A program made the translations under genes and the position numbers. Below are positions 1-64,000 of a DNA stretch of 64,000 bases, piece by piece; the stretch's first letter is position 1, and the number at the start of each line of letters is the position of its first letter. The stretch comes from Planctomycetaceae bacterium (GTDB taxonomy: Bacteria; Planctomycetota; Planctomycetia; Planctomycetales; Planctomycetaceae). The stretch lies in the NCBI GenBank assembly GCA_021732785.1, contig JAKFUG010000027.1, positions 62,001 to 126,000 of the forward strand, in the 5' to 3' direction. Below the pieces are notes generated by a model. That model did not search any database. It worked only from the letters and a program-made list of their open reading frames with translations, and was not told where the DNA came from.

Positions 1-1450
1 AAGCGTGATCGCTGGGCCCGAATCCGCTGGGCCGGGAGAGGATCTCCAGTTGCTGCGCGTCCGCCGCCGTTTGCAACCACGCGGGCCACTCGACGGCGGT
101 GCCGGTCCCGTATGCCGTGAGTTGCTTGTTCCGCAGCCGACCGACCATGTCGAGATTGATCATGGCGACGGTTTTATCCAACGGAATTAACGGATCTTCC
201 ACGTACCGTTTGCTGCCGTACAGGCCGAGTTCTTCGCCGCTGAAAGCGATGAAAATGATGCGGCGGCGAGGAGTCTTCGGCTGGGCCGCAAGCAAACGCG
301 CCACTTCGATCAGCACCGCGGTCCCCGAGGCGTTGTCATCGGCCCCGTTGTGAATTTCATCCGTCGCACCAATGGCCAGCGAGCCCCAACCACCGCGGCC
401 GAGATGATCATAATGAGCACCGATCACCAGAGCCTCATTCGCCAACGGACCGATTCCATCCAGCGTGGCAACGACATTTCGCAGCGTCTTTCCCGGTCTG
501 GTCAGCGACACTTTGGCACCGAGCGTGACACCCGGCAATGTCATACTTTGCGGCGTTACGGTTTCCTCAATCGTTTGCTCAAGATCGCGCAGCCGTTTCC
601 CCAACGACATCTGCATCCACCGTTCTACGATAGCCCGGCGGCAATGGATTACGGGCAGCGTTTCGGTCCCCAGCCCCGACGTCAGTTCGACATTCAACAG
701 TGGATCGGCGTGGACTGAGTTCGCGACGCCATCCTCGCCCACTTTCAACCCGCGGGACTCCGTACACAACACCATCGCTACGGCACCGTGCTGATGCGCA
801 TTCGCGATCTTCGTCAGTAAATACGCATGATCGGTGAGTTCGCTGCCGTTGAAAACGAGATCCGCTTGCGGTCCGCGCGGTTCGTTTCGTAGAACGATCA
901 CGACTTTTCCCTGGACATTCAGACCCGCATAATCGTCATATCCCTTCTTCTCCGCAGTAATGCCATATCCGGCAAAGATGACAGGCGCATTAATGTTCGC
1001 CGAAGGGCTGATCATCAATGACGAGAAGTCTTCGCCCGAGTTGAATTGCTCAACACCCTGACCACTTCGCTGGAGTGATAACGATTGCACCGACCCGGTG
1101 GGATTGGCCGAATAGAGTCGAAATTCGTGAAACGGCTTACCGCCATACGATGAGGTATCGACCCCGGCTTTCGCAAACTCGGCGGCAATGAACTCGGCGG
1201 CCAGGTCGAGTCCGCGCGTGCGGATCCCGCGTCCCTCTAACTCATCCGATGACAAATAGGTCACGTCGCTTTTCAGACGAGCTTCGATGGCCTCCGCAGT
1301 CGCCGGTAAGGACGCCGCCTTTCCTGGGCGTTCAACCCGCTCCGCGGTGGGCGTGACCGTCGCTGTGACCCGCGGCGATTGTGCCGCGACATCGACGGCG
1401 CTTCCAATCATCAGGATGCTCGCGACCACCCATCGCTGATGACGCTCCAT
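1..1450 (-). CDS. M28 family zinc aminopeptidase with PA domain (3' end cut by window edge)
   Basis: Reading the minus strand from the ATG at 1450 gives 483 uninterrupted codons that run off the left edge. The protein starts with a signal peptide (MERHQRWVVASILMIG..., cleavage near AAQS) and a protease-associated (PA) domain over roughly the first two thirds. An M28 metallopeptidase domain follows. The zinc-site motifs are visible in order: GAHYDH, HNGADDNASG, FSGEELGLYGS, NLDMVGR and GPSDH. These match the co-catalytic two-zinc aminopeptidase fold (aminopeptidase S / IAP type), so it probably removes N-terminal residues from peptides outside the cytoplasm. Start choice: it is the first ATG giving a good signal peptide, with no strong ribosome binding site. 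The C-terminus is missing only because the window ends. Confidence 0.9.
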   Translation of the reverse strand, partial: MERHQRWVVASILMIGSAVDVAAQSPRVTATVTPTAERVERPGKAASLPATAEAIEARLKSDVTYLSSDELEGRGIRTRGLDLAAEFIAAEFAKAGVDTSSYGGKPFHEFRLYSANPTGSVQSLSLQRSGQGVEQFNSGEDFSSLMISPSANINAPVIFAGYGITAEKKGYDDYAGLNVQGKVVIVLRNEPRGPQADLVFNGSELTDHAYLLTKIANAHQHGAVAMVLCTESRGLKVGEDGVANSVHADPLLNVELTSGLGTETLPVIHCRRAIVERWMQMSLGKRLRDLEQTIEETVTPQSMTLPGVTLGAKVSLTRPGKTLRNVVATLDGIGPLANEALVIGAHYDHLGRGGWGSLAIGATDEIHNGADDNASGTAVLIEVARLLAAQPKTPRRRIIFIAFSGEELGLYGSKRYVEDPLIPLDKTVAMINLDMVGRLRNKQLTAYGTGTAVEWPAWLQTAADAQQLEILSRPSGFGPSDHA

Positions 1451-1988
1451 CCATCGATACCGGTTCGGCTTGAAGTTGACCATCGTCACGTTGAGTCCTG
1501 CGGCGACGGCCGACGTCGTTCCGTGTGGAAGAGGTGCCGTCGCGAAACCACGATTGCACATCACTGAATTGCACTTCGTGCGCCATCGGGGCGATGAATC
1601 ATTCGTGCGCGAAACGCTCATAACTGTCATAACTGTTACGGTCGTGTGTCCGACGGGAAACAGATTCCGGAGATGTTTGCGCGCGGAGGTTTACGGTGTT
1701 GACAAGTTTGGCAACGCCATCGTTAACGGCCGCTGACAGATTTCATTCACGATCAGCAATGCGGTTGATTGCCGCTGATAGAAAACGGCCAACCGTCGAC
1801 GGTATGGCGCTGAATTCGGATTTTCGCGGTTCACGATTTGCTTCGGTGATCTCAATTCCGAGGTTGCGCTAGCGCACGGGAACAAAGCGCATCCGGAAAA
1901 CATCACGACGTCAGCGCCGGGATGCGTTTCCACCACGCGGACGATGAACTGCGGTGAACTCACCACACTGAGCAAAGGGCCCTTGCCT
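1451..1988. other. Intergenic region between divergent genes
   Basis: This stretch separates the divergently transcribed peptidase and sigma-54 activator. No ORF in it looks protein-coding and I see no RNA gene. A TTGACA-like hexamer at 1699-1704 has only a poor -10 match 17 nt downstream, so no promoter is called. Promoters for both genes should lie here. Confidence 0.4.
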
Positions 1989-3398
1989 GTGACGGATGTC
2001 GCGATCGCGTTTGTGCGTGATGTGGAGTTATTCGAACAACTGGAACGTCGGCTGGCAGCCCGATCGGGGTTGCGAGTGCGGTTTGCGGGATCGGCGGCGG
2101 ACGCGCTCGCCCTCCTGGCGGAACAGCGCGTGCCGACACTCCTGCTCGATTCCCGGGTCAAGCACTTTGACCAGGAAACCGCCGAGTTATGCCAGCGACT
2201 GCTCGACGGCGCCCTTCCCGCGGTGAACCTGGTGACCGTGGGCGATGACTTCTATCCGCGACCCGTCGCTGCGGCCTTGTCGCTGCTGGCCGTCGAACAC
2301 CTCGCCGTCGATCACGAGACCATTCACTGGGAATCGGTCGGCGAAAAATTGCCGATGGTGTTGTCCGCCGTGCGGGCGCGAACGATTCCCGTGCGGAAAT
2401 TCGTCGAAGCCTGCGGGATCCGGATAAACACGTGGACACCCGAGTTTTTCCCGGTGGTCGACGATCTGCTGCGCGTCGCCCATCGCGATGTCACGCTCCT
2501 GCTCGTCGGCGAAACCGGCACCGGGAAGACGACGCTCGCTCAATTCATTCATCATCGGTCGCCGCGGCGCGACCGGGCTTTTCAACATCTCGCCTGTGGT
2601 GCGTTGCCCGGCGATCTGATCGAAAGCGAACTGTTCGGTCACACTCGCGGAGCATTCACCGGGGCCGAACGGAACAAGATGGGCCGTTTTCAGGCCGCCG
2701 GACGCGGAACCTTGCTGCTCGACGAAATCGATGTGCTCGATCTGAAGCAGCAAGTCAAATTGCTGCGGGTGATTGAATCCGGCGAATACGAGATCGTGGG
2801 GGCGACGGAAACCCGCGTGTCGGAAGCCCGGCTGATTGTGGCATCGAACGTGAATCTCGATGCCATGATGGAGCGCGAGGAATTCCGCAGCGACCTGTAT
2901 TACCGCCTGAATATGCTGGAATTCCGCTTGCCGCCGCTGCGGGATCGGCCGTTGGACATGGCCCCGCTGGCATTGCAGTTCATCGACGAATGCTGTGCCG
3001 AGCACTCGATTCCGGTGGAGGGAATCGAGCGCGGATTGCTCGCCGCCTTGAAACGGTACAACTGGCCGGGCAACCTGCGGGAACTCAAAAATCACATGCG
3101 GCGGCTGGTCCTGTTCTGCGAAGACCGCGTGCTGCGAATGCGGGATTTGTCACCCAAAGTGCTGCAGGCGGGCGAGGCACGGGCTGCCGAACCGTTGCGG
3201 GAGATCGTCAGTCCTGCGCGCATCACGATGGCCCAGCAGGTCGCCCAAAGCGAGCGCGAGATTCTCGAACAAGCCCTCGCCGCGCACGGACAGAATCGCA
3301 CACGCACGGCGGCCGCGCTGGGGCTCAGTCGCGTCGGGCTCTACAAAAAATTAAAGCGGTTGGGGTTGATGGAAGCGCTCACGGAAACGGAGTGCTAA
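1989..3398 (+). CDS. Sigma-54 dependent transcriptional activator with degenerate receiver domain
   Basis: From the GTG at 1989 (AAGGG about 10 nt upstream) this is a 469-residue NtrC-type enhancer-binding protein. An in-frame ATG at 1944 is an alternative start. Residues 1-120 look like a receiver domain. The LLLDSR strand could supply the phospho-acceptor Asp, but the usual acidic pair after strand 1 and the strand-5 Lys are not evident, so phosphorylation is uncertain. The AAA+ domain has Walker A GETGTGKT, the sigma-54 contact loop GAFTGA, Walker B LLLDEID and the R-finger region FRSDLYYRLN. A Fis-type helix-turn-helix (RTRTAAALGLSRVGLYKKL) ends the protein. It should activate RNA polymerase-sigma-54 at unknown promoters. 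No histidine kinase is adjacent. Confidence 0.9.
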   Translation: MTDVAIAFVRDVELFEQLERRLAARSGLRVRFAGSAADALALLAEQRVPTLLLDSRVKHFDQETAELCQRLLDGALPAVNLVTVGDDFYPRPVAAALSLLAVEHLAVDHETIHWESVGEKLPMVLSAVRARTIPVRKFVEACGIRINTWTPEFFPVVDDLLRVAHRDVTLLLVGETGTGKTTLAQFIHHRSPRRDRAFQHLACGALPGDLIESELFGHTRGAFTGAERNKMGRFQAAGRGTLLLDEIDVLDLKQQVKLLRVIESGEYEIVGATETRVSEARLIVASNVNLDAMMEREEFRSDLYYRLNMLEFRLPPLRDRPLDMAPLALQFIDECCAEHSIPVEGIERGLLAALKRYNWPGNLRELKNHMRRLVLFCEDRVLRMRDLSPKVLQAGEARAAEPLREIVSPARITMAQQVAQSEREILEQALAAHGQNRTRTAAALGLSRVGLYKKLKRLGLMEALTETEC

Positions 3399-3410
3399 CC
3401 GCCGTCGATG

Positions 3411-5045
3411 TCAGTCTTTCATCGCGGTTTTGGACGCCGTCGGCGCACGATGCACCAGGTATGTGCCGGCGCGAAAGACCACGGGACAAGACCACGGATA
3501 GACTTCCCGCGGGGCACGGCGATACGCCGGTGGCGGCTGTAACGGACCGTCCGGTCCCACCGCTTCGGCATCGCGGCGCGGCATGCCCACGCTAACGAGA
3601 TCAGTCACCACAAACCGATGCGGTGACTGTTGCAGCTCGTCCAAAATCGCACGGCGGCGCTCCGGGAAGAACTGGATCGTCTCGAAAAAATACGTGTACC
3701 GGACCGGCGGCAACAGATCGAGTTGCCGGTAGAGGGACACAAAATCGCTGTTGTAGAAACAGACATCGCGGCCGGTCACGCCTTCGGTTTGCAGGTACTC
3801 GGCGATCTTGGCAAGATCTTTCCGATCGGGATTCGGAAAGTACGCCAACCGGTCGCGGAGTGCGGGTGTCATCTCTCGCTGCCAGCACGCCGGCCAGGCG
3901 CTGAGATGTCCCGACCGCAACAACGGCGACGCACACACCCCCAACAGGGCAAACGACACACACGCGGTGCGAACCCACCCTCTTTGCGGGACGGCATGCA
4001 CCGTCTGCACGGCGCTCAACAACAAAGCGAGCAGAATCGTCGGTGCATGGATGTAGTCGAACAGGTGTTGCAGGAACAACGCCTGCACCATCCAGCCGAC
4101 ATACAACGCAGCCAGCATCGTCACGACAGCAGCGGATGACGAAACATCACGTTGACGGATTCGCCGTATGAGCAACCGTGCGGTAATGAACAATGCAATC
4201 AGATGCAACAAACTCCACGGCCCTTGCCGCAATGTCATCGCCACATATCGTGCGAGTGTCCAATGAGCCCGTCCGGCTCGGAAATACGCGGGATTCCAGT
4301 CTCGCAGCGTTTCCAAAAAGGCAGGCCAGCAACCCGCCCATTGCATCCACGAAACGCCAAGCCCCCCCATCAATAACCCGCCGGTCAGGAGACCAAACAC
4401 ATCGGAAATGATGAGTGATTTCCGTGGCAGCGACCGTAAACTCACGACCCACACCAGCACTCCCGGTACGACAATATGGGGCTTCAACCAGATCGCGGCT
4501 CCCCAGCAAAGCCCTTCCAATAGGGACCGAATGTAACGATTTTTCCTATAAGTCACGCCGAGCGACGCCTCACGAAGCGACACCGCGGCGAGCGCCGGAC
4601 AGAGCATCCAGACATCGCGCTGGCAGTGGCACCATTCGCTGCACGTCAGATAAAACGCCGCCATGCCGCAGGCGGTCCACGTTGCGGCCGCGGCACCGCC
4701 TCCCGCGCGGAACACCAGTCGGCTGGCCAATGTCGAGGTGACACAGAACAGCAGCAAATCAAACAGCCGCATGGCTTCCGGTGAATCTCCGGCAATCCCG
4801 CGAACCACGAGATGCACCCAAATCACACCGGGTAGGTTGGGTTCGAGAAAGTCGCGGTACAGCATGCCCCCCGCGCGAAAACCGGCCGCTTGCAGATCGT
4901 ACACCTCCGTGTCATTGGTGAGTGGCATCCGCAGAAACAGCGGCACCGCCACGATCAACAACAACAGCAGGCACGCGATCGGCATCCAAACCGGCGCGGA
5001 ACGTTCTCGAGGAACCGTGGGTTCGTTGGTCGGGGCGATGAACAT
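3411..5045 (-). CDS. Polytopic membrane protein, GT-C glycosyltransferase-like
   Basis: This 544-residue protein has about ten hydrophobic helices beginning at residue 20. The first lumenal loop contains a DTEVYDLQAAGF segment followed by GGMLYRDFLEPNLPG. An acidic first loop followed by many transmembrane helices is typical of ArnT/PMT-like GT-C glycosyltransferases, which use polyprenyl-phosphate sugars. A soluble C-terminal domain of about 130 residues follows the last helix. It lies convergent to the sigma-54 activator (12 nt apart) and divergent from the GT2 gene. The lipid-linked-sugar role is inferred from topology and from the GT2 neighbour; no precise family is recognised. Confidence 0.6.
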   Translation of the reverse strand: MFIAPTNEPTVPRERSAPVWMPIACLLLLLIVAVPLFLRMPLTNDTEVYDLQAAGFRAGGMLYRDFLEPNLPGVIWVHLVVRGIAGDSPEAMRLFDLLLFCVTSTLASRLVFRAGGGAAAATWTACGMAAFYLTCSEWCHCQRDVWMLCPALAAVSLREASLGVTYRKNRYIRSLLEGLCWGAAIWLKPHIVVPGVLVWVVSLRSLPRKSLIISDVFGLLTGGLLMGGLGVSWMQWAGCWPAFLETLRDWNPAYFRAGRAHWTLARYVAMTLRQGPWSLLHLIALFITARLLIRRIRQRDVSSSAAVVTMLAALYVGWMVQALFLQHLFDYIHAPTILLALLLSAVQTVHAVPQRGWVRTACVSFALLGVCASPLLRSGHLSAWPACWQREMTPALRDRLAYFPNPDRKDLAKIAEYLQTEGVTGRDVCFYNSDFVSLYRQLDLLPPVRYTYFFETIQFFPERRRAILDELQQSPHRFVVTDLVSVGMPRRDAEAVGPDGPLQPPPAYRRAPREVYPWSCPVVFRAGTYLVHRAPTASKTAMKD

Positions 5046-5317
5046 TTCCGTCGATTCTCAGCACGAGTCTTGGTTCACGTCCTTTCATTCCTTCGCGAAT
5101 GGTGTTCCACAGTTTCGATAGGCCGTCACAGCAAGGCTTTCCGCGTGGTGAAGAATGGCAACATCCACGGAAGGAACGGGGAATCGCGACAACCGGCATC
5201 ACACAACGGCCTCTTCCCGTTTCGCCCCCGGCGAGACAGAGTCAATCACGCCTGCGGAATGCCGCTTGCAGATGGACGAAACACCCAATGGTGGACCTTC
5301 TGGGATTTTGACGCGGC

Positions 5318-6370
5318 ATGACGGCCCTGACTCATTCATCGACGGACGAATTCCCCTCCCCCGAGGCGTCACCGCCTCGGGAGATTGCCCCCCCGTTCGT
5401 CTCGGTGGTGCTCCCCGTCTTCAACGAAGTCGAAGCCCTGCCCCGACTTGTCGAACAATTGCATGACGTGTTGTTCGCGTTGGGACACGAGTACGAACTG
5501 GTGTTCGTCGATGATGGGTCCACCGACGGCAGCGGCGAATGGCTCGACGACACCGCGCGAGTCCGGACCGATGTCACTGCGGTCCGACTCTCGCGGAATT
5601 TCGGCCATCAAGCCGCGTTGCAAGCCGGATTGGATGAAGCCCGCGGCGACGTTGTCGTCGTGATGGATTCCGATCTGCAGGACGATCCTCGTGCCCTGCC
5701 CCGCTTTCTCGAGGCATGGCGGGCAGGGCACGATGTCGTCTATGCCATTCGGACACACCGCAAGGAATCTCTGCTGAAACGGGGGCTTTTCTTCGCCTTT
5801 TACCGCGTGATGCAAGCCGTGGTCGATGTCCCGATTCCCGCCGATGCCGGAAATTTCGGGCTGCTCGATCGGCGTGTCGTCAATCATCTCCGCGCGTTTC
5901 CCGAACGGACACGGTTCTTCCCCGGATTACGGAACTGGGTCGGCTTTCGACAAATCGGCGTGCAAGTCGAACGGTTGAGCCGCTATGACGCCGTGCCACG
6001 GGTTTCGTTCTGGCAACTCGTGCGACTCGCGAAGACGGCCGTGTTTGGCTTTTCGAGTGTACCGATGGCGCTCTTCTCCGTGACGGCGGTTGTCACAACC
6101 TTGGCCTTTGCGATTGGTACCACCGTGACAATCGGACTCTGGCTCATCGGAACAACTCTGCCCGGTTGGATCGGCGCCGCGCTCGCGGTCTCCTTCTTCG
6201 CCGCGCTGAATTCATTGGGAATCGCCGTGTTGGGTGAATATGTCGTGCGAATTCTCGATCAGGTGCAAGGCCGCCCGGCGTATCTCGTCGACCACGTTCG
6301 TCGGGCCGATTGGCCGGGGAAACGTTTTCGGGACAATCGCGGACTTTCGGCATGGCGCGCTAACTCGTGA
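5318..6370 (+). CDS. GT2 family glycosyltransferase, DPM1/GtrB-like
   Basis: This 350-residue protein begins with a short Ser/Pro-rich extension, then a GT-A domain: VSVVLPVFNE, the FVDDGSTDGS nucleotide-binding segment, and the metal-binding DSDLQDDP motif. Two hydrophobic helices near residues 235-300 anchor it in the cytoplasmic membrane. This arrangement is that of dolichol/undecaprenyl-phosphate mannosyl- or glucosyltransferases (DPM1, GtrB, ArnC), which make a lipid-phosphate sugar for GT-C enzymes. The two GT-C-like membrane proteins next to it fit that role. The donor sugar cannot be told from sequence. The stop codon lies inside a small palindromic repeat. Confidence 0.88.
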   Translation: MTALTHSSTDEFPSPEASPPREIAPPFVSVVLPVFNEVEALPRLVEQLHDVLFALGHEYELVFVDDGSTDGSGEWLDDTARVRTDVTAVRLSRNFGHQAALQAGLDEARGDVVVVMDSDLQDDPRALPRFLEAWRAGHDVVYAIRTHRKESLLKRGLFFAFYRVMQAVVDVPIPADAGNFGLLDRRVVNHLRAFPERTRFFPGLRNWVGFRQIGVQVERLSRYDAVPRVSFWQLVRLAKTAVFGFSSVPMALFSVTAVVTTLAFAIGTTVTIGLWLIGTTLPGWIGAALAVSFFAALNSLGIAVLGEYVVRILDQVQGRPAYLVDHVRRADWPGKRFRDNRGLSAWRANS

Positions 6371-6387
6371 GCGCGGTTAGCGCTCAC
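6357..6387. repeat. Small palindromic repeat overlapping the GT2 stop codon
   Basis: GCGCTAAC (6357-6364) pairs with GTTAGCGC (6376-6383), and GTGAGCGC (6367-6374) pairs with GCGCTCAC (6380-6387), giving two alternative hairpins. The 11-nt start, GCGCTAACTCG, recurs exactly at 9361-9371 across the stop codon of another gene. It may act as a 3'-end signal or belong to a dispersed repeat family. Confidence 0.5.
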
Positions 6388-6419
6388 TTCGCATTCCCTT
6401 CCCGCCTTAGATACTCGTC

Positions 6420-8162
6420 ATGCCCACCACGCTGCTATCACCTCCTGCTGAAACAGAGAGCCCCCCTTGGGCAACTGATCTCGCGGCGGCGCGACCCGAA
6501 ATCGCCGATGAGCCTTCTGAAGACGCTCCGGTTCGCCGCGGTGTTTCGCTCGCACAACTGTTCGTGATCGCGGGCTTTTGCCTGCTGTTCATGTATCACA
6601 ACTATCTGCCGCTGTTTCATTCCGACCTGTGGGGCCACGTCAGCTATGGCGAATGGATCTGGCAACATCGACAGTTGCCGACCGAAGATCCGTTCACGCC
6701 CCTCGCGGAAGGGGTCCCAATGGTGGCGTCGGCATGGTTAAGCCAGGTGCTGTTCGCCGCGGCGGCGAAGTCGGGCGATGTCGAATGGATCGCTCACCTG
6801 TTCGCGGTGTCTGTCCTTGCCACGCAGCTTTTGTTGATGAGTGCGTTTCGTCGCCGTGGCGGCAATGCCCCGGTCGCTGTGTTTGCCGTGATGACCACGT
6901 TCGCGATCGCCTGGAGCCGCCATGCGGTTCAACGACCGGAAGTCTTCGGCATGCTGTGTTTCGCGGCGCTGCTCTGGCTGATTTCGACCGCCGATCATCC
7001 CAAACGGACCCGTCCGGGCTGGCGGACCGCGATCGGCATCTTTGGTCTGTTCGCCCTGTGGGGAAATCTGCATGGCTCCTTTGTGATGGGTTTTGCAGTC
7101 CTCGGATGTTTATGGCTGGGACGATTGATGGATGTCGTCATGGTCGCCGGATGGAGCGGGTTGTGGCGCGGCGACATGGTCCTGCATCAAAGACTGATCT
7201 GGTTGGAACTCGCCGTTGCGGGCACGGTGCTCAATCCGTATGGAATCGATCTGCTGGTGTATGCACTCGCGTTCCCCGGACATCCGAATCTCCGCGCGGT
7301 GATGGAATGGTTCCCGCTGGAAATGAATTCGCTGGAAGGCCTGCCGATGGCCGCGTCGTGGGTGCTCACCGCCGTGGTGCTGCGTCACAGTCATCGTCGA
7401 ATGACCCCCGCGGAGGTCTTGTTGCTTCTCGTCTTCAACGCCGCCGTGTGTGCCCGGGTGCGAATGATTGCCTGGTATGCGCCGGTGCTGCTGTGGACGC
7501 TGTCGCCGCATCTCGCCGAGATCGCGAATCGCTGGCTGGCATCCACCCGCTGGCAACGGTGGACGCTCCCGTCCCCGCGCGTAGCGGCCGTTGCCGTGCT
7601 ATTCGTGTGGATGACATTCGCCTTGTCGCCGATCAGCCGGCCGATTCTGGGCGGCAAACCCCGGCCACCGCGACAGGTTTTCAGTCACGACACGCCGCTG
7701 GGAGTTACCACGTATCTACGAGAACATCCCGTTGGCGGCATGGTCGCGGCGCCCCAATGGTGGGGCGATTGGCTGATGCGTCACGGTCCGCCACAACTGC
7801 AATTGATGGCGACGACGAACGCAATTCATCTGCTACCGAACCGCGTCTGGAACGATTATCTCGCGATTTCCACGGCAGACGGGGGTCTCGAACGCCGCCT
7901 GGATCGTTACCGCATCAACACGGTCATCGTCGGCAAAGCGTTACAACCGGAACTCGAACGGACAATGACGCACCTGCAAGGATGGAAGACCGTGTACGAG
8001 GATGAGGTCGGGTTGGTTTCTGTTCGAACGAGTTCGTTGGCGGTGATGCCTTCCCGTAGCCCTGTCGCTCCGCGACAGGAAAGCCGTTTGCTTCCAAAGA
8101 CTGACGTATCATCGGCTTTCCTGTCGCGGAGCGACAGGGCGATGGGAAAGGAGGACCGATGA
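6420..8162 (+). CDS. Polytopic membrane protein, GT-C-like, with repeat-derived C-terminus
   Basis: This 580-residue protein has a cytoplasmic Pro/Glu-rich N-terminus, then roughly ten transmembrane helices from residue 45. Its first extracytoplasmic loop reads LFHSDLWGHVSYGEW, with an acidic residue near the start as in GT-C-type enzymes. A smaller soluble domain of about 110 residues follows. The last 34 residues are encoded by a perfect inverted repeat (8059-8140), so the natural C-terminus was probably altered when that element arrived. Its stop overlaps the next start (ATGA), so both genes are co-translated. Its function is probably sugar transfer onto an envelope polymer or protein, inferred only from topology and neighbours. 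Confidence 0.6.
   Translation: MPTTLLSPPAETESPPWATDLAAARPEIADEPSEDAPVRRGVSLAQLFVIAGFCLLFMYHNYLPLFHSDLWGHVSYGEWIWQHRQLPTEDPFTPLAEGVPMVASAWLSQVLFAAAAKSGDVEWIAHLFAVSVLATQLLLMSAFRRRGGNAPVAVFAVMTTFAIAWSRHAVQRPEVFGMLCFAALLWLISTADHPKRTRPGWRTAIGIFGLFALWGNLHGSFVMGFAVLGCLWLGRLMDVVMVAGWSGLWRGDMVLHQRLIWLELAVAGTVLNPYGIDLLVYALAFPGHPNLRAVMEWFPLEMNSLEGLPMAASWVLTAVVLRHSHRRMTPAEVLLLLVFNAAVCARVRMIAWYAPVLLWTLSPHLAEIANRWLASTRWQRWTLPSPRVAAVAVLFVWMTFALSPISRPILGGKPRPPRQVFSHDTPLGVTTYLREHPVGGMVAAPQWWGDWLMRHGPPQLQLMATTNAIHLLPNRVWNDYLAISTADGGLERRLDRYRINTVIVGKALQPELERTMTHLQGWKTVYEDEVGLVSVRTSSLAVMPSRSPVAPRQESRLLPKTDVSSAFLSRSDRAMGKEDR
8059..8140. repeat. Double-palindrome (REP/BIME-like) element inside the 3' end of a gene
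   Basis: The arms 8059-8086 and 8113-8140 are perfect 28-nt reverse complements separated by 26 nt. Each arm is itself a hairpin: CCTGTCGC at 8061-8068, a 3-nt loop TCC, and GCGACAGG at 8072-8079. A further 5-bp pairing (8051-8055 with 8144-8148) extends the large stem. The element is translated as the end of the upstream membrane protein and lies just ahead of the Shine-Dalgarno sequence of the next gene. Confidence 0.85.
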
Positions 8163-9367
8163 GCGCGAACTCTGGGATTCGGCAAAGCGCAAGCGGGCGC
8201 GCGGTGATTGTGCTGGTGCATGCGATCGTCATCATTTGTGGTGCTGCTTATGCCGGATTGCGCTATGAACGATTGCAACTCGATCGCCAATTACCAACCC
8301 TTAGCAATGCGCCGCGCAGCATTACGCCGCGGCATCAACGTCCGTCGTTGGTGACCGATGCGGAACTGGCTCGGATTCTCGATCATCTGAAACCGCGATT
8401 GCGCGGCCGGAATCCGAAGATCAACTCCGTCGAACACGCCCTGCGGTTGTGGGGCACCGACGCCGTTTTTGATGATGAAGCGTGCTTATCCGGCGCGGAA
8501 CTTCGTGAATTGCTGCTCGATCACCGGACCTTTGCTTCCGCATGGGGACCAAAATCGAAACCGTTCATCATGCCCGATACCCGTGATCCGGCTGTCATCG
8601 CGTTCCGCACCGACGCCGGGAATGCCACCTCCAGCCATGTCGATCACACGCTGGCTTGCCTCGCGGAAGTTGGCACGCCCGTCGATTTCCCGGTGATTAC
8701 GCCGCGCGGGGAAAGCACCGTCGGCCGCGGACTCGAACTTTCGCTGCGGCAATTCAGCCTGAATCAGGAAGAGTACGAGTGGTCGGCGATGGTCTTCCTG
8801 CACTATCTCGGCGACAAAAAAGTCTGGACTTCCACCGAAGGCCAGCAGATTACCTGGGATCGGATCGCCGATCGATTGATGCGGCAACGATTCATCCAAG
8901 GCGTCTGCTTCGGTCAACATCGGCTCTACACGCTCGCAGCACTGTTGCGTGTCGATGAAGACGAAAGGCTTCTTTCACCCGAAACGCGGACGCGCGTGAT
9001 TGAACATCTCCAAATGGCGACGGCGGCGCTGGTGAAATCGCAGCATGCGGAGGGTTGGTGGGGGGGTGATTGGCCAGGAGTGGAACGGGATGGTCCGAAT
9101 GTGCCGGTGGATGGGCCGTTCGGTCCGCAAGCCGACCGGTTGTTGATGACCGGCCATGCGCTGGAATGGTGGGCGTACGCTCCCCCGGAAGCGCTCCCGC
9201 CGGAGGACGTGCTCGAACGGGCCACGCGCTGGCTGGTGACCGAGACCGATGGGCTCACGCCGGAGCAATGGACGCGGTACTACCCGTTTCTTACACACGT
9301 CGGCCGGGCATTAGCGCTGTGGCACGGCGTCGAACCGCATGCGGCGCTGGTCCCTTCGCAGCGCTAA
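8159..9367 (+). CDS. Membrane-anchored protein of unknown function, possibly alpha/alpha-toroid
   Basis: This 402-residue protein is preceded by AAAGGAGGA and overlaps the upstream stop codon by 4 nt. One hydrophobic helix (residues 15-33) anchors it, leaving a large periplasmic domain. The C-terminal half has repeated Trp/Gly-rich helical stretches (EGWWGGDWPG, TGHALEWWAYAPPE, ERATRWLVTE) that look like the alpha/alpha-barrel of terpenoid-cyclase-like folds. I do not recognise a named family or catalytic residues. Co-translation with the GT-C-like protein suggests a shared role in envelope glycan or polymer assembly. Confidence 0.6.
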   Translation: MSANSGIRQSASGRAVIVLVHAIVIICGAAYAGLRYERLQLDRQLPTLSNAPRSITPRHQRPSLVTDAELARILDHLKPRLRGRNPKINSVEHALRLWGTDAVFDDEACLSGAELRELLLDHRTFASAWGPKSKPFIMPDTRDPAVIAFRTDAGNATSSHVDHTLACLAEVGTPVDFPVITPRGESTVGRGLELSLRQFSLNQEEYEWSAMVFLHYLGDKKVWTSTEGQQITWDRIADRLMRQRFIQGVCFGQHRLYTLAALLRVDEDERLLSPETRTRVIEHLQMATAALVKSQHAEGWWGGDWPGVERDGPNVPVDGPFGPQADRLLMTGHALEWWAYAPPEALPPEDVLERATRWLVTETDGLTPEQWTRYYPFLTHVGRALALWHGVEPHAALVPSQR

Positions 9368-9731
9368 CTCGATTGTCGCCGGTGATGGTACGCAGGCGCT
9401 AACCGACGGTGGCGCACCAGACACCGCGAGTTCCCGGTTCGATCATACGCACCTCGATTTCGTCGCCTCATGGACCGTTTGGCCCGTGGAAACGATCTTT
9501 GGCCCTGGACTTTGCGTCCGTTCGATTCCTTGCAGGACTAACCACACGGCACGATGCACACGATCGACACGCCCCAATCCTCGGGTCCTCGAAAAAATGA
9601 GGCGATCACCTGCGTGTGGCGCGCGAAATGCGTAACGGGTTCTGCTTGCGTCGGAGCGTCCTCGGTTGGACGTTTCTCGTAGAGAACCACTTCCCCGGTT
9701 CCCCCTCACAGTTGTTTAAGGAGCATCTCTC
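9368..9731. other. Intergenic region upstream of the Tad locus
   Basis: No credible gene is seen. It holds a second GCGCTAACC copy at 9396-9404, 35 nt after the copy at 9361. At its right end is a strong ribosome binding site AAGGAG (9718-9723), 8 nt before the GTG of the pilin gene. The Tad promoter should be here, but no clear -35/-10 or -24/-12 box was found. Confidence 0.4.
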
Positions 9732-10079
9732 GTGACGTCACTCTTCCAGCGCTTCGCGCAGGATGAGGCGGGCTTCGTCGTGTCGACGGAGTTGATCCTC
9801 ATCTCCACGATCACCGTCATCGGTATGATCGTGGGTCTCACCACGGTCCGCGATGTGGTCGTGATCGAATTGGCCGACGTGGCCGATGCGATCTCGGAAA
9901 TCGACCAGAGCTACTCGTACGGTCAGGTCACCGGACACTGCGCCAGCACTGCAGGCGTGCGTTTCCACGACAAGGCCGACTTCTGCGAACGCGCGTTCGC
10001 CGAAGACGATCAGAACCCGACCGGCGGCGCTCAATGCGTTCGTCTCTGCACCGACGGCATCTCGTCGGAAAACACGTAA
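9732..10079 (+). CDS. Flp-type pilin-like protein 1
   Basis: This 115-residue protein starts at a GTG with AAGGAG 8 nt upstream. After a short N-terminus (MTSLFQRFAQDEAG) comes a type-IVb prepilin-like hydrophobic segment, GFVVSTELILISTITVIG. The stretch IVGLTTVRDVVVIELADVADAI aligns with IVGLAVVRDALVTELKDLAFAI of the second pilin at 21084, so the two are paralogues. Unlike normal Flp pilins, five rather than four residues separate the putative cleavage Gly from the conserved Glu. The extra 50-residue C-terminal region has four cysteines and is absent from the second pilin. It is first in the Tad block, and a strong hairpin follows it. It is probably the major pilin or a modified minor one. 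Confidence 0.8.
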   Translation: MTSLFQRFAQDEAGFVVSTELILISTITVIGMIVGLTTVRDVVVIELADVADAISEIDQSYSYGQVTGHCASTAGVRFHDKADFCERAFAEDDQNPTGGAQCVRLCTDGISSENT

Positions 10080-10203
10080 TCGGAATCCGCCAGCATCGAC
10101 ACTCAGCCAAGCTGAGCGTCTCGCTGGTGCTCCGACCTGAGAGATGACCGATCGAATCCTGGTCGTACAACGGCCGGGATTCCATCCGAACCTGTGAGAA
10201 GTT

Positions 10204-10247
10204 CGGAATCAGGAGGGCCTCGTTCGCGGGCCGCCCTCCTGATTCCG
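10204..10247 (+). terminator. Strong hairpin between pilin 1 and cpaB
   Basis: CGGAATCAGGAGGGC (10204-10218) pairs perfectly over 15 bp with its complement at 10233-10247, with a 14-nt loop. No U-tract follows, so it is more likely an RNA-stabilising or attenuating structure than a full terminator. It lies in a 257-nt gap after the pilin gene, where it could keep pilin mRNA more abundant than the assembly genes. Confidence 0.65.
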
Positions 10248-10336
10248 CCTTACTCCCAAACGGCGAGTCATAGCGCCGTCCTGAATTCTCAACGACAACG
10301 TGATCGTGTTCTCACCTGACAAGCGGAGTGGTCGAA

Positions 10337-11446
10337 ATGGCACGGATTAGTTCCGGGACGATGACGGTCGTGGTCTTCGCGATCCTGATCGGTCTCGGCG
10401 GCGCCTTCGTGGTCCGGCAGAAATTGAAACAACCGGGCCTGCCCCCCTTGCGGGAACTGGCCCCGGTGGAGCAATCGATTCTGGTTCCCACGGCGGCGAT
10501 GGACCTGATCCCCGGGCAAACGTTGACGATCAACGAAGTCGCCCTCGTCAGCTTGTCGCCCGAGAAATACAAGAACAGTGCCTATGCCGGTGTCGGCTTC
10601 ATGCGCGACGCCACGCAGATCACCGGCCGTCGGGTCAAGGCCAACATCAAGAAGGGTGACCCGTTCCTTCCCGAACTGTTTTACTCGAGCAATTCCGGTC
10701 CGGGAATCGCCGAACGGCTACAGCGCGGTTATCGCGCTGTCACCGTGCCGATCGAAAACATCGGCTCCGTGGAAGGCTTCGCCACACCGGGATCGATTGT
10801 TGACGTGATGTTCCGTTCGCGGCCCGAAGGCGATCGTCCGGAAGTGACGTTGACGTTGCTCGAACAAGTAGAAGTACTGGCCCTCGACAGCAACGTCGTC
10901 CCCGGACAGTCGGCGACGACTCCGCAAGAGCGCCTCACCAACGGATCGGTGACGCTCGCGGTCACTCCGCAGCAGGGCAAGATGCTGAAAGTGGTTGAAG
11001 GCCGCGGCGAATTGTCTCTCGCCCTGCGCAACGGCGACGACAATCTGGGTCTGTTGCCGTTCAACCTCGGTTCGGTCAGCCATGCTCGCGATGCCTTGCC
11101 GCATCCGATTGACGTGGACTCCGGGGCAATGCTCACAGGAGTCGGCACAGCGCACGGCACCGTCGGTGATTTGCTGACGGCCAATGCCGAGCGCGTGACG
11201 CTCGATGATTTGCTCGGACTTCCCGCCAACCAGCCGCCGAAGCAAATGGAAATCTTCCTCGGTCCGGAAAAGAAGGTGATCGAGTTCGCGCGCGATCCGG
11301 AAGAAGGGGCCCGCATCCTGCAGCGCGGCGGACGGATTCGGACGCCGATCGCCCATGAACCGAACAAACACGGCATTACGCCGATCGACAACCGGCAGGT
11401 GCGGGGCGGCAGCGTGCTCAATAAAGTGCTGGCGTCCGGCCGGTAA
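10337..11446 (+). CDS. cpaB: Flp pilus assembly protein CpaB/RcpC
   Basis: The ATG at 10337 is preceded by CGGAG 8 nt upstream; a GTG at 10328 is a less likely start. The 369-residue protein has one N-terminal membrane helix (VVVFAILIGLGGAFVV), then an SAF domain (VPTAAMDLIPGQTLTINEV...) and the RcpC/CpaB domain with VTVPIENIGSVEGFATPGS, PGSIVDVMFRS and a TLAVTPQQGKML segment. CpaB/RcpC sits in the periplasm and works with the secretin in Tad pilus assembly. An extra C-terminal stretch of about 100 residues is predicted to be soluble. Its place between pilin and cpaF supports the assignment. Confidence 0.9.
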   Translation: MARISSGTMTVVVFAILIGLGGAFVVRQKLKQPGLPPLRELAPVEQSILVPTAAMDLIPGQTLTINEVALVSLSPEKYKNSAYAGVGFMRDATQITGRRVKANIKKGDPFLPELFYSSNSGPGIAERLQRGYRAVTVPIENIGSVEGFATPGSIVDVMFRSRPEGDRPEVTLTLLEQVEVLALDSNVVPGQSATTPQERLTNGSVTLAVTPQQGKMLKVVEGRGELSLALRNGDDNLGLLPFNLGSVSHARDALPHPIDVDSGAMLTGVGTAHGTVGDLLTANAERVTLDDLLGLPANQPPKQMEIFLGPEKKVIEFARDPEEGARILQRGGRIRTPIAHEPNKHGITPIDNRQVRGGSVLNKVLASGR

Positions 11447-11513
11447 TTCCTGCCTGTTGAACATGACCACGGGCCCGTCGGCTGAGCCGGCGCTTTCAAG
11501 CGAACATGATTGA

Positions 11514-12893
11514 ATGACTCACTCTCACGCGGACACCCCGGTTATGTCGCCACAACAGTCGCATACTTTGCGACTCTCGTCCGTCGAACGCGGTGCGGAC
11601 GTCAACCCCGCGGAACTGGCCTTTCAGCAACTCAAGGTCCGCATTCACGAGCAACTGGTCGACGCGCTCGATCTTTCCATGCTCGCGCACGTCTCCAAAG
11701 ATCAACTGGCGAAAGAAGTCCGGACCCTCGCGCAGGAGATTCTCGCGGAAGAAGTCCCGCGTTACGATCCCGTCCTGCGGGAACGAATGCTGGAAGAAGT
11801 CTATCACGAAGTCTTCGGGCTGGGACCGCTCGAAACGCTGATGAACGACGACGCGATCAGCGACGTCCTCGTCAATCATCCGCATGAAATTTACGTCGAG
11901 CGCCACGGCCGTCTCGAACAAGCCGATGTGATGTTTGCCGACGAGCAACATCTCATGCGGATCATTCAACGAATCGTGTCGCGCGTCGGTCGCCGCATCG
12001 ACGAAGTCAGCCCGATGGCCGACGCCCGTCTGCCCGATGGTTCCCGGATCAACGCCGTCATCCCGCCCTTAGCGTTGAACGGACCGACGCTTTCCATTCG
12101 CCGGTTCGGTCGTCGCCCACTACAGGTGGAAGACATTATCGATGCCGGATCCATTCCGCGCGACATCGTGGAATTCCTTGCCGCAGCGATTGATGCCCGG
12201 GTGAGCTTTCTCATCTCCGGCGGCACCGGGGCGGGCAAAACCACGCTGCTGAATGCCCTCGCGAAGTACATCCCCCACGACGAGCGATTGATCACCATTG
12301 AAGACTCGGCCGAATTGCAGTTGCAGCATCGGCATGTGGTGCGGATGGAAACGCGGCCACCCAACAACGAGGGCGTGGGTGAAATCACACCGCGGGCCCT
12401 GGTTCGCAACTGTTTGCGCATGCGGCCCGATCGCATCATCATCGGCGAAGTCCGCGGGGGTGAAGCGCTCGATATGCTGCAAGCCATGAACACCGGTCAC
12501 GAAGGATCGTTGACCACGATTCACGCCAACGATACTCGCGATGCGTTGTCCCGTCTCGAACTGATGGTGGCGATGTCCGGATTCGATCTGCCCATCGCCG
12601 TGGTCCGGCAATACATCGTCTCGGGCATGGCGCTCGTGGTGCATCTCGCGCGACTCAAGGGGGGCGTGCGACGGGTCATGCAGGTTTCAGAAATCGTGGG
12701 CGTTCGCGACAGCGGCTTCCACCTCGAAGATATTTTCGGCTTCGAACAAACCGGCGTCGACGAGATGGGCATTGCCCAGGGTGAATTCTTCTTCACCGGC
12801 TATCGACCGACTTGTCTGGGACGATTGCGCGCGTCGGGCATTCGACTGCCGGATGAGTTGTTTGATCGGCGTCGCATTCCGTGTCGCGGTTAG
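11514..12893 (+). CDS. cpaF: Tad pilus assembly ATPase CpaF/TadA
   Basis: This 459-residue type II/IV secretion ATPase has an N-terminal helical domain, then a nucleotide-binding domain with Walker A GGTGAGKTTLLNAL, an Asp box (LITIEDSAELQL), Walker B (RIIIGEVRGGEALDML) and the His box GHEGSLTTIHAND. It powers Flp pilus extension from the cytoplasmic face and docks on TadB/TadC. Length and motifs fit CpaF/TadA. It lies 67 nt after cpaB and 36 nt before tadB, consistent with one operon. Confidence 0.95.
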   Translation: MTHSHADTPVMSPQQSHTLRLSSVERGADVNPAELAFQQLKVRIHEQLVDALDLSMLAHVSKDQLAKEVRTLAQEILAEEVPRYDPVLRERMLEEVYHEVFGLGPLETLMNDDAISDVLVNHPHEIYVERHGRLEQADVMFADEQHLMRIIQRIVSRVGRRIDEVSPMADARLPDGSRINAVIPPLALNGPTLSIRRFGRRPLQVEDIIDAGSIPRDIVEFLAAAIDARVSFLISGGTGAGKTTLLNALAKYIPHDERLITIEDSAELQLQHRHVVRMETRPPNNEGVGEITPRALVRNCLRMRPDRIIIGEVRGGEALDMLQAMNTGHEGSLTTIHANDTRDALSRLELMVAMSGFDLPIAVVRQYIVSGMALVVHLARLKGGVRRVMQVSEIVGVRDSGFHLEDIFGFEQTGVDEMGIAQGEFFFTGYRPTCLGRLRASGIRLPDELFDRRRIPCRG

Positions 12894-12929
12894 ACTGTCG
12901 TTCCGCACTCCAAGTCGAAAAGAATCATC

Positions 12930-13865
12930 GTGGAAGTTCCGGAAGTCACGCTGCTCGCCTTTGCAGCGATTTCGCTCGCCGTGTTAGCCGTCGGTCTGAT
13001 CGTGCGCGATCTGACGATGACGTCCCGCGCGACCGTGGCTCCGGGAAAATCGACCGTCCGCTTGCGCCGCACCCCGGACAATGCCGATGGCTCGCCGGCG
13101 AGCCAGGCGCTGTTTGAAAAAATCGACCGCGGATTCGATCGCCTCGTGGCGGAATCGGGAACCGAGCTTTCCCCACCGACCGTCTTTATGCTGTTTCTGA
13201 CCTGTGGATTGCTGCTCGGCGGTGGCCTCTGGCTGTACAGCGATGAGCCACTGCGGGGGATTGCGGGTGGAATGATCGGGATGGGCTTGCCGCTCATCGG
13301 TTTGATCATTCACCGCGGTCGGCGTTTGCGAGCCTGCCGCGATCAACTGCCGCATGTCATCGAAATGGTGGCCCGCGGCACACGAGCCGGGCAAAGCACC
13401 GAACAGGCGTTGTCACTCGTCGCCAATGAAGCGACGGGGCAATTAGCGGACGAGTTTCGCACCTGTGTCCAGCAACTCAACATGGGCCGCGGCTTCGATA
13501 AAACCCTGCGGTCGCTGGCTTCGCGCGTACGGTTGCTCGAAATCCGCATCCTTGTCACCACGCTCATTGTGCAGCGACAAGCGGGGGGTCCGTTATCGGA
13601 AACACTGGAACGCATGTCATCGGTCGTGCGTGATCGCATCGCCGCCCAGCGTCAGGTGCAAGCCTCGACGGCGGCCGGACGGATGTCGACGATTATCATC
13701 GCCTCCATCGCTCCCTTGGCCGCGTTGTTCCTGATGACTTTTCAGCGCGAACATGTGGACTTACTGTTCGATGACGCTCTCGGCCGTATGTTGCTGATGC
13801 TCGGGCTGGTACTGGAAATGATCGGACTGGTGTGGGTGTTCCTGATGCTGCGTCCGGAACGATAA
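12930..13865 (+). CDS. tadB: Tad pilus inner-membrane platform protein TadB
   Basis: This 311-residue protein begins at a GTG. It has an N-terminal membrane helix, a pair of helices near residues 80-125, a cytoplasmic GspF/T2SF domain (QLPHVIEMVARGTRAGQSTEQAL, then RLLEIRILVTTLIVQRQAGG) and a C-terminal helix pair. The QRQAGGPLSETLERMS motif is typical of TadB. TadB and TadC form the inner-membrane platform driven by CpaF. The gene order cpaF-tadB-tadC matches Tad loci generally. Confidence 0.92.
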   Translation: MEVPEVTLLAFAAISLAVLAVGLIVRDLTMTSRATVAPGKSTVRLRRTPDNADGSPASQALFEKIDRGFDRLVAESGTELSPPTVFMLFLTCGLLLGGGLWLYSDEPLRGIAGGMIGMGLPLIGLIIHRGRRLRACRDQLPHVIEMVARGTRAGQSTEQALSLVANEATGQLADEFRTCVQQLNMGRGFDKTLRSLASRVRLLEIRILVTTLIVQRQAGGPLSETLERMSSVVRDRIAAQRQVQASTAAGRMSTIIIASIAPLAALFLMTFQREHVDLLFDDALGRMLLMLGLVLEMIGLVWVFLMLRPER

Positions 13866-13909
13866 AGCGAGAAACATTCAACCGCGGATGGCGGTGAAAG
13901 TAGCCGGGT

Positions 13910-14899
13910 ATGTGGATCGACTTCGTTACCTACGTCGCGTTTTTTGCCACATTTACGGTGGTGTTAACGCTGGGACTCACGGCCGTCCGGGCACGGCAGC
14001 GCGTCCGCAACATCGCCGATGTGACGGTACAAGCGCAGAATCCGCGACCGAACCGCTTTCGGAAAGCGATGGCCGGCGCGATCCCGCTCTTTACCGGCGA
14101 AGTGGATGCGTTGGAACAGGATCTTCGTCGCGCCGGCTTCTACAGTTCTTCGGCGTTGATCGAGTTCCTGTTTGCGCGCAATACCGTCACCGTGGGAACA
14201 CTGCTGTTCGGTGGGACTGCGGCGGTGATTGCCGACCCGACCACGTCGCTGCCACAATTTATTCTGAATGCCACGCTGGTGGCCGCAGCCCTGTGCTATC
14301 TCCTTCCGCGACTCATTCTGCGTTGGCAGGCGAATCAGCGATTAGCACGCATCGAACAAGGGCTGCCGGACGCGCTCGACATCATTCGCATGTGCCTCAC
14401 CGGCGGGTTGCCGTTGCGCGATTCCCTGGAACGCGTGGCCCGCGATGTCGAGTTCTTTCATCCGGATATCGCGGTCGAGTTGGAAGTCGTGCGGCGTCAC
14501 GCCGAAGCCGATTCAATGCAGAAGGCTCTCAAAGAGTTTGCCCGCCGGATGAACGCGCAGGACGTGAATGCGCTGTCATCGCTCGTGAGTCAAACCGAGC
14601 GCACCGGCACCCATGTCGCGTCGGCGGTCACCGAGTTTGCGGACAGCATGCGACGACAATACCGTCAACGGGCGGAAGAACGGGCGGGCAAAACCAGCAT
14701 CAAAATGCTGTTCCCGGTGTTGCTGTGCCTCGCACCGCCGGTGTTCATTCTGCTGGTGGGACCGCCGTTGTTGCAGTTGCGAAACTTCATCCGCGACGCG
14801 CATCAACCCGGCGGCGTCCTCGATGCCGAATCGGTCACGGCACAACAGGACAATTTGTCCGGCGTGCGCGTCAATCGCGGACTGTTGAACCGGCCGTAG
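13910..14899 (+). CDS. tadC: Tad pilus inner-membrane platform protein TadC
   Basis: This 329-residue type II secretion F-domain protein follows tadB by 44 nt. An N-terminal membrane helix and two central helices surround a cytoplasmic segment. The T2SF core reads QGLPDALDIIRMCLTGGLPL, then QDVNALSSLVSQTERTGTH, and the protein ends with a hydrophobic helix (LFPVLLCLAPPVFILLVGPP). It is the TadB partner in the pilus platform. It is the last gene of the first plus-strand block and is convergent with the TPR lipoprotein gene 37 nt away; no terminator hairpin is visible in that gap. Confidence 0.92.
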   Translation: MWIDFVTYVAFFATFTVVLTLGLTAVRARQRVRNIADVTVQAQNPRPNRFRKAMAGAIPLFTGEVDALEQDLRRAGFYSSSALIEFLFARNTVTVGTLLFGGTAAVIADPTTSLPQFILNATLVAAALCYLLPRLILRWQANQRLARIEQGLPDALDIIRMCLTGGLPLRDSLERVARDVEFFHPDIAVELEVVRRHAEADSMQKALKEFARRMNAQDVNALSSLVSQTERTGTHVASAVTEFADSMRRQYRQRAEERAGKTSIKMLFPVLLCLAPPVFILLVGPPLLQLRNFIRDAHQPGGVLDAESVTAQQDNLSGVRVNRGLLNRP

Positions 14900-14936
14900 C
14901 GCGCGGTTGCCGTCGCTGCACGATCTCCAACTCGTG

Positions 14937-15878
14937 TTACGGAACCGACGACCAGTCGTAATCGTCCTGTTTCAAGGCCGGGCCTTGCGCCGTGGCGGGC
15001 GTCACTGTGCCCAGGACGACTTTGCCTGGCGCTTCGCTGGCGTCGGTTTCCACTTCGTCCAGCAACTGAACCAAGTCCGTCCGCTCCGCTTGCTGCGGCT
15101 CACAAGCCGGCCGTTCACGAACGGCAATCTTCTTCTCGGGGACGACCGTCTGATCGGAGGCGAGCTGCACCTTGGAGGGCGTCTTCGGCTTGGATTCCGC
15201 GAGATTCTTGTGCAGCGTATTGAGTTGCACCAAGGCTTCCGCGGCGGGCTTGTTCCCCGGCGAATGGTTCAGCGACTTGCTGTATTCCTTCACCGCCATA
15301 TCGATGTTGCCGCCCTGAGCATGGATGTAGGCGATGTTGTTCCGTGCGGTCCCTTCATCGTTATTGCGACGGAACAGTTCGTAGGCTTCGTCGGTCTTTC
15401 CCATGTATCCCAGCACCATTGCCAGGTTGTTCTGGGTGCGAACGTCGCGAGAATCGACTTTCATCGCTTCCCTAAGTGCGGCTTCGGCTTCGAAGAATTC
15501 GCCGTCCACGGTGTAGGCATAGCCGAGGTCGTTGAGAATCGCGATGTTGTCCTTGTCGAGATCGCGCGCCTTTTCCAGCATCTTGATCCCGTCTTTCATT
15601 TTGCCTTCGCGAACGAGAACCACGCCCAATCGCTGGCAATAACGGGCATCCTTCGGCGCTTCCTCACACAGAGTGCGGTAGTTCCGTTCGGCGCGCTGAT
15701 GGTCTCCGGTGCGTTCCGTGACCTGAGCAAAATTGTAACGATTCTCGCGATCTTTGATGCGATCGGTGAACGGATTCCAATCCATGCACATGGACTTCAT
15801 CGAAGCACAACCGGACGTGACGCCAAGCAGCAACACGAAGCCAGTCAGCATCCGTGTCGAAGACAGGGAATGTCGCAT
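14937..15878 (-). CDS. tadD: TPR lipoprotein, TadD-like
   Basis: This 313-residue protein has a lipoprotein signal ending at VTSGC (Cys24), so it should be anchored to the outer membrane. About six tetratricopeptide-like units span residues 45-230 (for example AERNYRTLCEEAPKDARY, AMKVDSRDVRTQNNLAMVL, YSKSLNHSPGNKPA). The last 80 residues are Pro/Glu-rich and probably disordered. TadD is the TPR pilotin-like lipoprotein of Tad systems that helps assemble or stabilise the secretin, and the secretin gene is two genes upstream. The Tad assignment rests on context; the TPR and lipobox are seen directly. Confidence 0.78.
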   Translation of the reverse strand: MRHSLSSTRMLTGFVLLLGVTSGCASMKSMCMDWNPFTDRIKDRENRYNFAQVTERTGDHQRAERNYRTLCEEAPKDARYCQRLGVVLVREGKMKDGIKMLEKARDLDKDNIAILNDLGYAYTVDGEFFEAEAALREAMKVDSRDVRTQNNLAMVLGYMGKTDEAYELFRRNNDEGTARNNIAYIHAQGGNIDMAVKEYSKSLNHSPGNKPAAEALVQLNTLHKNLAESKPKTPSKVQLASDQTVVPEKKIAVRERPACEPQQAERTDLVQLLDEVETDASEAPGKVVLGTVTPATAQGPALKQDDYDWSSVP

Positions 15879-15929
15879 GGACGCAATCCTTTGCGTAATC
15901 GAAGGTGATCGGGGCGAAGAGATCGGGCC

Positions 15930-16520
15930 TTAGAAGACCCCGCCGCCGAAGCCACCACCGAAGCTACCGTTCGATCCATTGCCGAACCCACCGCCGAATC
16001 CGTTCTGGCCGGTGAATCCATTCTGGTAAGCCTGTTCGGCTTCATAATCCTGGAAGCCGGGCGTCAGCGCCGGGGCCACCACCACGCGTTCATCGGGATG
16101 CTGCACGCCCATCTCACCGATGGCACGGGAGATGAACTCGCGCCGTTCCATATCCAGCTCTTCGTGCCCGTTCACCGGGAACTGATGCCGCGAGGCCGGA
16201 TTGATGCTCATGCTGCTCCGTTCGATGATCACCGGGAACGGAGCCGCCCCGAGTCGCGCCGCGATCTGTTTGACGTGATCCATGCCGGCGGGATTGAGCG
16301 TCGACGAGTTGCCGACCCATTCGTGTTCATGCACCACGAAGTCCGACGCCTCGGCGTTCTCTTCCTGTTGCTGCCAGATGGGATCGCTCAGCGTTCCCAC
16401 GGGCATCGGTTGCAAATCCACCAGCGGCGTCCGCTTCCAGTCACCACTGCCGACACAACCAGCGGCCGCCGCGAGCAACGTGGCGGCGGTCCATTTCTGC
16501 AAATCGCGGGACGGAGTCAT
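15930..16520 (-). CDS. Lipoprotein of the Tad locus, glycine-rich C-terminus
   Basis: From the ATG at 16520 this is a 196-residue lipoprotein with lipobox ending at Cys22 (AAAAGC). The middle, TLNPAGMDHVKQIAARL... then ERREFISRAIGEMG and ERVVVAPAL, resembles a reduced OmpA-like or CpaD-like fold. The last 35 residues are a low-complexity Gly/Asn/Phe tail. It lies between the secretin and the TadD-like gene on the same strand, so a CpaD-type accessory role at the outer membrane is plausible but not proven by motif. An in-frame ATG at 16613 would put the signal peptide out of place. Confidence 0.65.
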   Translation of the reverse strand: MTPSRDLQKWTAATLLAAAAGCVGSGDWKRTPLVDLQPMPVGTLSDPIWQQQEENAEASDFVVHEHEWVGNSSTLNPAGMDHVKQIAARLGAAPFPVIIERSSMSINPASRHQFPVNGHEELDMERREFISRAIGEMGVQHPDERVVVAPALTPGFQDYEAEQAYQNGFTGQNGFGGGFGNGSNGSFGGGFGGGVF

Positions 16521-16639
16521 GAGGGAAGAATCCTGAAGGCGAGCATTCGTTCCGTTGATTCGGCACGATCCCCGACTGTGGTGCGGATGGTCTGGTTGCG
16601 GAGTCACAAACACACTTCTTGTTCTGAACTGTTAAAGTC

Positions 16640-18208
16640 TCATTCACTGAAACCGAACGGTCCGCTGAGGAAGTACTCCTGCGACTTCTCAACCGATTTC
16701 AAATCGCCGTACCCGGCCCGCTTCAACCGACTGCGATACAACGGCCAGACGGTCCCGCGGTGATGGCAATTCGGACGGCCTTCGATGTCGCCGTAGTAGA
16801 AGAAGTCTTTATCAGTCGGTTCCGTCACTTCCATGCCGGGCAGAATCTGCGGGGCGTGCTCGGGATCCAGCGCATGAACCAGTTCGGGAGACACCAGGAC
16901 AATCAGTTCGGTTTCATCGCGGCTGATGGACTTGTCGCTGAACAGGACGCCGAGACCGGGAATATCACCCAGGAACGGAACGCGGCGGATCGTGCCGTTC
17001 TGTTGTTCCTGCAGCAAACCGGCCAGTGCCAGCACCTGTCCTTCCCGCATGTCGACCGTCGTGGTGACCTGGCGGGTGTCGAGTCCGAAGATGCCGTTGA
17101 CGGCGTTGTCCCGATTCAGTGTGCTGAAGGTGGGCGACACCTGTAACCGAATGCGGTCTTTGTCAACCACGGTCGGTGTGAACGCGATCGATGTTCCGAA
17201 GCCTTTGAAGGATGTTGTCGCCGCCTGGGCTCCACCGACACCGACGATCGTCGGCACGGCGAATTCACCCCCCGACAGGAATGTGGCCGGTTGACCGCTG
17301 AGGGTGACGAGGTTCGGTTCCGCGAGAATTTTCGCCGACCCGTTGTTCATCAGGGCGCGAAGAATGAGGTTGAACGAACCGTCGCTGAACGTTCCCGAGA
17401 AGATGGCATTCCCGCCGCCGCCGAGAGCCGAGGCGAGGAAGAACTCATTGATGTTAAAGTCGAGATCCGCCCCGAGTTGCCGGAATGCCGAGCGTTTGAT
17501 TTCCGCAATCCGCACCTTCAGCATCACCTGCTTTTCGCCGGGGACGTTGAGGAGTTGAATCACATTGCTAGTTGGAAGCTGCGACGCATCCGGGAACGGT
17601 TGGGCCGCGGTGCCGCCCGAGGCGAGACTCACGCCGCCGCCATTCTGTCCGAGTGCCGCCGATCCGTTATTTTCGCGGATCAGCGACATGATTTGCGTCG
17701 CTTCGATTTCATCCCGCGCTTGACCGCGGACAATGAGTTTGTCGGCGATGGGAATCAATTGAATCCGGCTGTTCGGAAACAACTCGTTGATCATCGATTC
17801 GAGTTCGGCATATTCCAGCCGTCGTTGCTGATCGACCGCGTCGTCTTTCACGACCGTCACCAGCATGCTGAGCACCTGCGGAGCCTGTTCGTTACCCGCC
17901 CACAAGGTGACCGTGGTGCTTCCGGTTTCCTTGCCAATAATTTCCACTTCGCGGGTGCCAAAGGCCACAAAATCGAGAATCGAGGGATCGGCGACCGCGA
18001 CGCGAAAGACGTCTTGCTTGAGTCGCAGAATTTTCGACCGTCGCTTGGTGACCTTCACCTCGAGCTCGGCCGAAACGACGGACTCGACGATGTCATTCAC
18101 TCGCTGCTTCAAGCCGATTTCCGGCGGCTGCGCTTTCACACCGACGGGTGCAAGCATCAGCGCACAGACAACGGCTCGAAAGGCCCATGCAGGACGGAAC
18201 GGAATCAT
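16640..18208 (-). CDS. cpaC: Tad pilus secretin CpaC/RcpA
   Basis: This 522-residue protein has a signal peptide (AFRAVVCALMLAPVGVKA). An N-terminal pilus-assembly N0-like domain follows (SKILRLKQDVFRVAVADPSILDFVAFG), then a BON-like segment (LFPNSRIQLIPIADKLIVRG). The C-terminal secretin domain includes VPGEKQVMLKVRIAEIKR, LAEPNLVTLSGQPATFLSGG, TLNRDNAVNG and DETELIVLVSPELV. It should form the outer-membrane gate for the Flp pilus. A terminal extension of about 60 residues after the secretin core is unusual. It begins the second part of the minus-strand Tad block after a 347-nt gap. Confidence 0.93.
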   Translation of the reverse strand: MIPFRPAWAFRAVVCALMLAPVGVKAQPPEIGLKQRVNDIVESVVSAELEVKVTKRRSKILRLKQDVFRVAVADPSILDFVAFGTREVEIIGKETGSTTVTLWAGNEQAPQVLSMLVTVVKDDAVDQQRRLEYAELESMINELFPNSRIQLIPIADKLIVRGQARDEIEATQIMSLIRENNGSAALGQNGGGVSLASGGTAAQPFPDASQLPTSNVIQLLNVPGEKQVMLKVRIAEIKRSAFRQLGADLDFNINEFFLASALGGGGNAIFSGTFSDGSFNLILRALMNNGSAKILAEPNLVTLSGQPATFLSGGEFAVPTIVGVGGAQAATTSFKGFGTSIAFTPTVVDKDRIRLQVSPTFSTLNRDNAVNGIFGLDTRQVTTTVDMREGQVLALAGLLQEQQNGTIRRVPFLGDIPGLGVLFSDKSISRDETELIVLVSPELVHALDPEHAPQILPGMEVTEPTDKDFFYYGDIEGRPNCHHRGTVWPLYRSRLKRAGYGDLKSVEKSQEYFLSGPFGFSE

Positions 18209-18555
18209 TTTTGGAAATCCATTTCCAGTCGGGAGTGTCGATCAAGGCAGGTTGTGGGTCAGGACGCGGCGAGGTCAGCCGCAGACGTGATCCACAAATG
18301 CGTTATTACACCTAATTCGGGTGAATCGAGTGCATACGCTATGGATTCTGTTTCAGGAACGACCGGATCAATGCGGATCACCCGAACCGGCGCGCACAAC
18401 CGTCGCGCTGGGCACAACCTTGGCAACCGCACCGCAAAGAATGTTGGAACGATCCGCTACAGTCGGAAAAGTCACCAACAACAATTACGTTAAGCTGTAA
18501 CGATTGCACGGATCATCCGCCCGAAATTGCATCGAAACGGGCAACTCGCGGTGAA
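18209..18555. other. Intergenic region upstream of the secretin gene
   Basis: No gene is supported here. The region should hold the promoter for the secretin block. It is somewhat AT-richer than its surroundings (for example 18470-18500), but I could not assign boxes or a hairpin. Confidence 0.35.
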
Positions 18556-18981
18556 TCAACGAGCGACGGTGGCCGGCACGGGGGCTTCCACCCCGCGACG
18601 CAGAATGGCGAATTCGGGTGCCGGGTCCGTCGTACGGCGGGCTTGAGGAGTCAGATCGCTCAACCGCAGCCGATCCACGCCGAGAAAATCGGCATCGAAA
18701 ATCATGCGTCGCGGCTTTCCGTCGCGGATCACATCGAGCACGAGATTTTCCGCCTTCGACAGGGCGTTGTTCGACTGCGTTTCCGCAAAAACATATCGCC
18801 CTTCAGCACGACCACTGCGGGAAAAGAGCAGCACCCGCCCGTCAGCCCGAAAGCGGATCGACATTTCATCGTTGTACCAGCGGCCAATCAGCTTCTGTTG
18901 CGGCGACTGCTGACATCCCGTCAACACCAGCACCAACAAGAGACCAAACATCCGGCCGCGGGATTGATTCCACCACATCAT
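18556..18981 (-). CDS. Small lipoprotein in the TadE/TadG operon
   Basis: The start at 18981 overlaps the stop of the TadG-like gene (ATGA), so translation is coupled. The 141-residue product has a lipobox (LVLTGC, Cys23), then a compact beta-rich domain starting KLIGRWYNDEMSIRFRADG. The opening GRWY...RFRADGRVLLFS pattern resembles small lipocalin-like lipoproteins. Its function is unknown; co-translation with minor pilin genes suggests envelope placement of the pilus. Confidence 0.65.
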   Translation of the reverse strand: MMWWNQSRGRMFGLLLVLVLTGCQQSPQQKLIGRWYNDEMSIRFRADGRVLLFSRSGRAEGRYVFAETQSNNALSKAENLVLDVIRDGKPRRMIFDADFLGVDRLRLSDLTPQARRTTDPAPEFAILRRGVEAPVPATVAR

Positions 18982-19649
18982 TGCAAAGTTTCCCAGGAAC
19001 CGGCGACGGGAGAAACGAGATCGACGTGTACCAATTGCGGCACGCCGCGGTCGGGACAAAGGCGGGCAAACGATTCCGCGGTTACCGAATAATTACCAAA
19101 CGTCGACTGCTGCCATTTGCCGCCGATTCCGGTCACGACCAGGCTGCGGCGGATGCGAACACACAGCGTTCCGGCACGTCCGGCAATCGTCTTTTCAAGC
19201 TGATTCATTGCCGGCGATTGCAACCGGTCGCTTCGCATTTCCTGCTGACCAATCGGATGGAACACGTGCTGACCGCCGATGTCCTGAAGGATGCCAAACG
19301 CGACTTCGGCCCCTTTTCCGAGAAAATCGGGGGAGGCACGATCCGCCGCAGCGGTGGTGAGCGCGTGACTGGTACCGAGAACGGCGTTGCCGTTGAATGT
19401 TGCAGCGGCATCCCGCCAGGCCGCCGCCGGTCCGAGACTTCCCCAGCTTTTGACCGCCGAAAGGGCGGAGGCATCTACGGCGTTCTTCAGTTCAATCCCC
19501 GTGCGGGCTGTCATGCCGTAGTCGGTTAAGGCGAACAACAACAGCATCATCAGCGGAATGATATAGACAAACCACACCAGTACCGCCGCGCGCCGCGGTT
19601 GCACCGCGCGGCGGATCGAGCATCGGAGGGGTGATTTCATGAGCTTCAT
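18978..19649 (-). CDS. TadG-like pseudopilin/assembly protein
   Basis: The chosen start gives 223 residues. An Arg-rich segment (RRAVQPRRAAVLVWF) precedes one N-terminal membrane helix, then TDYGMTARTGIELKNAVDASALSAVKS, the characteristic Tad (TadG-type) pattern after the helix (ELKNAVDAAALAAA in many homologues). The usual prepilin Gly and Glu+5 are not present. Several upstream ATGs (19640, 19676, 19712) are possible and no strong ribosome binding site decides between them. It follows the TadE-like gene by 46 nt. Confidence 0.75.
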   Translation of the reverse strand: MKLMKSPLRCSIRRAVQPRRAAVLVWFVYIIPLMMLLLFALTDYGMTARTGIELKNAVDASALSAVKSWGSLGPAAAWRDAAATFNGNAVLGTSHALTTAAADRASPDFLGKGAEVAFGILQDIGGQHVFHPIGQQEMRSDRLQSPAMNQLEKTIAGRAGTLCVRIRRSLVVTGIGGKWQQSTFGNYSVTAESFARLCPDRGVPQLVHVDLVSPVAGSWETLQ

Positions 19650-19695
19650 TATTGGAAGCGAAACTTTTCTGTGCATCAGCAACGGAAGAGAGCGA

Positions 19696-20715
19696 CTACG
19701 TTGGCCCATCATCCAAGGACGGCGGCGGGGCCAGGTCCCGCGTCAATTCGACGGGAACCTCGGCCTTGCGAGAACAATGGCAGGAATCGGTCACGGAAAG
19801 CGTCACGATCTTCTGCACGATCGTGCTGTCCTTGGGCGCATTGAATTTCATCCGGACGGAGGCCCCGCGCGTTGAGCCCTGCGCCGATCCGGGCATGTCC
19901 CATTTGAAGGTCATTTTGGAAAGCGAATCTTCCGCATCGTGGCTGGATTTGCCGGACAACGTGAGCTCGAACGGACCACCGCGCGATGTCACCAGCCGCA
20001 ACGGAGCCGACGTCCCGGTGGCGTTTCCATCGGTGCTCGTTGTGGAACTCGGCGGCGCTAATTTCACTCCTTGCGGGAGGTCACGCTCCGAAACGGTGAT
20101 TTGCGGAACGGGCGGTTGATTGTCGGTTTCCATGCGAAACACCGTCGAATGCCGAAACGTCACCCCGGACCAATCGAGACCAAAACTCTTCAGCATGTTC
20201 GGCACATTCGGCACAACCGGAACCGCCACCGTCACCCGCACATAACACACATTGTCCGCATGCCAGGCCGACGGCAGCGAGGGGAGTTGGGCCGTTGTTG
20301 CTGCATTGGCACTGATCTGGCGCTGAAGACCGTTGGTGGCACCGCAGACATTGTGTTCCAGCGTAACTTCGCTAGCCGGTGACAATCCCGACGCGGCTAA
20401 CCACGCATCAATCCGGGCTTTCAGATTTCCGCGCGTCTGCGAGTCGTTGAAGTTACCGACATTCACGCTGCCCACGCGTGGCACCTCGGCCGCAAGCTTG
20501 GCTCCATACCGACTGGCAAACACCACGCGCTGGTTCAGCCGAAAGGCCATCGAAAACTGAGCGACACTCAATCCGAAGATCAGCAATAACGGAAAGACGC
20601 CGAGGAACTCCAGCGTGACGATCCCCCGTCGCGATTGACGGGGCGTACCCTGCCCCGCGCACACACCATGAGTGCGAGGGATTTTTGTTGACGGCGAGAG
20701 TCGACCCGCGAACAT
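19696..20715 (-). CDS. TadE-like minor pseudopilin with long C-terminal domain
   Basis: The ATG at 20715 has AGGA 6 nt upstream and gives 339 residues. A short leader ends in SRRG, followed by IVTLEFLGVFPLLLIF, so cleavage after Gly would leave Glu at +5, as in TadE/TadF pseudopilins. The region after the helix (RLNQRVVFASRYGAKLAAEV) is TadE-like. The last 130 residues, after PPVPQITV, are Ser/Thr-rich and look like a PKD/Ig-like beta domain (PFELTLSGKSSHDAEDSLSK), which ordinary TadE proteins lack. It may be a surface-exposed tip subunit. Confidence 0.78.
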   Translation of the reverse strand: MFAGRLSPSTKIPRTHGVCAGQGTPRQSRRGIVTLEFLGVFPLLLIFGLSVAQFSMAFRLNQRVVFASRYGAKLAAEVPRVGSVNVGNFNDSQTRGNLKARIDAWLAASGLSPASEVTLEHNVCGATNGLQRQISANAATTAQLPSLPSAWHADNVCYVRVTVAVPVVPNVPNMLKSFGLDWSGVTFRHSTVFRMETDNQPPVPQITVSERDLPQGVKLAPPSSTTSTDGNATGTSAPLRLVTSRGGPFELTLSGKSSHDAEDSLSKMTFKWDMPGSAQGSTRGASVRMKFNAPKDSTIVQKIVTLSVTDSCHCSRKAEVPVELTRDLAPPPSLDDGPT

Positions 20716-21083
20716 TTCATTTCCTGCAGTAGCAACGGCCTGCGGCAAACAGAAAAGAAATAGCAGGAATCATGCCGCGGCGGGATTGCACTCGATGCCG
20801 ACCAGCCGAATGGCAATCCGACCGGAGGGTCAGCACCATCGGCTTAATACGAATGAGCGGCTATTAACCCGCGTTGTCACTGTAAACTCCCGGTTAGCGC
20901 ACGGTCCCGCAAGAATGTTCCGGTCGCACCGACCTTGCGGAGCTTCGGCCGGATTCGCGGCCGTGACTCGCGCGGCATAGCGTTTGCGACCGTACGGACA
21001 CGTGGATTGCAGACCGAGACGCACCCCAAGTCCCGGCGGCAGTCCTCAACGACTCCGGTCCCATGACCCCAAGGGCATTGAAG
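20716..21083. other. Divergent promoter region between minus- and plus-strand Tad blocks
   Basis: No gene is supported. This region must drive both the minus-strand TadE operon and the second pilin operon. It contains a GGTTAGCGC copy (20892-20900) related to the repeat words at 6376 and 9396. No clear promoter boxes were identified. Confidence 0.4.
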
Positions 21084-21266
21084 ATGGTAAGCGAACAACA
21101 ACGTCGGCGCACGGCTCAACTGCGCCGTCGCGGTTCGGTGGTTCTCGAATACTTGCTGCTGGCGACGATCGTCGGCCTGGGCGTGATCGTCGGTCTCGCC
21201 GTCGTCCGCGATGCCCTCGTGACGGAGTTGAAAGACCTGGCATTTGCCATTCGTCTGTTGCTCTAG
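21084..21266 (+). CDS. Flp-type pilin 2
   Basis: The ATG at 21084 gives a 60-residue protein, the usual size for Flp pilins; an ATG at 21063 is also possible. The Arg-rich leader ends RRRG, followed by SVVLEYLLLATIVGL. The Gly/Glu+5/Tyr+6 arrangement is the exact Flp prepilin motif. The rest (IVGLAVVRDALVTELKDLAFAIRLLL) matches pilin 1. It is first of a three-gene block with a TadE-like gene. It could be the real shaft pilin, with pilin 1 a variant, or the two may serve different conditions. Confidence 0.85.
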   Translation: MVSEQQRRRTAQLRRRGSVVLEYLLLATIVGLGVIVGLAVVRDALVTELKDLAFAIRLLL

Positions 21267-21330
21267 AACGCGTCGAATGAACCCGGTTCTTCGACTGGGT
21301 CGACATTTTGCAGACGGCTGAGTCATCGCG

Positions 21331-21942
21331 ATGCGACGTTTCTCTTCCGACGATCGATGCACCACACGCCGAGCCGTTCGGCAGAGCGGTGTCGTCACGA
21401 TGGAGATGATCGCCGCGCTGCCGATTCTCGCGTTATCGGCGAATATCATTTTCCAGTTGTGTTTCGACGCGGCATTCGCACAGGGGATGTCGTTCGCCGC
21501 CGTAGAAGCCGCGCGGGAAGGCTCGAAAGTCTTCTCGCAGCAGTTGAGTTTCACCGATCCGCAGGGGGAACCGAGCTACGATCCCCGCGATGGCGATGAC
21601 ATCGCTGACCGCATTGCCCAGGTGGCCATTCGCCGACTCGGTGTTCTCGTTCCGCATGTCCATCGCGCGAACGGCGGCGGGTATGATGCCCAAACTTCCG
21701 GCGTCCATATTATCATCCGACGTGGCTCGCTGGTCGCGCACCGTGGTGACCCGAGCGTCACTTATCAAGTGCCGCCCGGAATGCCGATGGCCGACGAAAT
21801 CGAAGTGATTATCGCCGTCCGCACGCGCAAGCCCGCGAAATCGACCAACAGCCCGAACCTCACCGCGGAGTGGGTGAACGGCCGCGATATCGGCCAGATT
21901 GGCGCGATCCGTCAAGCCGGTGCGCGTTCTCCGCTGGAGTAA
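21331..21942 (+). CDS. TadE-like pseudopilin
   Basis: This 203-residue protein has a leader ending RQSG, then VVTMEMIAALPILALSANIIF, so Glu sits at +5 after the presumed cleavage Gly. The sequence after the helix (AAVEAAREGSKVFSQQ) fits TadE. The C-terminal 130 residues are soluble. It lies 64 nt after pilin 2 and is probably a minor pilin needed for Tad pilus assembly. No clear Shine-Dalgarno sequence supports the start. Confidence 0.78.
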   Translation: MRRFSSDDRCTTRRAVRQSGVVTMEMIAALPILALSANIIFQLCFDAAFAQGMSFAAVEAAREGSKVFSQQLSFTDPQGEPSYDPRDGDDIADRIAQVAIRRLGVLVPHVHRANGGGYDAQTSGVHIIIRRGSLVAHRGDPSVTYQVPPGMPMADEIEVIIAVRTRKPAKSTNSPNLTAEWVNGRDIGQIGAIRQAGARSPLE

Positions 21943-21970
21943 CGGCACCGTCAACGCCGAGGTGGAGACG

Positions 21971-22147
21971 ATGGAAGACTATCAACTCGTCTTTTTGACG
22001 TGGCTCGCGAAGTTCGCCGCGTTCTGTGTTGTTGCACTATTTGTGCTGAACATCATCGATCGTCGCTGGCGGGCCGCGCGCGCACAGAAAACGTCTACAG
22101 ACACGCATCCGACATTGGGAATGTCACGTCGTCGGACATCCGCCTGA
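21971..22147 (+). CDS. Small single-helix membrane protein
   Basis: From the ATG at 21971, with GGTGGAG a few nt upstream, this encodes 58 residues: a short N-terminus, one helix (LAKFAAFCVVALFVLNII) and a basic tail. It starts 28 nt after the TadE-like gene, so it is probably in the same operon. No family is recognised. It resembles the small accessory membrane proteins often found in Tad loci, but that is only context. Confidence 0.5.
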   Translation: MEDYQLVFLTWLAKFAAFCVVALFVLNIIDRRWRAARAQKTSTDTHPTLGMSRRRTSA

Positions 22148-22162
22148 ACCTATCGGCCTCGG

Positions 22163-23287
22163 TCATGGGGCGGCCTTCGTGCCGATCCGATCGCCCGCGT
22201 GCAGATGGTTCAGCAGGTGAACGAATTCCACATCGCTGGCAAGACGGCCGCGTCGATCCTGGACCGCGGACGCCAGTTGATGCAGCTCGCGCAAGTCCTG
22301 TTGATAGCTCACGGGACTCGCGACCGGCAATGTGGTACCAACGACATCCGCTAACAGATGAACTTGCCGGCGTGTCTGCCAGGCGCGCGACAGATCGGCC
22401 AGCGTCGCGGTGCCATGAGAATAGTAAGTTCGTTGCGTGGCAAAGAGTTGGGCGGTGAGCCGATCGGCTTCGGTCAGCCCGCGTTTCACGGTCGATTCAT
22501 CGACTTGCGGCGACCGCGGTTCGGCATCCCACAACGCCAGTTGCAGCGACGCATTCAGGACCTGGTCGGAACGTCCAATTCCTGCGCCCTTCGCGTTCCA
22601 ACGCTGTGTTGTACCGACGGCGCGTTGCAGCGTTTGTCGCTTGCGTGTGGAATCGATGTTCAGGAAGGAAATCGCACGGGTGACGTCGGGTAACGTCGCA
22701 TGTCCCAGAATGCGGGCATCGAACACGCGTTGCTGATAATGAGCGATCGCCATCGCGGACTCGATCCGCATCGCCCGTGCTTCGCCACCTCGATCGCCCG
22801 ATAGCTTGGCCGCTTCTTCTTCGGCTTCGGCAAGGACATATTTCCCCAGCAACACATCGGCTTGCCAATTCGCAGCGGCCGGTTGGCGAAACGCTTCCAT
22901 CCGTCGCACGGCCAGTCGCAAGGCATCAATCCGCGGTTGTACCGCTGAAAGCAGCAGTTGTGACGACGGTGCGGATTCCAGTGGCTGTGTCGACATGACC
23001 CAGCGCACATCGGCTTCTTCGGCCAATGAAAGATGTTCGAGCAAGTCGGTCAGGGGGAGCAATCCCCGGTGAAAGGCTGGCTGGCTCTGATTTCTCAGGG
23101 TAGCCCCCGTCATCGACGGAGTCGACGGAGGATTCAACACGGTCTTCGATGGAGAGACCGATTCCCGCGGGGGCATCGGGGCGGATAACAGCTTCCGCGG
23201 CGGGCCGTTGGCGTCCGGATCGGCCGCGCGAAGTGTCGACGACAGGATTGCCGCCAACACCACCATTCCGCACCAGTTACGGGTCAT
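22163..23287 (-). CDS. Exported helical protein of unknown function
   Basis: The ATG at 23287 gives 374 residues; a GTG at 23299 is also possible. A signal peptide (GMVVLAAILSSTLRA) is followed by a Pro/Ser-rich linker, then about 300 residues of amphipathic helices (TDLLEHLSLAEEADVRWV, ADVLLGKYVLAEAEEEAAK, STVKRGLTEADRLTAQL). It slightly resembles a TolC-like coiled coil but lacks a convincing duplicated pattern. It is convergent with the second pilin block and 62 nt downstream of a proline/glycine-rich exported protein, probably in one operon. Confidence 0.6.
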   Translation of the reverse strand: MTRNWCGMVVLAAILSSTLRAADPDANGPPRKLLSAPMPPRESVSPSKTVLNPPSTPSMTGATLRNQSQPAFHRGLLPLTDLLEHLSLAEEADVRWVMSTQPLESAPSSQLLLSAVQPRIDALRLAVRRMEAFRQPAAANWQADVLLGKYVLAEAEEEAAKLSGDRGGEARAMRIESAMAIAHYQQRVFDARILGHATLPDVTRAISFLNIDSTRKRQTLQRAVGTTQRWNAKGAGIGRSDQVLNASLQLALWDAEPRSPQVDESTVKRGLTEADRLTAQLFATQRTYYSHGTATLADLSRAWQTRRQVHLLADVVGTTLPVASPVSYQQDLRELHQLASAVQDRRGRLASDVEFVHLLNHLHAGDRIGTKAAP

Positions 23288-23349
23288 ATCATTCGTCACA
23301 AATAGGGCAACCCGTTACGGCACACGACGCGCGTGTCGCCGTTCACTCA

Positions 23350-24180
23350 CTACCGCGTTGTTTTCGGAGCCAGCAGTTCTTCCAGTTGAGGCAAACCGTT
23401 GCCGATGGGAAGGGCGGAACCAATCGGTGCATTCTCGGGTCGATAATTCTGTTCAAAGCCGGCCATCGCCATGCAGAAAATCTTGTTGGAGTAAGGGTTG
23501 CGGGGATCGATTCCCGCCGCCGCCGCCCATTGCTGTTGCTGGAACACCGTCGTGTAATTGTAGGGCCGGAAGTAATAGTGCCCATGATACTGCGGGTAGT
23601 AAGCATAGTGCGGGAACATATTACAGGGGTGAGGGATCTTGCGGCACAAGCAGCACCCGTCGTCATCATCGCCGCACGGGCATCCGAGACAATTCGGACA
23701 ATTCCCCGCAACGCCCGGATCAACATACTCCCCCGGTCCCGGTCCGGGAGCAGGCCCGAAATTTGGGACCGGAGGCATCCCCATGGGATCGGCAAGCACC
23801 GGACCACCATACCCGGGGTCCGCTCCCACCGGGGGAGGGGGCGGGACAAGTCCATGCGGCGGAGCGAGATGCGGCGCGGCATACGGATCGGCGGTATGGG
23901 GAGCCGCATCGAGAGGCAGCGGCGGGGCTCGCAACGGTTCGGGTTGCGGCGGCAGTTGCGGCTTGGGAGGCACTTGCGCGGTGCGCAACGGAGCCTTAAT
24001 GGTCGACGTATATTGTCGCCCCGGGGTGCTGGCGATTGGCGTTTTTGCGATGGGCGCCTTCGTGGTCGAGACCGTCCGGATCGCCGGAGTGGTGGTCGCT
24101 GCCGTTCTCACGCTCAGGCTGGAGGTCGTTGGCGGTGCCGCCAGTAGAACCGAAAAAATCAGAAGGGAAAGACCAATCAT
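23350..24180 (-). CDS. Exported Pro/Gly-rich, cysteine-containing protein
   Basis: The ATG at 24180 has AGGAAA 7 nt upstream and opens with a signal peptide (MIGLSLLIFSVLLAAP). The 276-residue product has a Thr/Ala/Pro-rich region (residues 20-130), a Pro/Gly-rich middle, a cysteine cluster (CPNCLGCPCGDDDDGCCLC) and an aromatic segment (HYAYYPQYHGHYYFRPYNY) near residue 200. Exported proteins with this Tyr/Phe-rich segment are, from memory, common and uncharacterised in planctomycetes. A structural or cell-surface role is a guess. The longer upstream reading frame has no signal peptide in the right place. Confidence 0.7.
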   Translation of the reverse strand: MIGLSLLIFSVLLAAPPTTSSLSVRTAATTTPAIRTVSTTKAPIAKTPIASTPGRQYTSTIKAPLRTAQVPPKPQLPPQPEPLRAPPLPLDAAPHTADPYAAPHLAPPHGLVPPPPPVGADPGYGGPVLADPMGMPPVPNFGPAPGPGPGEYVDPGVAGNCPNCLGCPCGDDDDGCCLCRKIPHPCNMFPHYAYYPQYHGHYYFRPYNYTTVFQQQQWAAAAGIDPRNPYSNKIFCMAMAGFEQNYRPENAPIGSALPIGNGLPQLEELLAPKTTR

Positions 24181-24430
24181 GAATCGTTTCCTAAGCGTGC
24201 GGCGAAGTCGTTCCGCGATGCCGTCGGCTGGAGGAGGAAGTCTCAGGTGATTATCAAAAGAGTTCGGACGTTTAGCGGAATGGCATCGAATTCTCTCCGC
24301 TGTCGGCGAAAATCGGCGGAAATTGCCCGTCGGAGACCGCGGAATTCGGTGCAATCGTTGTTCGTGGAGTTCGCCCGCTCGTTGGCATCACAGTTGCGTC
24401 GCTCGGATTCAGCCAAACGAGGACTTCTGC

Positions 24431-25978
24431 ATGCCGGACGACACGACTTTGACAGCGCGACCGTGGCACCTTTCCATCTCCACGTGGACGGTTGTTTTCC
24501 TTGGCGGACTGATCGTATGGGGCTATGCCCGCAGTGGTCCGACGCCGCGTGCGCCCAAGGTGGCAATCGCACCGGTTGCAACGGCAGTGCCGAATGAACC
24601 GCTGGTCCCGGCATCTATCGCGTCAGATGAAGACGTGCGCGGCGTCCCTGCGGCTGGCGAGAAGCCTCCGACCGGTCGACTGATCGAAACGCTGCGTCAA
24701 CAAATCGCTCAATCGCCGCTGTTGGGTGAAGCGGATGCCCAATCGTCACTGATGGATTCTCTGGACCAGGCCGGTACCATCTGGACCAGGACGCAGCGGC
24801 AGAATCGGGAGGCACTCCGGCAACTCAAGCGGCAAGTCCGCATCGGCGAAAGTCGCCAATCTCCGCATCTGGTACTTGTGACATTCGATCGAGCCAGCGC
24901 GATCGATGACGCCGACTCTCCCCGCGAAAAACTCTTTGCCGACCTTGCTCAGCGGGGCATGAACTTCCGACAGCATTACGCGGGGGGGGAATCGCCGACC
25001 TCGGGCTGGTGGACCTTGATGACCGGACGAAATACGGGACGCGCTCGCACGGAAGAAGCACGGTTCCAACTCCGCGAGTCCGAGCCGAATGTGGCCGCCG
25101 CGCTGTGGCAAGCGGGTTATGCCACCGGATTCCTCGGCGTGTGGCACGACCGCATCGCACCGCTGGACACCGGTTTTGATGATTGGACCGGTTGGCAAGG
25201 GGCCAGCAACAACGTCCCGCACTTTCCCAAAGTCTTACAGACGTCGCGAACGAAAATGTCGATCCGTGCGAATGAAGAGGCGAATCCGTCCGCATCGTTG
25301 TGGCAACTGCTCACCGTCGAGATCGAGAGCTTCGTCGCCAACCGCGCGGCTGAGTCGCGGCCGTTCTTCCTGCAGGTGCGATTGCCGGAACTCGCCGACA
25401 TTTCATCGACTGCCACCGACGATTCTGCGGAAAGTGTTGTGAATCGTCTGTTGGAATGTCTGCAAAAGGCGGGAATGGATCGGCGGACGTGTGTCTTTAT
25501 CACGGCGTTGTCCGGGCGTGAATCCGCAACCTCACCCTTGCTGACCGAAGACGCATTGCGTGTCCCGCTGGTGATGGTCGGCGGTCCGCAAATCACAGCG
25601 GGTGCGGAAGTGAATGCGGCCACAACCGCGTGGGACGTTTTTCCCACGATGCTGGAAATCGCTCAGTCCACCCGCCGTGTGACTGCCACCGACGGGCAGT
25701 CGCTGCTTTCCATTGCCAAGGGAGATTCATCCCATTCCCACCGTTTGCTCTATTGGGAAACCGATCGCACCGGCTTGGCGCAGGCGGTCCGCAAGGGAGA
25801 ATGGAAGGGAGCCGCGAAAGCCGGCGATCGGCAACTTCGCCTGTATCATCTTCCCACCGACCCGAACGAAGAAAAAAATGTGGCGGCCGATCACCCCGAT
25901 GTTGTAAAAGAGTTGCTGGCTCCGGCACCGCCTGCGGATTCGGGGGCAACGAAGTCCGCGAAATCGGATCCGAGTTGA
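24431..25978 (+). CDS. Membrane-anchored sulfatase-like protein with degenerate active site
   Basis: The ATG at 24431 has GAGGA about 8 nt upstream. The 515-residue protein has one N-terminal anchor helix (WTVVFLGGLIVWGY), a helical linker, then an alkaline-phosphatase/sulfatase fold (PHLVLVTFDRASAID, ALWQAGYATGFLGVWHD, DALRVPLVMVGG, YHLPTDPNEEKNVAADHP). The formylglycine motif Cys/Ser-x-Pro-x-Arg is replaced by Glu187-Ser-Pro-Thr-Ser191, the first metal-binding Asp pair is reduced to FDRA, and the usual SDHG becomes ALSGRE. It is therefore probably not an active sulfatase. A run of eight G (24982-24989) lies just before the altered motif. Confidence 0.8.
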   Translation: MPDDTTLTARPWHLSISTWTVVFLGGLIVWGYARSGPTPRAPKVAIAPVATAVPNEPLVPASIASDEDVRGVPAAGEKPPTGRLIETLRQQIAQSPLLGEADAQSSLMDSLDQAGTIWTRTQRQNREALRQLKRQVRIGESRQSPHLVLVTFDRASAIDDADSPREKLFADLAQRGMNFRQHYAGGESPTSGWWTLMTGRNTGRARTEEARFQLRESEPNVAAALWQAGYATGFLGVWHDRIAPLDTGFDDWTGWQGASNNVPHFPKVLQTSRTKMSIRANEEANPSASLWQLLTVEIESFVANRAAESRPFFLQVRLPELADISSTATDDSAESVVNRLLECLQKAGMDRRTCVFITALSGRESATSPLLTEDALRVPLVMVGGPQITAGAEVNAATTAWDVFPTMLEIAQSTRRVTATDGQSLLSIAKGDSSHSHRLLYWETDRTGLAQAVRKGEWKGAAKAGDRQLRLYHLPTDPNEEKNVAADHPDVVKELLAPAPPADSGATKSAKSDPS

Positions 25979-26036
25979 GAATGGTGATTGATCGAACGGA
26001 TTTGCCCGCCCGCGCACTCATGAAAGAGATGGACTG

Positions 26037-26510
26037 ATGAACTCAAAGCTGGCTCGTGTCGCCTTGTTGACGGTTGTCGCCGCGTGTTGTGTGGCCCATC
26101 CGACACCCGCCCAGGCTGACCCCACGGGTAAAAGCTACACCACGCTGGAGTTCATCAACGTTTTCGGTAACTGGGATTGTTACCGGTTTGAAGACGACGG
26201 AACGTTTATTTCTACGTACGGCCTGGTGCTCGGGGAATTTGAGGAAACGGATATCTGCCTCTTTTCGCTTCCCATCATTGGTTGCGTCTTCAGCATTCCG
26301 TCTTATGAAGTGACCATCATGTCCCCGAGCAATCCCGTTTATACGGCGCTCGATGTGAGCGACTTCATGGCGAGCATTCCCATCATTATTGGCACGATTG
26401 CCACGGACGACCCGAAAGATCAGGGCTTCTTTATCGGATTCGAAAGCCCGATTTGCCGATACCCGGCCCGGTGTTGTCCGAAGAATGCGTTTCCGCCCGC
26501 GGCCCCGTAA
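26037..26510 (+). CDS. Small secreted protein of unknown function
   Basis: This 157-residue protein starts 58 nt after the sulfatase-like gene and has a signal peptide (LARVALLTVVAACCVAHPTPAQA). The mature part is beta-rich and contains seven cysteines, including pairs near the C-terminus (CRYPARCC), so disulfides are likely. TTLEFINVFGNWDCYRFEDDGTF and FMASIPIIIGTIATDD are its main segments. No family is recognised. A hairpin follows the gene. Confidence 0.65.
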   Translation: MNSKLARVALLTVVAACCVAHPTPAQADPTGKSYTTLEFINVFGNWDCYRFEDDGTFISTYGLVLGEFEETDICLFSLPIIGCVFSIPSYEVTIMSPSNPVYTALDVSDFMASIPIIIGTIATDDPKDQGFFIGFESPICRYPARCCPKNAFPPAAP

Positions 26511-26539
26511 GCGAAATGGCGTTGCAAACCGAGACGTTC

Positions 26540-26569
26540 CCGCCCGGCCCGTGAGTTCTGAACGGGCGG
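26540..26569 (+). terminator. Terminator-like hairpin after the secreted protein
   Basis: CCGCCCG (26540-26546) pairs with CGGGCGG (26563-26569) and can be lengthened with one bulge by TT/AA. The sequence AAATCGTTTTC follows. The U-run is short, so termination efficiency is uncertain. Position 30 nt after the stop codon supports a 3'-end role. Confidence 0.5.
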
Positions 26570-26742
26570 AAATCGTTTTCGGACCGCCTCGTGGGGCTTG
26601 AAAAAACTTCGCGGAATTGCGCGAGAAATCTCGACGGGGGACTGCCGGTCGGAATCCGATCTGACCAGAATGGGGGGCGAAAATAGGTGCCCTTGTTCGG
26701 CCCGATCATTTCTCTGTTCTCCGATGAATCAGGATTCTCACC

Positions 26743-27225
26743 GTGAAAGCGGCCAACCAGACCGTTGTCAGCATCGATTACACCCTGAAGGATGACGAGG
26801 GGGATGTCCTGGACGCCTCCGAAGACGGCTCGCCGCTGGTCTATCTCCACGGGGCCGACAATATCATTCCCGGACTGGAAGAGGCGCTGACCGGGAAGTC
26901 CGCGGGCGAGGCCTTCACCGTCGTCGTCTCCGCTGAAGATGGTTACGGCGAGTACGACGAATCGCTGGTGGCCGAAGTGGAACGGGATCGCTTTCCCGGT
27001 GCCGATGAGGTCGAACTGGGCGACCAGTTCCAGGCGAACACGCCGGAAGGTCCGCGGATGGTCACGGTGATCGGGATCGAAGATGAGGCGATCACGATCG
27101 ACGCGAACCATCCCCTCGCCGGCGAGACGTTGCACTTCGACGTCAAAATCGTCGATGTTCGCGCCGCGACGAAAGAAGAAATCGAACACGGCCACGTCCA
27201 CGGCGAAGGTGGCCATCATCACTAG
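26743..27225 (+). CDS. slyD: FKBP-type peptidyl-prolyl isomerase, SlyD-like
   Basis: The GTG at 26743 is preceded by AGGA 9 nt upstream. The 160-residue product has the split FKBP domain with an inserted IF (chaperone) domain: VSIDYTLKDDEGDVLDAS, LVYLHGADNIIPGLEEAL, then the insert, then IDANHPLAGETLHFDVKIV. The His-rich tail (EHGHVHGEGGHHH) can bind metal ions as in SlyD. It is cytoplasmic, folds proteins and isomerises prolyl bonds, and may have a nickel/zinc storage role. It is probably a single-gene unit, since strong hairpins follow. Confidence 0.92.
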   Translation: MKAANQTVVSIDYTLKDDEGDVLDASEDGSPLVYLHGADNIIPGLEEALTGKSAGEAFTVVVSAEDGYGEYDESLVAEVERDRFPGADEVELGDQFQANTPEGPRMVTVIGIEDEAITIDANHPLAGETLHFDVKIVDVRAATKEEIEHGHVHGEGGHHH

Positions 27226-27249
27226 ATGATGAAATCTCCTTGCAGAATG

Positions 27250-27288
27250 AACGCGGGCGGACAGCAACAATGGCTATCCGCCCGCGTT
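27250..27288 (+). terminator. Rho-independent terminator after slyD
   Basis: AACGCGGGCGGA (27250-27261) pairs perfectly with TCCGCCCGCGTT (27277-27288), a 12-bp GC-rich stem with a 15-nt loop. TGCATTTTTC follows. This is a textbook intrinsic terminator 25 nt after the slyD stop. Confidence 0.88.
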
Positions 27289-27316
27289 TGCATTTTTCTC
27301 AGAAGCCTGAATCGCC

Positions 27317-27393
27317 GTGTGCCACTGGCTCTGCCAGTGTCTTTTCTTCGCAAGTCATTGCGACAATTCACACTGGCAGAGCCAGTGGCACAC
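27317..27393. repeat. Double-palindrome repeat between convergent genes
   Basis: The arms 27317-27340 and 27370-27393 are perfect 24-nt reverse complements. Each arm contains its own hairpin CACTGGC-TCT-GCCAGTG. The spacer holds a third stem, TCGCAA (27348-27353) with TTGCGA (27358-27363). The element lies between slyD (+) and an exported-protein gene (-), so it can act as a bidirectional 3'-end structure. The design matches the element at 8059-8140, though the sequence differs. Confidence 0.85.
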
Positions 27394-27471
27394 AGGAAAG
27401 AATTCTTGCAATTGAACTTACGCACCGCAATCCAATGCGTTGTGGCGCGTCGGGCTTGTGAAGGCGTCGCG

Positions 27472-29250
27472 TTATTTCGGCGGAACGACGGGGATTTCGA
27501 TTTCCGGCGTAATCAGAAACAACTCGACATTGACCGGTTTCAAGGTCGTTTGTCCCGCGGGCAAGGTTTGCGACAGCGACTCGATGTTCGCGGGGGTCGC
27601 ACTCAGTGCGGGTGCCGCTTGTGCCGCCGTGGCTTTCAAGGTTCCCTGATGGAACGTGAGACGCGTTTGATCCTGCTCGAGTGAAGCGACGTGATACACG
27701 GGATAGCGCCGCGTCGCCAGCACTGACGGCGTGGCCCCCTCCCCCGCGTTGGGATTCGTGGTCTCCAGTTGCAATGTCAGCTTGATGGGTGCCATCTGAG
27801 CGTACTCAATCGTCAACGTCACATCGCGGGCTTCCCCGCTCGTGCCGAAGCCGTTGCTGAACTCGGCGACGTTTTCAAACGTCGCATGCACAAGGTTGTT
27901 GTGCAGGCTCCACTGCGGTGCATCGAACGATTTGTCGCCCCAGACCAGCGTCATCCGGGCCTGTTGCAGATTCCAGTTCGGCGTTGATTGCACCACGAGA
28001 TCGTCGCGTCCCAGATTAAACCGCGGCGCGATTTGTAGCGTTCGCTGCAACGCCTGCACCACCGCCGGCGGCGTCCGGACATCGCCCAACTTCGAAGCGC
28101 ACATCAGCAATTGCGCCGCCGGGATCTCCCGCACGTTCGCCGGATCGGACAACCGAATCGCGAGCTTCGTCTGCTCACCGGAGGCGAGATAGAGTCCGAC
28201 CAACGCTTGCTGGCTTTGCGATTTTTCCAAGTCGACATCCAGGTTGCGCAGGATCGCGTCTTCGGCGATGCTGTATTCACGATGGTCCTTCAACACATAA
28301 GCACACAGCAAGTTGGCTTCCCACACATCGGTTGAGAACGCCAAGGCTTGTTTGGCAGATTCCACCGCGCCCGGCTGCGAAAGGTACGCTTGAATGATGG
28401 CCCGGTTCGCCATCCCCGCGGCGAGCATATCGTCCTTGCGGAAATGGCCGCTGCCGAGCTTCGCGAGTTGTTCGTACGTCTCTGACGACGCGAACAATTG
28501 CCCCATCGACTGTTGTGTCCGCGCGACGTAGTACCAGTACGGAGGATACGTTTCGAGAAATGGTTCCATCCGCTTCAACACGCGCAGCCGTACGGTGGGA
28601 TCGGGTTCCCGCCAGGCGTCTTCGAGTCGGTCGAGATCATCGCCGCGCACCAGCCAGCGGTCAGGAATCTGTTTGTTGCGGGCCATCTTCCATGAAACGT
28701 CCAGAAACTGTGCCGACTTCGACGTCAGCCGCGTCATCCGATCCTTCTCGATCTTCCACGCATCGAGTTCGCGATTCTGCGATTGATTGCGATAGTCCCA
28801 CCAACTGGTCGCCCCTGTCTTCACCGCGGCACCAAACTGCGCCGTGGCCACCGAGGCACCAACCGCCAGCGCGTTCACGGTGAAATCGCGATTGAATTGC
28901 CGTCGATACTTTTCCTTCAGCAATTCTTTCTCGCGGTCACCCACTTGGATTTGTGCGATCTCATCCAGCACCGCCGTATACAACTTGACGACTTCTTCGT
29001 CAGCGATGCCGTTGAGATTCAAATGGTTGAGGATCTTCTCCTGCTCTTCCATCAGCACGCGCATCGACGGATAACGCCGAATCCGGTGAAACGACGCGCG
29101 GCTGTAGTTGAGCGCGACCGCCGCATTGCGACGGGCGGTCTCCGCGGCCGGGTCATCGGCCCGGATTTCAAACAGCATCCCTGCCCATACCATTCCCGTG
29201 ATCATCGTGATCGGGATCGACTGACGGCAAAACCGTTTCAGGTCGCGCAT
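27472..29250 (-). CDS. Exported TPR-like protein of unknown function
   Basis: This 592-residue protein has a cleavable or anchoring N-terminus (ITMITGMVWAGMLFEIRA). Residues 40-160 are helical and charged and include a hydrophobic stretch (VNALAVGASVATAQFGAAV). Residues 200-400 form helix pairs like TPR/SEL1 repeats (YYVARTQQSMGQLFASSETYEQLAKL, QALAFSTDVWEANLLCAYVL). The C-terminal 180 residues are beta-rich and Thr/Pro-rich. No catalytic motif was seen. It appears to be a single gene, with the double-palindrome repeat downstream. Confidence 0.6.
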   Translation of the reverse strand: MRDLKRFCRQSIPITMITGMVWAGMLFEIRADDPAAETARRNAAVALNYSRASFHRIRRYPSMRVLMEEQEKILNHLNLNGIADEEVVKLYTAVLDEIAQIQVGDREKELLKEKYRRQFNRDFTVNALAVGASVATAQFGAAVKTGATSWWDYRNQSQNRELDAWKIEKDRMTRLTSKSAQFLDVSWKMARNKQIPDRWLVRGDDLDRLEDAWREPDPTVRLRVLKRMEPFLETYPPYWYYVARTQQSMGQLFASSETYEQLAKLGSGHFRKDDMLAAGMANRAIIQAYLSQPGAVESAKQALAFSTDVWEANLLCAYVLKDHREYSIAEDAILRNLDVDLEKSQSQQALVGLYLASGEQTKLAIRLSDPANVREIPAAQLLMCASKLGDVRTPPAVVQALQRTLQIAPRFNLGRDDLVVQSTPNWNLQQARMTLVWGDKSFDAPQWSLHNNLVHATFENVAEFSNGFGTSGEARDVTLTIEYAQMAPIKLTLQLETTNPNAGEGATPSVLATRRYPVYHVASLEQDQTRLTFHQGTLKATAAQAAPALSATPANIESLSQTLPAGQTTLKPVNVELFLITPEIEIPVVPPK

Positions 29251-29657
29251 GGGTCATCCTACTCCTCTGGCCGTCAACCCCATTGGTCTTCGGCATGCGA
29301 CAATCTTACAATCGTCTGGTAAATCCTTCTGGAGACGAATGCCCCGTTCGCCCGGAGAAACACGCACTCCGCGTGGTTCCGGTTGATTAGCGAAACTTTG
29401 CTGCCGGGTCTCTTCTTCCGACTAGCGAATCTGCAACGTTTGAAACAACTTTAATACGCAGTCACCGGCAACCATTGCCGATCCACGCCGGGGGCATCAC
29501 TCCCACGACGATAGCACTCTGCGAACGCGATGCCACGGTCTGTCGGAGTCGGTTCGCGCTGTAGAAATTGCGATGTGGCATCGCAACAAGAACGAAAAGG
29601 CCCCGTGAGCGGGCTCAACGGGGCCTTGAGATCGTAGAACGGTTTTGACTCACGGAG
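29251..29657. other. Intergenic region with two hairpins
   Basis: No gene is supported. A perfect hairpin TTGCGATG-TGG-CATCGCAA (29568-29586) sits next to the terminator of the downstream oxidoreductase gene. The rest, 29251-29560, should contain the promoter of the exported TPR-like gene. Confidence 0.45.
29597..29627 (-). terminator. Rho-independent terminator of the oxidoreductase gene
   Basis: On the minus strand AAGGCCCCGT pairs with ACGGGGCCTT, a 10-bp stem with an 11-nt loop, and TTCGTTCTTG follows. It lies about 30 nt after the stop codon of the minus-strand gene at 29658. Confidence 0.8.
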
Positions 29658-30995
29658 CTAAGCAAGCTCCCAGCCTTTGCGGTACTCGCGGGTCACGAAT
29701 TGCTGCGCGTCAGGATTGTTCGTGACCTTCATGTTCACGCCATCCCACGCCACCTTGCCCCCGGCTCGCAAGGCGATGTTGCCGAGCAGGACCGTTTCCG
29801 TCAGCCGGCCGGCATACTCGAAGTTCGACAGCGCAAGTTCGGGCTTGTTTTCCTTGATGGCGTTCGCAAACTCGGTGAAATGGCCGGGAGACTGCACAAT
29901 GGCGGGCTTCTTGAAATCGTCGGGAAACGATTCTTTCGGTAACAGCGTGTAGGTGCTGTGGTAGTCGTTATCGGAGTAGATTTTGCCTTTTTCGCCAATC
30001 ACCAGCGATCCGCTGGCCCCGGGCTTGACCGGCGCGAGAACTTCGTCCGGAGGCAGCTTGCCCCCTTCATACCAGTAGAGAGTGCACGGCCCCAGATTGC
30101 CGCGCGGCCCGAATTCGTACTTGATGGTGCAGAACTTGGGATAACTTTCTTTCCGCAAATCGCCCGTCCATTCGGGATCGGGCATCGATTCCACAGACAC
30201 CGGATCGAACAACTGCAGGGCCATCACCGACATGTTCATCGTGTGGCAGGCCATATCGCCGAGCGCACCGGTACCGAAGTCGATCCAGCCGCGCCATTTG
30301 AACGGTTGGTAAACGCTGGAATACGGCCGCACCGGTGCGGGTCCGAGGAAGGCATCCCAGTTGAGGGTCATGGGAACCGGTTCGGGTTTTTCCGGTCGGC
30401 CTTGCCCCTGCGGCCATTTGGGGCGGTCGGTCCAGATGTGAATCTCTTTCACCTGTCCGAGATCGCCCCGACGAATCATTTCGACGGCTTCGCGCAGTCC
30501 GTTCGATGCCGATCCCTGATTGCCCATCTGCGTGCAGAGTTTTTTTTCCGCCGCAATTTCCCGCATCAATCGCGCTTCGGCGACTGTGTACGACATCGGC
30601 TTCTGGACAAAGCAATGCTTGCCCATCCGCAGCCCGCGCACCGCCGCGAGTGCATGGGTGTGATCGGGAGTGCTGACGGTAAAGGCATCAAAATCATTGC
30701 CGACTTCGTCGAACAGCTTGCGATAGTCGGTGAACTTTTTCGCTTTCGGATAGCGGGCTGCGGCTTTATCGAGGCGTTCGGAATCGACATCGCACAAGGC
30801 CACAATTTCGCCGTGCCGACCGGCATCGTCACGATCGCTGAGGCCTCGGCCATCGACGCCAATGCAGGCGAAGCGAATCGTTTCGAGGGGCGATGTCGGC
30901 TGCGTCCAGCCGGCGCTCGAGGATCCCACCCACCAGGCGACTCCCAGCGCGGTGGATTGCTTCAGGAAATCGCGCCGTGCGGACTGCGGACTCAT
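29658..30995 (-). CDS. Tat-exported Gfo/Idh/MocA family oxidoreductase
   Basis: The ATG at 30995 has GGGAG 8 nt upstream and gives 445 residues. The leader SARRDFLKQSTALGVAWWVG carries the Tat twin-arginine motif RRDFLK. A Rossmann NAD(P) domain follows (IRFACIGVDGRGLSDRD, EIVALCDVDSERL), with the typical STPDHTHALAAV and the catalytic-lysine motif QKPMSYTVAEARLM of the family. Most likely it oxidises or reduces a sugar derivative outside the cytoplasm with tightly bound NAD. Such Tat-exported members are abundant in planctomycetes. The substrate is unknown. It has its own terminator. Confidence 0.9.
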   Translation of the reverse strand: MSPQSARRDFLKQSTALGVAWWVGSSSAGWTQPTSPLETIRFACIGVDGRGLSDRDDAGRHGEIVALCDVDSERLDKAAARYPKAKKFTDYRKLFDEVGNDFDAFTVSTPDHTHALAAVRGLRMGKHCFVQKPMSYTVAEARLMREIAAEKKLCTQMGNQGSASNGLREAVEMIRRGDLGQVKEIHIWTDRPKWPQGQGRPEKPEPVPMTLNWDAFLGPAPVRPYSSVYQPFKWRGWIDFGTGALGDMACHTMNMSVMALQLFDPVSVESMPDPEWTGDLRKESYPKFCTIKYEFGPRGNLGPCTLYWYEGGKLPPDEVLAPVKPGASGSLVIGEKGKIYSDNDYHSTYTLLPKESFPDDFKKPAIVQSPGHFTEFANAIKENKPELALSNFEYAGRLTETVLLGNIALRAGGKVAWDGVNMKVTNNPDAQQFVTREYRKGWELA

Positions 30996-31267
30996 CGGAT
31001 GCTCCCTCATAAGCTGACCTCCCAGGACAGCCTCTGCCACCTTCCGTGTGAACTTCAAGCTCGATCTTTGATAATATCAGCCGGCTCCCATCCGTGCAGC
31101 CGCGCAAGTCGAGAACAGGCTGATTTTTTCGGAAAGTGACACCGTCCTGGTGATCACTCACCCGTCAGTTCGACCAGTGGATAATCCCGCCCGTTCTTGG
31201 CATGCTTCGAAGCGGATTTCAGAGAATGTCTCTGGGAGACGGTATCCTCAAACGGGCGAGGTCCGCC

Positions 31268-32125
31268 ATGTCCGACGATTGGCGTTGGGCGGCGATTCAA
31301 TTGCTGGAAAGCTGGAAACGCGGTGGCGTGTCCACGTGGCAACGCATCGCGCCGGCTCCCCCCCCCGTTCGTCCGGCTGCCGAAGTCTCGGTCGCACCGA
31401 CTCGTCCTGTCGCGCCGGCTGCCCCTCGTGCCGCGGCTCCCCGTCCGTTGTTTAGCCCCAGTGTCGGAGATGAACCGTTGCCTCGCCGTGCCACCGCCGC
31501 TCCTATTGCCGTTCCACGAGCACCGTTCGTCCCGCTCGACTTGTCACCGGAAGATCGGGTGAAACGTCTCGCAGAATTGAAAACCTGCGTCGCTGGTTGC
31601 ACCAAGTGCGGGGAACTCGCGCGAACACGAACCCAGACCGTCTTCGGCGTCGGCAACCCGAATGCGAAGATCCTGTTCATCGGTGAAGCGCCGGGGGCCG
31701 ACGAAGATGCCCAGGGCGAACCGTTCGTGGGCAAAGCCGGGCAAAAACTCAACGACATCATCGCCGCGTGCAAACTGAAGCGGGAAGACATTTACATCTG
31801 CAACATTCTGCGCTGTCGTCCGCCGGGCAATCGCCTTCCCGCTCCGGAGGAAGCCGCGAACTGCCGCGAATGGCTCGACGGACAGATCGCGGTCGTCAAT
31901 CCGGATTACATTGTGTGCTGGGGGAGTTGCGCCGCACAGAATCTGCTGAGTTCCGAACTCACCATTGGAAAACTCCGCGGCCGCTTCTACGAATACGGTC
32001 GCGCGAAAGTTCTCTGCACCTATCATCCGTCGTATTTGCTGCGAAATCCCCCGGCCAAGAAAGACGTGTGGGAGGACATGAAATTCCTCTTCCGCGACAT
32101 GGGCATCGATCTGACAGCCAAGTAA
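31268..32125 (+). CDS. Iron-sulfur uracil-DNA glycosylase (family 4/5 type)
   Basis: The ATG at 31268, with GAGG 7 nt upstream, gives 285 residues. The first 95 residues are Pro/Ala-rich and probably disordered. The glycosylase domain follows: iron-sulfur cysteines Cys111 and Cys114 (with Cys199 and Cys217 as likely further ligands), [17 protein letters not shown] as the uracil-binding motif, and the late motif HPSYLLRNP. It removes uracil from DNA in base-excision repair. The long Pro/Ala-rich N-terminus resembles the extended forms in planctomycetes and other bacteria. No SOS-type operator was noticed upstream. Confidence 0.9.
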
Positions 32126-32143
32126 CGCTCTTCTGTTCGCGGA

Positions 32144-32434
32144 CTACTTCGCCGTCGTCGATTTTGCTCCGGGGAGATTCCCCTTCGCGATGGCGGCCGC
32201 ACGGCGCTTGGCGACAAAGCGGGCATGTTCCTGAGCCTGCAACTGCGCGGCCTGGGCCCGGACGCGGTTGACGGCTTGCTGCTGTTGTCCCGCGCCGTTC
32301 GAGCCGCCACTCATGCCCTGCGTTCCGTGGCGTTGCGGCACCCGACCGGCGGCCGACACGTCCGTGATTCCGATGCTTCCACACACGATGGCGGCCATTG
32401 TGACGAACTTCACCCACGCTGCATTTCGAAACAT
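32144..32434 (-). CDS. Small exported Gln/Ala-rich protein
   Basis: The ATG at 32434 gives 96 residues with a signal peptide (VTMAAIVCGSIGITDVSAAG). The rest is a Gln/Ala/Arg-rich stretch (GAGQQQQAVNRVRAQAAQLQAQEHARFVAKRRAAA), probably helical or disordered. No family is recognised. It is convergent with the uracil-DNA glycosylase gene, ending 18 nt away. Longer in-frame extensions upstream look non-coding. Confidence 0.5.
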   Translation of the reverse strand: MFRNAAWVKFVTMAAIVCGSIGITDVSAAGRVPQRHGTQGMSGGSNGAGQQQQAVNRVRAQAAQLQAQEHARFVAKRRAAAIAKGNLPGAKSTTAK

Positions 32435-32642
32435 GATCGGCCCCGTTCCGGAGTTGAATGTTGATCCCATCGAGCGGTGTTGCCGTTGCAGAACGGCAAT
32501 GAATTCACCGGCTTCATCAGAATCGTACATCCGGGCCGAGGAACGTGAAGACCATTCGGATTCCATCTCCGAAAGCCTTTCACAGATGTTAGTTACAGCA
32601 CGCAAGACTTCACAGAACGTAAGCTGCCGCCGTACGTTTTGG

Positions 32643-34523
32643 TTATTTCGCGGCGGGTTTTGGAGCGGGTGCCGGCGTTGGGGCGGTCACGGCTTTCAAC
32701 ACGAGCATTCCGAGCGGCGGAATTGTGAGTGACAACGATTGCGGATGACCGTGGCAGTTGCCGGGTTCCGAGTACACCCCGCCCGCATTGCCGACGTTGC
32801 CGCCGCCATAATGATCAGCATCGCTGTTGAGAATCTCAGTATAGAAACCGGCTTTGGGGACGCCGATCCGGTAGTCGTGCCGGGGGAGCGGAGTGAAGTT
32901 CAGCACCACGACTACGGTTTCCTTCTTGTCGCGGGAATGGCGCAAGAACGCGTAGACACTGTTTTGCCAGTCGTCGCACGAAATCCAGGCAAAGCCGTCG
33001 GAATTCATATCGGACTGATGCAGTGCCGGTTCACGTCGGTAGATGGCATTCAAGTCCTGCACCATTCGGCGGATGCCGTCGTGATGTTGATGCCCCAGCA
33101 ACGCCCAATCGATTTCAGACTGATGGTTCCACTCGTGCCATTGGCCCATCTCGCCCCCCATGAAGAGGAGCTTCTTGCCGGGCATCGTGTACTGATAACC
33201 GTAGAGCAGCCGCAGGTTCGCGAATTGCTGCCAGTAATCGCCGGGCATTTGTGACAACAGCGAACGTTTGCCATGCACGACTTCGTCGTGCGACAGCGGC
33301 AGCACGAAGTTTTCCGTGAAGGCGTACACCATCCGGAAAGAAAGTTCGTTTTGATGGAACGACCGATGAATCGATTCGCGGCGGAGATACCGCAACGTGT
33401 CGTTCATCCAGCCCATGTCCCATTTCATCCCGAAGCCGAGACCGCCGGTATAGACCGGTCGCGACACTCCGCCCCACGAGGTCGATTCCTCAGCGATCAT
33501 CATCACGCCGGGGAATTCCTGATAGAGTTGCGTGTTCATGTCCTTGAGGAACTGGATCGCTTCCAGATTTTCGCGACCGCCGAACGCATTCGGCACCCAT
33601 TCCCCGGCTTTGCGGGAATAATCGAGATAGATCATCGACGCGACGGCATCCACGCGGAGACCGTCGATGTGGTAAACGTCGATCCAGAAGCGGGCGTTCG
33701 ACAGCAGGAAATCGCGGACTTCACTGCGGCCGTAGTTAAAGATCAACGTGCCCCAATCGGGGTGAAAGCCCTGCCGCGGGTCGGCGTGTTCGTAGCAGCA
33801 GGTGCCGTCAAACGAAGCGAGCGAATGCCCGTCGGTCGGGAAGTGGGCGGGTACCCAATCCACAATCACGCCGATGCCGGCTTTGTGGCAGTAGTCCACG
33901 AAGAACTTGAAGTCGTCGGGCGTGCCGAAACGACTGGTCGGGGCGTAATAACCCGTCGTCTGGTAGCCCCACGATCCATCAAACGGGTGCTCGGTAATCG
34001 GCATCAGTTCGACGTGCGAATACCCCAATTCCTGGACGTATTCCACCAGCATCGGTGCCAATTCGCGGTAGTTGAAGTACTGACGGCCATCTTTCGGCCG
34101 CTTCCAGGAGCCGAGGTGGACCTCATAAACCGTGACGGGTTGTTCATACCAATTGGCAGTGTCGCGCTTGCGAAGCCATTCGTCATCGGTCCAGGCGTAA
34201 TTCCGGACATCGCAAATGACGGAAGCGGTCTTCGGCGGCAGTTCGGCATAAAAGGCGAAGGGATCCGCCTTCTGAAGCAATTGCCCCGTGTTAGAACGGA
34301 TACTGAATTTATAGGCGGTCCCTTCGAGCATGCCGGCCACGAATCCCCACCAGACGCCGGAATCACTGGAGTTGAGCGGGTTCGAGCCGTGCGTCCAGCC
34401 ATTGCCATCACAAATGACGGAAACGTCCTGAGCATTGGGTGCCCAGACGGTAAACCGCGTCCCGGCGATGCCATCGACAACGTCCGGATGAGCACCCAAA
34501 TGTCGGTAAAGTGTGGAATTCAT
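32643..34523 (-). CDS. glgB: 1,4-alpha-glucan branching enzyme
   Basis: This 626-residue GH13 enzyme makes alpha-1,6 branches in glycogen by moving a cut glucan chain. It begins with the CBM48 domain ([21 protein letters not shown]) and has the (beta/alpha)8 barrel with nucleophile Asp in [15 protein letters not shown], acid/base Glu in MMIAEEST, and LSHDEVVHG for the stabilising Asp. The family's extra N1 domain is absent, so this is the short form. The C-terminus has a short Pro/Ala tail ([14 protein letters not shown]). No other glycogen genes are next to it. Confidence 0.95.
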
Positions 34524-34803
34524 ATCTGACAGCCCATCATCAACTTAGAGGCGATCGTTGAGCATCCTCGCTCTGCCGGGAGAGGAGTTGCCAAGCCCCC
34601 GGCCGCGACTTTGCGGATTGGATGGTATCAGCCCCCCTACAGGGGAACAATCCTCGCAAAAGCAGAAGTCGGAAGATGTTTTGCTTCAGCCGCGATCCCG
34701 TCCGCAAACTAAACTCGATTGACGAAGTCGTCGGAGTGCGCATCGCTTCGATGAGACAGGAAGGCGAATTAACGAAGATTTTCCGATTCTGTAGCAGGGC
34801 GAA

Positions 34804-35718
34804 ATGGGGGAGCATGCGCGAATTCTGTTGCTCGGCCCGATCGTTCTGATCGGACTTTGCTACGCGGTCGCCGCACCGGGCAGCCTGGATGCCGTGCGCG
34901 CCGGTGCCGAACGGGCAATTCTGCCCCCGCTGCCGTCCGATGCTCCTTTCCAGCAGCGCTGTGCGACCCTCGCCGACGACACCCGACGGCTGCTTCCCGA
35001 CGACTGGACCGTGGTCGTCGCCGTCCCGTTTATTCTGGGAAGTAACGCGACGGCTGAGGAAATCGAGCACTGGCGGCGGGACATTGTCATCCCCACCGCG
35101 CGGGCGTTGCAGGTCGATTATTTCGATACGCCGCCGTCGGAACCGATCACCATTCTGATCGCCACCACCGACGCTGCCTACGAAGAGTGCGTGACGCAGT
35201 TGGGACATCAGGGCCGCAAAGAATACGCCGGGATTTATTCCCGCGCGGACCGGCGGCTGGTCCTCAACCTTTCGACCGGCGAGGGAACGCTCGCACACGA
35301 ATTGACGCACGCGCTGGCGCATGTCGACTTCCCGGACATGCCGGAATGGTTCGACGAAGGCCTGGCATCGCTGCACGAAGACAGCGAGTTTTCTGAAGAC
35401 GGCTTGCAGTTGATCGGCCTGCAAAACTGGCGCGGCGAATTGCTGCGCGAACGGTTCCAGCAAGGGACTCTGCCGCCGCTGGAAAACTTCATCACGGGAG
35501 AATTCAGCGGTCCGCAAGCCGCGCTCAATTATGCCATCGCGCGCTCCCTGTGCCTGTTTCTGCAACAGCGCGGTCGCCTGACGGCGTTTTATCGCAAAAG
35601 CCGGGCAAATCACGAAATCGACCCCACCGCCGGGTGGTCGCTCGCCGCGGTTTTAGGCCACGAGGACCTCGTCGGCGTCGAAGAAGAATTCCACGCGTGG
35701 ATTCAAAAGCGTCAATAG
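34804..35718 (+). CDS. Membrane-associated HExxH zinc peptidase
   Basis: This 304-residue protein has an N-terminal hydrophobic segment (ILLLGPIVLIGLCYAVAAPG), so it is anchored or exported. The catalytic motif HELTH (His165, His169) is followed by a Glu zinc ligand in WFDEGLASLHE (Glu185), the gluzincin arrangement. Glu166 is the catalytic base. It resembles the DUF1570-type predicted peptidases of planctomycetes. The substrate is unknown. An AGGG lies just upstream of the ATG. The gene is convergent with the ExeA-type ATPase and separated from it by an inverted repeat. Confidence 0.75.
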   Translation: MGEHARILLLGPIVLIGLCYAVAAPGSLDAVRAGAERAILPPLPSDAPFQQRCATLADDTRRLLPDDWTVVVAVPFILGSNATAEEIEHWRRDIVIPTARALQVDYFDTPPSEPITILIATTDAAYEECVTQLGHQGRKEYAGIYSRADRRLVLNLSTGEGTLAHELTHALAHVDFPDMPEWFDEGLASLHEDSEFSEDGLQLIGLQNWRGELLRERFQQGTLPPLENFITGEFSGPQAALNYAIARSLCLFLQQRGRLTAFYRKSRANHEIDPTAGWSLAAVLGHEDLVGVEEEFHAWIQKRQ

Positions 35719-35724
35719 TCCATG

Positions 35725-35789
35725 GTCAGTTGTCCGTTGTTAAAGCAATCGGACAGACTCTTCTTCCCCACTGACAACGGACCACTGAC
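35725..35789. repeat. Imperfect inverted repeat between convergent genes
   Basis: GTCAGTTGTCCGTTGT (35725-35740) pairs with ACAACGGACCACTGAC (35774-35789), 15 of 16 positions. It fills the 78-nt gap between convergent genes. The GTCAGT/GTCCGTTGT words are of a kind seen in dispersed repeats of several bacterial groups. A bidirectional 3'-end signal is likely. Confidence 0.65.
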
Positions 35790-35796
35790 ACGCTCG

Positions 35797-37497
35797 CTAC
35801 GCCCGTCCCTGTTGTTTACGGCGGAGCATCGTGAAGAGGTGCCGATAGCGACGCGGCTCGGGTGTCACCTGGCTGCCCGGAAGGTTCGATGTTGCGGCGG
35901 GGACATCATCGCTGCCGAACTCGAAGACCGCACTTTCGGAGGCCGGTTCATCGAGCACGAACTCGGTCTGCGTGTCGTGCAGGATTTCGAGTACGGTCGT
36001 GCCGAGTTGATCTTCCGCGGTGCGGTCACCGGTCGGACAGACGTCGGCAAGTTCTTCGTTAACCGAAATTTCGCTGTCATCACCTTGTGCTGCGTTCAAA
36101 ACTTCCTGAACCGCATCCAATCGTTCCGCGATTTCGTTCGCACCGGACAGCCGCGCCAAGGCGGTATTCCAACTGATTTCTGCATCGGGGAAAAATGCCG
36201 GGATCGGCGTGTCGGCGTGGCGCACCAGCATCGTCGGTTCGGGAAGTTCGACAACGGGTTCGATCACCGGCGCGGGGGGTGGCGACTCTGGCGGCGTCAA
36301 ACCGGCATCGAGCGCGGTGTAACGATCGATCACAACTTCTTCCACGAAGCCGCTCGAGTCGGCATTCATCACGAAAGCCTGTGATGTTGGTGGCGACGGC
36401 ACGCGTCCGCTATCCCAAGTGGGGGGCGTGGCCGCCGCGAAGATCACCATTTCGCCCATGTCCGGCGCGGGCGATTCGAGTTGGGCACTCAGCCGATAAA
36501 CCGGCAAAGCGGTCGGTTCTTCGTCGAATGATTCCGCGGACGCAATGAACGCCGTGGCTTGGGGAATCGTCCATTCATCGTCGGGGATTTCTTCGTCGAT
36601 GACCGCGGGCAGCGATTCGACATCATCGGCCATTGCCGAACTTGTCGTCGATTCCCAATACCGTTCGGAAATGGGATTCCACGGCAGTGAGAGATGTTTC
36701 AAATCATCGAGCGCCGCCGTGATATGACTCGCGGATGCGGGTTGCTTTTCCGCGACGTAGGCCAGCAACAAGGCGTGATCACACAATTGGTTCACGCAGC
36801 GCGGCAAGCCATCCGCCGCCTGGCAGACGAGGTCCACTGCATCGGCGGAAAACAGCTCGTCTGTTCGACCGCCGGCCCAGGTGAGGCGGTAATCGAGATA
36901 ATCCGCGGTTTCCTGTCGTGACAGCGTCGTGAGCGCCACTTGCGCCCGGATGCGATGATTGAGTGCCTGCATCGCCGGATGGACGAGCTTTTCTTCCAGT
37001 CCGGGTTGACCCACGAGAATCAGCCGAACAAGCGGTTTCCCCTCTTGCGCCTGATCCGACAGAATCCGTAATTCTTCCAGCAACGATTCGGACAAGAGGT
37101 GCGCTTCATCGACGATGAGCACGAGTGCCCGTCCGAGTTGATGTAATCGCCGCAACACCGGGGCCAGTCCTAGCCGCAGTTCCTGATCGGTGGGCTTGTC
37201 GAACGGCTGCTGCATTTCACAGAGGAGCGTCTGCAACAAGGATCGGCGCGTATTGAAGGTCGCGTGCCGCAGCAGCACGGTATCGAAGCGCGGGCTCAGT
37301 TCCCGGACGAGGCGTTCGCAGAGAATCGTCTTTCCCGCACCCGCCGGGGCGACCAACATCGCGATCCCCTGCCCTTGTTCAGCGCAGACCACGAGTTCAT
37401 CGATCGCCGCCTGATACGGCCCACCGGCATACCAGCATTGCGGATCGGGGGACGCTGCGAACGGTCGCCGTTGAAGTCCGAAAAATGCTTCGTACAT
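35797..37497 (-). CDS. ExeA/GspA-type AAA ATPase with long disordered tail
   Basis: This 566-residue protein starts MYEAFFGLQRRPFAASPDP, the hallmark opening of ExeA-like ATPases. It has Walker A VAPAGAGKTILCERL and Walker B LVLIVDEAHLL, then a sensor arginine region (HPAMQALNHRIRAQVAL) and a helical lid up to residue 280. The last 280 residues are acidic, Ser/Pro-rich and probably disordered, without the usual peptidoglycan-binding domain. In other bacteria ExeA helps place the type II secretion secretin. Here no secretion genes flank it, so its partner is unknown. Confidence 0.85.
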   Translation of the reverse strand: MYEAFFGLQRRPFAASPDPQCWYAGGPYQAAIDELVVCAEQGQGIAMLVAPAGAGKTILCERLVRELSPRFDTVLLRHATFNTRRSLLQTLLCEMQQPFDKPTDQELRLGLAPVLRRLHQLGRALVLIVDEAHLLSESLLEELRILSDQAQEGKPLVRLILVGQPGLEEKLVHPAMQALNHRIRAQVALTTLSRQETADYLDYRLTWAGGRTDELFSADAVDLVCQAADGLPRCVNQLCDHALLLAYVAEKQPASASHITAALDDLKHLSLPWNPISERYWESTTSSAMADDVESLPAVIDEEIPDDEWTIPQATAFIASAESFDEEPTALPVYRLSAQLESPAPDMGEMVIFAAATPPTWDSGRVPSPPTSQAFVMNADSSGFVEEVVIDRYTALDAGLTPPESPPPAPVIEPVVELPEPTMLVRHADTPIPAFFPDAEISWNTALARLSGANEIAERLDAVQEVLNAAQGDDSEISVNEELADVCPTGDRTAEDQLGTTVLEILHDTQTEFVLDEPASESAVFEFGSDDVPAATSNLPGSQVTPEPRRYRHLFTMLRRKQQGRA

Positions 37498-37856
37498 CCC
37501 TGCCCCCAGAACAAAACGATGGCCCGTCGTCCCTCATGGACGGCGTGTGCAACATCGAACCGTTATCTTCGGTGACTTGAACACAACCGCTACCGTCGAG
37601 TTGGTCGTCATAGGCGTTGAACTTTGCCGCGGCGATTAGGGCGAGTTTGCCGGTTGGGCGAAATCGAACGGTCGTAGTGAACCCTTGGACCGATCGAGGT
37701 GTCGGTTCCGATTTGACACGGTAACTTGGGGAATCGGCGATTTCGGCCATTTCCTCCCACGGGTCAGAACTGTAGGATTGGATGGGTTCCTTGTCGGCGA
37801 CCGTGGCCGACGAGTGTTACAAAACGCGAATTCTCGCGTGGAGAGTGAAACGACGT
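37498..37856. other. Divergent intergenic region before phoH
   Basis: No gene is supported. It lies between the ExeA-type gene and phoH, which are transcribed apart, and must hold promoters for both. No boxes or hairpins stood out on reading. Confidence 0.4.
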
Positions 37857-38918
37857 ATGTCCGACGGCACCGTTCGGTTTCGCAGTCAAAATGATGTTCG
37901 CAGTCTGCTCGGTACACGCGACCGCAATTTGCGGCGACTGCGTGACCGGCTGCACATCGATGTGGTCCTCCGCGGCGAAGAATTACAGATTCGGGGCGAG
38001 CCGGCGCAAGTCGAGCGCGGCACCGAAGTCCTCTCGGAACTGCGCGGGTTGATCGAACGGAAGGGCTTCCTTCCCGACGACGAATTCGACCGCGTTCTGG
38101 AACGTTCGATGGAATTCTCCGATCCGGACGAGACCGGCGATGCGTCGATCGAAGTCTTTCACAAAGCCCGGCGGGTGATGCCGCGGACGGCCGGGCAGAA
38201 GCGGTACATCGAAACGATTCGGACGCACGATCTCACGTTCTGTGCGGGTCCCGCAGGTTCGGGTAAGACCTATCTGGCGGTCGCGATGGCGGTCAATGCG
38301 CTGCGGCAGGAACAGGTTCGCAAGATCGTGCTCGTTCGCCCTGCGGTAGAGGCCGGTGAAAAGCTCGGTTTCCTCCCAGGCGACATGCTGGCCAAGGTCA
38401 ATCCGTATTTGCGACCGTTGCTTGATGCCCTGAGCGATATCCTCGATTTTGAGCAGGTCCAACGGTACCTCGACCGCGATGTCATCGAGATTATCCCGCT
38501 GGCATTCATGCGCGGACGGACGCTCAACAACACCTTCATGATTCTCGATGAAGCCCAGAATAGTACCACGACGCAGATGTTGATGTTCCTGACTCGAATG
38601 GGACATCACTCCAAGATCGTGGTGACCGGCGATGCCACGCAGACCGATCTTCCGGAAAACGTTACCAGCGGGTTGAACGACGCGCTGCACCGATTACGCA
38701 ATGTGCCGGGAATCGGCACGGTCCATTTGTCCGGAGAAGATATCGTCCGCCATCCCCTCGTACGGCGGATCGTGGCGGCGTATGATGTCGGCCGTCCGCA
38801 ACCGGCCGTAAATGGGCACACGGTCGGCCCGGTGCCAGTTGGCAGTGAAAAACCGACGGGGGAAACGTTCCCCCACAATGGGGAGGATGCCCTCCTTCCC
38901 GATTCCCCTTCAGCCTGA
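37857..38918 (+). CDS. phoH: PhoH-family ATPase
   Basis: The ATG at 37857 gives 353 residues. Residues 1-110 contain a KH-like region (RDNRNLRRLRDRLHIDVVLRGEELQIRG type). The PhoH ATPase domain follows with Walker A GPAGSGKTYLAVAMAV, an RPAVEAGEKLGFLPGD motif and Walker B NTFMILDEAQN. PhoH-like proteins bind ATP and are linked to RNA metabolism. The gene is the first of a conserved operon phoH-pgpH-ybeY-corC seen in many bacteria. The next start is only 6 nt away. An in-frame ATG at 37782 would add a stretch without family homology. Confidence 0.93.
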   Translation: MSDGTVRFRSQNDVRSLLGTRDRNLRRLRDRLHIDVVLRGEELQIRGEPAQVERGTEVLSELRGLIERKGFLPDDEFDRVLERSMEFSDPDETGDASIEVFHKARRVMPRTAGQKRYIETIRTHDLTFCAGPAGSGKTYLAVAMAVNALRQEQVRKIVLVRPAVEAGEKLGFLPGDMLAKVNPYLRPLLDALSDILDFEQVQRYLDRDVIEIIPLAFMRGRTLNNTFMILDEAQNSTTTQMLMFLTRMGHHSKIVVTGDATQTDLPENVTSGLNDALHRLRNVPGIGTVHLSGEDIVRHPLVRRIVAAYDVGRPQPAVNGHTVGPVPVGSEKPTGETFPHNGEDALLPDSPSA

Positions 38919-38924
38919 TCCTGT

Positions 38925-41249
38925 ATGCGTTTGTTTTCTCAACGCCGTTCGCGGTCGGCCAAGGCCGCGACGTTGACGGCTGCAACGAAGTGGTCTGGCC
39001 GCATCAGCGGTCATCTCCGCAACGTCGATGTGTTGCTCCGTCTGGCGATCTGTTCGGCTTTTCTGATTCTGTTGGCCGGCGTGCTCGGCAGTTGGCGGGC
39101 ACCGTTTCGTTATCGCCTGGGAGAATATGTCCCCGACGGAATTCTCGCGCGGGCCGATTTCGAGCGCATCAATCTCCGCAAGACCGAACTGGCCCGGCTC
39201 GATCGCGAACGACTCGTCGCCCCCATCTTTCGCAACGACCCGGCCCCGTTGCGCGATCTTGCAACCACGTTGAGAAGCGACCTGTTTGAAGTCGCTGCGG
39301 TACACGATCCGAACGACCTGGCGGACGTGGTCCGGTCGGCGTTCGGCTTCCAAACCGACGCGGCGAACCACGCCATCCCCGATCCCATGCTCCGCGAATG
39401 GGAGGCCCTGCGGATGGTCATCGGCCCGCAAGAATCCAAAGAGCGGACGATTGATGAACTGGTCGATCAATTCACCACGTTTACGGCTCCGCTGCGGGCC
39501 AGCGGGGTGCTGAACCCGGCGGAAATTGGCCGTCGCGATATCACCCTCGACCGCCGCATCAGCGTGGTGGGTGTCGACACCGTTCTGGAAGACGATACGC
39601 CGCTGGAAACGCTGCCGGCATCGCAAGCGCTGCTGGACGAATCCTTGAAAGCCGGCGGTCGGCTGGCACAACAGTGGAGTCAATTCGCGACGCTGTCCCG
39701 CATCCAGCCATTGCTGGAGCGCTGGCTGCGACAGCGGATTGTCCCGACTCTGGTCTATGACGAAGAATCCACGACGCAACGGCTGCGTGAAGTCCGTAAA
39801 ACCACGCCGTTGGAGAAAGATCAGTTTCAACGCGGCCAGGTGCTGGTCCCGCCGGGGGCGTGGATCGATGAAGAATCGCTCGATATCTTGCGAGCCCAAT
39901 ACGACACCATCGAAGCCGTCACATCGTGGACGGACCGCGTGATTCGACTCGCTGTGGCGATGACGCTGCTGTTCGTGCTCGCGAGCGTCCATGCGTACTA
40001 TCTGATGCGCAATGAACCGCGGATTGTGTATCACGTCGGCCGCATGACGGTTTATCTCACAACGATCACCCTCTCGGTTGGTTTCGGACGACTGCTTGCC
40101 GGGCACGGTTGGCGCGGCGAACTGGTTCCGCTGTTGTCGACGGTGATGATTCTTGCCATCGCTTACAATCAGGTTCTCGCGGCACTCACCGGTTTCTCGC
40201 TGGCATTGCTGCAGACGATTGCCGCCGGGGGGAACGTGATCGATTTTGTGGTCGCCATGAGTACCGTGGCCGCCGCCGTTGTCCCACTGACGGCGGTCTC
40301 TTCGCGATCCAAGATCGTCTCGGTCGGCTTCGGCATGGCGGTCACCTATTGTGTCGTCGAATGGGGCATGGCCATCGTTCGCTATCAACAGTTGGACCGG
40401 CTGTGGACCGACTGGTATCTGCTGTCGGACAGTATTTCTGGTGCGACATCCTGTTTCGTAACCGGGCTGCTGGTGTCCGGAACGTTGCCGTTTATCGAAA
40501 AAGTTTTCGGTGTCGTCACCGATTTGAGTTTGCTGGAACTGAGCGACATTTCCCACCCGCTATTGCAGGAACTGGTCCGTCGCGCCCCCGGGACCTACAA
40601 CCACTCGATTGGCGTGGCCACCATTTCGGAAACGGCCGCGGATGCCATTGGCGCAAATGGGCTGCTTTGTCGTGTCGGGGCCTATTATCACGACATCGGC
40701 AAGATGCTGAAGCCGCAATACTTTGTCGAAAACATCGCCGCGGGCCAGGAGAGCCGGCACCAGCATTTGAACCCCGCCATGAGTACGCTGGTCATCATTG
40801 GCCATGTGAAAGACGGTGCCGATCTCGCCCATCAACACAATCTGCCGCAACCCTTGACCGATTTCATTGAGCAGCACCACGGCACCACGCTCGTCGAATA
40901 CTTTTTCCATGCGGCCAGCAAGCAGGCGGAAGCCCAACCGGAAGAGTTCCGGACCGTCGTTCAGGAATCTTCGTTCCGTTATCCGGGTCCGAAGCCACAG
41001 ACCCGTGAAGCTGCGGTGATGATGATCGCGGACGCCGTCGAAGGGGCGAGCCGCACGCTGGCGGAGCCCACACCGAAACGCATAGAAACGCTGGTCCACG
41101 AGATCGCGATGAAACGGCTGCTCGACGGCCAGTTTGACGAAAGCAAGTTGACATTGACCGAACTCGCGATCGTGGAAGATTCTTTGACGAAATCGCTCAT
41201 CGGGATTTACCACGGCCGTATTAAATACCCGGACCAGAAGACCGCGTGA
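38925..41249 (+). CDS. pgpH: 7TM-HD phosphohydrolase (PgpH/YqfF family)
   Basis: This 774-residue protein begins with a cytoplasmic basic stretch and one membrane helix, then a long extracytoplasmic domain of about 280 residues, six or seven closely packed helices (residues 340-520) and a C-terminal HD domain (HSIGVATISETAADAIG, AYYHDIGKM, MSTLVIIGHVKDG). This is the layout of PgpH, which hydrolyses cyclic-di-AMP in Firmicutes. Its presence in a phoH-ybeY operon is conserved. Whether it acts on c-di-AMP here depends on a diadenylate cyclase, which is not in the window. Confidence 0.9.
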   Translation: MRLFSQRRSRSAKAATLTAATKWSGRISGHLRNVDVLLRLAICSAFLILLAGVLGSWRAPFRYRLGEYVPDGILARADFERINLRKTELARLDRERLVAPIFRNDPAPLRDLATTLRSDLFEVAAVHDPNDLADVVRSAFGFQTDAANHAIPDPMLREWEALRMVIGPQESKERTIDELVDQFTTFTAPLRASGVLNPAEIGRRDITLDRRISVVGVDTVLEDDTPLETLPASQALLDESLKAGGRLAQQWSQFATLSRIQPLLERWLRQRIVPTLVYDEESTTQRLREVRKTTPLEKDQFQRGQVLVPPGAWIDEESLDILRAQYDTIEAVTSWTDRVIRLAVAMTLLFVLASVHAYYLMRNEPRIVYHVGRMTVYLTTITLSVGFGRLLAGHGWRGELVPLLSTVMILAIAYNQVLAALTGFSLALLQTIAAGGNVIDFVVAMSTVAAAVVPLTAVSSRSKIVSVGFGMAVTYCVVEWGMAIVRYQQLDRLWTDWYLLSDSISGATSCFVTGLLVSGTLPFIEKVFGVVTDLSLLELSDISHPLLQELVRRAPGTYNHSIGVATISETAADAIGANGLLCRVGAYYHDIGKMLKPQYFVENIAAGQESRHQHLNPAMSTLVIIGHVKDGADLAHQHNLPQPLTDFIEQHHGTTLVEYFFHAASKQAEAQPEEFRTVVQESSFRYPGPKPQTREAAVMMIADAVEGASRTLAEPTPKRIETLVHEIAMKRLLDGQFDESKLTLTELAIVEDSLTKSLIGIYHGRIKYPDQKTA

Positions 41250-41270
41250 TTGGCAGCCGAATCCACTATC

Positions 41271-41744
41271 ATGCTGACCATTCAGAATCGCCAGACGCGC
41301 TGGTCGGTCAATCTCACCGATCTGGAACAACGTTTGAGGACCGCCATCGCCGCGGAAGCCCCGGCTGCGGCGGAAATCGCCGTCGTGCTCGTCGACGACG
41401 CCGAAATCCACCGCCTTAACCGAGAATTCCTCAACCACGACTGGCCCACTGACGTCATCACGTTTTTTGACGATTCTCCCGAGGAAATCCGCGATTTCGG
41501 CCCCATCCGCGGTTACGGGCGGGCGATCGCCGGGGAATTGGTTGTCAGCGTCGAAACCGCCTTCCGGGAAGCGCGGCGTCAAGGGTGGGGTATTGACGAC
41601 GAATTGTTGCTATACTGCGTCCACGGGTGGCTGCACCTGTGCGGCTACGACGACCTCACCGACGACGAACGTCCGCAGATGCGGCGGCGCGAACGTGAGG
41701 TGCTGGGACTGTTCGGACTGTCCCCGCAAGACCTGGAAGACTGA
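41271..41744 (+). CDS. ybeY: Endoribonuclease YbeY
   Basis: From the ATG at 41271 this is a 157-residue YbeY, with a TTG alternative at 41250 just after the pgpH stop. The core motif HGWLHLCGYDD supplies His118 and His122. The third zinc ligand, normally His (position 128), is Asp here. YbeY works in 16S rRNA 3'-end maturation and ribosome quality control. Other planctomycete YbeY proteins have, from memory, the same LHLCGYDD form, so this may be a lineage feature rather than a defect. It is flanked by pgpH and corC, a typical order. Confidence 0.9.
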   Translation: MLTIQNRQTRWSVNLTDLEQRLRTAIAAEAPAAAEIAVVLVDDAEIHRLNREFLNHDWPTDVITFFDDSPEEIRDFGPIRGYGRAIAGELVVSVETAFREARRQGWGIDDELLLYCVHGWLHLCGYDDLTDDERPQMRRREREVLGLFGLSPQDLED

Positions 41745-41863
41745 ACCATTCGCCCATCGACAACCGAACTGTCCGCCATCAATGTTCTTTTTCTTTCAAG
41801 CATGAATCGCGACTTGTCCCAGTACCGCCCGTACGTTTCGCGTCCCTCAGGGGGCCAATCCTG

Positions 41864-43177
41864 ATGACGCTTCTCGCAGGCTTGGTCGCATTCCTGATGG
41901 TGCTGGTCGGCTGGTCGGCACTCGGCTGCTATGCCCTCACCGATTACGCCTACAGCCGTCTTGAAGAGCTGTGCGAACGGAACGGTGTCGTCCATCGCTT
42001 TCAGGAAATCTTGCGGCAGCAGGACTTGGCTTTGCTGGGCCTGCAAGTCCTGCAAACGTTAACGACCATCGGGTTGACGGTCGCGGTAGTCATCTGGATC
42101 GGCATCCCGACCGGTAACGATCCGGGGTTGATCGCCCAATGTGTCGGTCAATACGCCTTGTGCCTCGGTGCCACGGTGATTGTGGCGGACCTGTTCCCGT
42201 GGACGGTGGCCCGCGTCGCCAGCGAACCGTTTTTGTACCGCTTCTGGCCCATTATTCGGGTCTGGCTGTGGCTGCTCCATCCGGTGATTGTGCTGGTCCG
42301 GAAAGCCGATCGTTATGCTCACCAGATGCGCGGCCGCGGGGATGCCGAATCGGATAACGCCTCCGTGATTGGCGAAGAAATCCGCACCGTGGTCGATGAA
42401 GGCCGGCGCGAGGGTGTCATTGAACAAGACGCCGGTCAAATGATCGAGCGCGTCATCGAATTCCAGACCGAAGACGTCGGCGCGATCATGACGCCACGGA
42501 TCGACATGGTGTGCATTCACGTCGAGGCGAATCTGGAGGAAGCCCGCAAGGAACTGATTGAATCGGGCCATTCGCGCGTGCCGATCATCAGCGATTCCAC
42601 GGACGATATTCTCGGGATTCTGTACGCCAAGGATTTGCTCCGAGCCCTCGAACCGCGACGGCAACCGCAGGACCCGATTCCGGTGCTCCGCGACATTATC
42701 CGCGAGCCACTTTACATTCCGCACACGACGGCGATTCCGAAGTTGCTCGACCTGATGCGCCGCCAGCACGTGCAGATTGCCATCGTCAACGACGAATACG
42801 GCGGCGTGGCCGGTCTCGTGACGATGGAAGACATCATCGAAGAAATCGTCGGGGAGATTGCCGACGAGTACGATGAAGAGCAGCAACACGAAGACATTGT
42901 CACGATCTCGGATTCGATCGTGGAAGTCGATGCCCGCGTGCATCTCGACGACTTGAATGAACGCTTCGAATATCACCTTCCTGAAGATCAGGAATTCGAC
43001 ACCATCGGCGGGTTTGTCTTTTCCGTGATGGGACGCGTGCCCACCGTGGGGGAAACCGCCGAGTGGAACGGCGTACGCTTTACCGTTCTTGATGCCGACC
43101 GCCGCACCATTGTTCGCCTGCGGATTGAGAAGCTCGCTGACGGCGAGGCGAACCACGCCGACGATTCCGAGCGATAA
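41864..43177 (+). CDS. corC: CorC/HlyC-type CBS transporter-associated protein
   Basis: This 437-residue protein has an N-terminal membrane part of about four helices (DUF21-like, residues 1-145), a linker, a pair of CBS domains (DVGAIMTPRIDMVCIHVEANL, RRQHVQIAIVNDEYGGVAGL) and a CorC_HlyC domain at the C-terminus (DARVHLDDLNERFEYHLPED). Proteins like this handle Mg/Co efflux or membrane divalent-cation balance. It is the fourth gene of the phoH operon, 119 nt after ybeY. The ATG is preceded by AGGGGGCC. Confidence 0.9.
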   Translation: MTLLAGLVAFLMVLVGWSALGCYALTDYAYSRLEELCERNGVVHRFQEILRQQDLALLGLQVLQTLTTIGLTVAVVIWIGIPTGNDPGLIAQCVGQYALCLGATVIVADLFPWTVARVASEPFLYRFWPIIRVWLWLLHPVIVLVRKADRYAHQMRGRGDAESDNASVIGEEIRTVVDEGRREGVIEQDAGQMIERVIEFQTEDVGAIMTPRIDMVCIHVEANLEEARKELIESGHSRVPIISDSTDDILGILYAKDLLRALEPRRQPQDPIPVLRDIIREPLYIPHTTAIPKLLDLMRRQHVQIAIVNDEYGGVAGLVTMEDIIEEIVGEIADEYDEEQQHEDIVTISDSIVEVDARVHLDDLNERFEYHLPEDQEFDTIGGFVFSVMGRVPTVGETAEWNGVRFTVLDADRRTIVRLRIEKLADGEANHADDSER

Positions 43178-43191
43178 CGGTCGTCTGCAGG

Positions 43192-44622
43192 TTAACCGAA
43201 CAAATCCACCAGCGGCCGCGGGTCATCAATGATCGACACCGGGCGGCCTTGCGAGTCCGGCAGTCGCACTTCCGGATCGATGCCGAGCGCATGGTAAATT
43301 GTCGCCGCGAGACGCTCCGGCCCCAGTGGTTCGGAGACCGGGTACGCACCGTCCTTGTCCGATTCCCCGTAAGTGATGCCGCCCCGGATTCCCGCTCCGG
43401 CGAGCATCCCCGGGAATAACGTCGCCCAATGATCGCGACCACCGGTCCGGTTCACGACATGCGTGCGGCCCATTTCGCCCACGGCGACCACCAGCGTTTC
43501 ATCGAGCAAGCCCCGCTCTGCCAAGTCGTCCAACAGCGCGGACGCCGTTTGGTCGAACTTCGGCAACAAGTGATCGCCGACGTCTTTCGCATTGATGTGC
43601 GAATCCCAGCCGTAGCCGTTGGGGGCGTCCCAATGAACCGTGACGAACCGCACACCGGCCTCAACCAGCCGCCGTGCCATCAACGCGGATTGTCCGAACA
43701 GGTGGCGTCCATAGCGATCGCGCTTCTCCGGCGTTTCCCGGCTGAGATCGAGCGCCGCGCGGGTGTTCTTCGACGTGACCAGATTCAGCGCCCGTTGCTG
43801 GAATCGGTCGTACGCCGATAAGGTCCGCGAGGTTTCCAGCGCCGCCAGTTGCTGGTCAAACTGTTCGAGCAACGAATTCCGGCGCTCGAGCCGCGTGTGG
43901 GGCACATCGGAGGACGACAACAGGCCGTCGAGCTGAAAGGTCAGTTCCGGATCGGTGCAGTCGCGGAAATAGGGATCGTCTTTGTCGTCCCGTTTTTCGA
44001 TGCGCGTGGTCACCGGATCATACGCGCGGCCCAACCAGCCGGAGTATTCCCCCGGCCGCACCAGTTGGACGGAGTATGTCTGCAGCCGTCCCAGCGAATT
44101 CGGCACCACCGCATAATTCGGCAGTTCCTTCGGTGGTCCGAAATGTTGTGTGGCGACGCAATCGACCACGGAACCCATTGAAGGCCAGTCTTTCGGCGTG
44201 GCATTGAAACCCCCGCCGATGGGGATATGCCAACGCTTTCCAGTCTGGATGTAATGCCCGCCGCCGCTGTGGTCGTGGTAGTCATGTGAGAAGCTGCGGA
44301 CCACCGCGAACTTATCGGATCGCGCGGCGAGCAACGGAAACTTCTCGCAGATCTGCAGCCCCGGCGTGCGGGAGGCGATCGGCAGGAAATGGCCGCGAAT
44401 TTTCTCCGGGGCCAGCGGCTTGAGATCGAACGTTTCGTGCTGACTGGGGCCGCCGAACAGAAACAGAAAGATGACCGATTTCGCCCGCGCCCGATGATAC
44501 GGCTTTTCCGCTTCGGCTTGCAGCACGCGCGGGAGCGACAGCCCGAGCAGCCCTGCCCCACCCGCCTGCAAGAGCGCCCGTCGTGAAGTTCCGGCATTTC
44601 CCGGCGATTGCAGTGTCAGCAT
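43192..44622 (-). CDS. DUF1501 family Tat-exported protein
   Basis: The ATG at 44622 has GAGG 6 nt upstream and gives 476 residues. The Tat signal is SRRALLQAGGAGLLGLSLP. The DUF1501 domain follows with VIFLFLFGGPSQHETFDLK, the HDYHDHSGGGHYI region, and VVAVGEMGRTHVVNRTGGRDHW. The fold is related to the alkaline-phosphatase superfamily, and the role is unknown. Such proteins are numerous in planctomycetes, often paired with a DUF1549/DUF1553 cytochrome-like partner, which is missing here. Confidence 0.9.
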   Translation of the reverse strand: MLTLQSPGNAGTSRRALLQAGGAGLLGLSLPRVLQAEAEKPYHRARAKSVIFLFLFGGPSQHETFDLKPLAPEKIRGHFLPIASRTPGLQICEKFPLLAARSDKFAVVRSFSHDYHDHSGGGHYIQTGKRWHIPIGGGFNATPKDWPSMGSVVDCVATQHFGPPKELPNYAVVPNSLGRLQTYSVQLVRPGEYSGWLGRAYDPVTTRIEKRDDKDDPYFRDCTDPELTFQLDGLLSSSDVPHTRLERRNSLLEQFDQQLAALETSRTLSAYDRFQQRALNLVTSKNTRAALDLSRETPEKRDRYGRHLFGQSALMARRLVEAGVRFVTVHWDAPNGYGWDSHINAKDVGDHLLPKFDQTASALLDDLAERGLLDETLVVAVGEMGRTHVVNRTGGRDHWATLFPGMLAGAGIRGGITYGESDKDGAYPVSEPLGPERLAATIYHALGIDPEVRLPDSQGRPVSIIDDPRPLVDLFG

Positions 44623-44779
44623 TCTGGCCTCGCAATTCCCGCACAACAAGTCAACAGCCGGTTATAGGATATCGGCAACGGCCCAGCGTGTCGAGAGGCC
44701 GCTTTGCCACTGATCACTCCTCGTTCCCTGTGTTACACTGCGGCTTCGGTCAAATCGAGTCGGCGACAGGAAAGCACGG

Positions 44780-45772
44780 ATGACGGATTCTTCACAGACG
44801 ATTTCATTCGTGGTTGAGCGGTACTTGTCCGGCTGCCGGATCGACAGTTTTCTCGCGAAACATCTCCGCAATTACACATCGTGGCGACTGCATCGGCTGG
44901 TGCGGGCCGGCCAGTCGACCGTGAACGGAGAACTCGCGGATTACAAACAGCGGGTCTTCACCGGGCAGGAAGTTTCCGTGCGTTTACTGGAACCGCCGGA
45001 TGATTTGATGCCGCCCGATGAGATTCCTGTCCCCATCATTTATGAAGACGACTGGTTCCTCGTCGTCGATAAACCCGCGGGATTGGTAGTCCATCCGTGC
45101 GGAGAAAGCCCCCGCCGGACACTGACCAACGCGATTCAGTGGTATCTCGATGAGCAAGGTCCGCTGAAAGGCATCCAACGTCCGGGGGTGGTGCATCGGC
45201 TGGATCGCGAAACCAGCGGACTCGTCACCGTCGCGAAGCATCACCTCGCGCACCGGCTGTTGTCGATTCAATTCCAGAAAAGCCGTGTCTCGAAGGCGTA
45301 TGTTGCCCTCGTCGACGGTGTGATGGCTGATGACGAAGGGGTCATCGATCTGCCGATCGGTCGCGTTCCCGGCTGCAGCAGTGCCTTGATGACCACCCGC
45401 GGCGATGCCCTCGAAGCCCGCGCCTCGCGCACGGCTTACGAAGTCCTCGAACGCTTCCCCCGGCACACACTCGTCCGCGCAAAACCCCGCACGGGGCGAT
45501 TGCACCAGATTCGCGTCCATCTTGCGGCCCTCGGTCATCCCGTCATTGGCGACGAGTATTACGGTCCTTTCGGAGAGTTGAAACCGCCGCGCCCGGAACG
45601 CATGCCCAACGGCAAGCGCCCCGGCCCGCCGATGTCACCGTGGATCGATCGGCACGCCCTCCACGCCGACGGCTTGTCGTTCACGCACCCCATTCATGAA
45701 ACGTGGATGGAGTTCGCCGCACCGCTGCCCGCGGATCTGCTCAACGCCATTGAAGCGGTGAAAGCGCAGTAG
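44780..45772 (+). CDS. RluD/RluA-type 23S rRNA pseudouridine synthase
   Basis: This 330-residue protein has an N-terminal S4-like RNA-binding domain (RIDSFLAKHLRNYTSWRLHRLVRAG), then the catalytic domain with VVDKPAGLVVHPCGES and the HRLDRETSG motif holding the catalytic Asp. The C-terminal RTGRLHQIRVHLAALGHPV matches the family. It converts uridine to pseudouridine, most likely in 23S rRNA; RluD versus RluC cannot be settled. It is convergent with sthA, 18 nt apart. Confidence 0.93.
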   Translation: MTDSSQTISFVVERYLSGCRIDSFLAKHLRNYTSWRLHRLVRAGQSTVNGELADYKQRVFTGQEVSVRLLEPPDDLMPPDEIPVPIIYEDDWFLVVDKPAGLVVHPCGESPRRTLTNAIQWYLDEQGPLKGIQRPGVVHRLDRETSGLVTVAKHHLAHRLLSIQFQKSRVSKAYVALVDGVMADDEGVIDLPIGRVPGCSSALMTTRGDALEARASRTAYEVLERFPRHTLVRAKPRTGRLHQIRVHLAALGHPVIGDEYYGPFGELKPPRPERMPNGKRPGPPMSPWIDRHALHADGLSFTHPIHETWMEFAAPLPADLLNAIEAVKAQ

Positions 45773-45790
45773 TCGAGGAAAGCGGAACGG

Positions 45791-47260
45791 TCACATCGTT
45801 CCCGCGGCGCACAATTCCGTCAATTCGTCAATCGATGACAACATGTCGGTCTCTGCGTCTTCGCTACCCGGAAGCATTTCGAGGTCGAGCTTGTTGAGAC
45901 CGTTGAACGCCGCCACTTTGAACGCTTCGGCCATCGTCGGATAATTGAAGACGGTGTCTCGGAAATACTCCATGGTGCCGCCGAGAGCCATCACGGCCTG
46001 GCCGATGTGGATGATTTCCGTCGCGGTGTCGCCGATGCAATGGACCCCGAGCACCTGCTTGGTTTCGCGATGAAACAGCAGTTTCAGCAGCCCGTTTTCG
46101 TCGCCGGAGATCTGACCGCGGGCAATTTCGCGGAACTTCGCCACGCCGATTTCATAAGGCACGCGCTCTGCCGTGAGCTGCTGTTCCGTCTTGCCGACCA
46201 TCGAGATTTCGGGAATCGTGTACAACCCGTACGGCAAGTTCTGATAGGCGACGTACGGCCGATCGAACATCGCACAGACAGCCCGACGGCCCTGCTCCAT
46301 CGAAGCACTGGCCAGCGACGGAAAACCGATGACATCGCCCACGCCGAAAATGTGCGGCACCCAGGTGCGATGCTTTTCGTCGCACCACAACCGGCCGCGG
46401 TCATCGCTTTTCAGTCCCGCCGCCGGGAGATTGAGCGAGAGGGTATCCCCCACGCGACCGGCGGCGAACAACGCCGTTTCCGCAATCAGCCGCTTGCCAC
46501 TTTCCAAGCGGACGGCGGCCAGACCTTTACGCAGCCGATCGATTCCCACCACATCTTCACCTAATCGGAAGACCATCCCGAGCGCCCGGGCATGAAACAT
46601 CAGCGCTTCGACGATTTCCCGATCGCAGAAATCCAGCAGTCGTTCCCGACCATCGACGACGGTCACTTCGACACCCAGGGTCGCGAACATCAAACCGTAT
46701 TCGATCCCGATCACGCCGGCACCAATTACGATCATCGACCGCGGGATCTGATCGAGTCGCAGAAGCTCGTCCGAATCGAAAATCGTGCGGCCGTCGAACG
46801 GGATATAACTCGGCCGCGCGGGTTTGGTTCCGCAGGCCACGAGGATCTTGTCCGCGGAAACGCGCTCGGTGTGACCATCACGCAGCACCTGTACCGTGTG
46901 GGGGTCCACGAACTGCGCTTCCCCCGCGAAGAGATCGACCTGATTGCGATCCAGATATTCCTGAATGACCTGCATTTCCCTTGAGACGACTTGATCGAGC
47001 TTGCGGCGGAGATCATCCATCGTGATCTTCCGCTTCTGCACATAGCGGTCTTTGTAGACCTCGCGGTGCTTGTACCCCGAGAGATACAGAATCGCTTCCC
47101 GCATGGTTTTCGAGGGAATCGTCCCGGTGTGCAGGCAAACGCCGCCGAGATTTTCCGGGCGGCGTTCGATCAGGGCGACACGTTTCCCGAGCTTCGCCGC
47201 CGCAATGGCACCGCGTTGTCCCGCGGGACCGCTTCCGATGACGAGCATGTCGTAGCGCAT
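45791..47260 (-). CDS. sthA: Soluble pyridine nucleotide transhydrogenase (SthA-like)
   Basis: This 489-residue flavoprotein has the FAD motif MLVIGSGPAGQRGAIAAAKLG, then GGVCLHTGTIPSKTMREA. The second Cys of the usual dithiol is a Thr, as in SthA-type enzymes that lack the redox disulfide. The NAD motif is IVIGAGVIGIEYGLMFATLG and the C-terminal dimerisation region includes GLLKLLFHRETKQVLGVHCIG. It should interconvert NADPH and NADH in the cytoplasm. It is a single gene, with fhcB starting 194 nt downstream in reading order. Confidence 0.9.
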   Translation of the reverse strand: MRYDMLVIGSGPAGQRGAIAAAKLGKRVALIERRPENLGGVCLHTGTIPSKTMREAILYLSGYKHREVYKDRYVQKRKITMDDLRRKLDQVVSREMQVIQEYLDRNQVDLFAGEAQFVDPHTVQVLRDGHTERVSADKILVACGTKPARPSYIPFDGRTIFDSDELLRLDQIPRSMIVIGAGVIGIEYGLMFATLGVEVTVVDGRERLLDFCDREIVEALMFHARALGMVFRLGEDVVGIDRLRKGLAAVRLESGKRLIAETALFAAGRVGDTLSLNLPAAGLKSDDRGRLWCDEKHRTWVPHIFGVGDVIGFPSLASASMEQGRRAVCAMFDRPYVAYQNLPYGLYTIPEISMVGKTEQQLTAERVPYEIGVAKFREIARGQISGDENGLLKLLFHRETKQVLGVHCIGDTATEIIHIGQAVMALGGTMEYFRDTVFNYPTMAEAFKVAAFNGLNKLDLEMLPGSEDAETDMLSSIDELTELCAAGTM

Positions 47261-47454
47261 TGCCGGCCCCCAAACGGAATGCGCGATGCCAGCAAAGTCG
47301 CCGCAGCCTGCGCAGTCTCTCGTTCCGAGATCGTCTGTGCGTGAGAGTGGGAATCAGGCAGAAGGCTTTCTGTTCACGCAAAATGAGGAGTCGACGTGAA
47401 GTCTGCGGGCTGTGCCGATTTTACCGGCGCACGCTCACCGTTTTGTCGCGGCTG

Positions 47455-48756
47455 TTATAAGCCAGCGTGAATCGCACCGAGCACTTCGTCGTCGCTGGGA
47501 AGCTCCGTCGTCAGTGACGGCCGCAGCGGAATCGGCACGTCGTCCATCCGGTAGGCCGTTCCGGCACGGTGAATTCCGTAGACCGCCGTGTGAAACCGCA
47601 CGGTCGGCGTCCACACTGGTTCAGCCAGCGGATTGTCCAGCAGAATCGTCGGAATGGATCGCAAATGGGCGAGCGCGACCGGTTCGAAGTCGGCGATGCG
47701 GTTGGAGCCAACCAGTAACGCGACATCCGGTTCGCGATTCGCCAGCGTTTCGTTCGCCGAGTATTCCCCCGGACTATAGCGGGGATAACCGCGGCTGAGA
47801 TTGACGGAAAACGGAAAGCCGGTCTGCCAGCACAGGACGTTATCCGCGCCGGAGACGTCACCCACCATGCGCATCCGCCGGGCATGAAACCGCGTGAACA
47901 CATTCAGTTCAATCGTCAGCCGCAGCAGGGCTTCGATGAGCCGATGCCCCAACGGTTGCCGCGCCAGTCCATAACCAAAAAAGATCACTCCACAGCGGCA
48001 GGACTTCATCCGCTCGGCGAGTTTTTCCAGTTCCGGTAATGGCAATCCGAGGCCGACCTCTTCGCGCGGACGGATTCCTTTGAGCAATCCCCGCAGCGTC
48101 CAGATCGCTTCAAAGTCCCGCCCTGCTTCAATGGGCAGATGATGCACATTCTCCAGTTCGGCGGTCGCGGTCCGCTTCGGATCAATCACGACCACCGTGC
48201 GATCGGCTTTGCCGCGCGGCAGAAACCGCTCGTTCGCCGGGTCGACGGAATACCGTTCGAGATGCCGGGGATGCGTCTTGACAGGATCGACACCCCAGAA
48301 GATGACCAGGTCGGCCCGATAGCGGATTTCACCGAGCGAACAGGTCGATTCACCGACTTCCTGCACCGCGAGAATGGACGCCCCATGGCCCTGTGACGCC
48401 GTGGTGTCGACTGTGGCTCCGAGCCGATCCGCCAGCGCTACTGCCGCGCGCTGCCCCGCCGTGCTGCTGCGGGAAAGGCCGTAAATCAGCGGAGACTTCG
48501 CCTCGCGCAACAGATTCGCGGCTTGGGCGACGGCGGTCTCCACCGAAACCGCGTTGCCATTCACAGCAGCAGTAGCGGGCGGCGTCTGCGAATTCTGCCG
48601 GGCAAACCAATCACGAGCCAGACCGCACGCACCCTCGGCTTCAATAATGCGATTGCCCGAGACCGTCAACTTGAGATCATCGCACACGCACGCGCAGACG
48701 GTGCATGCGACGTCATCGACGATTTGCATATCAGTAGGGGAACTCGGCGTCGTCAC
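47455..48756 (-). CDS. fhcB: Formylmethanofuran dehydrogenase subunit B-like protein
   Basis: This 433-residue protein resembles FwdB/FmdB/FhcB. The N-terminal cysteines Cys18, Cys21 and Cys25 with Cys44 (CTVCACVCDD...GACGLARDW) fit the 4Fe-4S ligand pattern. At the position where archaeal FwdB carries the molybdenum/tungsten-ligand Cys before HGP, this protein reads SQGHGAS (Gln122), so the metal ligand seems lost, consistent with bacterial Fhc hydrolase complexes. Fhc takes part in tetrahydromethanopterin-linked C1 transfer. No fhcA, C or D, nor other H4MPT genes, are nearby. Confidence 0.88.
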   Translation of the reverse strand: MTTPSSPTDMQIVDDVACTVCACVCDDLKLTVSGNRIIEAEGACGLARDWFARQNSQTPPATAAVNGNAVSVETAVAQAANLLREAKSPLIYGLSRSSTAGQRAAVALADRLGATVDTTASQGHGASILAVQEVGESTCSLGEIRYRADLVIFWGVDPVKTHPRHLERYSVDPANERFLPRGKADRTVVVIDPKRTATAELENVHHLPIEAGRDFEAIWTLRGLLKGIRPREEVGLGLPLPELEKLAERMKSCRCGVIFFGYGLARQPLGHRLIEALLRLTIELNVFTRFHARRMRMVGDVSGADNVLCWQTGFPFSVNLSRGYPRYSPGEYSANETLANREPDVALLVGSNRIADFEPVALAHLRSIPTILLDNPLAEPVWTPTVRFHTAVYGIHRAGTAYRMDDVPIPLRPSLTTELPSDDEVLGAIHAGL

Positions 48757-48994
48757 GGCAACAATTCAAATGAATTTGACAGTCGAAAAATGAAGCAAGT
48801 ACTTTTATCGTGACGGCAAACAGACCCCGGAGCAAGTCGCACAGCAGTGTGACAAGGCATCACTGTGACCGATTCTTTGACTCCCGAGGCACACGCAGCA
48901 AATCAGACTTTGCCCGGTGCGGCGAACCGGTTACGTTGTGCGGGTGTCTCGATGGGACGTTTCAGGCGAGCCTTTTCCAAGCGGATCGAAATCG

Positions 48995-50185
48995 ATGGAT
49001 GCAGTACCATTGCCGAAGGGATTTTCGGCGGCGGGAATCAAGTGTGGCGTGAAGCCGGGGACTGATAAACAGGACCTCGCGGTGTTCGTCTCCGATCGGG
49101 ATTGTGCCGCGGCCGGGGTTTTCACCACCAATCTCGTGTGCGGAGCCCCGGTGAAGGTGTCACGGGACCGGTTGCCACGCAGCACAGCCCGGGCGGTTGT
49201 CATCAACGCAGGAAATGCGAACGCCTGCACCGGCGAGCAAGGAATCACCGATGCCAAAGCGATGGCTGCCGTCATGGCGACGGCGTTGAACTGCGCCGCG
49301 GACGATGTGCTGGTCGCGTCCACCGGGGTGATCGGCCGCTTCCTGCCCATGGACAAGCTCACGGCCTCGATTCCCCAAGCCATCGCCGCGGCGACACCCC
49401 ACGGTTTGATGGACGCCGCCACGGCGATCATGACGACCGACACCGTGCAGAAGCTGGCCACCCGTACGTGGGAGTGGAACGGGCAACCGGTCCGTATCAC
49501 CGGCGTCTGCAAAGGGGCGGCGATGATTGCTCCCAACATGGCGACGATGCTCTGTACGATCATGACCGATGCACAAATCACCGCCGAGCAAGCCCGCAAG
49601 GGAATCGCGCTGGCCGTGCGCGACAGTTTCAATTGCATCAGCGTCGACGGCCACGAAAGCACCAGCGATTCGGTGTTCCTGCTGGCGAACGGCGCCTCGG
49701 GTCAATCGCCGCAGAATGACGCCGATTGGGCGTTGTTTCAGGGAGCGCTCGACGGTGTGGCGCAAGACCTGTCGATGCAGATCATCAAAGACGCGGAAGG
49801 AGCCAGTCACTTCGTGCAGATCGACGTGACCGGTTGCCGGACGCGCGACGAAGCCTTCAAGATTGCCAAAGCGGTGGCGGACAGCCCGCTGGTGAAGACC
49901 GCGATTTGTGGTGCCGATCCGAACTGGGGCCGCGTGGTTTCGGCCGCGGGTTATGCCGGGGTACCGCTGAAAGAAGAAAACATTTCGCTGGAGATGAACG
50001 GGTTCCCGCTGTACGAAGCGGGTCGACCGTTGCCGTTTGATGCCGCGGTGGTGTCGAAGAATCTGCGGGACAACCGCGACGTTTTGATCGAACTGAAACT
50101 GACGCTGGGCGAGCAATCGGTCCGGTACTGGACGAGTGATCTCACGAAGGCATATGTCGAGTTGAACGCGGATTACACGACGTAA
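48995..50185 (+). CDS. argJ: Bifunctional ornithine acetyltransferase/N-acetylglutamate synthase
   Basis: From the ATG at 48995 the protein has 396 residues, the usual length for ArgJ. It begins VPLPKGFSAAGIKCGVKPG. The self-cleavage and nucleophile site is the Thr184 in APNMATMLCTIMTDA. CKGAAMIAPNMATML, DSFNCISVDGHESTSDSV and CGADPNWGRV match the family. The enzyme moves acetyl from N-acetylornithine to glutamate in arginine synthesis and may also acetylate glutamate with acetyl-CoA. Other arg genes are not near. An upstream extension to 48917 lacks homology. Confidence 0.95.
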   Translation: MDAVPLPKGFSAAGIKCGVKPGTDKQDLAVFVSDRDCAAAGVFTTNLVCGAPVKVSRDRLPRSTARAVVINAGNANACTGEQGITDAKAMAAVMATALNCAADDVLVASTGVIGRFLPMDKLTASIPQAIAAATPHGLMDAATAIMTTDTVQKLATRTWEWNGQPVRITGVCKGAAMIAPNMATMLCTIMTDAQITAEQARKGIALAVRDSFNCISVDGHESTSDSVFLLANGASGQSPQNDADWALFQGALDGVAQDLSMQIIKDAEGASHFVQIDVTGCRTRDEAFKIAKAVADSPLVKTAICGADPNWGRVVSAAGYAGVPLKEENISLEMNGFPLYEAGRPLPFDAAVVSKNLRDNRDVLIELKLTLGEQSVRYWTSDLTKAYVELNADYTT

Positions 50186-50213
50186 AGTTCGGCGCACTGG
50201 CAAGCGGTCAATG

Positions 50214-50264
50214 CGGGGCGCGAAACCGCAAGCGGGCGATCCACGCTTGCGGTTTCGCGCCCCG
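50214..50264. repeat. Inverted repeat between convergent argJ and DUF1559 genes
   Basis: The arms 50214-50234 and 50244-50264 are perfect 21-nt complements (core GCGCGAAACCGCAAGCG) with a 9-nt loop. The right arm, CGCTTGCGGTTTCGCGCCCCG, recurs identically as a lone arm at 61192-61212. Lying between convergent genes, it can act as a two-way terminator, though no U-tract is seen. Confidence 0.82.
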
Positions 50265-50297
50265 GATCGTTTGTGTCACCGTGATCGCAACAAGTGG

Positions 50298-52760
50298 TCA
50301 CTGTCCGATCACTTCGCCCCCCTGGATGGTCGCGAGGGCTTCCAACACGTTCGCGTCGATGTTGTCGGAAATGAAGCGCACGGAACCATCGAGCAATAAG
50401 AAGTGTCCGCCGCCGACATGCGCCCCGGCAAAGCCGTCCGGGCCTTTGAGGTACGGCTTCACAGTGAAGGCACGGATGGTGGACTTACCGCCGCGAGCCC
50501 AGAAGCCACGGTCGCCGCTGACATCCCCCACGCCAAGCGTATTGCTGGTCCCATCCGTGATGTCCCGCATGCTGCGCGGGTGATCGTAGGCAAACGCCCC
50601 GGCCCCTTTATCACCGACCTTCTTCTTCGGACCATCAACACCCAAACCGGCGATGCCGACGTAGTCCGTGGAGCCTCCCATTTCGAACCCCCGCGCGGCG
50701 GGAAGCGAGGGATTGGTATAGACGGGAATCCGAATCGTGACAGAGTTGTCGTCGACCTGCTTGTTGAATGGCTTCTGCATGTCAAATCCGTTGTAAAGCG
50801 GAGCCTGCTCGATGTAGGGCAGGATCGAGACCTGCCAACTCAACCGGTCTTCCACATCGTTGGCAGATTCCACCACCGTTCCCGTGGGGAACTTGTTGAA
50901 CGTGTCGTGATAGTTATGTAACGCCAGGCCGATCTGCTTCAGATTATTGCGCGACTGCGTCCGCCGGGCAGCTTCCCGCGCCTGCTGTACGGCGGGTAAC
51001 AACAAGGCCACCAGAACGGCGGAACTGCCGACCGACGGACCGCTGAGACTGCCAACGCCGGGCAGACTTGGCAGGGAATCGCGGCTTTGCCAGTGAATCA
51101 CGCCGTCTTCGACCGAGCAAACCGAAACGTTCGGGAAGAGCGGTTTCGTCATCAAATCGCTCGGCGGAAGTTCGAGGGCTTTGACTCCCGGCGGCATCAT
51201 GGACTGCAAGAGCGGCGCGTATTGCCCCATCGCCACAATGAGCGGACGCGGGTCGCTGACGGTCAGCGAAAGCATGTCTTTCGGCAAGCCCTTCAGCGAT
51301 TCGGCCACCTCTTTCGAGGGAGCCCACGCATCGAGTTTGCCATCGCGCCGCAGCAGGAAAGATTCCACCATCTGCGGGGTCAGGGCGACGATCATCCAGT
51401 CTTTGTCGATGCAGAACGTAGGCCACATCGGCACGCCCTGCTGACCGATGGAGACGAGATCGCGGCCGTACTTCTTCGATCGCACAATCTGTGGCCCGCC
51501 ACGTCCCTGTGGGATTTTCGCGAGGACCGTCTCGATCACACGGTTCAACTGAATGGCATCTTTGACTTCGAGACAAACGCCAACCCCCATGCCGGCGAAC
51601 GCATTGGCCGAATCGGCATAAACCACATGTTTCGGTCCCAGCGACGTCAACAAATCCTGAATCTGAAAACCCAGGTCGTTCTGGAATTGCCCATAAGAGT
51701 CTTCGATTTCCGCGACGGCGTCCTTCGGGCCGACACGTTTCGCCATCGTCATCACGGCTTCCCAGTACGTGCTGTAAACGGCGAACCAGTCGATCGAGCC
51801 GGCGTAGAACGAGGGGACATTCTCCGGCAATGGCGGCAAATCCTTGAGCTGGAACGTGGGACTCTCCCACAGCGTCAATAATCCGTCGCGCGGCTCGGTG
51901 AATTCCAGTTTCGTCGAGTTCCAGCAAGCGGAACCATTGAAGCCGCTGTGCGACACCAGTTGCTGCACCGTATCCGCGCCGAGAATCTGCAGGATTTCCG
52001 CGACTTTCAAAGGTTGCGGATTGGCGGCCTCCGGGGGCACGGGAATTTCGAGCGGGCCAAAGGCGTCCCGGAGTTGCTTCACATCGAGCCATGTCGCGGC
52101 GATCGTTTCGGCGCTGCCGGCATTGGCTTTCAGACTGGACGCAATCCGGGCGGGGACCGGATTCGCGGTGCGGGTGAGGTAATCATCGCTTCCCGAAGTG
52201 ATGGCCAGATGCGGGCCGAACGTCACCAGATTCAGCCCGGCGCTGTTGCTGCCGGGTCCCATCATCAGCGATGAAACGGTGTAAGCCCCTTTCTTTTCGG
52301 GTGCACCAATGGTCGCGCCGGCTTGCCGCAAGAGGGCTTCGACATCGTTCTGCAACGCCGCGCCGTCGATGAGAACGGTGGCAATGGCCTGCTCCGGGTC
52401 TTGCCCCTCTCCCGGTTTGATCGCTGCGCCGACGACCATGCCGTGGGTTAACACATGATCGATCACGTGCTCGACCGGTTGCACAAACGGCATGTTGCCG
52501 CCGAAATGGACTGCCCAGCCTTTGACTTCGCTATAAAACTCGCTGCCGATGAGCGACTTGTAAGCGGCCGTTTTTTTCCACGCGGCGTCGTGCGCCGCGG
52601 TGCCGTCATAGCGGAACTGCACCACGGAACCGGACGGCAGAACCTGCTCCGGAGCGGGCTTTCCGTTCGTTTTCGGAGGTTGTCCGGATGCGATTGCCAA
52701 CGGAACGAGCACGGTCACGAATGCCAAACCACAAGCGCGCACGGTTCCGACACTCATCAT
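50298..52760 (-). CDS. Large exported protein with C-terminal DUF1559 domain
   Basis: The ATG at 52760 has AAGGA 6 nt upstream and gives 820 residues with a signal peptide (GTVRACGLAFVTVLVPLAIASG). Residues 40-570 are a large region without a recognised family, with repeated helix/strand segments. The C-terminal 240 residues are DUF1559-like: LLLPAVQQAREAARRTQS, NNLKQIGLALHNYHD, DGTSNTLGVGD and LLLDGSVRFISDNID. Most DUF1559 proteins carry a prepilin leader directly before LLPAVQQAREAARR; here the leader is replaced by the big N-terminal region. Its role is unknown. Confidence 0.82.
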   Translation of the reverse strand: MMSVGTVRACGLAFVTVLVPLAIASGQPPKTNGKPAPEQVLPSGSVVQFRYDGTAAHDAAWKKTAAYKSLIGSEFYSEVKGWAVHFGGNMPFVQPVEHVIDHVLTHGMVVGAAIKPGEGQDPEQAIATVLIDGAALQNDVEALLRQAGATIGAPEKKGAYTVSSLMMGPGSNSAGLNLVTFGPHLAITSGSDDYLTRTANPVPARIASSLKANAGSAETIAATWLDVKQLRDAFGPLEIPVPPEAANPQPLKVAEILQILGADTVQQLVSHSGFNGSACWNSTKLEFTEPRDGLLTLWESPTFQLKDLPPLPENVPSFYAGSIDWFAVYSTYWEAVMTMAKRVGPKDAVAEIEDSYGQFQNDLGFQIQDLLTSLGPKHVVYADSANAFAGMGVGVCLEVKDAIQLNRVIETVLAKIPQGRGGPQIVRSKKYGRDLVSIGQQGVPMWPTFCIDKDWMIVALTPQMVESFLLRRDGKLDAWAPSKEVAESLKGLPKDMLSLTVSDPRPLIVAMGQYAPLLQSMMPPGVKALELPPSDLMTKPLFPNVSVCSVEDGVIHWQSRDSLPSLPGVGSLSGPSVGSSAVLVALLLPAVQQAREAARRTQSRNNLKQIGLALHNYHDTFNKFPTGTVVESANDVEDRLSWQVSILPYIEQAPLYNGFDMQKPFNKQVDDNSVTIRIPVYTNPSLPAARGFEMGGSTDYVGIAGLGVDGPKKKVGDKGAGAFAYDHPRSMRDITDGTSNTLGVGDVSGDRGFWARGGKSTIRAFTVKPYLKGPDGFAGAHVGGGHFLLLDGSVRFISDNIDANVLEALATIQGGEVIGQ

Positions 52761-52986
52761 GCTGGTCCTTGAGGAGAAAACCGACGATGGTCGCACCATC
52801 CGGGAAGAATTCGCAGACGGAATGACTCTGGTTTACGGATTTCCCGCGCGATCGGCAAGCCGCGGGGCGAATTCCGCTGCCGTTTACTCAATTGGCACGT
52901 TGCACCCCGCGCGAGTTGCGTCGCGATTTGATATTTTGTGACCCCGCAATACTTTCGCACGATTGCACACCTTCGGGAGTCATCTC

Positions 52987-53865
52987 TTGATCGCTGATCG
53001 CAGCAGCCGGACCGCCGAAGGGGCTCTGTTCATTCGCATGTTGCAGCAACAACTTCCGGTGGGAGAGCGGATTCTGAACGACCCGTGGGTGGCCCATCTG
53101 GCACTCTTCGGCCAGCGCTGGGGAGCCCGGATCCCGTTTCTTGCCCGTTACTTATTGAAAAAATATCCCCGGATGGTGGAGTACGTTCCCACCCGCGATC
53201 GTTTCGGCGACGAAATCGTCGATGACAAAATTCGCACCGGAACCCGCCAGGTGGTGGTCCTCGGGGCCGGACTCGACACCATTTCCTATCGGGTGTTGCA
53301 GCGGCATCCGGAATGTTTGCTGTACGAAGTCGACCACCCGGCCACCCAGGCGGTAAAGCAGCGCCGCGCCCGCAGTCTGGCAACGCGATTTGAAAACGGC
53401 ATCCGTTACGTCGCCGCCGATTTTGAAATCGATGATTTTCGTGACAAATTGACCGAATCGGGCTTTCAGTCCGACCAACCGAGCGTCTTCATCTGGATGG
53501 GTGTCATTTACTATCTCAGCGACGAAGCCGTCCGTCAGACTCTGACGCGGGCGCGCGATTTGATGACGGCGGATTCACCCCTTGCTTTCGATTTCTGGCC
53601 GCCATCGCTGACCGAGGCGGGAGGTGACCCCGCGTTTGAAGCCCGGCGGAAAAGCTATGCCAAAGTGGGGGAAAGGCTGCAATTCGGCATCAACCCGAAT
53701 GACCTTGCCGCGTTCGTCAAGCCCCTGGGATATGACGTCGCCCGGATCGAATCGATGAATTCTCTCTGCCAGAGGTACGTCCAGCGCGATTTGCAATCGC
53801 CGGAGGGGATGAGTGCGGCCGCCATCGTCGCTGCACCATGCCAGACTGCGAATCCCTCTGGTTGA
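52987..53865 (+). CDS. SAM-dependent methyltransferase, LCMT/PPM1-like
   Basis: The most likely start is the TTG at 52987, with GGGAG 8 nt upstream, giving 292 residues. It has SSRTAEGALFIRML near the N-terminus, then motif I VVVLGAGLDTISYR, YEVDHPATQAVKQ and FIWMGVIYYLSDEAVRQTL. This fits the leucine carboxyl methyltransferase-like family (TIGR00027 type). The substrate is unknown, possibly a small molecule carboxylate or hydroxyl. It lies 83 nt before putA on the same strand. Confidence 0.82.
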   Translation: MIADRSSRTAEGALFIRMLQQQLPVGERILNDPWVAHLALFGQRWGARIPFLARYLLKKYPRMVEYVPTRDRFGDEIVDDKIRTGTRQVVVLGAGLDTISYRVLQRHPECLLYEVDHPATQAVKQRRARSLATRFENGIRYVAADFEIDDFRDKLTESGFQSDQPSVFIWMGVIYYLSDEAVRQTLTRARDLMTADSPLAFDFWPPSLTEAGGDPAFEARRKSYAKVGERLQFGINPNDLAAFVKPLGYDVARIESMNSLCQRYVQRDLQSPEGMSAAAIVAAPCQTANPSG

Positions 53866-53948
53866 AGTTCATTCGAAAGATCGCGATCACGGCAGGCTTC
53901 CCTCCGGCGGGCCGATCATGCAGAATGCGGGTCTCAGGAGGACTGATT

Positions 53949-56900
53949 TTGGCCAAGACCCGTCGAAAGGACGCGACGAGCGGTTCGCCGCCCGCTTCCC
54001 CGACTGAACCCGCACCCGTACAAGCGACCAAGGCGAAACCGACGACGGTGGATGTCGTGCCAGTGAGCGCGGACGCCATTGAAGCGGCGACGCAGCAGCA
54101 TGGCCGCACGTTGTGGGGACAGTGGCGACGCCGCCAGCCCACGATGTTCGAGCGCCGCTGGTGGGACGACCGCATTCTCGGCGTCGCGATGGCCGATGAA
54201 TCGGTCAAAGTACAGATGTTCCGCTTCGTGGACGTCCTGCCGCGACTGAAATCGCACGAGGACGTCACGCGGCATTTGCAGGAATACTTCGAGGAGGTTC
54301 GGCATCATTTGCCCTGGGCCGTCGAACTGGTCAAGTTCGGCATCGAACACATTCGGCCGAATTCCGTCATCTCGCGAGCCTTGGCCTACAACGCCCGCTC
54401 CAATGCCCTGCGGATGGCGAAACGCTTCATCGCCGGAACCAACCCGCCGGAAGTGTTGCGGGCGGTGGCAAATCTCCGCGAACAGGGGATGGCGTTCACG
54501 CTCGACCTGCTGGGTGAAGCGATCATTAGCGATGTCGAAGCGGACGAATACCAGCATCAGTATCTCGCGTTGCTGGATGGTCTCGCCCCGACGATCAACG
54601 CCTGGCCCGAACATCCGTTGACCGATCGCGATCACCTCGGACCGATTCCGCGGCTGAATCTTTCGGTGAAGATGTCGGCGCTCGTCAGCCACTTCCGCAC
54701 GATCGACCCCGCGGGAACATCGGCCGCGGTGAAAGAGCGGTTGCGACCGTTGCTCCGTCGCGCGCGGGAGTGCCATGCGTACCTGCATGTCGACATGGAA
54801 CAGTACGCCTACAAAGACCTCACACTCGACATCTTCAAGAGCATTCTCGAAGAAGACGAATTCCGTGACTTCGCCGACGTCGGCGTGGTGATCCAGACGT
54901 ATCTGCCCGACGCCGACCGCGATCTGGCCCAACTGCGAGAATGGGTCCAGAAGCGCGGCACGCCGGTCTGGATTCGCCTCGTCAAAGGAGCCTACTGGGA
55001 CTACGAAACCGTCGTGGCCCAATCGCGCGGCTGGCCCATTCCCGTCTATCAACAGAAGTGGGAATCCGACGCCGCTTATGAACGGAATACGCGGTTTCTG
55101 CTCGAAAACTATCAATGGCTGCGACCGGCGTTCGGCAGCCACAACCTGCGAAGTCTGTCGCACGCGCTCGCTTGTGCGCAAGAATTGAAGGTGCCGAGCG
55201 GGGCGTTTGAAGTCCAGATGCTTTACGGCATGGCGGGCGAACTCGCGCAGGTCTTCCACGAACTGGGTCACCGCGTCCGCATCTACACGCCGTTCGGTCA
55301 ACTGATCCCCGGCATGGCGTATCTCGTCCGCCGGTTACTCGAAAATACATCCAACGATTCGTTCCTGCGGCACAGCTACGCCGAGGATTTGTCGATTGAG
55401 GATTTGCTGATGAAGCCCGCCGATGTTGCGAAGAAAGCCCCGCCGGTCAAGATTCCGCCCCCGCCACCGTTCGTGAATGAGCCGCACACCGACTTCGGCA
55501 TTCCCGCTAACCAGAAGGCGATGCTGCAGGCTCTCGAAGATGTCACCGACGAGTTCGGCAACGACTACGGCATTGTGATTGGCGGCAAGACCATTCTGAA
55601 CCGCCCGCTGCAACTGTCGTTCAATCCCTCGAAGAAGGACCAGGTCATCGGCCGCGTGGCAATGGCCACCGTGGATGATGCCCTGGCTGCTGTGGAAACC
55701 GCCCGACGGGCCTTTCCCGCATGGTCGAAGACGGCGGTGCAATATCGCGCCGAATACCTCGATTTGATCGCCCGGGAGATGCGCACGCGCCGATTCGAAC
55801 TTGCCGCATGGCAGGTTTACGAAGTCGGCAAACCGTGGGCCGAAGCGGACGCCGATGTTGCCGAGGCCATCGATTTCTGCGTTTATTATGCACAGGAAAT
55901 GCGTCGCCGCGAAGCTCCGCAACAGTTTGATATCCCCGGTGAAGAGAACGAATATTTCTACCGTCCGCGCGGTGTTGCCGTCATCATTGCCCCGTGGAAT
56001 TTCCCGCTGGCGATTCTCACGGGGATGGCCGCCGCCGCGCTGGTGACGGGGAACACTGTCGTGCTCAAACCCGCGGAGCAATCTTCGGTGAACGGTTACA
56101 AACTGATGGAATTGATTCACGCCGCGGGCATTCCCGATGGCGTCGTCAACTTCCTGCCCGGCGTGGGAGAAGACATTGGGCCCGCGCTCGTCGGCAGCCC
56201 GGATGTCGATGTGATCGCCTTTACCGGATCGCGTTCGGTCGGTCTCTCGATCAACGAACTGGCGAGTCAGTCGCACGGACAGCAAACCGCCGTAAAACAT
56301 GTCCTCGCCGAAATGGGCGGCAAGAACGCGATCATCGTGGACAATGACGCCGACCTCGACGAAGCCGTTTTGGGCGTGATGACGAGCGCCTTCGGTTATG
56401 CCGGTCAGAAGTGCTCCGCCTGCTCGCGCGTGATTGTCCTCGCGGATGCGTACGACGAATTCCTGAAGCGGCTTGTCGAATCCACCCGCGCCTTGAAAGT
56501 CGGCCCGACGGAACGGCCCGACAGCGATCTCGGCCCGGTCATTGATGAAGAAGCCGCGGACCGCATTCGGCAAACCATCGAAGCGGGTCTCACCCAAGGA
56601 CGGTTGGTGCTCGGTGAACCGTTGGCGGAAAATCTGACCGCCGCGGGTTGTTTCATTGCCCCGCACATCTTCGCCGATGTCCCGCCCGATGCGCCCCTCG
56701 CCCAGCAGGAAATCTTCGGCCCGGTGCTCGTCGTCTTCAAAGCGCAGGATCTGTCGATGGCGCTCCAGATCGCCAACAATACGCCGTATGCCCTCACCGG
56801 CGGTTGCTTTAGCCGCAGCCCGGCGAACCTCAAGCGCGTCCGCCAGGAATTTCAGGTCGGCAATCTCTACCTCAACCGCGGCATCACCGGTGCGCTCGTC

Positions 56901-57059
56901 GCCCGCCAACCCTTCGGCGGCTACAAACTCTCCGGCATCGGCTCGAAAGCCGGCGGCCCGGATTACCTCAACCAGTTCCTCATCCCGGTCAACATCACCG
57001 AAAACACATTACGCCGCGGCTTCGCCCCGCCGGCTGAGGCTGAGGTCAAGGCGACGTAA
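53949..57059 (+). CDS. putA: Bifunctional proline dehydrogenase / P5C dehydrogenase
   Basis: The TTG at 53949 has a perfect AGGAGG (53936-53941) 7 nt upstream, which decides the start and gives 1036 residues. After a basic Pro-rich N-terminus the proline dehydrogenase barrel runs to about residue 480 ([42 protein letters not shown]). The aldehyde dehydrogenase part follows ([32 protein letters not shown], catalytic Cys in [13 protein letters not shown]). It oxidises proline to glutamate via P5C. No helix-turn-helix domain is seen at the start, so it does not self-regulate like E. coli PutA. Confidence 0.96.
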
Positions 57060-57161
57060 CCCCACCCCGCTTCGCGGTTTCGCCATTGGATTCAGCACCG
57101 GATTTTGTCATCATTAATGTGAAAGTTCTCATACTCAATTTGAAATGTGAAGGATATCGCC

Positions 57162-57680
57162 ATGACATGTAATCTCACCGTCATGATGGCCGTCCTGCTG
57201 CTGACGGTTGATACCAGCAGTGCCGAGGAACGACTCACGGTTCTTAAAGATCCTGCGGATCCATCACGCTTCGCTTGTGACATTACTTATGCGACCTTTA
57301 CCACTCCGAAAGACTGGCGACCGAATAAAAGCGGGAACAATACATATGCAATTCTCACTCGGCAAAACGAAACGTATCCCGACGTGACGCAGATGATTTC
57401 GATCGATATTGGCAAGCCCATCGATTCGACAGCAAAGGCCGCTGCGGAATCATTTGCTTCCAAATGGAAGGGTACGGTTGTCAAAGATACGATTGACGTC
57501 GACGGCGTTGAGGGCTATCGAGTCTTGATTCCCTCGGACAAAAAATCGCTTCGACCTACCGACTGCATCGTGATCATGAATCGCGACCGCATTTTCTTCC
57601 TGATTGGCGGCGCAAAAGAGGATAAGGTTTTTGATTCGACGTTGACCGAACTAGTGAAGTCATGGAAATGGAAGAAGTGA
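57162..57680 (+). CDS. Small secreted protein, PsbP/DcrB-like in outline
   Basis: The ATG at 57162 has AAGGA 8 nt upstream and gives 172 residues with a signal peptide (LTVMMAVLLLTVDTSSAEE). The mature domain (ITYATFTTPKDWRPNKSG, SWKWKK at the end, GVEGYRVLIPSDKKS) has the outline of the PsbP/DcrB fold, found in many small lipoproteins. The assignment is tentative. The coding region is more AT-rich than its neighbours, which may suggest separate origin or low expression. Confidence 0.6.
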   Translation: MTCNLTVMMAVLLLTVDTSSAEERLTVLKDPADPSRFACDITYATFTTPKDWRPNKSGNNTYAILTRQNETYPDVTQMISIDIGKPIDSTAKAAAESFASKWKGTVVKDTIDVDGVEGYRVLIPSDKKSLRPTDCIVIMNRDRIFFLIGGAKEDKVFDSTLTELVKSWKWKK

Positions 57681-57739
57681 ATAATTTAATGCGCTGATGC
57701 TCAATTGCAGAATCATCCATTGTTACTGGGAATGAATGC

Positions 57740-58654
57740 ATGATTGCGCGTTCTTGGCTTTGGATTTCAGTCTGGTTGTTGCTCGTCGTTGGCAATGGAC
57801 TGGCGGACGACAAGCTGCGCATCGTCGGCTATCTCCCCGAATACCGCATCACGGCGATTGACCCCACCATGGGGGCGCGGTTGACCGATGTGGTGTTCTT
57901 TTCGATTGAGCCGCAGCCGGGCAAAGCGCTGGTGCATCCGAAATGGGAAGCCGCGAAGCCGTTGCTGATGCGATGGAAACAGCAACACGGGGTGCGGGTG
58001 ACGATCACGCTCGGAGGTTGGAACCGATCGAGTGGCTTCCCAAAGATTGCCGCGACGCCGGAAAGCCGCCAGGCATTTGGTGCCGAAGTCCTGAAACTTT
58101 GTCAGGGGTATGAATTGGATGGCATCGATCTCGATTGGGAGCATCCAAAAAACACCCGTGAGGAAGCCGATTACGCGGCACTGATTGTGGAATTGCAGCG
58201 TGTATCGAAACCACACAATCTGACCGTGACGGCCGCGGTCGCCGGTTGGCAGCGACTACCCGCGGAAGGCTGGCAGGCGCTCGATGCCGTCCATCTGATG
58301 GCGTATGACGGACCGAAGCAGCACTCGACCTACGAGTCGGCAGTCGCTGATGTGAAACGACTGCGCGACCAGGGCGTGCCGGCCGATCGCATTCGTCTGG
58401 GGGTGCCGTTTTATGGCCGCGGAATTACGTCACGAAACAAGACGCTCACCTACGCCGAGATCGTCAAGCAGCATACTCCGGCACCGGATGTGAACGAAGT
58501 GGACGGCGTGTACTTCAATGGGCCGGACCTCATGCGGCAGAAAATGATGCTCGTGCAAGAGCAGAAACTCGGCGGCGTGATGATCTGGGAGATTGGACAG
58601 GATGCTCCCGGTGGTGCCAGTTTGCTGCGGCGCTTTGATGAATTCGTGCGGTAG
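57740..58654 (+). CDS. Secreted GH18 chitinase-like protein
   Basis: This 304-residue protein has a signal peptide (WLWISVWLLLVVGNGLA), then a GH18 barrel: VGYLPEYRI at strand 1, VRVTITLGGW, the catalytic motif DGIDLDWE with Glu134 as proton donor, and HLMAYDGP. The last strands hold GVPFYGRGI and GGVMIWEIGQD. All catalytic aspartates of the DxxDxDxE motif are kept. It could cleave chitin or other GlcNAc polymers, or peptidoglycan-derived chains. Confidence 0.92.
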   Translation: MIARSWLWISVWLLLVVGNGLADDKLRIVGYLPEYRITAIDPTMGARLTDVVFFSIEPQPGKALVHPKWEAAKPLLMRWKQQHGVRVTITLGGWNRSSGFPKIAATPESRQAFGAEVLKLCQGYELDGIDLDWEHPKNTREEADYAALIVELQRVSKPHNLTVTAAVAGWQRLPAEGWQALDAVHLMAYDGPKQHSTYESAVADVKRLRDQGVPADRIRLGVPFYGRGITSRNKTLTYAEIVKQHTPAPDVNEVDGVYFNGPDLMRQKMMLVQEQKLGGVMIWEIGQDAPGGASLLRRFDEFVR

Positions 58655-58681
58655 TTTTCTCGAACCGGCGTACGCTTCCGT

Positions 58682-58696
58682 CGGCTACCGCCTTGC
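58682..58696 (+). promoter_or_regulatory. Candidate -24/-12 (sigma-54) promoter before amt
   Basis: CGGCTACCGCCTTGC has the invariant GG (58683-58684) and GC (58695-58696) with ten bases between, and TTGC at -12. Outside these it matches the consensus poorly (7 of 11). It lies 50 nt before the amt ATG. A single such match in GC-rich DNA is weak evidence. Confidence 0.35.
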
Positions 58697-58746
58697 GGCA
58701 CAATAGGTCCACTCATCTTGCCGCAACATCTTCAGGGCCGATTGCA

Positions 58747-60126
58747 ATGTCGTTTTGGAAGTGGAGTGTTTGTACCATCATCGCCTTCATGGCGTTCACA
58801 ACAACGCTGGATGCAGAAGACTCCGTCGCAACAGCCGCCCCGGCCGTATTTCAAGCGGCCGACATCGCGTGGATGCTGACATCGACCACGCTGGTGTTGA
58901 TGATGACGGCACCGGGACTGGCGCTCTTCTACGGTGGCCTGGTTCGCAAGAAAAACATCCTGAGCGTGATGATGCAATGTATCTCGCTGATGGGTCTCAT
59001 GTCGCTGATCTGGGCGTTCTACGGTTATTCGCTTTGTTTCAGTGGCGACCTCGGCGGACTCGGAATCATCGGCGATTTCAGCCATGTGGGCATGCTCGGC
59101 GTGACCTCCACCTGGGACGGCACACAACAGATCATTCCCGCACAGGCCGGCACCGGCATCCCGAAACTGCTCCATTTTGCCTTTCAGATGATGTTCTTCA
59201 TCATCACGCCGGCGCTCATTTGCGGGGCCTTCGCCGAACGCATGAAGTTTTCGTCGATGCTGCTCTTCTCGGCTTTGTGGGGAACCTTCGTCTATTGTCC
59301 GGTCGCTCATTGGGTTTGGTCGGACGCTGGGTGGTGTTCCGAATTCAATCCCCAGTCGGCATATCGTGCGTTCGATTTTGCCGGGGGCACGGTCATTCAT
59401 ATTACGTCGGGTTTCTCGGCTTTGATCTGTTCGCTGTTACTCGGCCGTCGACTCGGTTTCCGACAGGAGCCGATGCCCCCACACAATTTGACGTACACGG
59501 CTGTCGGCGCGGCAATGTTGTGGGTCGGATGGTTCGGATTCAATGCCGGCAGTGCCGGTTCAGCGAGCTTTCTCGCGGTGAACGCGTTGGTGGCGACGCA
59601 TCTCGCGGCCTCCACGGGCTGCATTGCGTGGGCCGTGGCCGAATGGGTGGTGCGGGGAACGCCAAGCGTCCTGGGGGCTTGTTCGGGGGCGGTCGCCGGT
59701 TTGGTGTGTGTCACCCCGGCGAGCGGTTCCGCTACGCCGCTGGGTGGGGCATTGATGGGCATCGCCGCGGGACTGGGATGTTTCTACGCCTGCACCACGT
59801 TGAAAAACCGCTTCGCTTACGATGACACTTTGGACGCTTTCGGTGTTCACGGGATCGGCGGATTGATTGGCGCGTTGCTGACCGGCGTTTTCGCCACCCG
59901 TGCTGTGACGGGAAAACCCGAGGCCGCGGGCTTACTCGACGGCAATGCCGCGCAAGTCGTGAACCAGGCGGTGGCCGCCGGGGCCGCGATTCTTTGGGCT
60001 GTGATTGCCACAATTGTGATCCTGAAGGTGGTCGATGCTTCGTTCGGCTTGCGCGTCTCCCAAGCCGGCGAATTGCAGGGACTCGATATCAGCCAGCACG
60101 GTGAAGAGGGTTACATCTTTCATTAG
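58747..60126 (+). CDS. amt: Ammonium transporter
   Basis: The ATG at 58747, with CAGGG 9 nt upstream, gives 459 residues. A signal peptide (VCTIIAFMAFTTTLDAED) is followed by about eleven membrane helices. Family motifs are DIAWMLTSTTLVLMMTAPGLALFYGGLVRKKN, and the twin pore histidines in CPVAHWVW and DAFGVHGIGG. It carries ammonium into the cell and is a usual target of PII proteins, which are encoded just downstream. It starts the nitrogen module amt-activator-PII-PII-PII-glnD. The gap to the activator gene is 8 nt, indicating one operon. Confidence 0.96.
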   Translation: MSFWKWSVCTIIAFMAFTTTLDAEDSVATAAPAVFQAADIAWMLTSTTLVLMMTAPGLALFYGGLVRKKNILSVMMQCISLMGLMSLIWAFYGYSLCFSGDLGGLGIIGDFSHVGMLGVTSTWDGTQQIIPAQAGTGIPKLLHFAFQMMFFIITPALICGAFAERMKFSSMLLFSALWGTFVYCPVAHWVWSDAGWCSEFNPQSAYRAFDFAGGTVIHITSGFSALICSLLLGRRLGFRQEPMPPHNLTYTAVGAAMLWVGWFGFNAGSAGSASFLAVNALVATHLAASTGCIAWAVAEWVVRGTPSVLGACSGAVAGLVCVTPASGSATPLGGALMGIAAGLGCFYACTTLKNRFAYDDTLDAFGVHGIGGLIGALLTGVFATRAVTGKPEAAGLLDGNAAQVVNQAVAAGAAILWAVIATIVILKVVDASFGLRVSQAGELQGLDISQHGEEGYIFH

Positions 60127-60134
60127 GATGTCGT

Positions 60135-61157
60135 GTGGACGGTGGTGACGAGACACGGGGTATACCGCTCCCCCGACCATCTGCCGATTTCGTCGGCAGC
60201 GGCCCGGCCATGCGGAAAGTCTTCAACCTCATCGAGCAAGTCGCCACGACTGATGTCGACGTGCTGATTTTGGGCGATACCGGTACGGGAAAGGAACTCG
60301 TGGCGCGGTCCGTTCACGATCGTAGCCGACGATCCAACGAGCCCTTTGTCGCGGTGGATTCTGGAGCCATTCCCGAGAACCTGCTGGAAAGCGAGTTTTT
60401 CGGCCATGAACGCGGGGCCTTCACCGGTGCGGATGCCCGTCGGATCGGGCTGCTGGAACATGCGAACGGCGGCACGTTTTTCCTCGACGAAGTGGGCGAA
60501 TTGCCGCTGTTGTTGCAGGCGAAGCTGCTGCGGACATTGCAGGAACGGAAACTGCGCCGTGTGGGCGGCCGTGAGGAAATCGCGATCGATGTCCGGGTGA
60601 TTGCGGCCACGGGTCGGAATCTCGAACAGATGATCCGCGAAAAGACGTTTCGCGAAGATTTGTTCTACCGCATCAACGTCGTCCGCATTGATCTTCCCCC
60701 GCTGCGCGCCCGGGGCGACGATCTCGGCCTATTGATCGAGCACTTCGCCTCGCGTTACAGCCGCGAGATGGGCAAGGCGGTGGTTGGGATCACTCCGGAA
60801 GCGTATCAGGTCCTCGCGCATTATCGCTGGCCGGGAAATGTGCGCGAGTTGCAGAATGTCATCCGGCGCGGAATTGCCCTCACGCGCGGTTCGATGATTT
60901 CCATTGACGATCTGCCCGACGACATTGTGTCGAGCGCGGGGCTGTCCGAAGCCAGTTCGTCAGCCAACGGGGCGACATCGGGATTCTTCGCGGAGCGCGA
61001 TCGCTTCGTCCTCAAATTCGAACGGGATTACCTGAGCAGCCTGCTGCGGAAACATCAGGGCAACGTCAAATCCGCCGCGATCGAAGCGGAGTTGCCGCGC
61101 GGAACGTTGTATCGCCTGATGAAGAACCACGGTCTGGACGGCGATCAGTTTCGGTAG
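60135..61157 (+). CDS. Sigma-54 dependent activator without receiver domain
   Basis: The GTG at 60135 has AGGA 6 nt upstream. The 340-residue protein goes straight into the AAA+ domain: Walker A LGDTGTGKELVARSVH, GAFTGA loop, Walker B FFLDEVGELPL, FREDLFYRINVVRI. A C-terminal Fis-type helix-turn-helix (NVKSAAIEAELPRGTLYRLMKNHGL) binds DNA. It lacks any sensory N-terminal domain, so control must come from a partner protein, possibly PII, or from transcription level. The position right after amt suggests it drives nitrogen-response promoters. Confidence 0.92.
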   Translation: MDGGDETRGIPLPRPSADFVGSGPAMRKVFNLIEQVATTDVDVLILGDTGTGKELVARSVHDRSRRSNEPFVAVDSGAIPENLLESEFFGHERGAFTGADARRIGLLEHANGGTFFLDEVGELPLLLQAKLLRTLQERKLRRVGGREEIAIDVRVIAATGRNLEQMIREKTFREDLFYRINVVRIDLPPLRARGDDLGLLIEHFASRYSREMGKAVVGITPEAYQVLAHYRWPGNVRELQNVIRRGIALTRGSMISIDDLPDDIVSSAGLSEASSSANGATSGFFAERDRFVLKFERDYLSSLLRKHQGNVKSAAIEAELPRGTLYRLMKNHGLDGDQFR

Positions 61158-61191
61158 TGGTCCGTCACCTGTGCCGGACACCGTCGATTCT

Positions 61192-61212
61192 CGCTTGCGG
61201 TTTCGCGCCCCG
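61192..61212. repeat. Lone copy of the 21-nt repeat arm found at 50244
   Basis: CGCTTGCGGTTTCGCGCCCCG is identical to the right arm at 50244-50264, 11 kb away. No partner arm is nearby, so this is a half-element just after the activator stop codon. Confidence 0.75.
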
Positions 61213-61490
61213 CATTGCCAAACCGAGTGCTCTGCCACTTCCCCGACTGGCTCACAAAGCCGTTGTCTCACCCCCGTGAAACCGTGTCACATTCGCGCGA
61301 CACCCGGTTTTCCCGGCGGAAAACGCCCGTTTCGATGATGTCCCCGGCGTGGGAACATGCCTGACGTCGCGATCGTGAGAGAAAACCTCTTCCGCGCGAT
61401 GCAGGATCGAAATCGCCCAACGACGAAATAGCCCCGGTTTTGCGGCCAATCATGCGATCATCCGGCCACCGCAGAATTTTTGAACCTGAT

Positions 61491-61505
61491 TGGCACGCCG
61501 TTTCC
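61491..61505 (+). promoter_or_regulatory. Candidate sigma-54 promoter before the first PII gene
   Basis: TGGCACGCCGTTTCC matches the consensus TGGCACG-N4-TTGC at 10 of 11 positions. The only mismatch is C for the invariant G at -12 (TTCC). The ATG of the first PII gene is about 60 nt downstream. It is the best-scoring of the three such sites in the window apart from that base. Confidence 0.5.
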
Positions 61506-61565
61506 TTGGTAACTGATGCAACAACAGCCCGCCACCTTGATGATGCAGGATGCAATGGTGCCCCA

Positions 61566-61904
61566 ATGAAGAAAATTGAAGCCATCATTCGGCATCACAA
61601 ACTCGACGATGTGAAGAACGCTCTGGCCACCATCGGTGTCCAGGGAATGACGGTCACGGAAGTGCGAGGAATGGGTCGCGCGGGACAAGTCATCGAATCG
61701 TATCGTGGCCAGGTTTACTCCGTCGATCTCACGCCGCGGATGCTGATCGAATTAGTCGTCAGCGATGAAGCGTGTCCACAAATCATCCAGACTGTCATGA
61801 TTGCAGCCCGGACGGGACAAGTGGGTGATGGACGCATTCTTGTGACCAGCATCGAAGATGTGATTCGCGTCCGCACGGGTGAAACCGGTGTGGAAGCGTT
61901 GTAA
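61566..61904 (+). CDS. PII signal protein, divergent paralogue 1
   Basis: This 112-residue PII protein keeps Tyr51 (GQVYSVD), the site uridylylated by GlnD, plus the ATP-binding region (TGQVGDGRILV) and Arg101/Arg103. The T-loop differs from the usual GRQKGHxE: Gln39 is Ala, Lys40-Gly41-His42 become Gly-Gln-Val, and Lys58 is Arg (LTPRM instead of FLPKV). Gln39 and Lys58 bind Mg-ATP and 2-oxoglutarate in PII proteins, so this copy probably senses poorly or not at all. It is first of three tandem PII genes. Confidence 0.93.
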   Translation: MKKIEAIIRHHKLDDVKNALATIGVQGMTVTEVRGMGRAGQVIESYRGQVYSVDLTPRMLIELVVSDEACPQIIQTVMIAARTGQVGDGRILVTSIEDVIRVRTGETGVEAL

Positions 61905-62333
<429 letters not shown>

Positions 62334-62369
62334 CGTACGATTCAGCGTGAATCGTCGGGGATCGTCCAC

Positions 62370-62384
62370 TGGTTCTGTCATTGC
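62370..62384 (+). promoter_or_regulatory. Candidate sigma-54 promoter before the third PII gene
   Basis: TGGTTCTGTCATTGC has GG (62371-62372) and GC (62383-62384) with ten bases between, and TTGC at -12; overall 8 of 11 matches to TGGCACG-N4-TTGC. The start of the third PII gene is 64 nt downstream. Confidence 0.45.
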
Positions 62385-62418
62385 CAACCGTCTGCCGAAT
62401 GTGAGACGTGCGGCCTAA

Positions 62419-62787
<369 letters not shown>

Positions 62788-62889
62788 TTTACTGTGATCG
62801 CTGGCCGGTGCGCTCGCCGGCCGACGCGCACCCGTCGCACCACACCATCATCTTGACCGGCAATTATGTCCCTGGTGCGACAGGAACAG

Positions 62890-62925
62890 CAATCCGCGCA
62901 GCGCTCCGCGGATTGTTGCGTTTTT
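62890..62925 (+). terminator. Rho-independent terminator between the PII cluster and glnD
   Basis: CAATCCGCG (62890-62898) pairs with CGCGGATTG (62907-62915), 9 bp with an 8-nt loop, followed by TTGCGTTTTT (62916-62925). It ends the PII mRNA and may attenuate read-through into glnD, which starts 55 nt later. Confidence 0.8.
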
Positions 62926-62979
62926 CGCTCTCCGAGACGCATCCCTGCGGCTGCGGCTCACTCTTAGGAATCGTCTTCC

Positions 62980-64000
62980 ATGACGGAGACGCCGGGCGGA
63001 CTCCCCGAAGATAGCGCCGCACGGATCGCTCGCTTGCGTCAACACGTTGACGCAATGCGCGAAACCGTCCGCAAACGGCTCGATCAGAACAGCACCGGAA
63101 TTCAAGCATCGGCCGGTCTCGCACAGGCCACCGAAGAATTTTTGATTGATCGGTGGAACAAAGCGGTCGACCGGCATGCCGTCAATTTACGCGGTGATCT
63201 CGAACGATCGGGTGCCCTGATTTTTGTCGGTGGTTCGGGCCGCGGCGATGTCGCCCCCTACTCCGATGTCGACTTACTGTTCCTTCATGCTGCGGATAGT
63301 GCCGCCCCGTTTGAAACATGCGTGGCGCAGGTCGTCCGCGATTGCTGGGACGCCGGGCTGAAGTTGGGACACAGTATTCGCACGCCGCAGGATCTCCTGC
63401 GCACCGCGAAAGCCGATCCGCAGTTTGCCACCACGCTGGTCGAAGCCCGGCGCATCTGGGGATCCAGCGAACTCGTCGATCGCACGCTGCGGCAATATCA
63501 AAACTCCGTTTTGAAAGGGCGGCGGCGACAGTTCATTGATGCGTGTATTGCCGAACGCGATAAAGAACGTGTTGCCCACGGCGCGACCGCACAGCAACTC
63601 GAACCCGATGTGAAACGTTCGCTCGGCGGACTGCGCGACCTGCATTTGATCCGCTGGATTGGTGCCGCCCGCTATGGCACCAGCAACATCGATTCTTTGA
63701 AGCTGCAAGGGGCGTTAACCCCCGCCGATGCGCTGCGGCTAACGCTTGCTCACGAGTACATCACGGCGGTGCGAATCCGTCTGCATCTCGCGGCCGGTCG
63801 TCCCCAGGATGTACTGACGCGGGACGATCAATTGCGCATCGCCGCACAACGCGGCATCCCCGGCACTGCGGGACAACGACCCGTCGAGCGCTTCATGCAG
63901 GAATACTTCCAGCACTCGATGGCGATTGCGGAAATTACTGCGCGGTTCGTGCAGAATCATCGTCAGCAACCCGTTGCGCAGCGTCTTTACCACTTCGTGA
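62980..64000 (+). CDS. glnD: Bifunctional uridylyltransferase/uridylyl-removing enzyme (3' end cut)
   Basis: The ATG at 62980, with AGGA 10 nt upstream, opens a frame of 340 codons that runs off the right edge. The N-terminal nucleotidyltransferase motif is GGSGRGDVAPYSDVDLLFLH, with the two metal-binding Asp. The sequence continues into KRSLGGLRDLHLIRW, the GlnD-type linker. GlnD adds UMP to Tyr51 of PII under nitrogen limitation and removes it when glutamine is high. Its position right after three PII genes makes it their modifying enzyme. The HD and ACT domains are beyond the window. Confidence 0.95.
   Translation, partial: MTETPGGLPEDSAARIARLRQHVDAMRETVRKRLDQNSTGIQASAGLAQATEEFLIDRWNKAVDRHAVNLRGDLERSGALIFVGGSGRGDVAPYSDVDLLFLHAADSAAPFETCVAQVVRDCWDAGLKLGHSIRTPQDLLRTAKADPQFATTLVEARRIWGSSELVDRTLRQYQNSVLKGRRRQFIDACIAERDKERVAHGATAQQLEPDVKRSLGGLRDLHLIRWIGAARYGTSNIDSLKLQGALTPADALRLTLAHEYITAVRIRLHLAAGRPQDVLTRDDQLRIAAQRGIPGTAGQRPVERFMQEYFQHSMAIAEITARFVQNHRQQPVAQRLYHFV

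Follow-up and report, generated by a model that had tools for sequence, protein, structure and literature searches.

Organization of the locus

The window analysed here, a 64 kb stretch of a 6.69 Mb Planctomycetaceae genome (G000), carries on its forward strand the gene order amtB, sigma-54 activator, PII-X, PII-2, PII-3 and glnD (Table 1), amtB, the activator gene and glnD forming the neighbourhood of PII-X. A search of the whole genome recovers these three PII genes only. The full-length GlnD carries HD and ACT domains and, given that GlnE, a second Amt and sigma-54 are encoded elsewhere in G000, a GlnD-PII-GlnE cascade resembling that of E. coli is plausible.

Table 1. Features of the PII-X locus, numbered from the first nucleotide of the window
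Feature	Position	Strand	Description
amtB, ammonium transporter, candidate T-loop target	58693..60126	+	TIGR00836 414 bits; PF00909
Sigma-54 activator, AAA+ and Fis-type HTH, without receiver domain	60135..61157	+	PF00158, PF25601, weak PF02954
Sigma-54-type promoter-like element TGGCACGCCGTTTCCT	61491..61506	+	75 bases 5′ of the PII-X ATG
PII-X, divergent PII paralogue	61566..61904	+	112 aa; first of three tandem PII genes
PII-2, canonical effector-site residues	61995..62333	+	profile match, alignment
PII-3, canonical effector-site residues	62449..62787	+	profile match, alignment
Terminator-like hairpin between PII-3 and glnD	62887..62918	+	12 pairs, T-rich tail
glnD, PII nucleotidyltransferase	62980..64000, continues beyond window end	+	893 aa full-length in genome

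Within the window, TGGCACGN4TTNCW matches the promoter-like element alone, against 0.04 matches expected. Its −12 GC dinucleotide is imperfect and reads CC. Similar elements (9–11 of 12 positions) precede PII-X in G002, G001, G026, G109 and G115, and they also precede PII-2 in a number of genomes where the activator is present and PII-X is not. A purine-rich ribosome-binding sequence stands before PII-2 (GGAAAGGG, 61980–61995) and is absent or weak before PII-X (61550–61566), for which reason PII-X may be made in smaller amounts than PII-2. The terminator-like hairpin before glnD is a strong one, so that transcripts of the PII genes may only in part include glnD; terminator-like sites were found 8 times as against 3.5 expected. 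In the window, G109 and G115, the activator beside amtB is devoid of a receiver domain, and its orthologue in G001, a genome of the same genus as G000, retains one (L154:9061-10464; PF00072, 50 bits).

PII-X has the PII fold and an altered effector site

PII proteins are sensors of 2-oxoglutarate (2-OG) and ATP. PII-X matches the PII profile PF00543 with 94.7 bits (cut-off 25) over profile positions 1–102 of 102, and its AlphaFold2 monomer model displays the ferredoxin-like PII fold (pLDDT 88, the T-loop being less certain). A Foldseek search with this model returns PII structures (E 1e-14), the best matches including GlnZ (4CO0), PII (3N5B) and the E. coli GlnK-AmtB complex (2NS1). The whole-protein profile match and the predicted fold with its T-, B- and C-loops place PII-X in the PII superfamily. 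NCBIfam equivalogs are uninformative in this respect, as the canonical PII-2 and PII-3 also score below their cut-offs.

PII-X aligns to solved PII proteins without gaps. The original prediction was that the first of the three PII proteins has lost Gln39 and Lys58 and has a changed 40–42 segment but keeps Tyr51; the alignment agrees, with Q39A, K40G, G41Q, H42V and K58R replaced and T29, E44, Y46, R47, Y51, R101 and R103 kept. PII-2 and PII-3 retain Gln39 and Lys58, as was also proposed, together with Lys/Arg40, Gly41 and His42. The change in the 40–42 segment is real, although weaker as an argument than claimed, the characterised GlnK1 (7P4V) reading GIQGGIVE there. Three further substitutions (K90R, F92L and I102V) had gone unmentioned. 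In place of the canonical pairs Gln39 and Lys58 on the one hand and Lys90 and Phe92 on the other, PII-X has Ala39 and Arg58, and Arg90 and Leu92; the canonical contacts to the neighbouring subunit, Thr29, Arg101 and Arg103, are present. So are the features of a GlnD target, namely Tyr51 within an intact T-loop tip and a GlnD gene nearby, and the retention of Tyr51 may equally be explained by AmtB docking.

Gln39 is found in 168, Lys58 in 168 and Lys90 in 166 of 172 distinct PII proteins, and the only ones among them that lack all three are three copies from the window's genus. A PII protein from a Polyangiaceae MAG (L053:5001-5336) reads GFGRTGGKKE and has Thr39 with Lys58 and Lys90 kept; by its sequence, Gln39 was lost there independently, in a lineage other than planctomycetes.

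PII-X copies in the family

Relatives were sought by a profile search of 170 genomes of the family and by two pattern screens for PII proteins with a non-lysine codon 90. Copies of the PII-X type occur in seven of the 170 genomes, spread over five genera (G000, G001, G002, G026, G109, G115 and G015), a number that is a lower bound as Asn90 copies and assembly gaps escape the screens. The remaining pattern-screen matches do not read as PII. Beyond the family, a screen of 398 genomes of the class with one of the two pattern forms detected no further PII-X, the non-family matches not reading as PII. An alignment with characterised PII proteins and a tree, suggested as a check in the original prediction, confirmed the substitutions and placed the seven copies on one side of a branch (support 93/93, 92% of bootstrap trees), in a tree limited by long branches and few columns (112).

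Six of the seven copies lie directly 5′ of a canonical PII-2, followed by PII-3, which is missing only in G115, and glnD. The order in G015 differs (PII-2, PII-X, glnD) and a separate origin of this copy is therefore possible. All seven reading frames are intact and no disrupted copies were seen. Most genera of the family have no PII-X copy, so that any tuning role would be dispensable. Strict coupling between PII-X and the activator is ruled out: 11 genomes of the family have the activator without a detected PII-X, and the copies of G026 and G015 have no adjacent activator.

Substitutions cluster in one half of the shared pocket

The comparison covered 58 near-invariant columns and set the seven copies against 180 canonical sequences, contacts being assigned from Mg-ATP/2-OG structures (PMC8395244). 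In the columns of a subunit's own half-site (38, 39, 41, 58, 87, 88, 90 and 92) a mean of 4.0 of the 7 rows differ, compared with 0.75 in the columns that a subunit contributes to the site of its neighbour (29, 64, 101 and 103) and 1.0 in all other near-invariant columns. The enrichment in the own half-site has a Fisher p value of 0.0025, which is optimistic as the compared sequences are related. Lys90 is lost in all seven copies (R, C, V or I) and so is Phe92 (L, A, M or V), whereas Lys58 is lost in five, each time to Arg, and Gln39 in three. The loss of Gln39 is confined to the window's genus and is thereby ruled out as a hallmark of the group. Within the own half-site, the Gly87-Asp88-Gly89 (GDG) loop is kept in seven of seven copies; Arg9 is found in six. 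Thr29, Arg101 and Arg103 are kept throughout, and the T-loop tip is unchanged in all seven copies at columns 44, 46, 47, 48, 51, 54 and 57, which include Glu44, Tyr46, Arg47, Gly48 and Tyr51. The original prediction confined the defect to 2-OG contacts; this view is not borne out, as the nucleotide contacts Lys90 and Phe92 are lost in every copy, and the pattern of substitutions points to an effect on the entire nucleotide pocket.

Selection on PII-X

Between G000 and G002, PII-X shows dN of 0.062 and dS of 1.36 (dN/dS 0.046), and the corresponding dN/dS values are 0.008 for PII-2, 0.021 for PII-3 and 0.066 for glnD. Comparison of PII-X with more distant relatives gives dN/dS of 0.14–0.26, at dS near saturation. 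Its identity to the G001 copy is 58%, versus 87–93% for PII-2 and PII-3, and dN is 0.31 for PII-X versus 0.08 and 0.04 for PII-2 and PII-3. PII-X evolves faster than its PII neighbours, yet is under purifying selection. A pseudogene or an assembly error is ruled out by intact orthologues in independent assemblies and by dN/dS below 0.3. PII-2 and PII-3 have a dS of ∼0.46 against G002, one-third of the 1.3–1.5 calculated for PII-X, amtB, the activator and glnD, which suggests strong codon- or RNA-level constraint on the canonical copies or their higher expression.

The faster protein change, the patchy occurrence (7/170 genomes) and the weak ribosome-binding sequence would be expected of a redundant duplicate under relaxed selection, whose function decays gradually and which has been lost in most lineages. 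We hold this to be quite improbable, as disrupted copies are missing from the genomes searched and dN/dS values of 0.05–0.26 are far below 1 and at about the level of glnD. The invariance of the T-loop tip, the clustering of substitutions in a single functional half-site and the position of PII-X as first gene behind a conserved promoter-like element also speak against decay.

Likely consequences for effector binding

In PII structures, Gln39 is a side-chain ligand of Mg, the carboxylate of 2-OG is bound by Arg9 together with Lys58, a phosphate is paired with Lys90 and the adenine is flanked by Phe92, while residues that contact ligands through their main chain vary (PMC8395244). The part assigned in advance to Gln39 and Lys58 in holding Mg-ATP and 2-OG agrees with these contacts. 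In Synechococcus PII, either of the replacements K58N and K58M does away with 2-OG binding, and ADP binding is impaired in K58N (PMC6908673). PII-X of the window's genus cannot make the contacts described. It is therefore likely, and we are fairly confident of this, that its 2-OG sensing has been abolished or much weakened; nucleotide binding would be altered as well. The proposed unresponsiveness to 2-OG gains from the K58N/K58M precedent and the Mg role of Gln39, but its completeness is less secure, as Arg is not a neutral replacement of Lys58 and, with Arg9, might still bind a carboxylate. Weak nucleotide binding may also persist, given the conserved GDG loop.

Retained charges might also point to a pocket of changed specificity, in which Arg58, Arg9, Arg101, Arg103 and the GDG loop would bind another nucleotide or anion. 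K58R preserves the charge in five copies, Arg9 is present in 6/7 and the GDG loop, Arg101 and Arg103 in 7/7, and PII-like relatives with other ligands are known, PstA binding c-di-AMP (PMC4316997). Positions 90 and 92, however, vary freely from lineage to lineage (R, C, V, I and L, A, M, V), as expected of a lost constraint rather than of a shared new specificity, and we give this explanation little credence.

Homotrimers or mixed trimers

PII-X could act as a homotrimer responding neither to 2-OG nor to adenylate charge, serving as a constitutive blocker of AmtB or as partner of the sigma-54 activator, with any switching left to GlnD and Tyr51. The T-loop tip with Tyr51 preserved in 7/7 copies and the adjacency of amtB, the activator gene and glnD are in line with such a role, and Archaeoglobus GlnK2 provides a precedent for a 2-OG-insensitive PII protein (PMC3198391). 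Genera with the activator and genera with PII-X overlap in 3/5 cases (hypergeometric 0.016, kinship being ignored), but the 11 activator-bearing genomes where PII-X was not found weaken this association. Two biochemical points also speak against a homotrimer of this kind. The transporter-competent ADP state rests on a bond between Gln39 and Lys58 (PMC3198391), which is impossible with Ala39. With purified Rhodospirillum proteins, efficient modification by GlnD requires ATP and 2-OG, 2-OG acting via PII (PMC3480911); the same requirement leaves the original proposal of a protein uridylylated yet unresponsive to 2-OG weak in the form given. A homotrimeric function therefore appears unlikely to us.

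The data fit best with mixed trimers, the neighbour-facing half-site of PII-X being intact. PII-X would share expression from the sigma-54-type promoter with PII-2 and PII-3 and would assemble with them. Since its own half of the Mg-ATP/2-OG pocket is altered (38–42, 58, 90 and 92) and its T-loop tip and lent half-site are preserved, each PII-X subunit would take away one effector site, yet would still present a T-loop to AmtB, GlnD and GlnE. Heterotrimers of E. coli GlnB and GlnK are on record, as cited in PMC5448240. A mixed trimer would also sidestep the obstacle to GlnD modification, because PII-X would complete the pockets of its neighbours and, although lacking a functional pocket itself, would bring in a T-loop. 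The neighbour-facing residues could, on the other hand, be kept merely for fold stability, and that PII-X is a selected, sensor-dead subunit of mixed trimers with PII-2 and PII-3 is a tentative proposal, for which the case stands slightly short of even. Changing the share of PII-X would be expected to shift the sensitivity, cooperativity and minimum activity of 2-OG and energy sensing. The more specific notion of a ‘dominant tuner', whereby the ratio of PII-X to PII-2 and PII-3 genetically sets how many sensor sites of a mixed trimer are live, is possible, though we lean against it.

Comparison with known PII systems

PII-X resembles canonical GlnB/GlnK proteins (E. coli, A. brasilense GlnZ, Synechococcus PII) in its length of 112 residues, PII fold, T-loop tip and Tyr51, and shares with them Arg101, Arg103, the GDG loop and amtB and glnD as neighbours; it differs in the replacement of Gln39, Gly41, His42, Lys58, Lys90 and Phe92, which are near-invariant in the 180 canonical sequences. 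Like GlnK2 of Archaeoglobus fulgidus, a PII paralogue without 2-OG binding that exists beside a 2-OG-binding paralogue (PMC3198391), PII-X is by its sequence a probably 2-OG-deficient paralogue beside canonical ones. However, GlnK2 has almost the same pocket residues as the 2-OG-binding GlnK3 and still binds ATP and ADP (PMC3198391), whereas the liganding residues themselves are changed in PII-X, nucleotide contacts included, and its gene belongs to a cluster of three tandem PII genes with glnD. The actinobacterial amtB-glnK-glnD operon likewise clusters an ammonium transporter, PII and GlnD (PMC4285133), but the window has three PII genes, one of them seemingly sensor-deficient, and a sigma-54 activator gene between amtB and the PII genes. 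Lys58 is lost in PII-X as it is in the Synechococcus variants lacking 2-OG binding (PMC6908673); those replacements are engineered and uncharged, while Arg58 is natural and accompanied by changes at 39, 41, 90 and 92.

Insensitivity of a PII protein to 2-OG is not new in itself, as Archaeoglobus GlnK2 illustrates. What seems new is a selected clade, located in PII gene clusters linked to glnD, whose members have changes in one half of the shared pocket and conservation in the other; our search of the open-access literature found no described planctomycete PII paralogue of this kind. PII-X bears on the open question of what several PII paralogues per genome mean, and it offers a natural means of testing how the sites of a trimer communicate and whether mixed trimers matter in cells. 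It is also a caution that the annotation ‘2-OG sensor’ should not be given to PII genes across the board.
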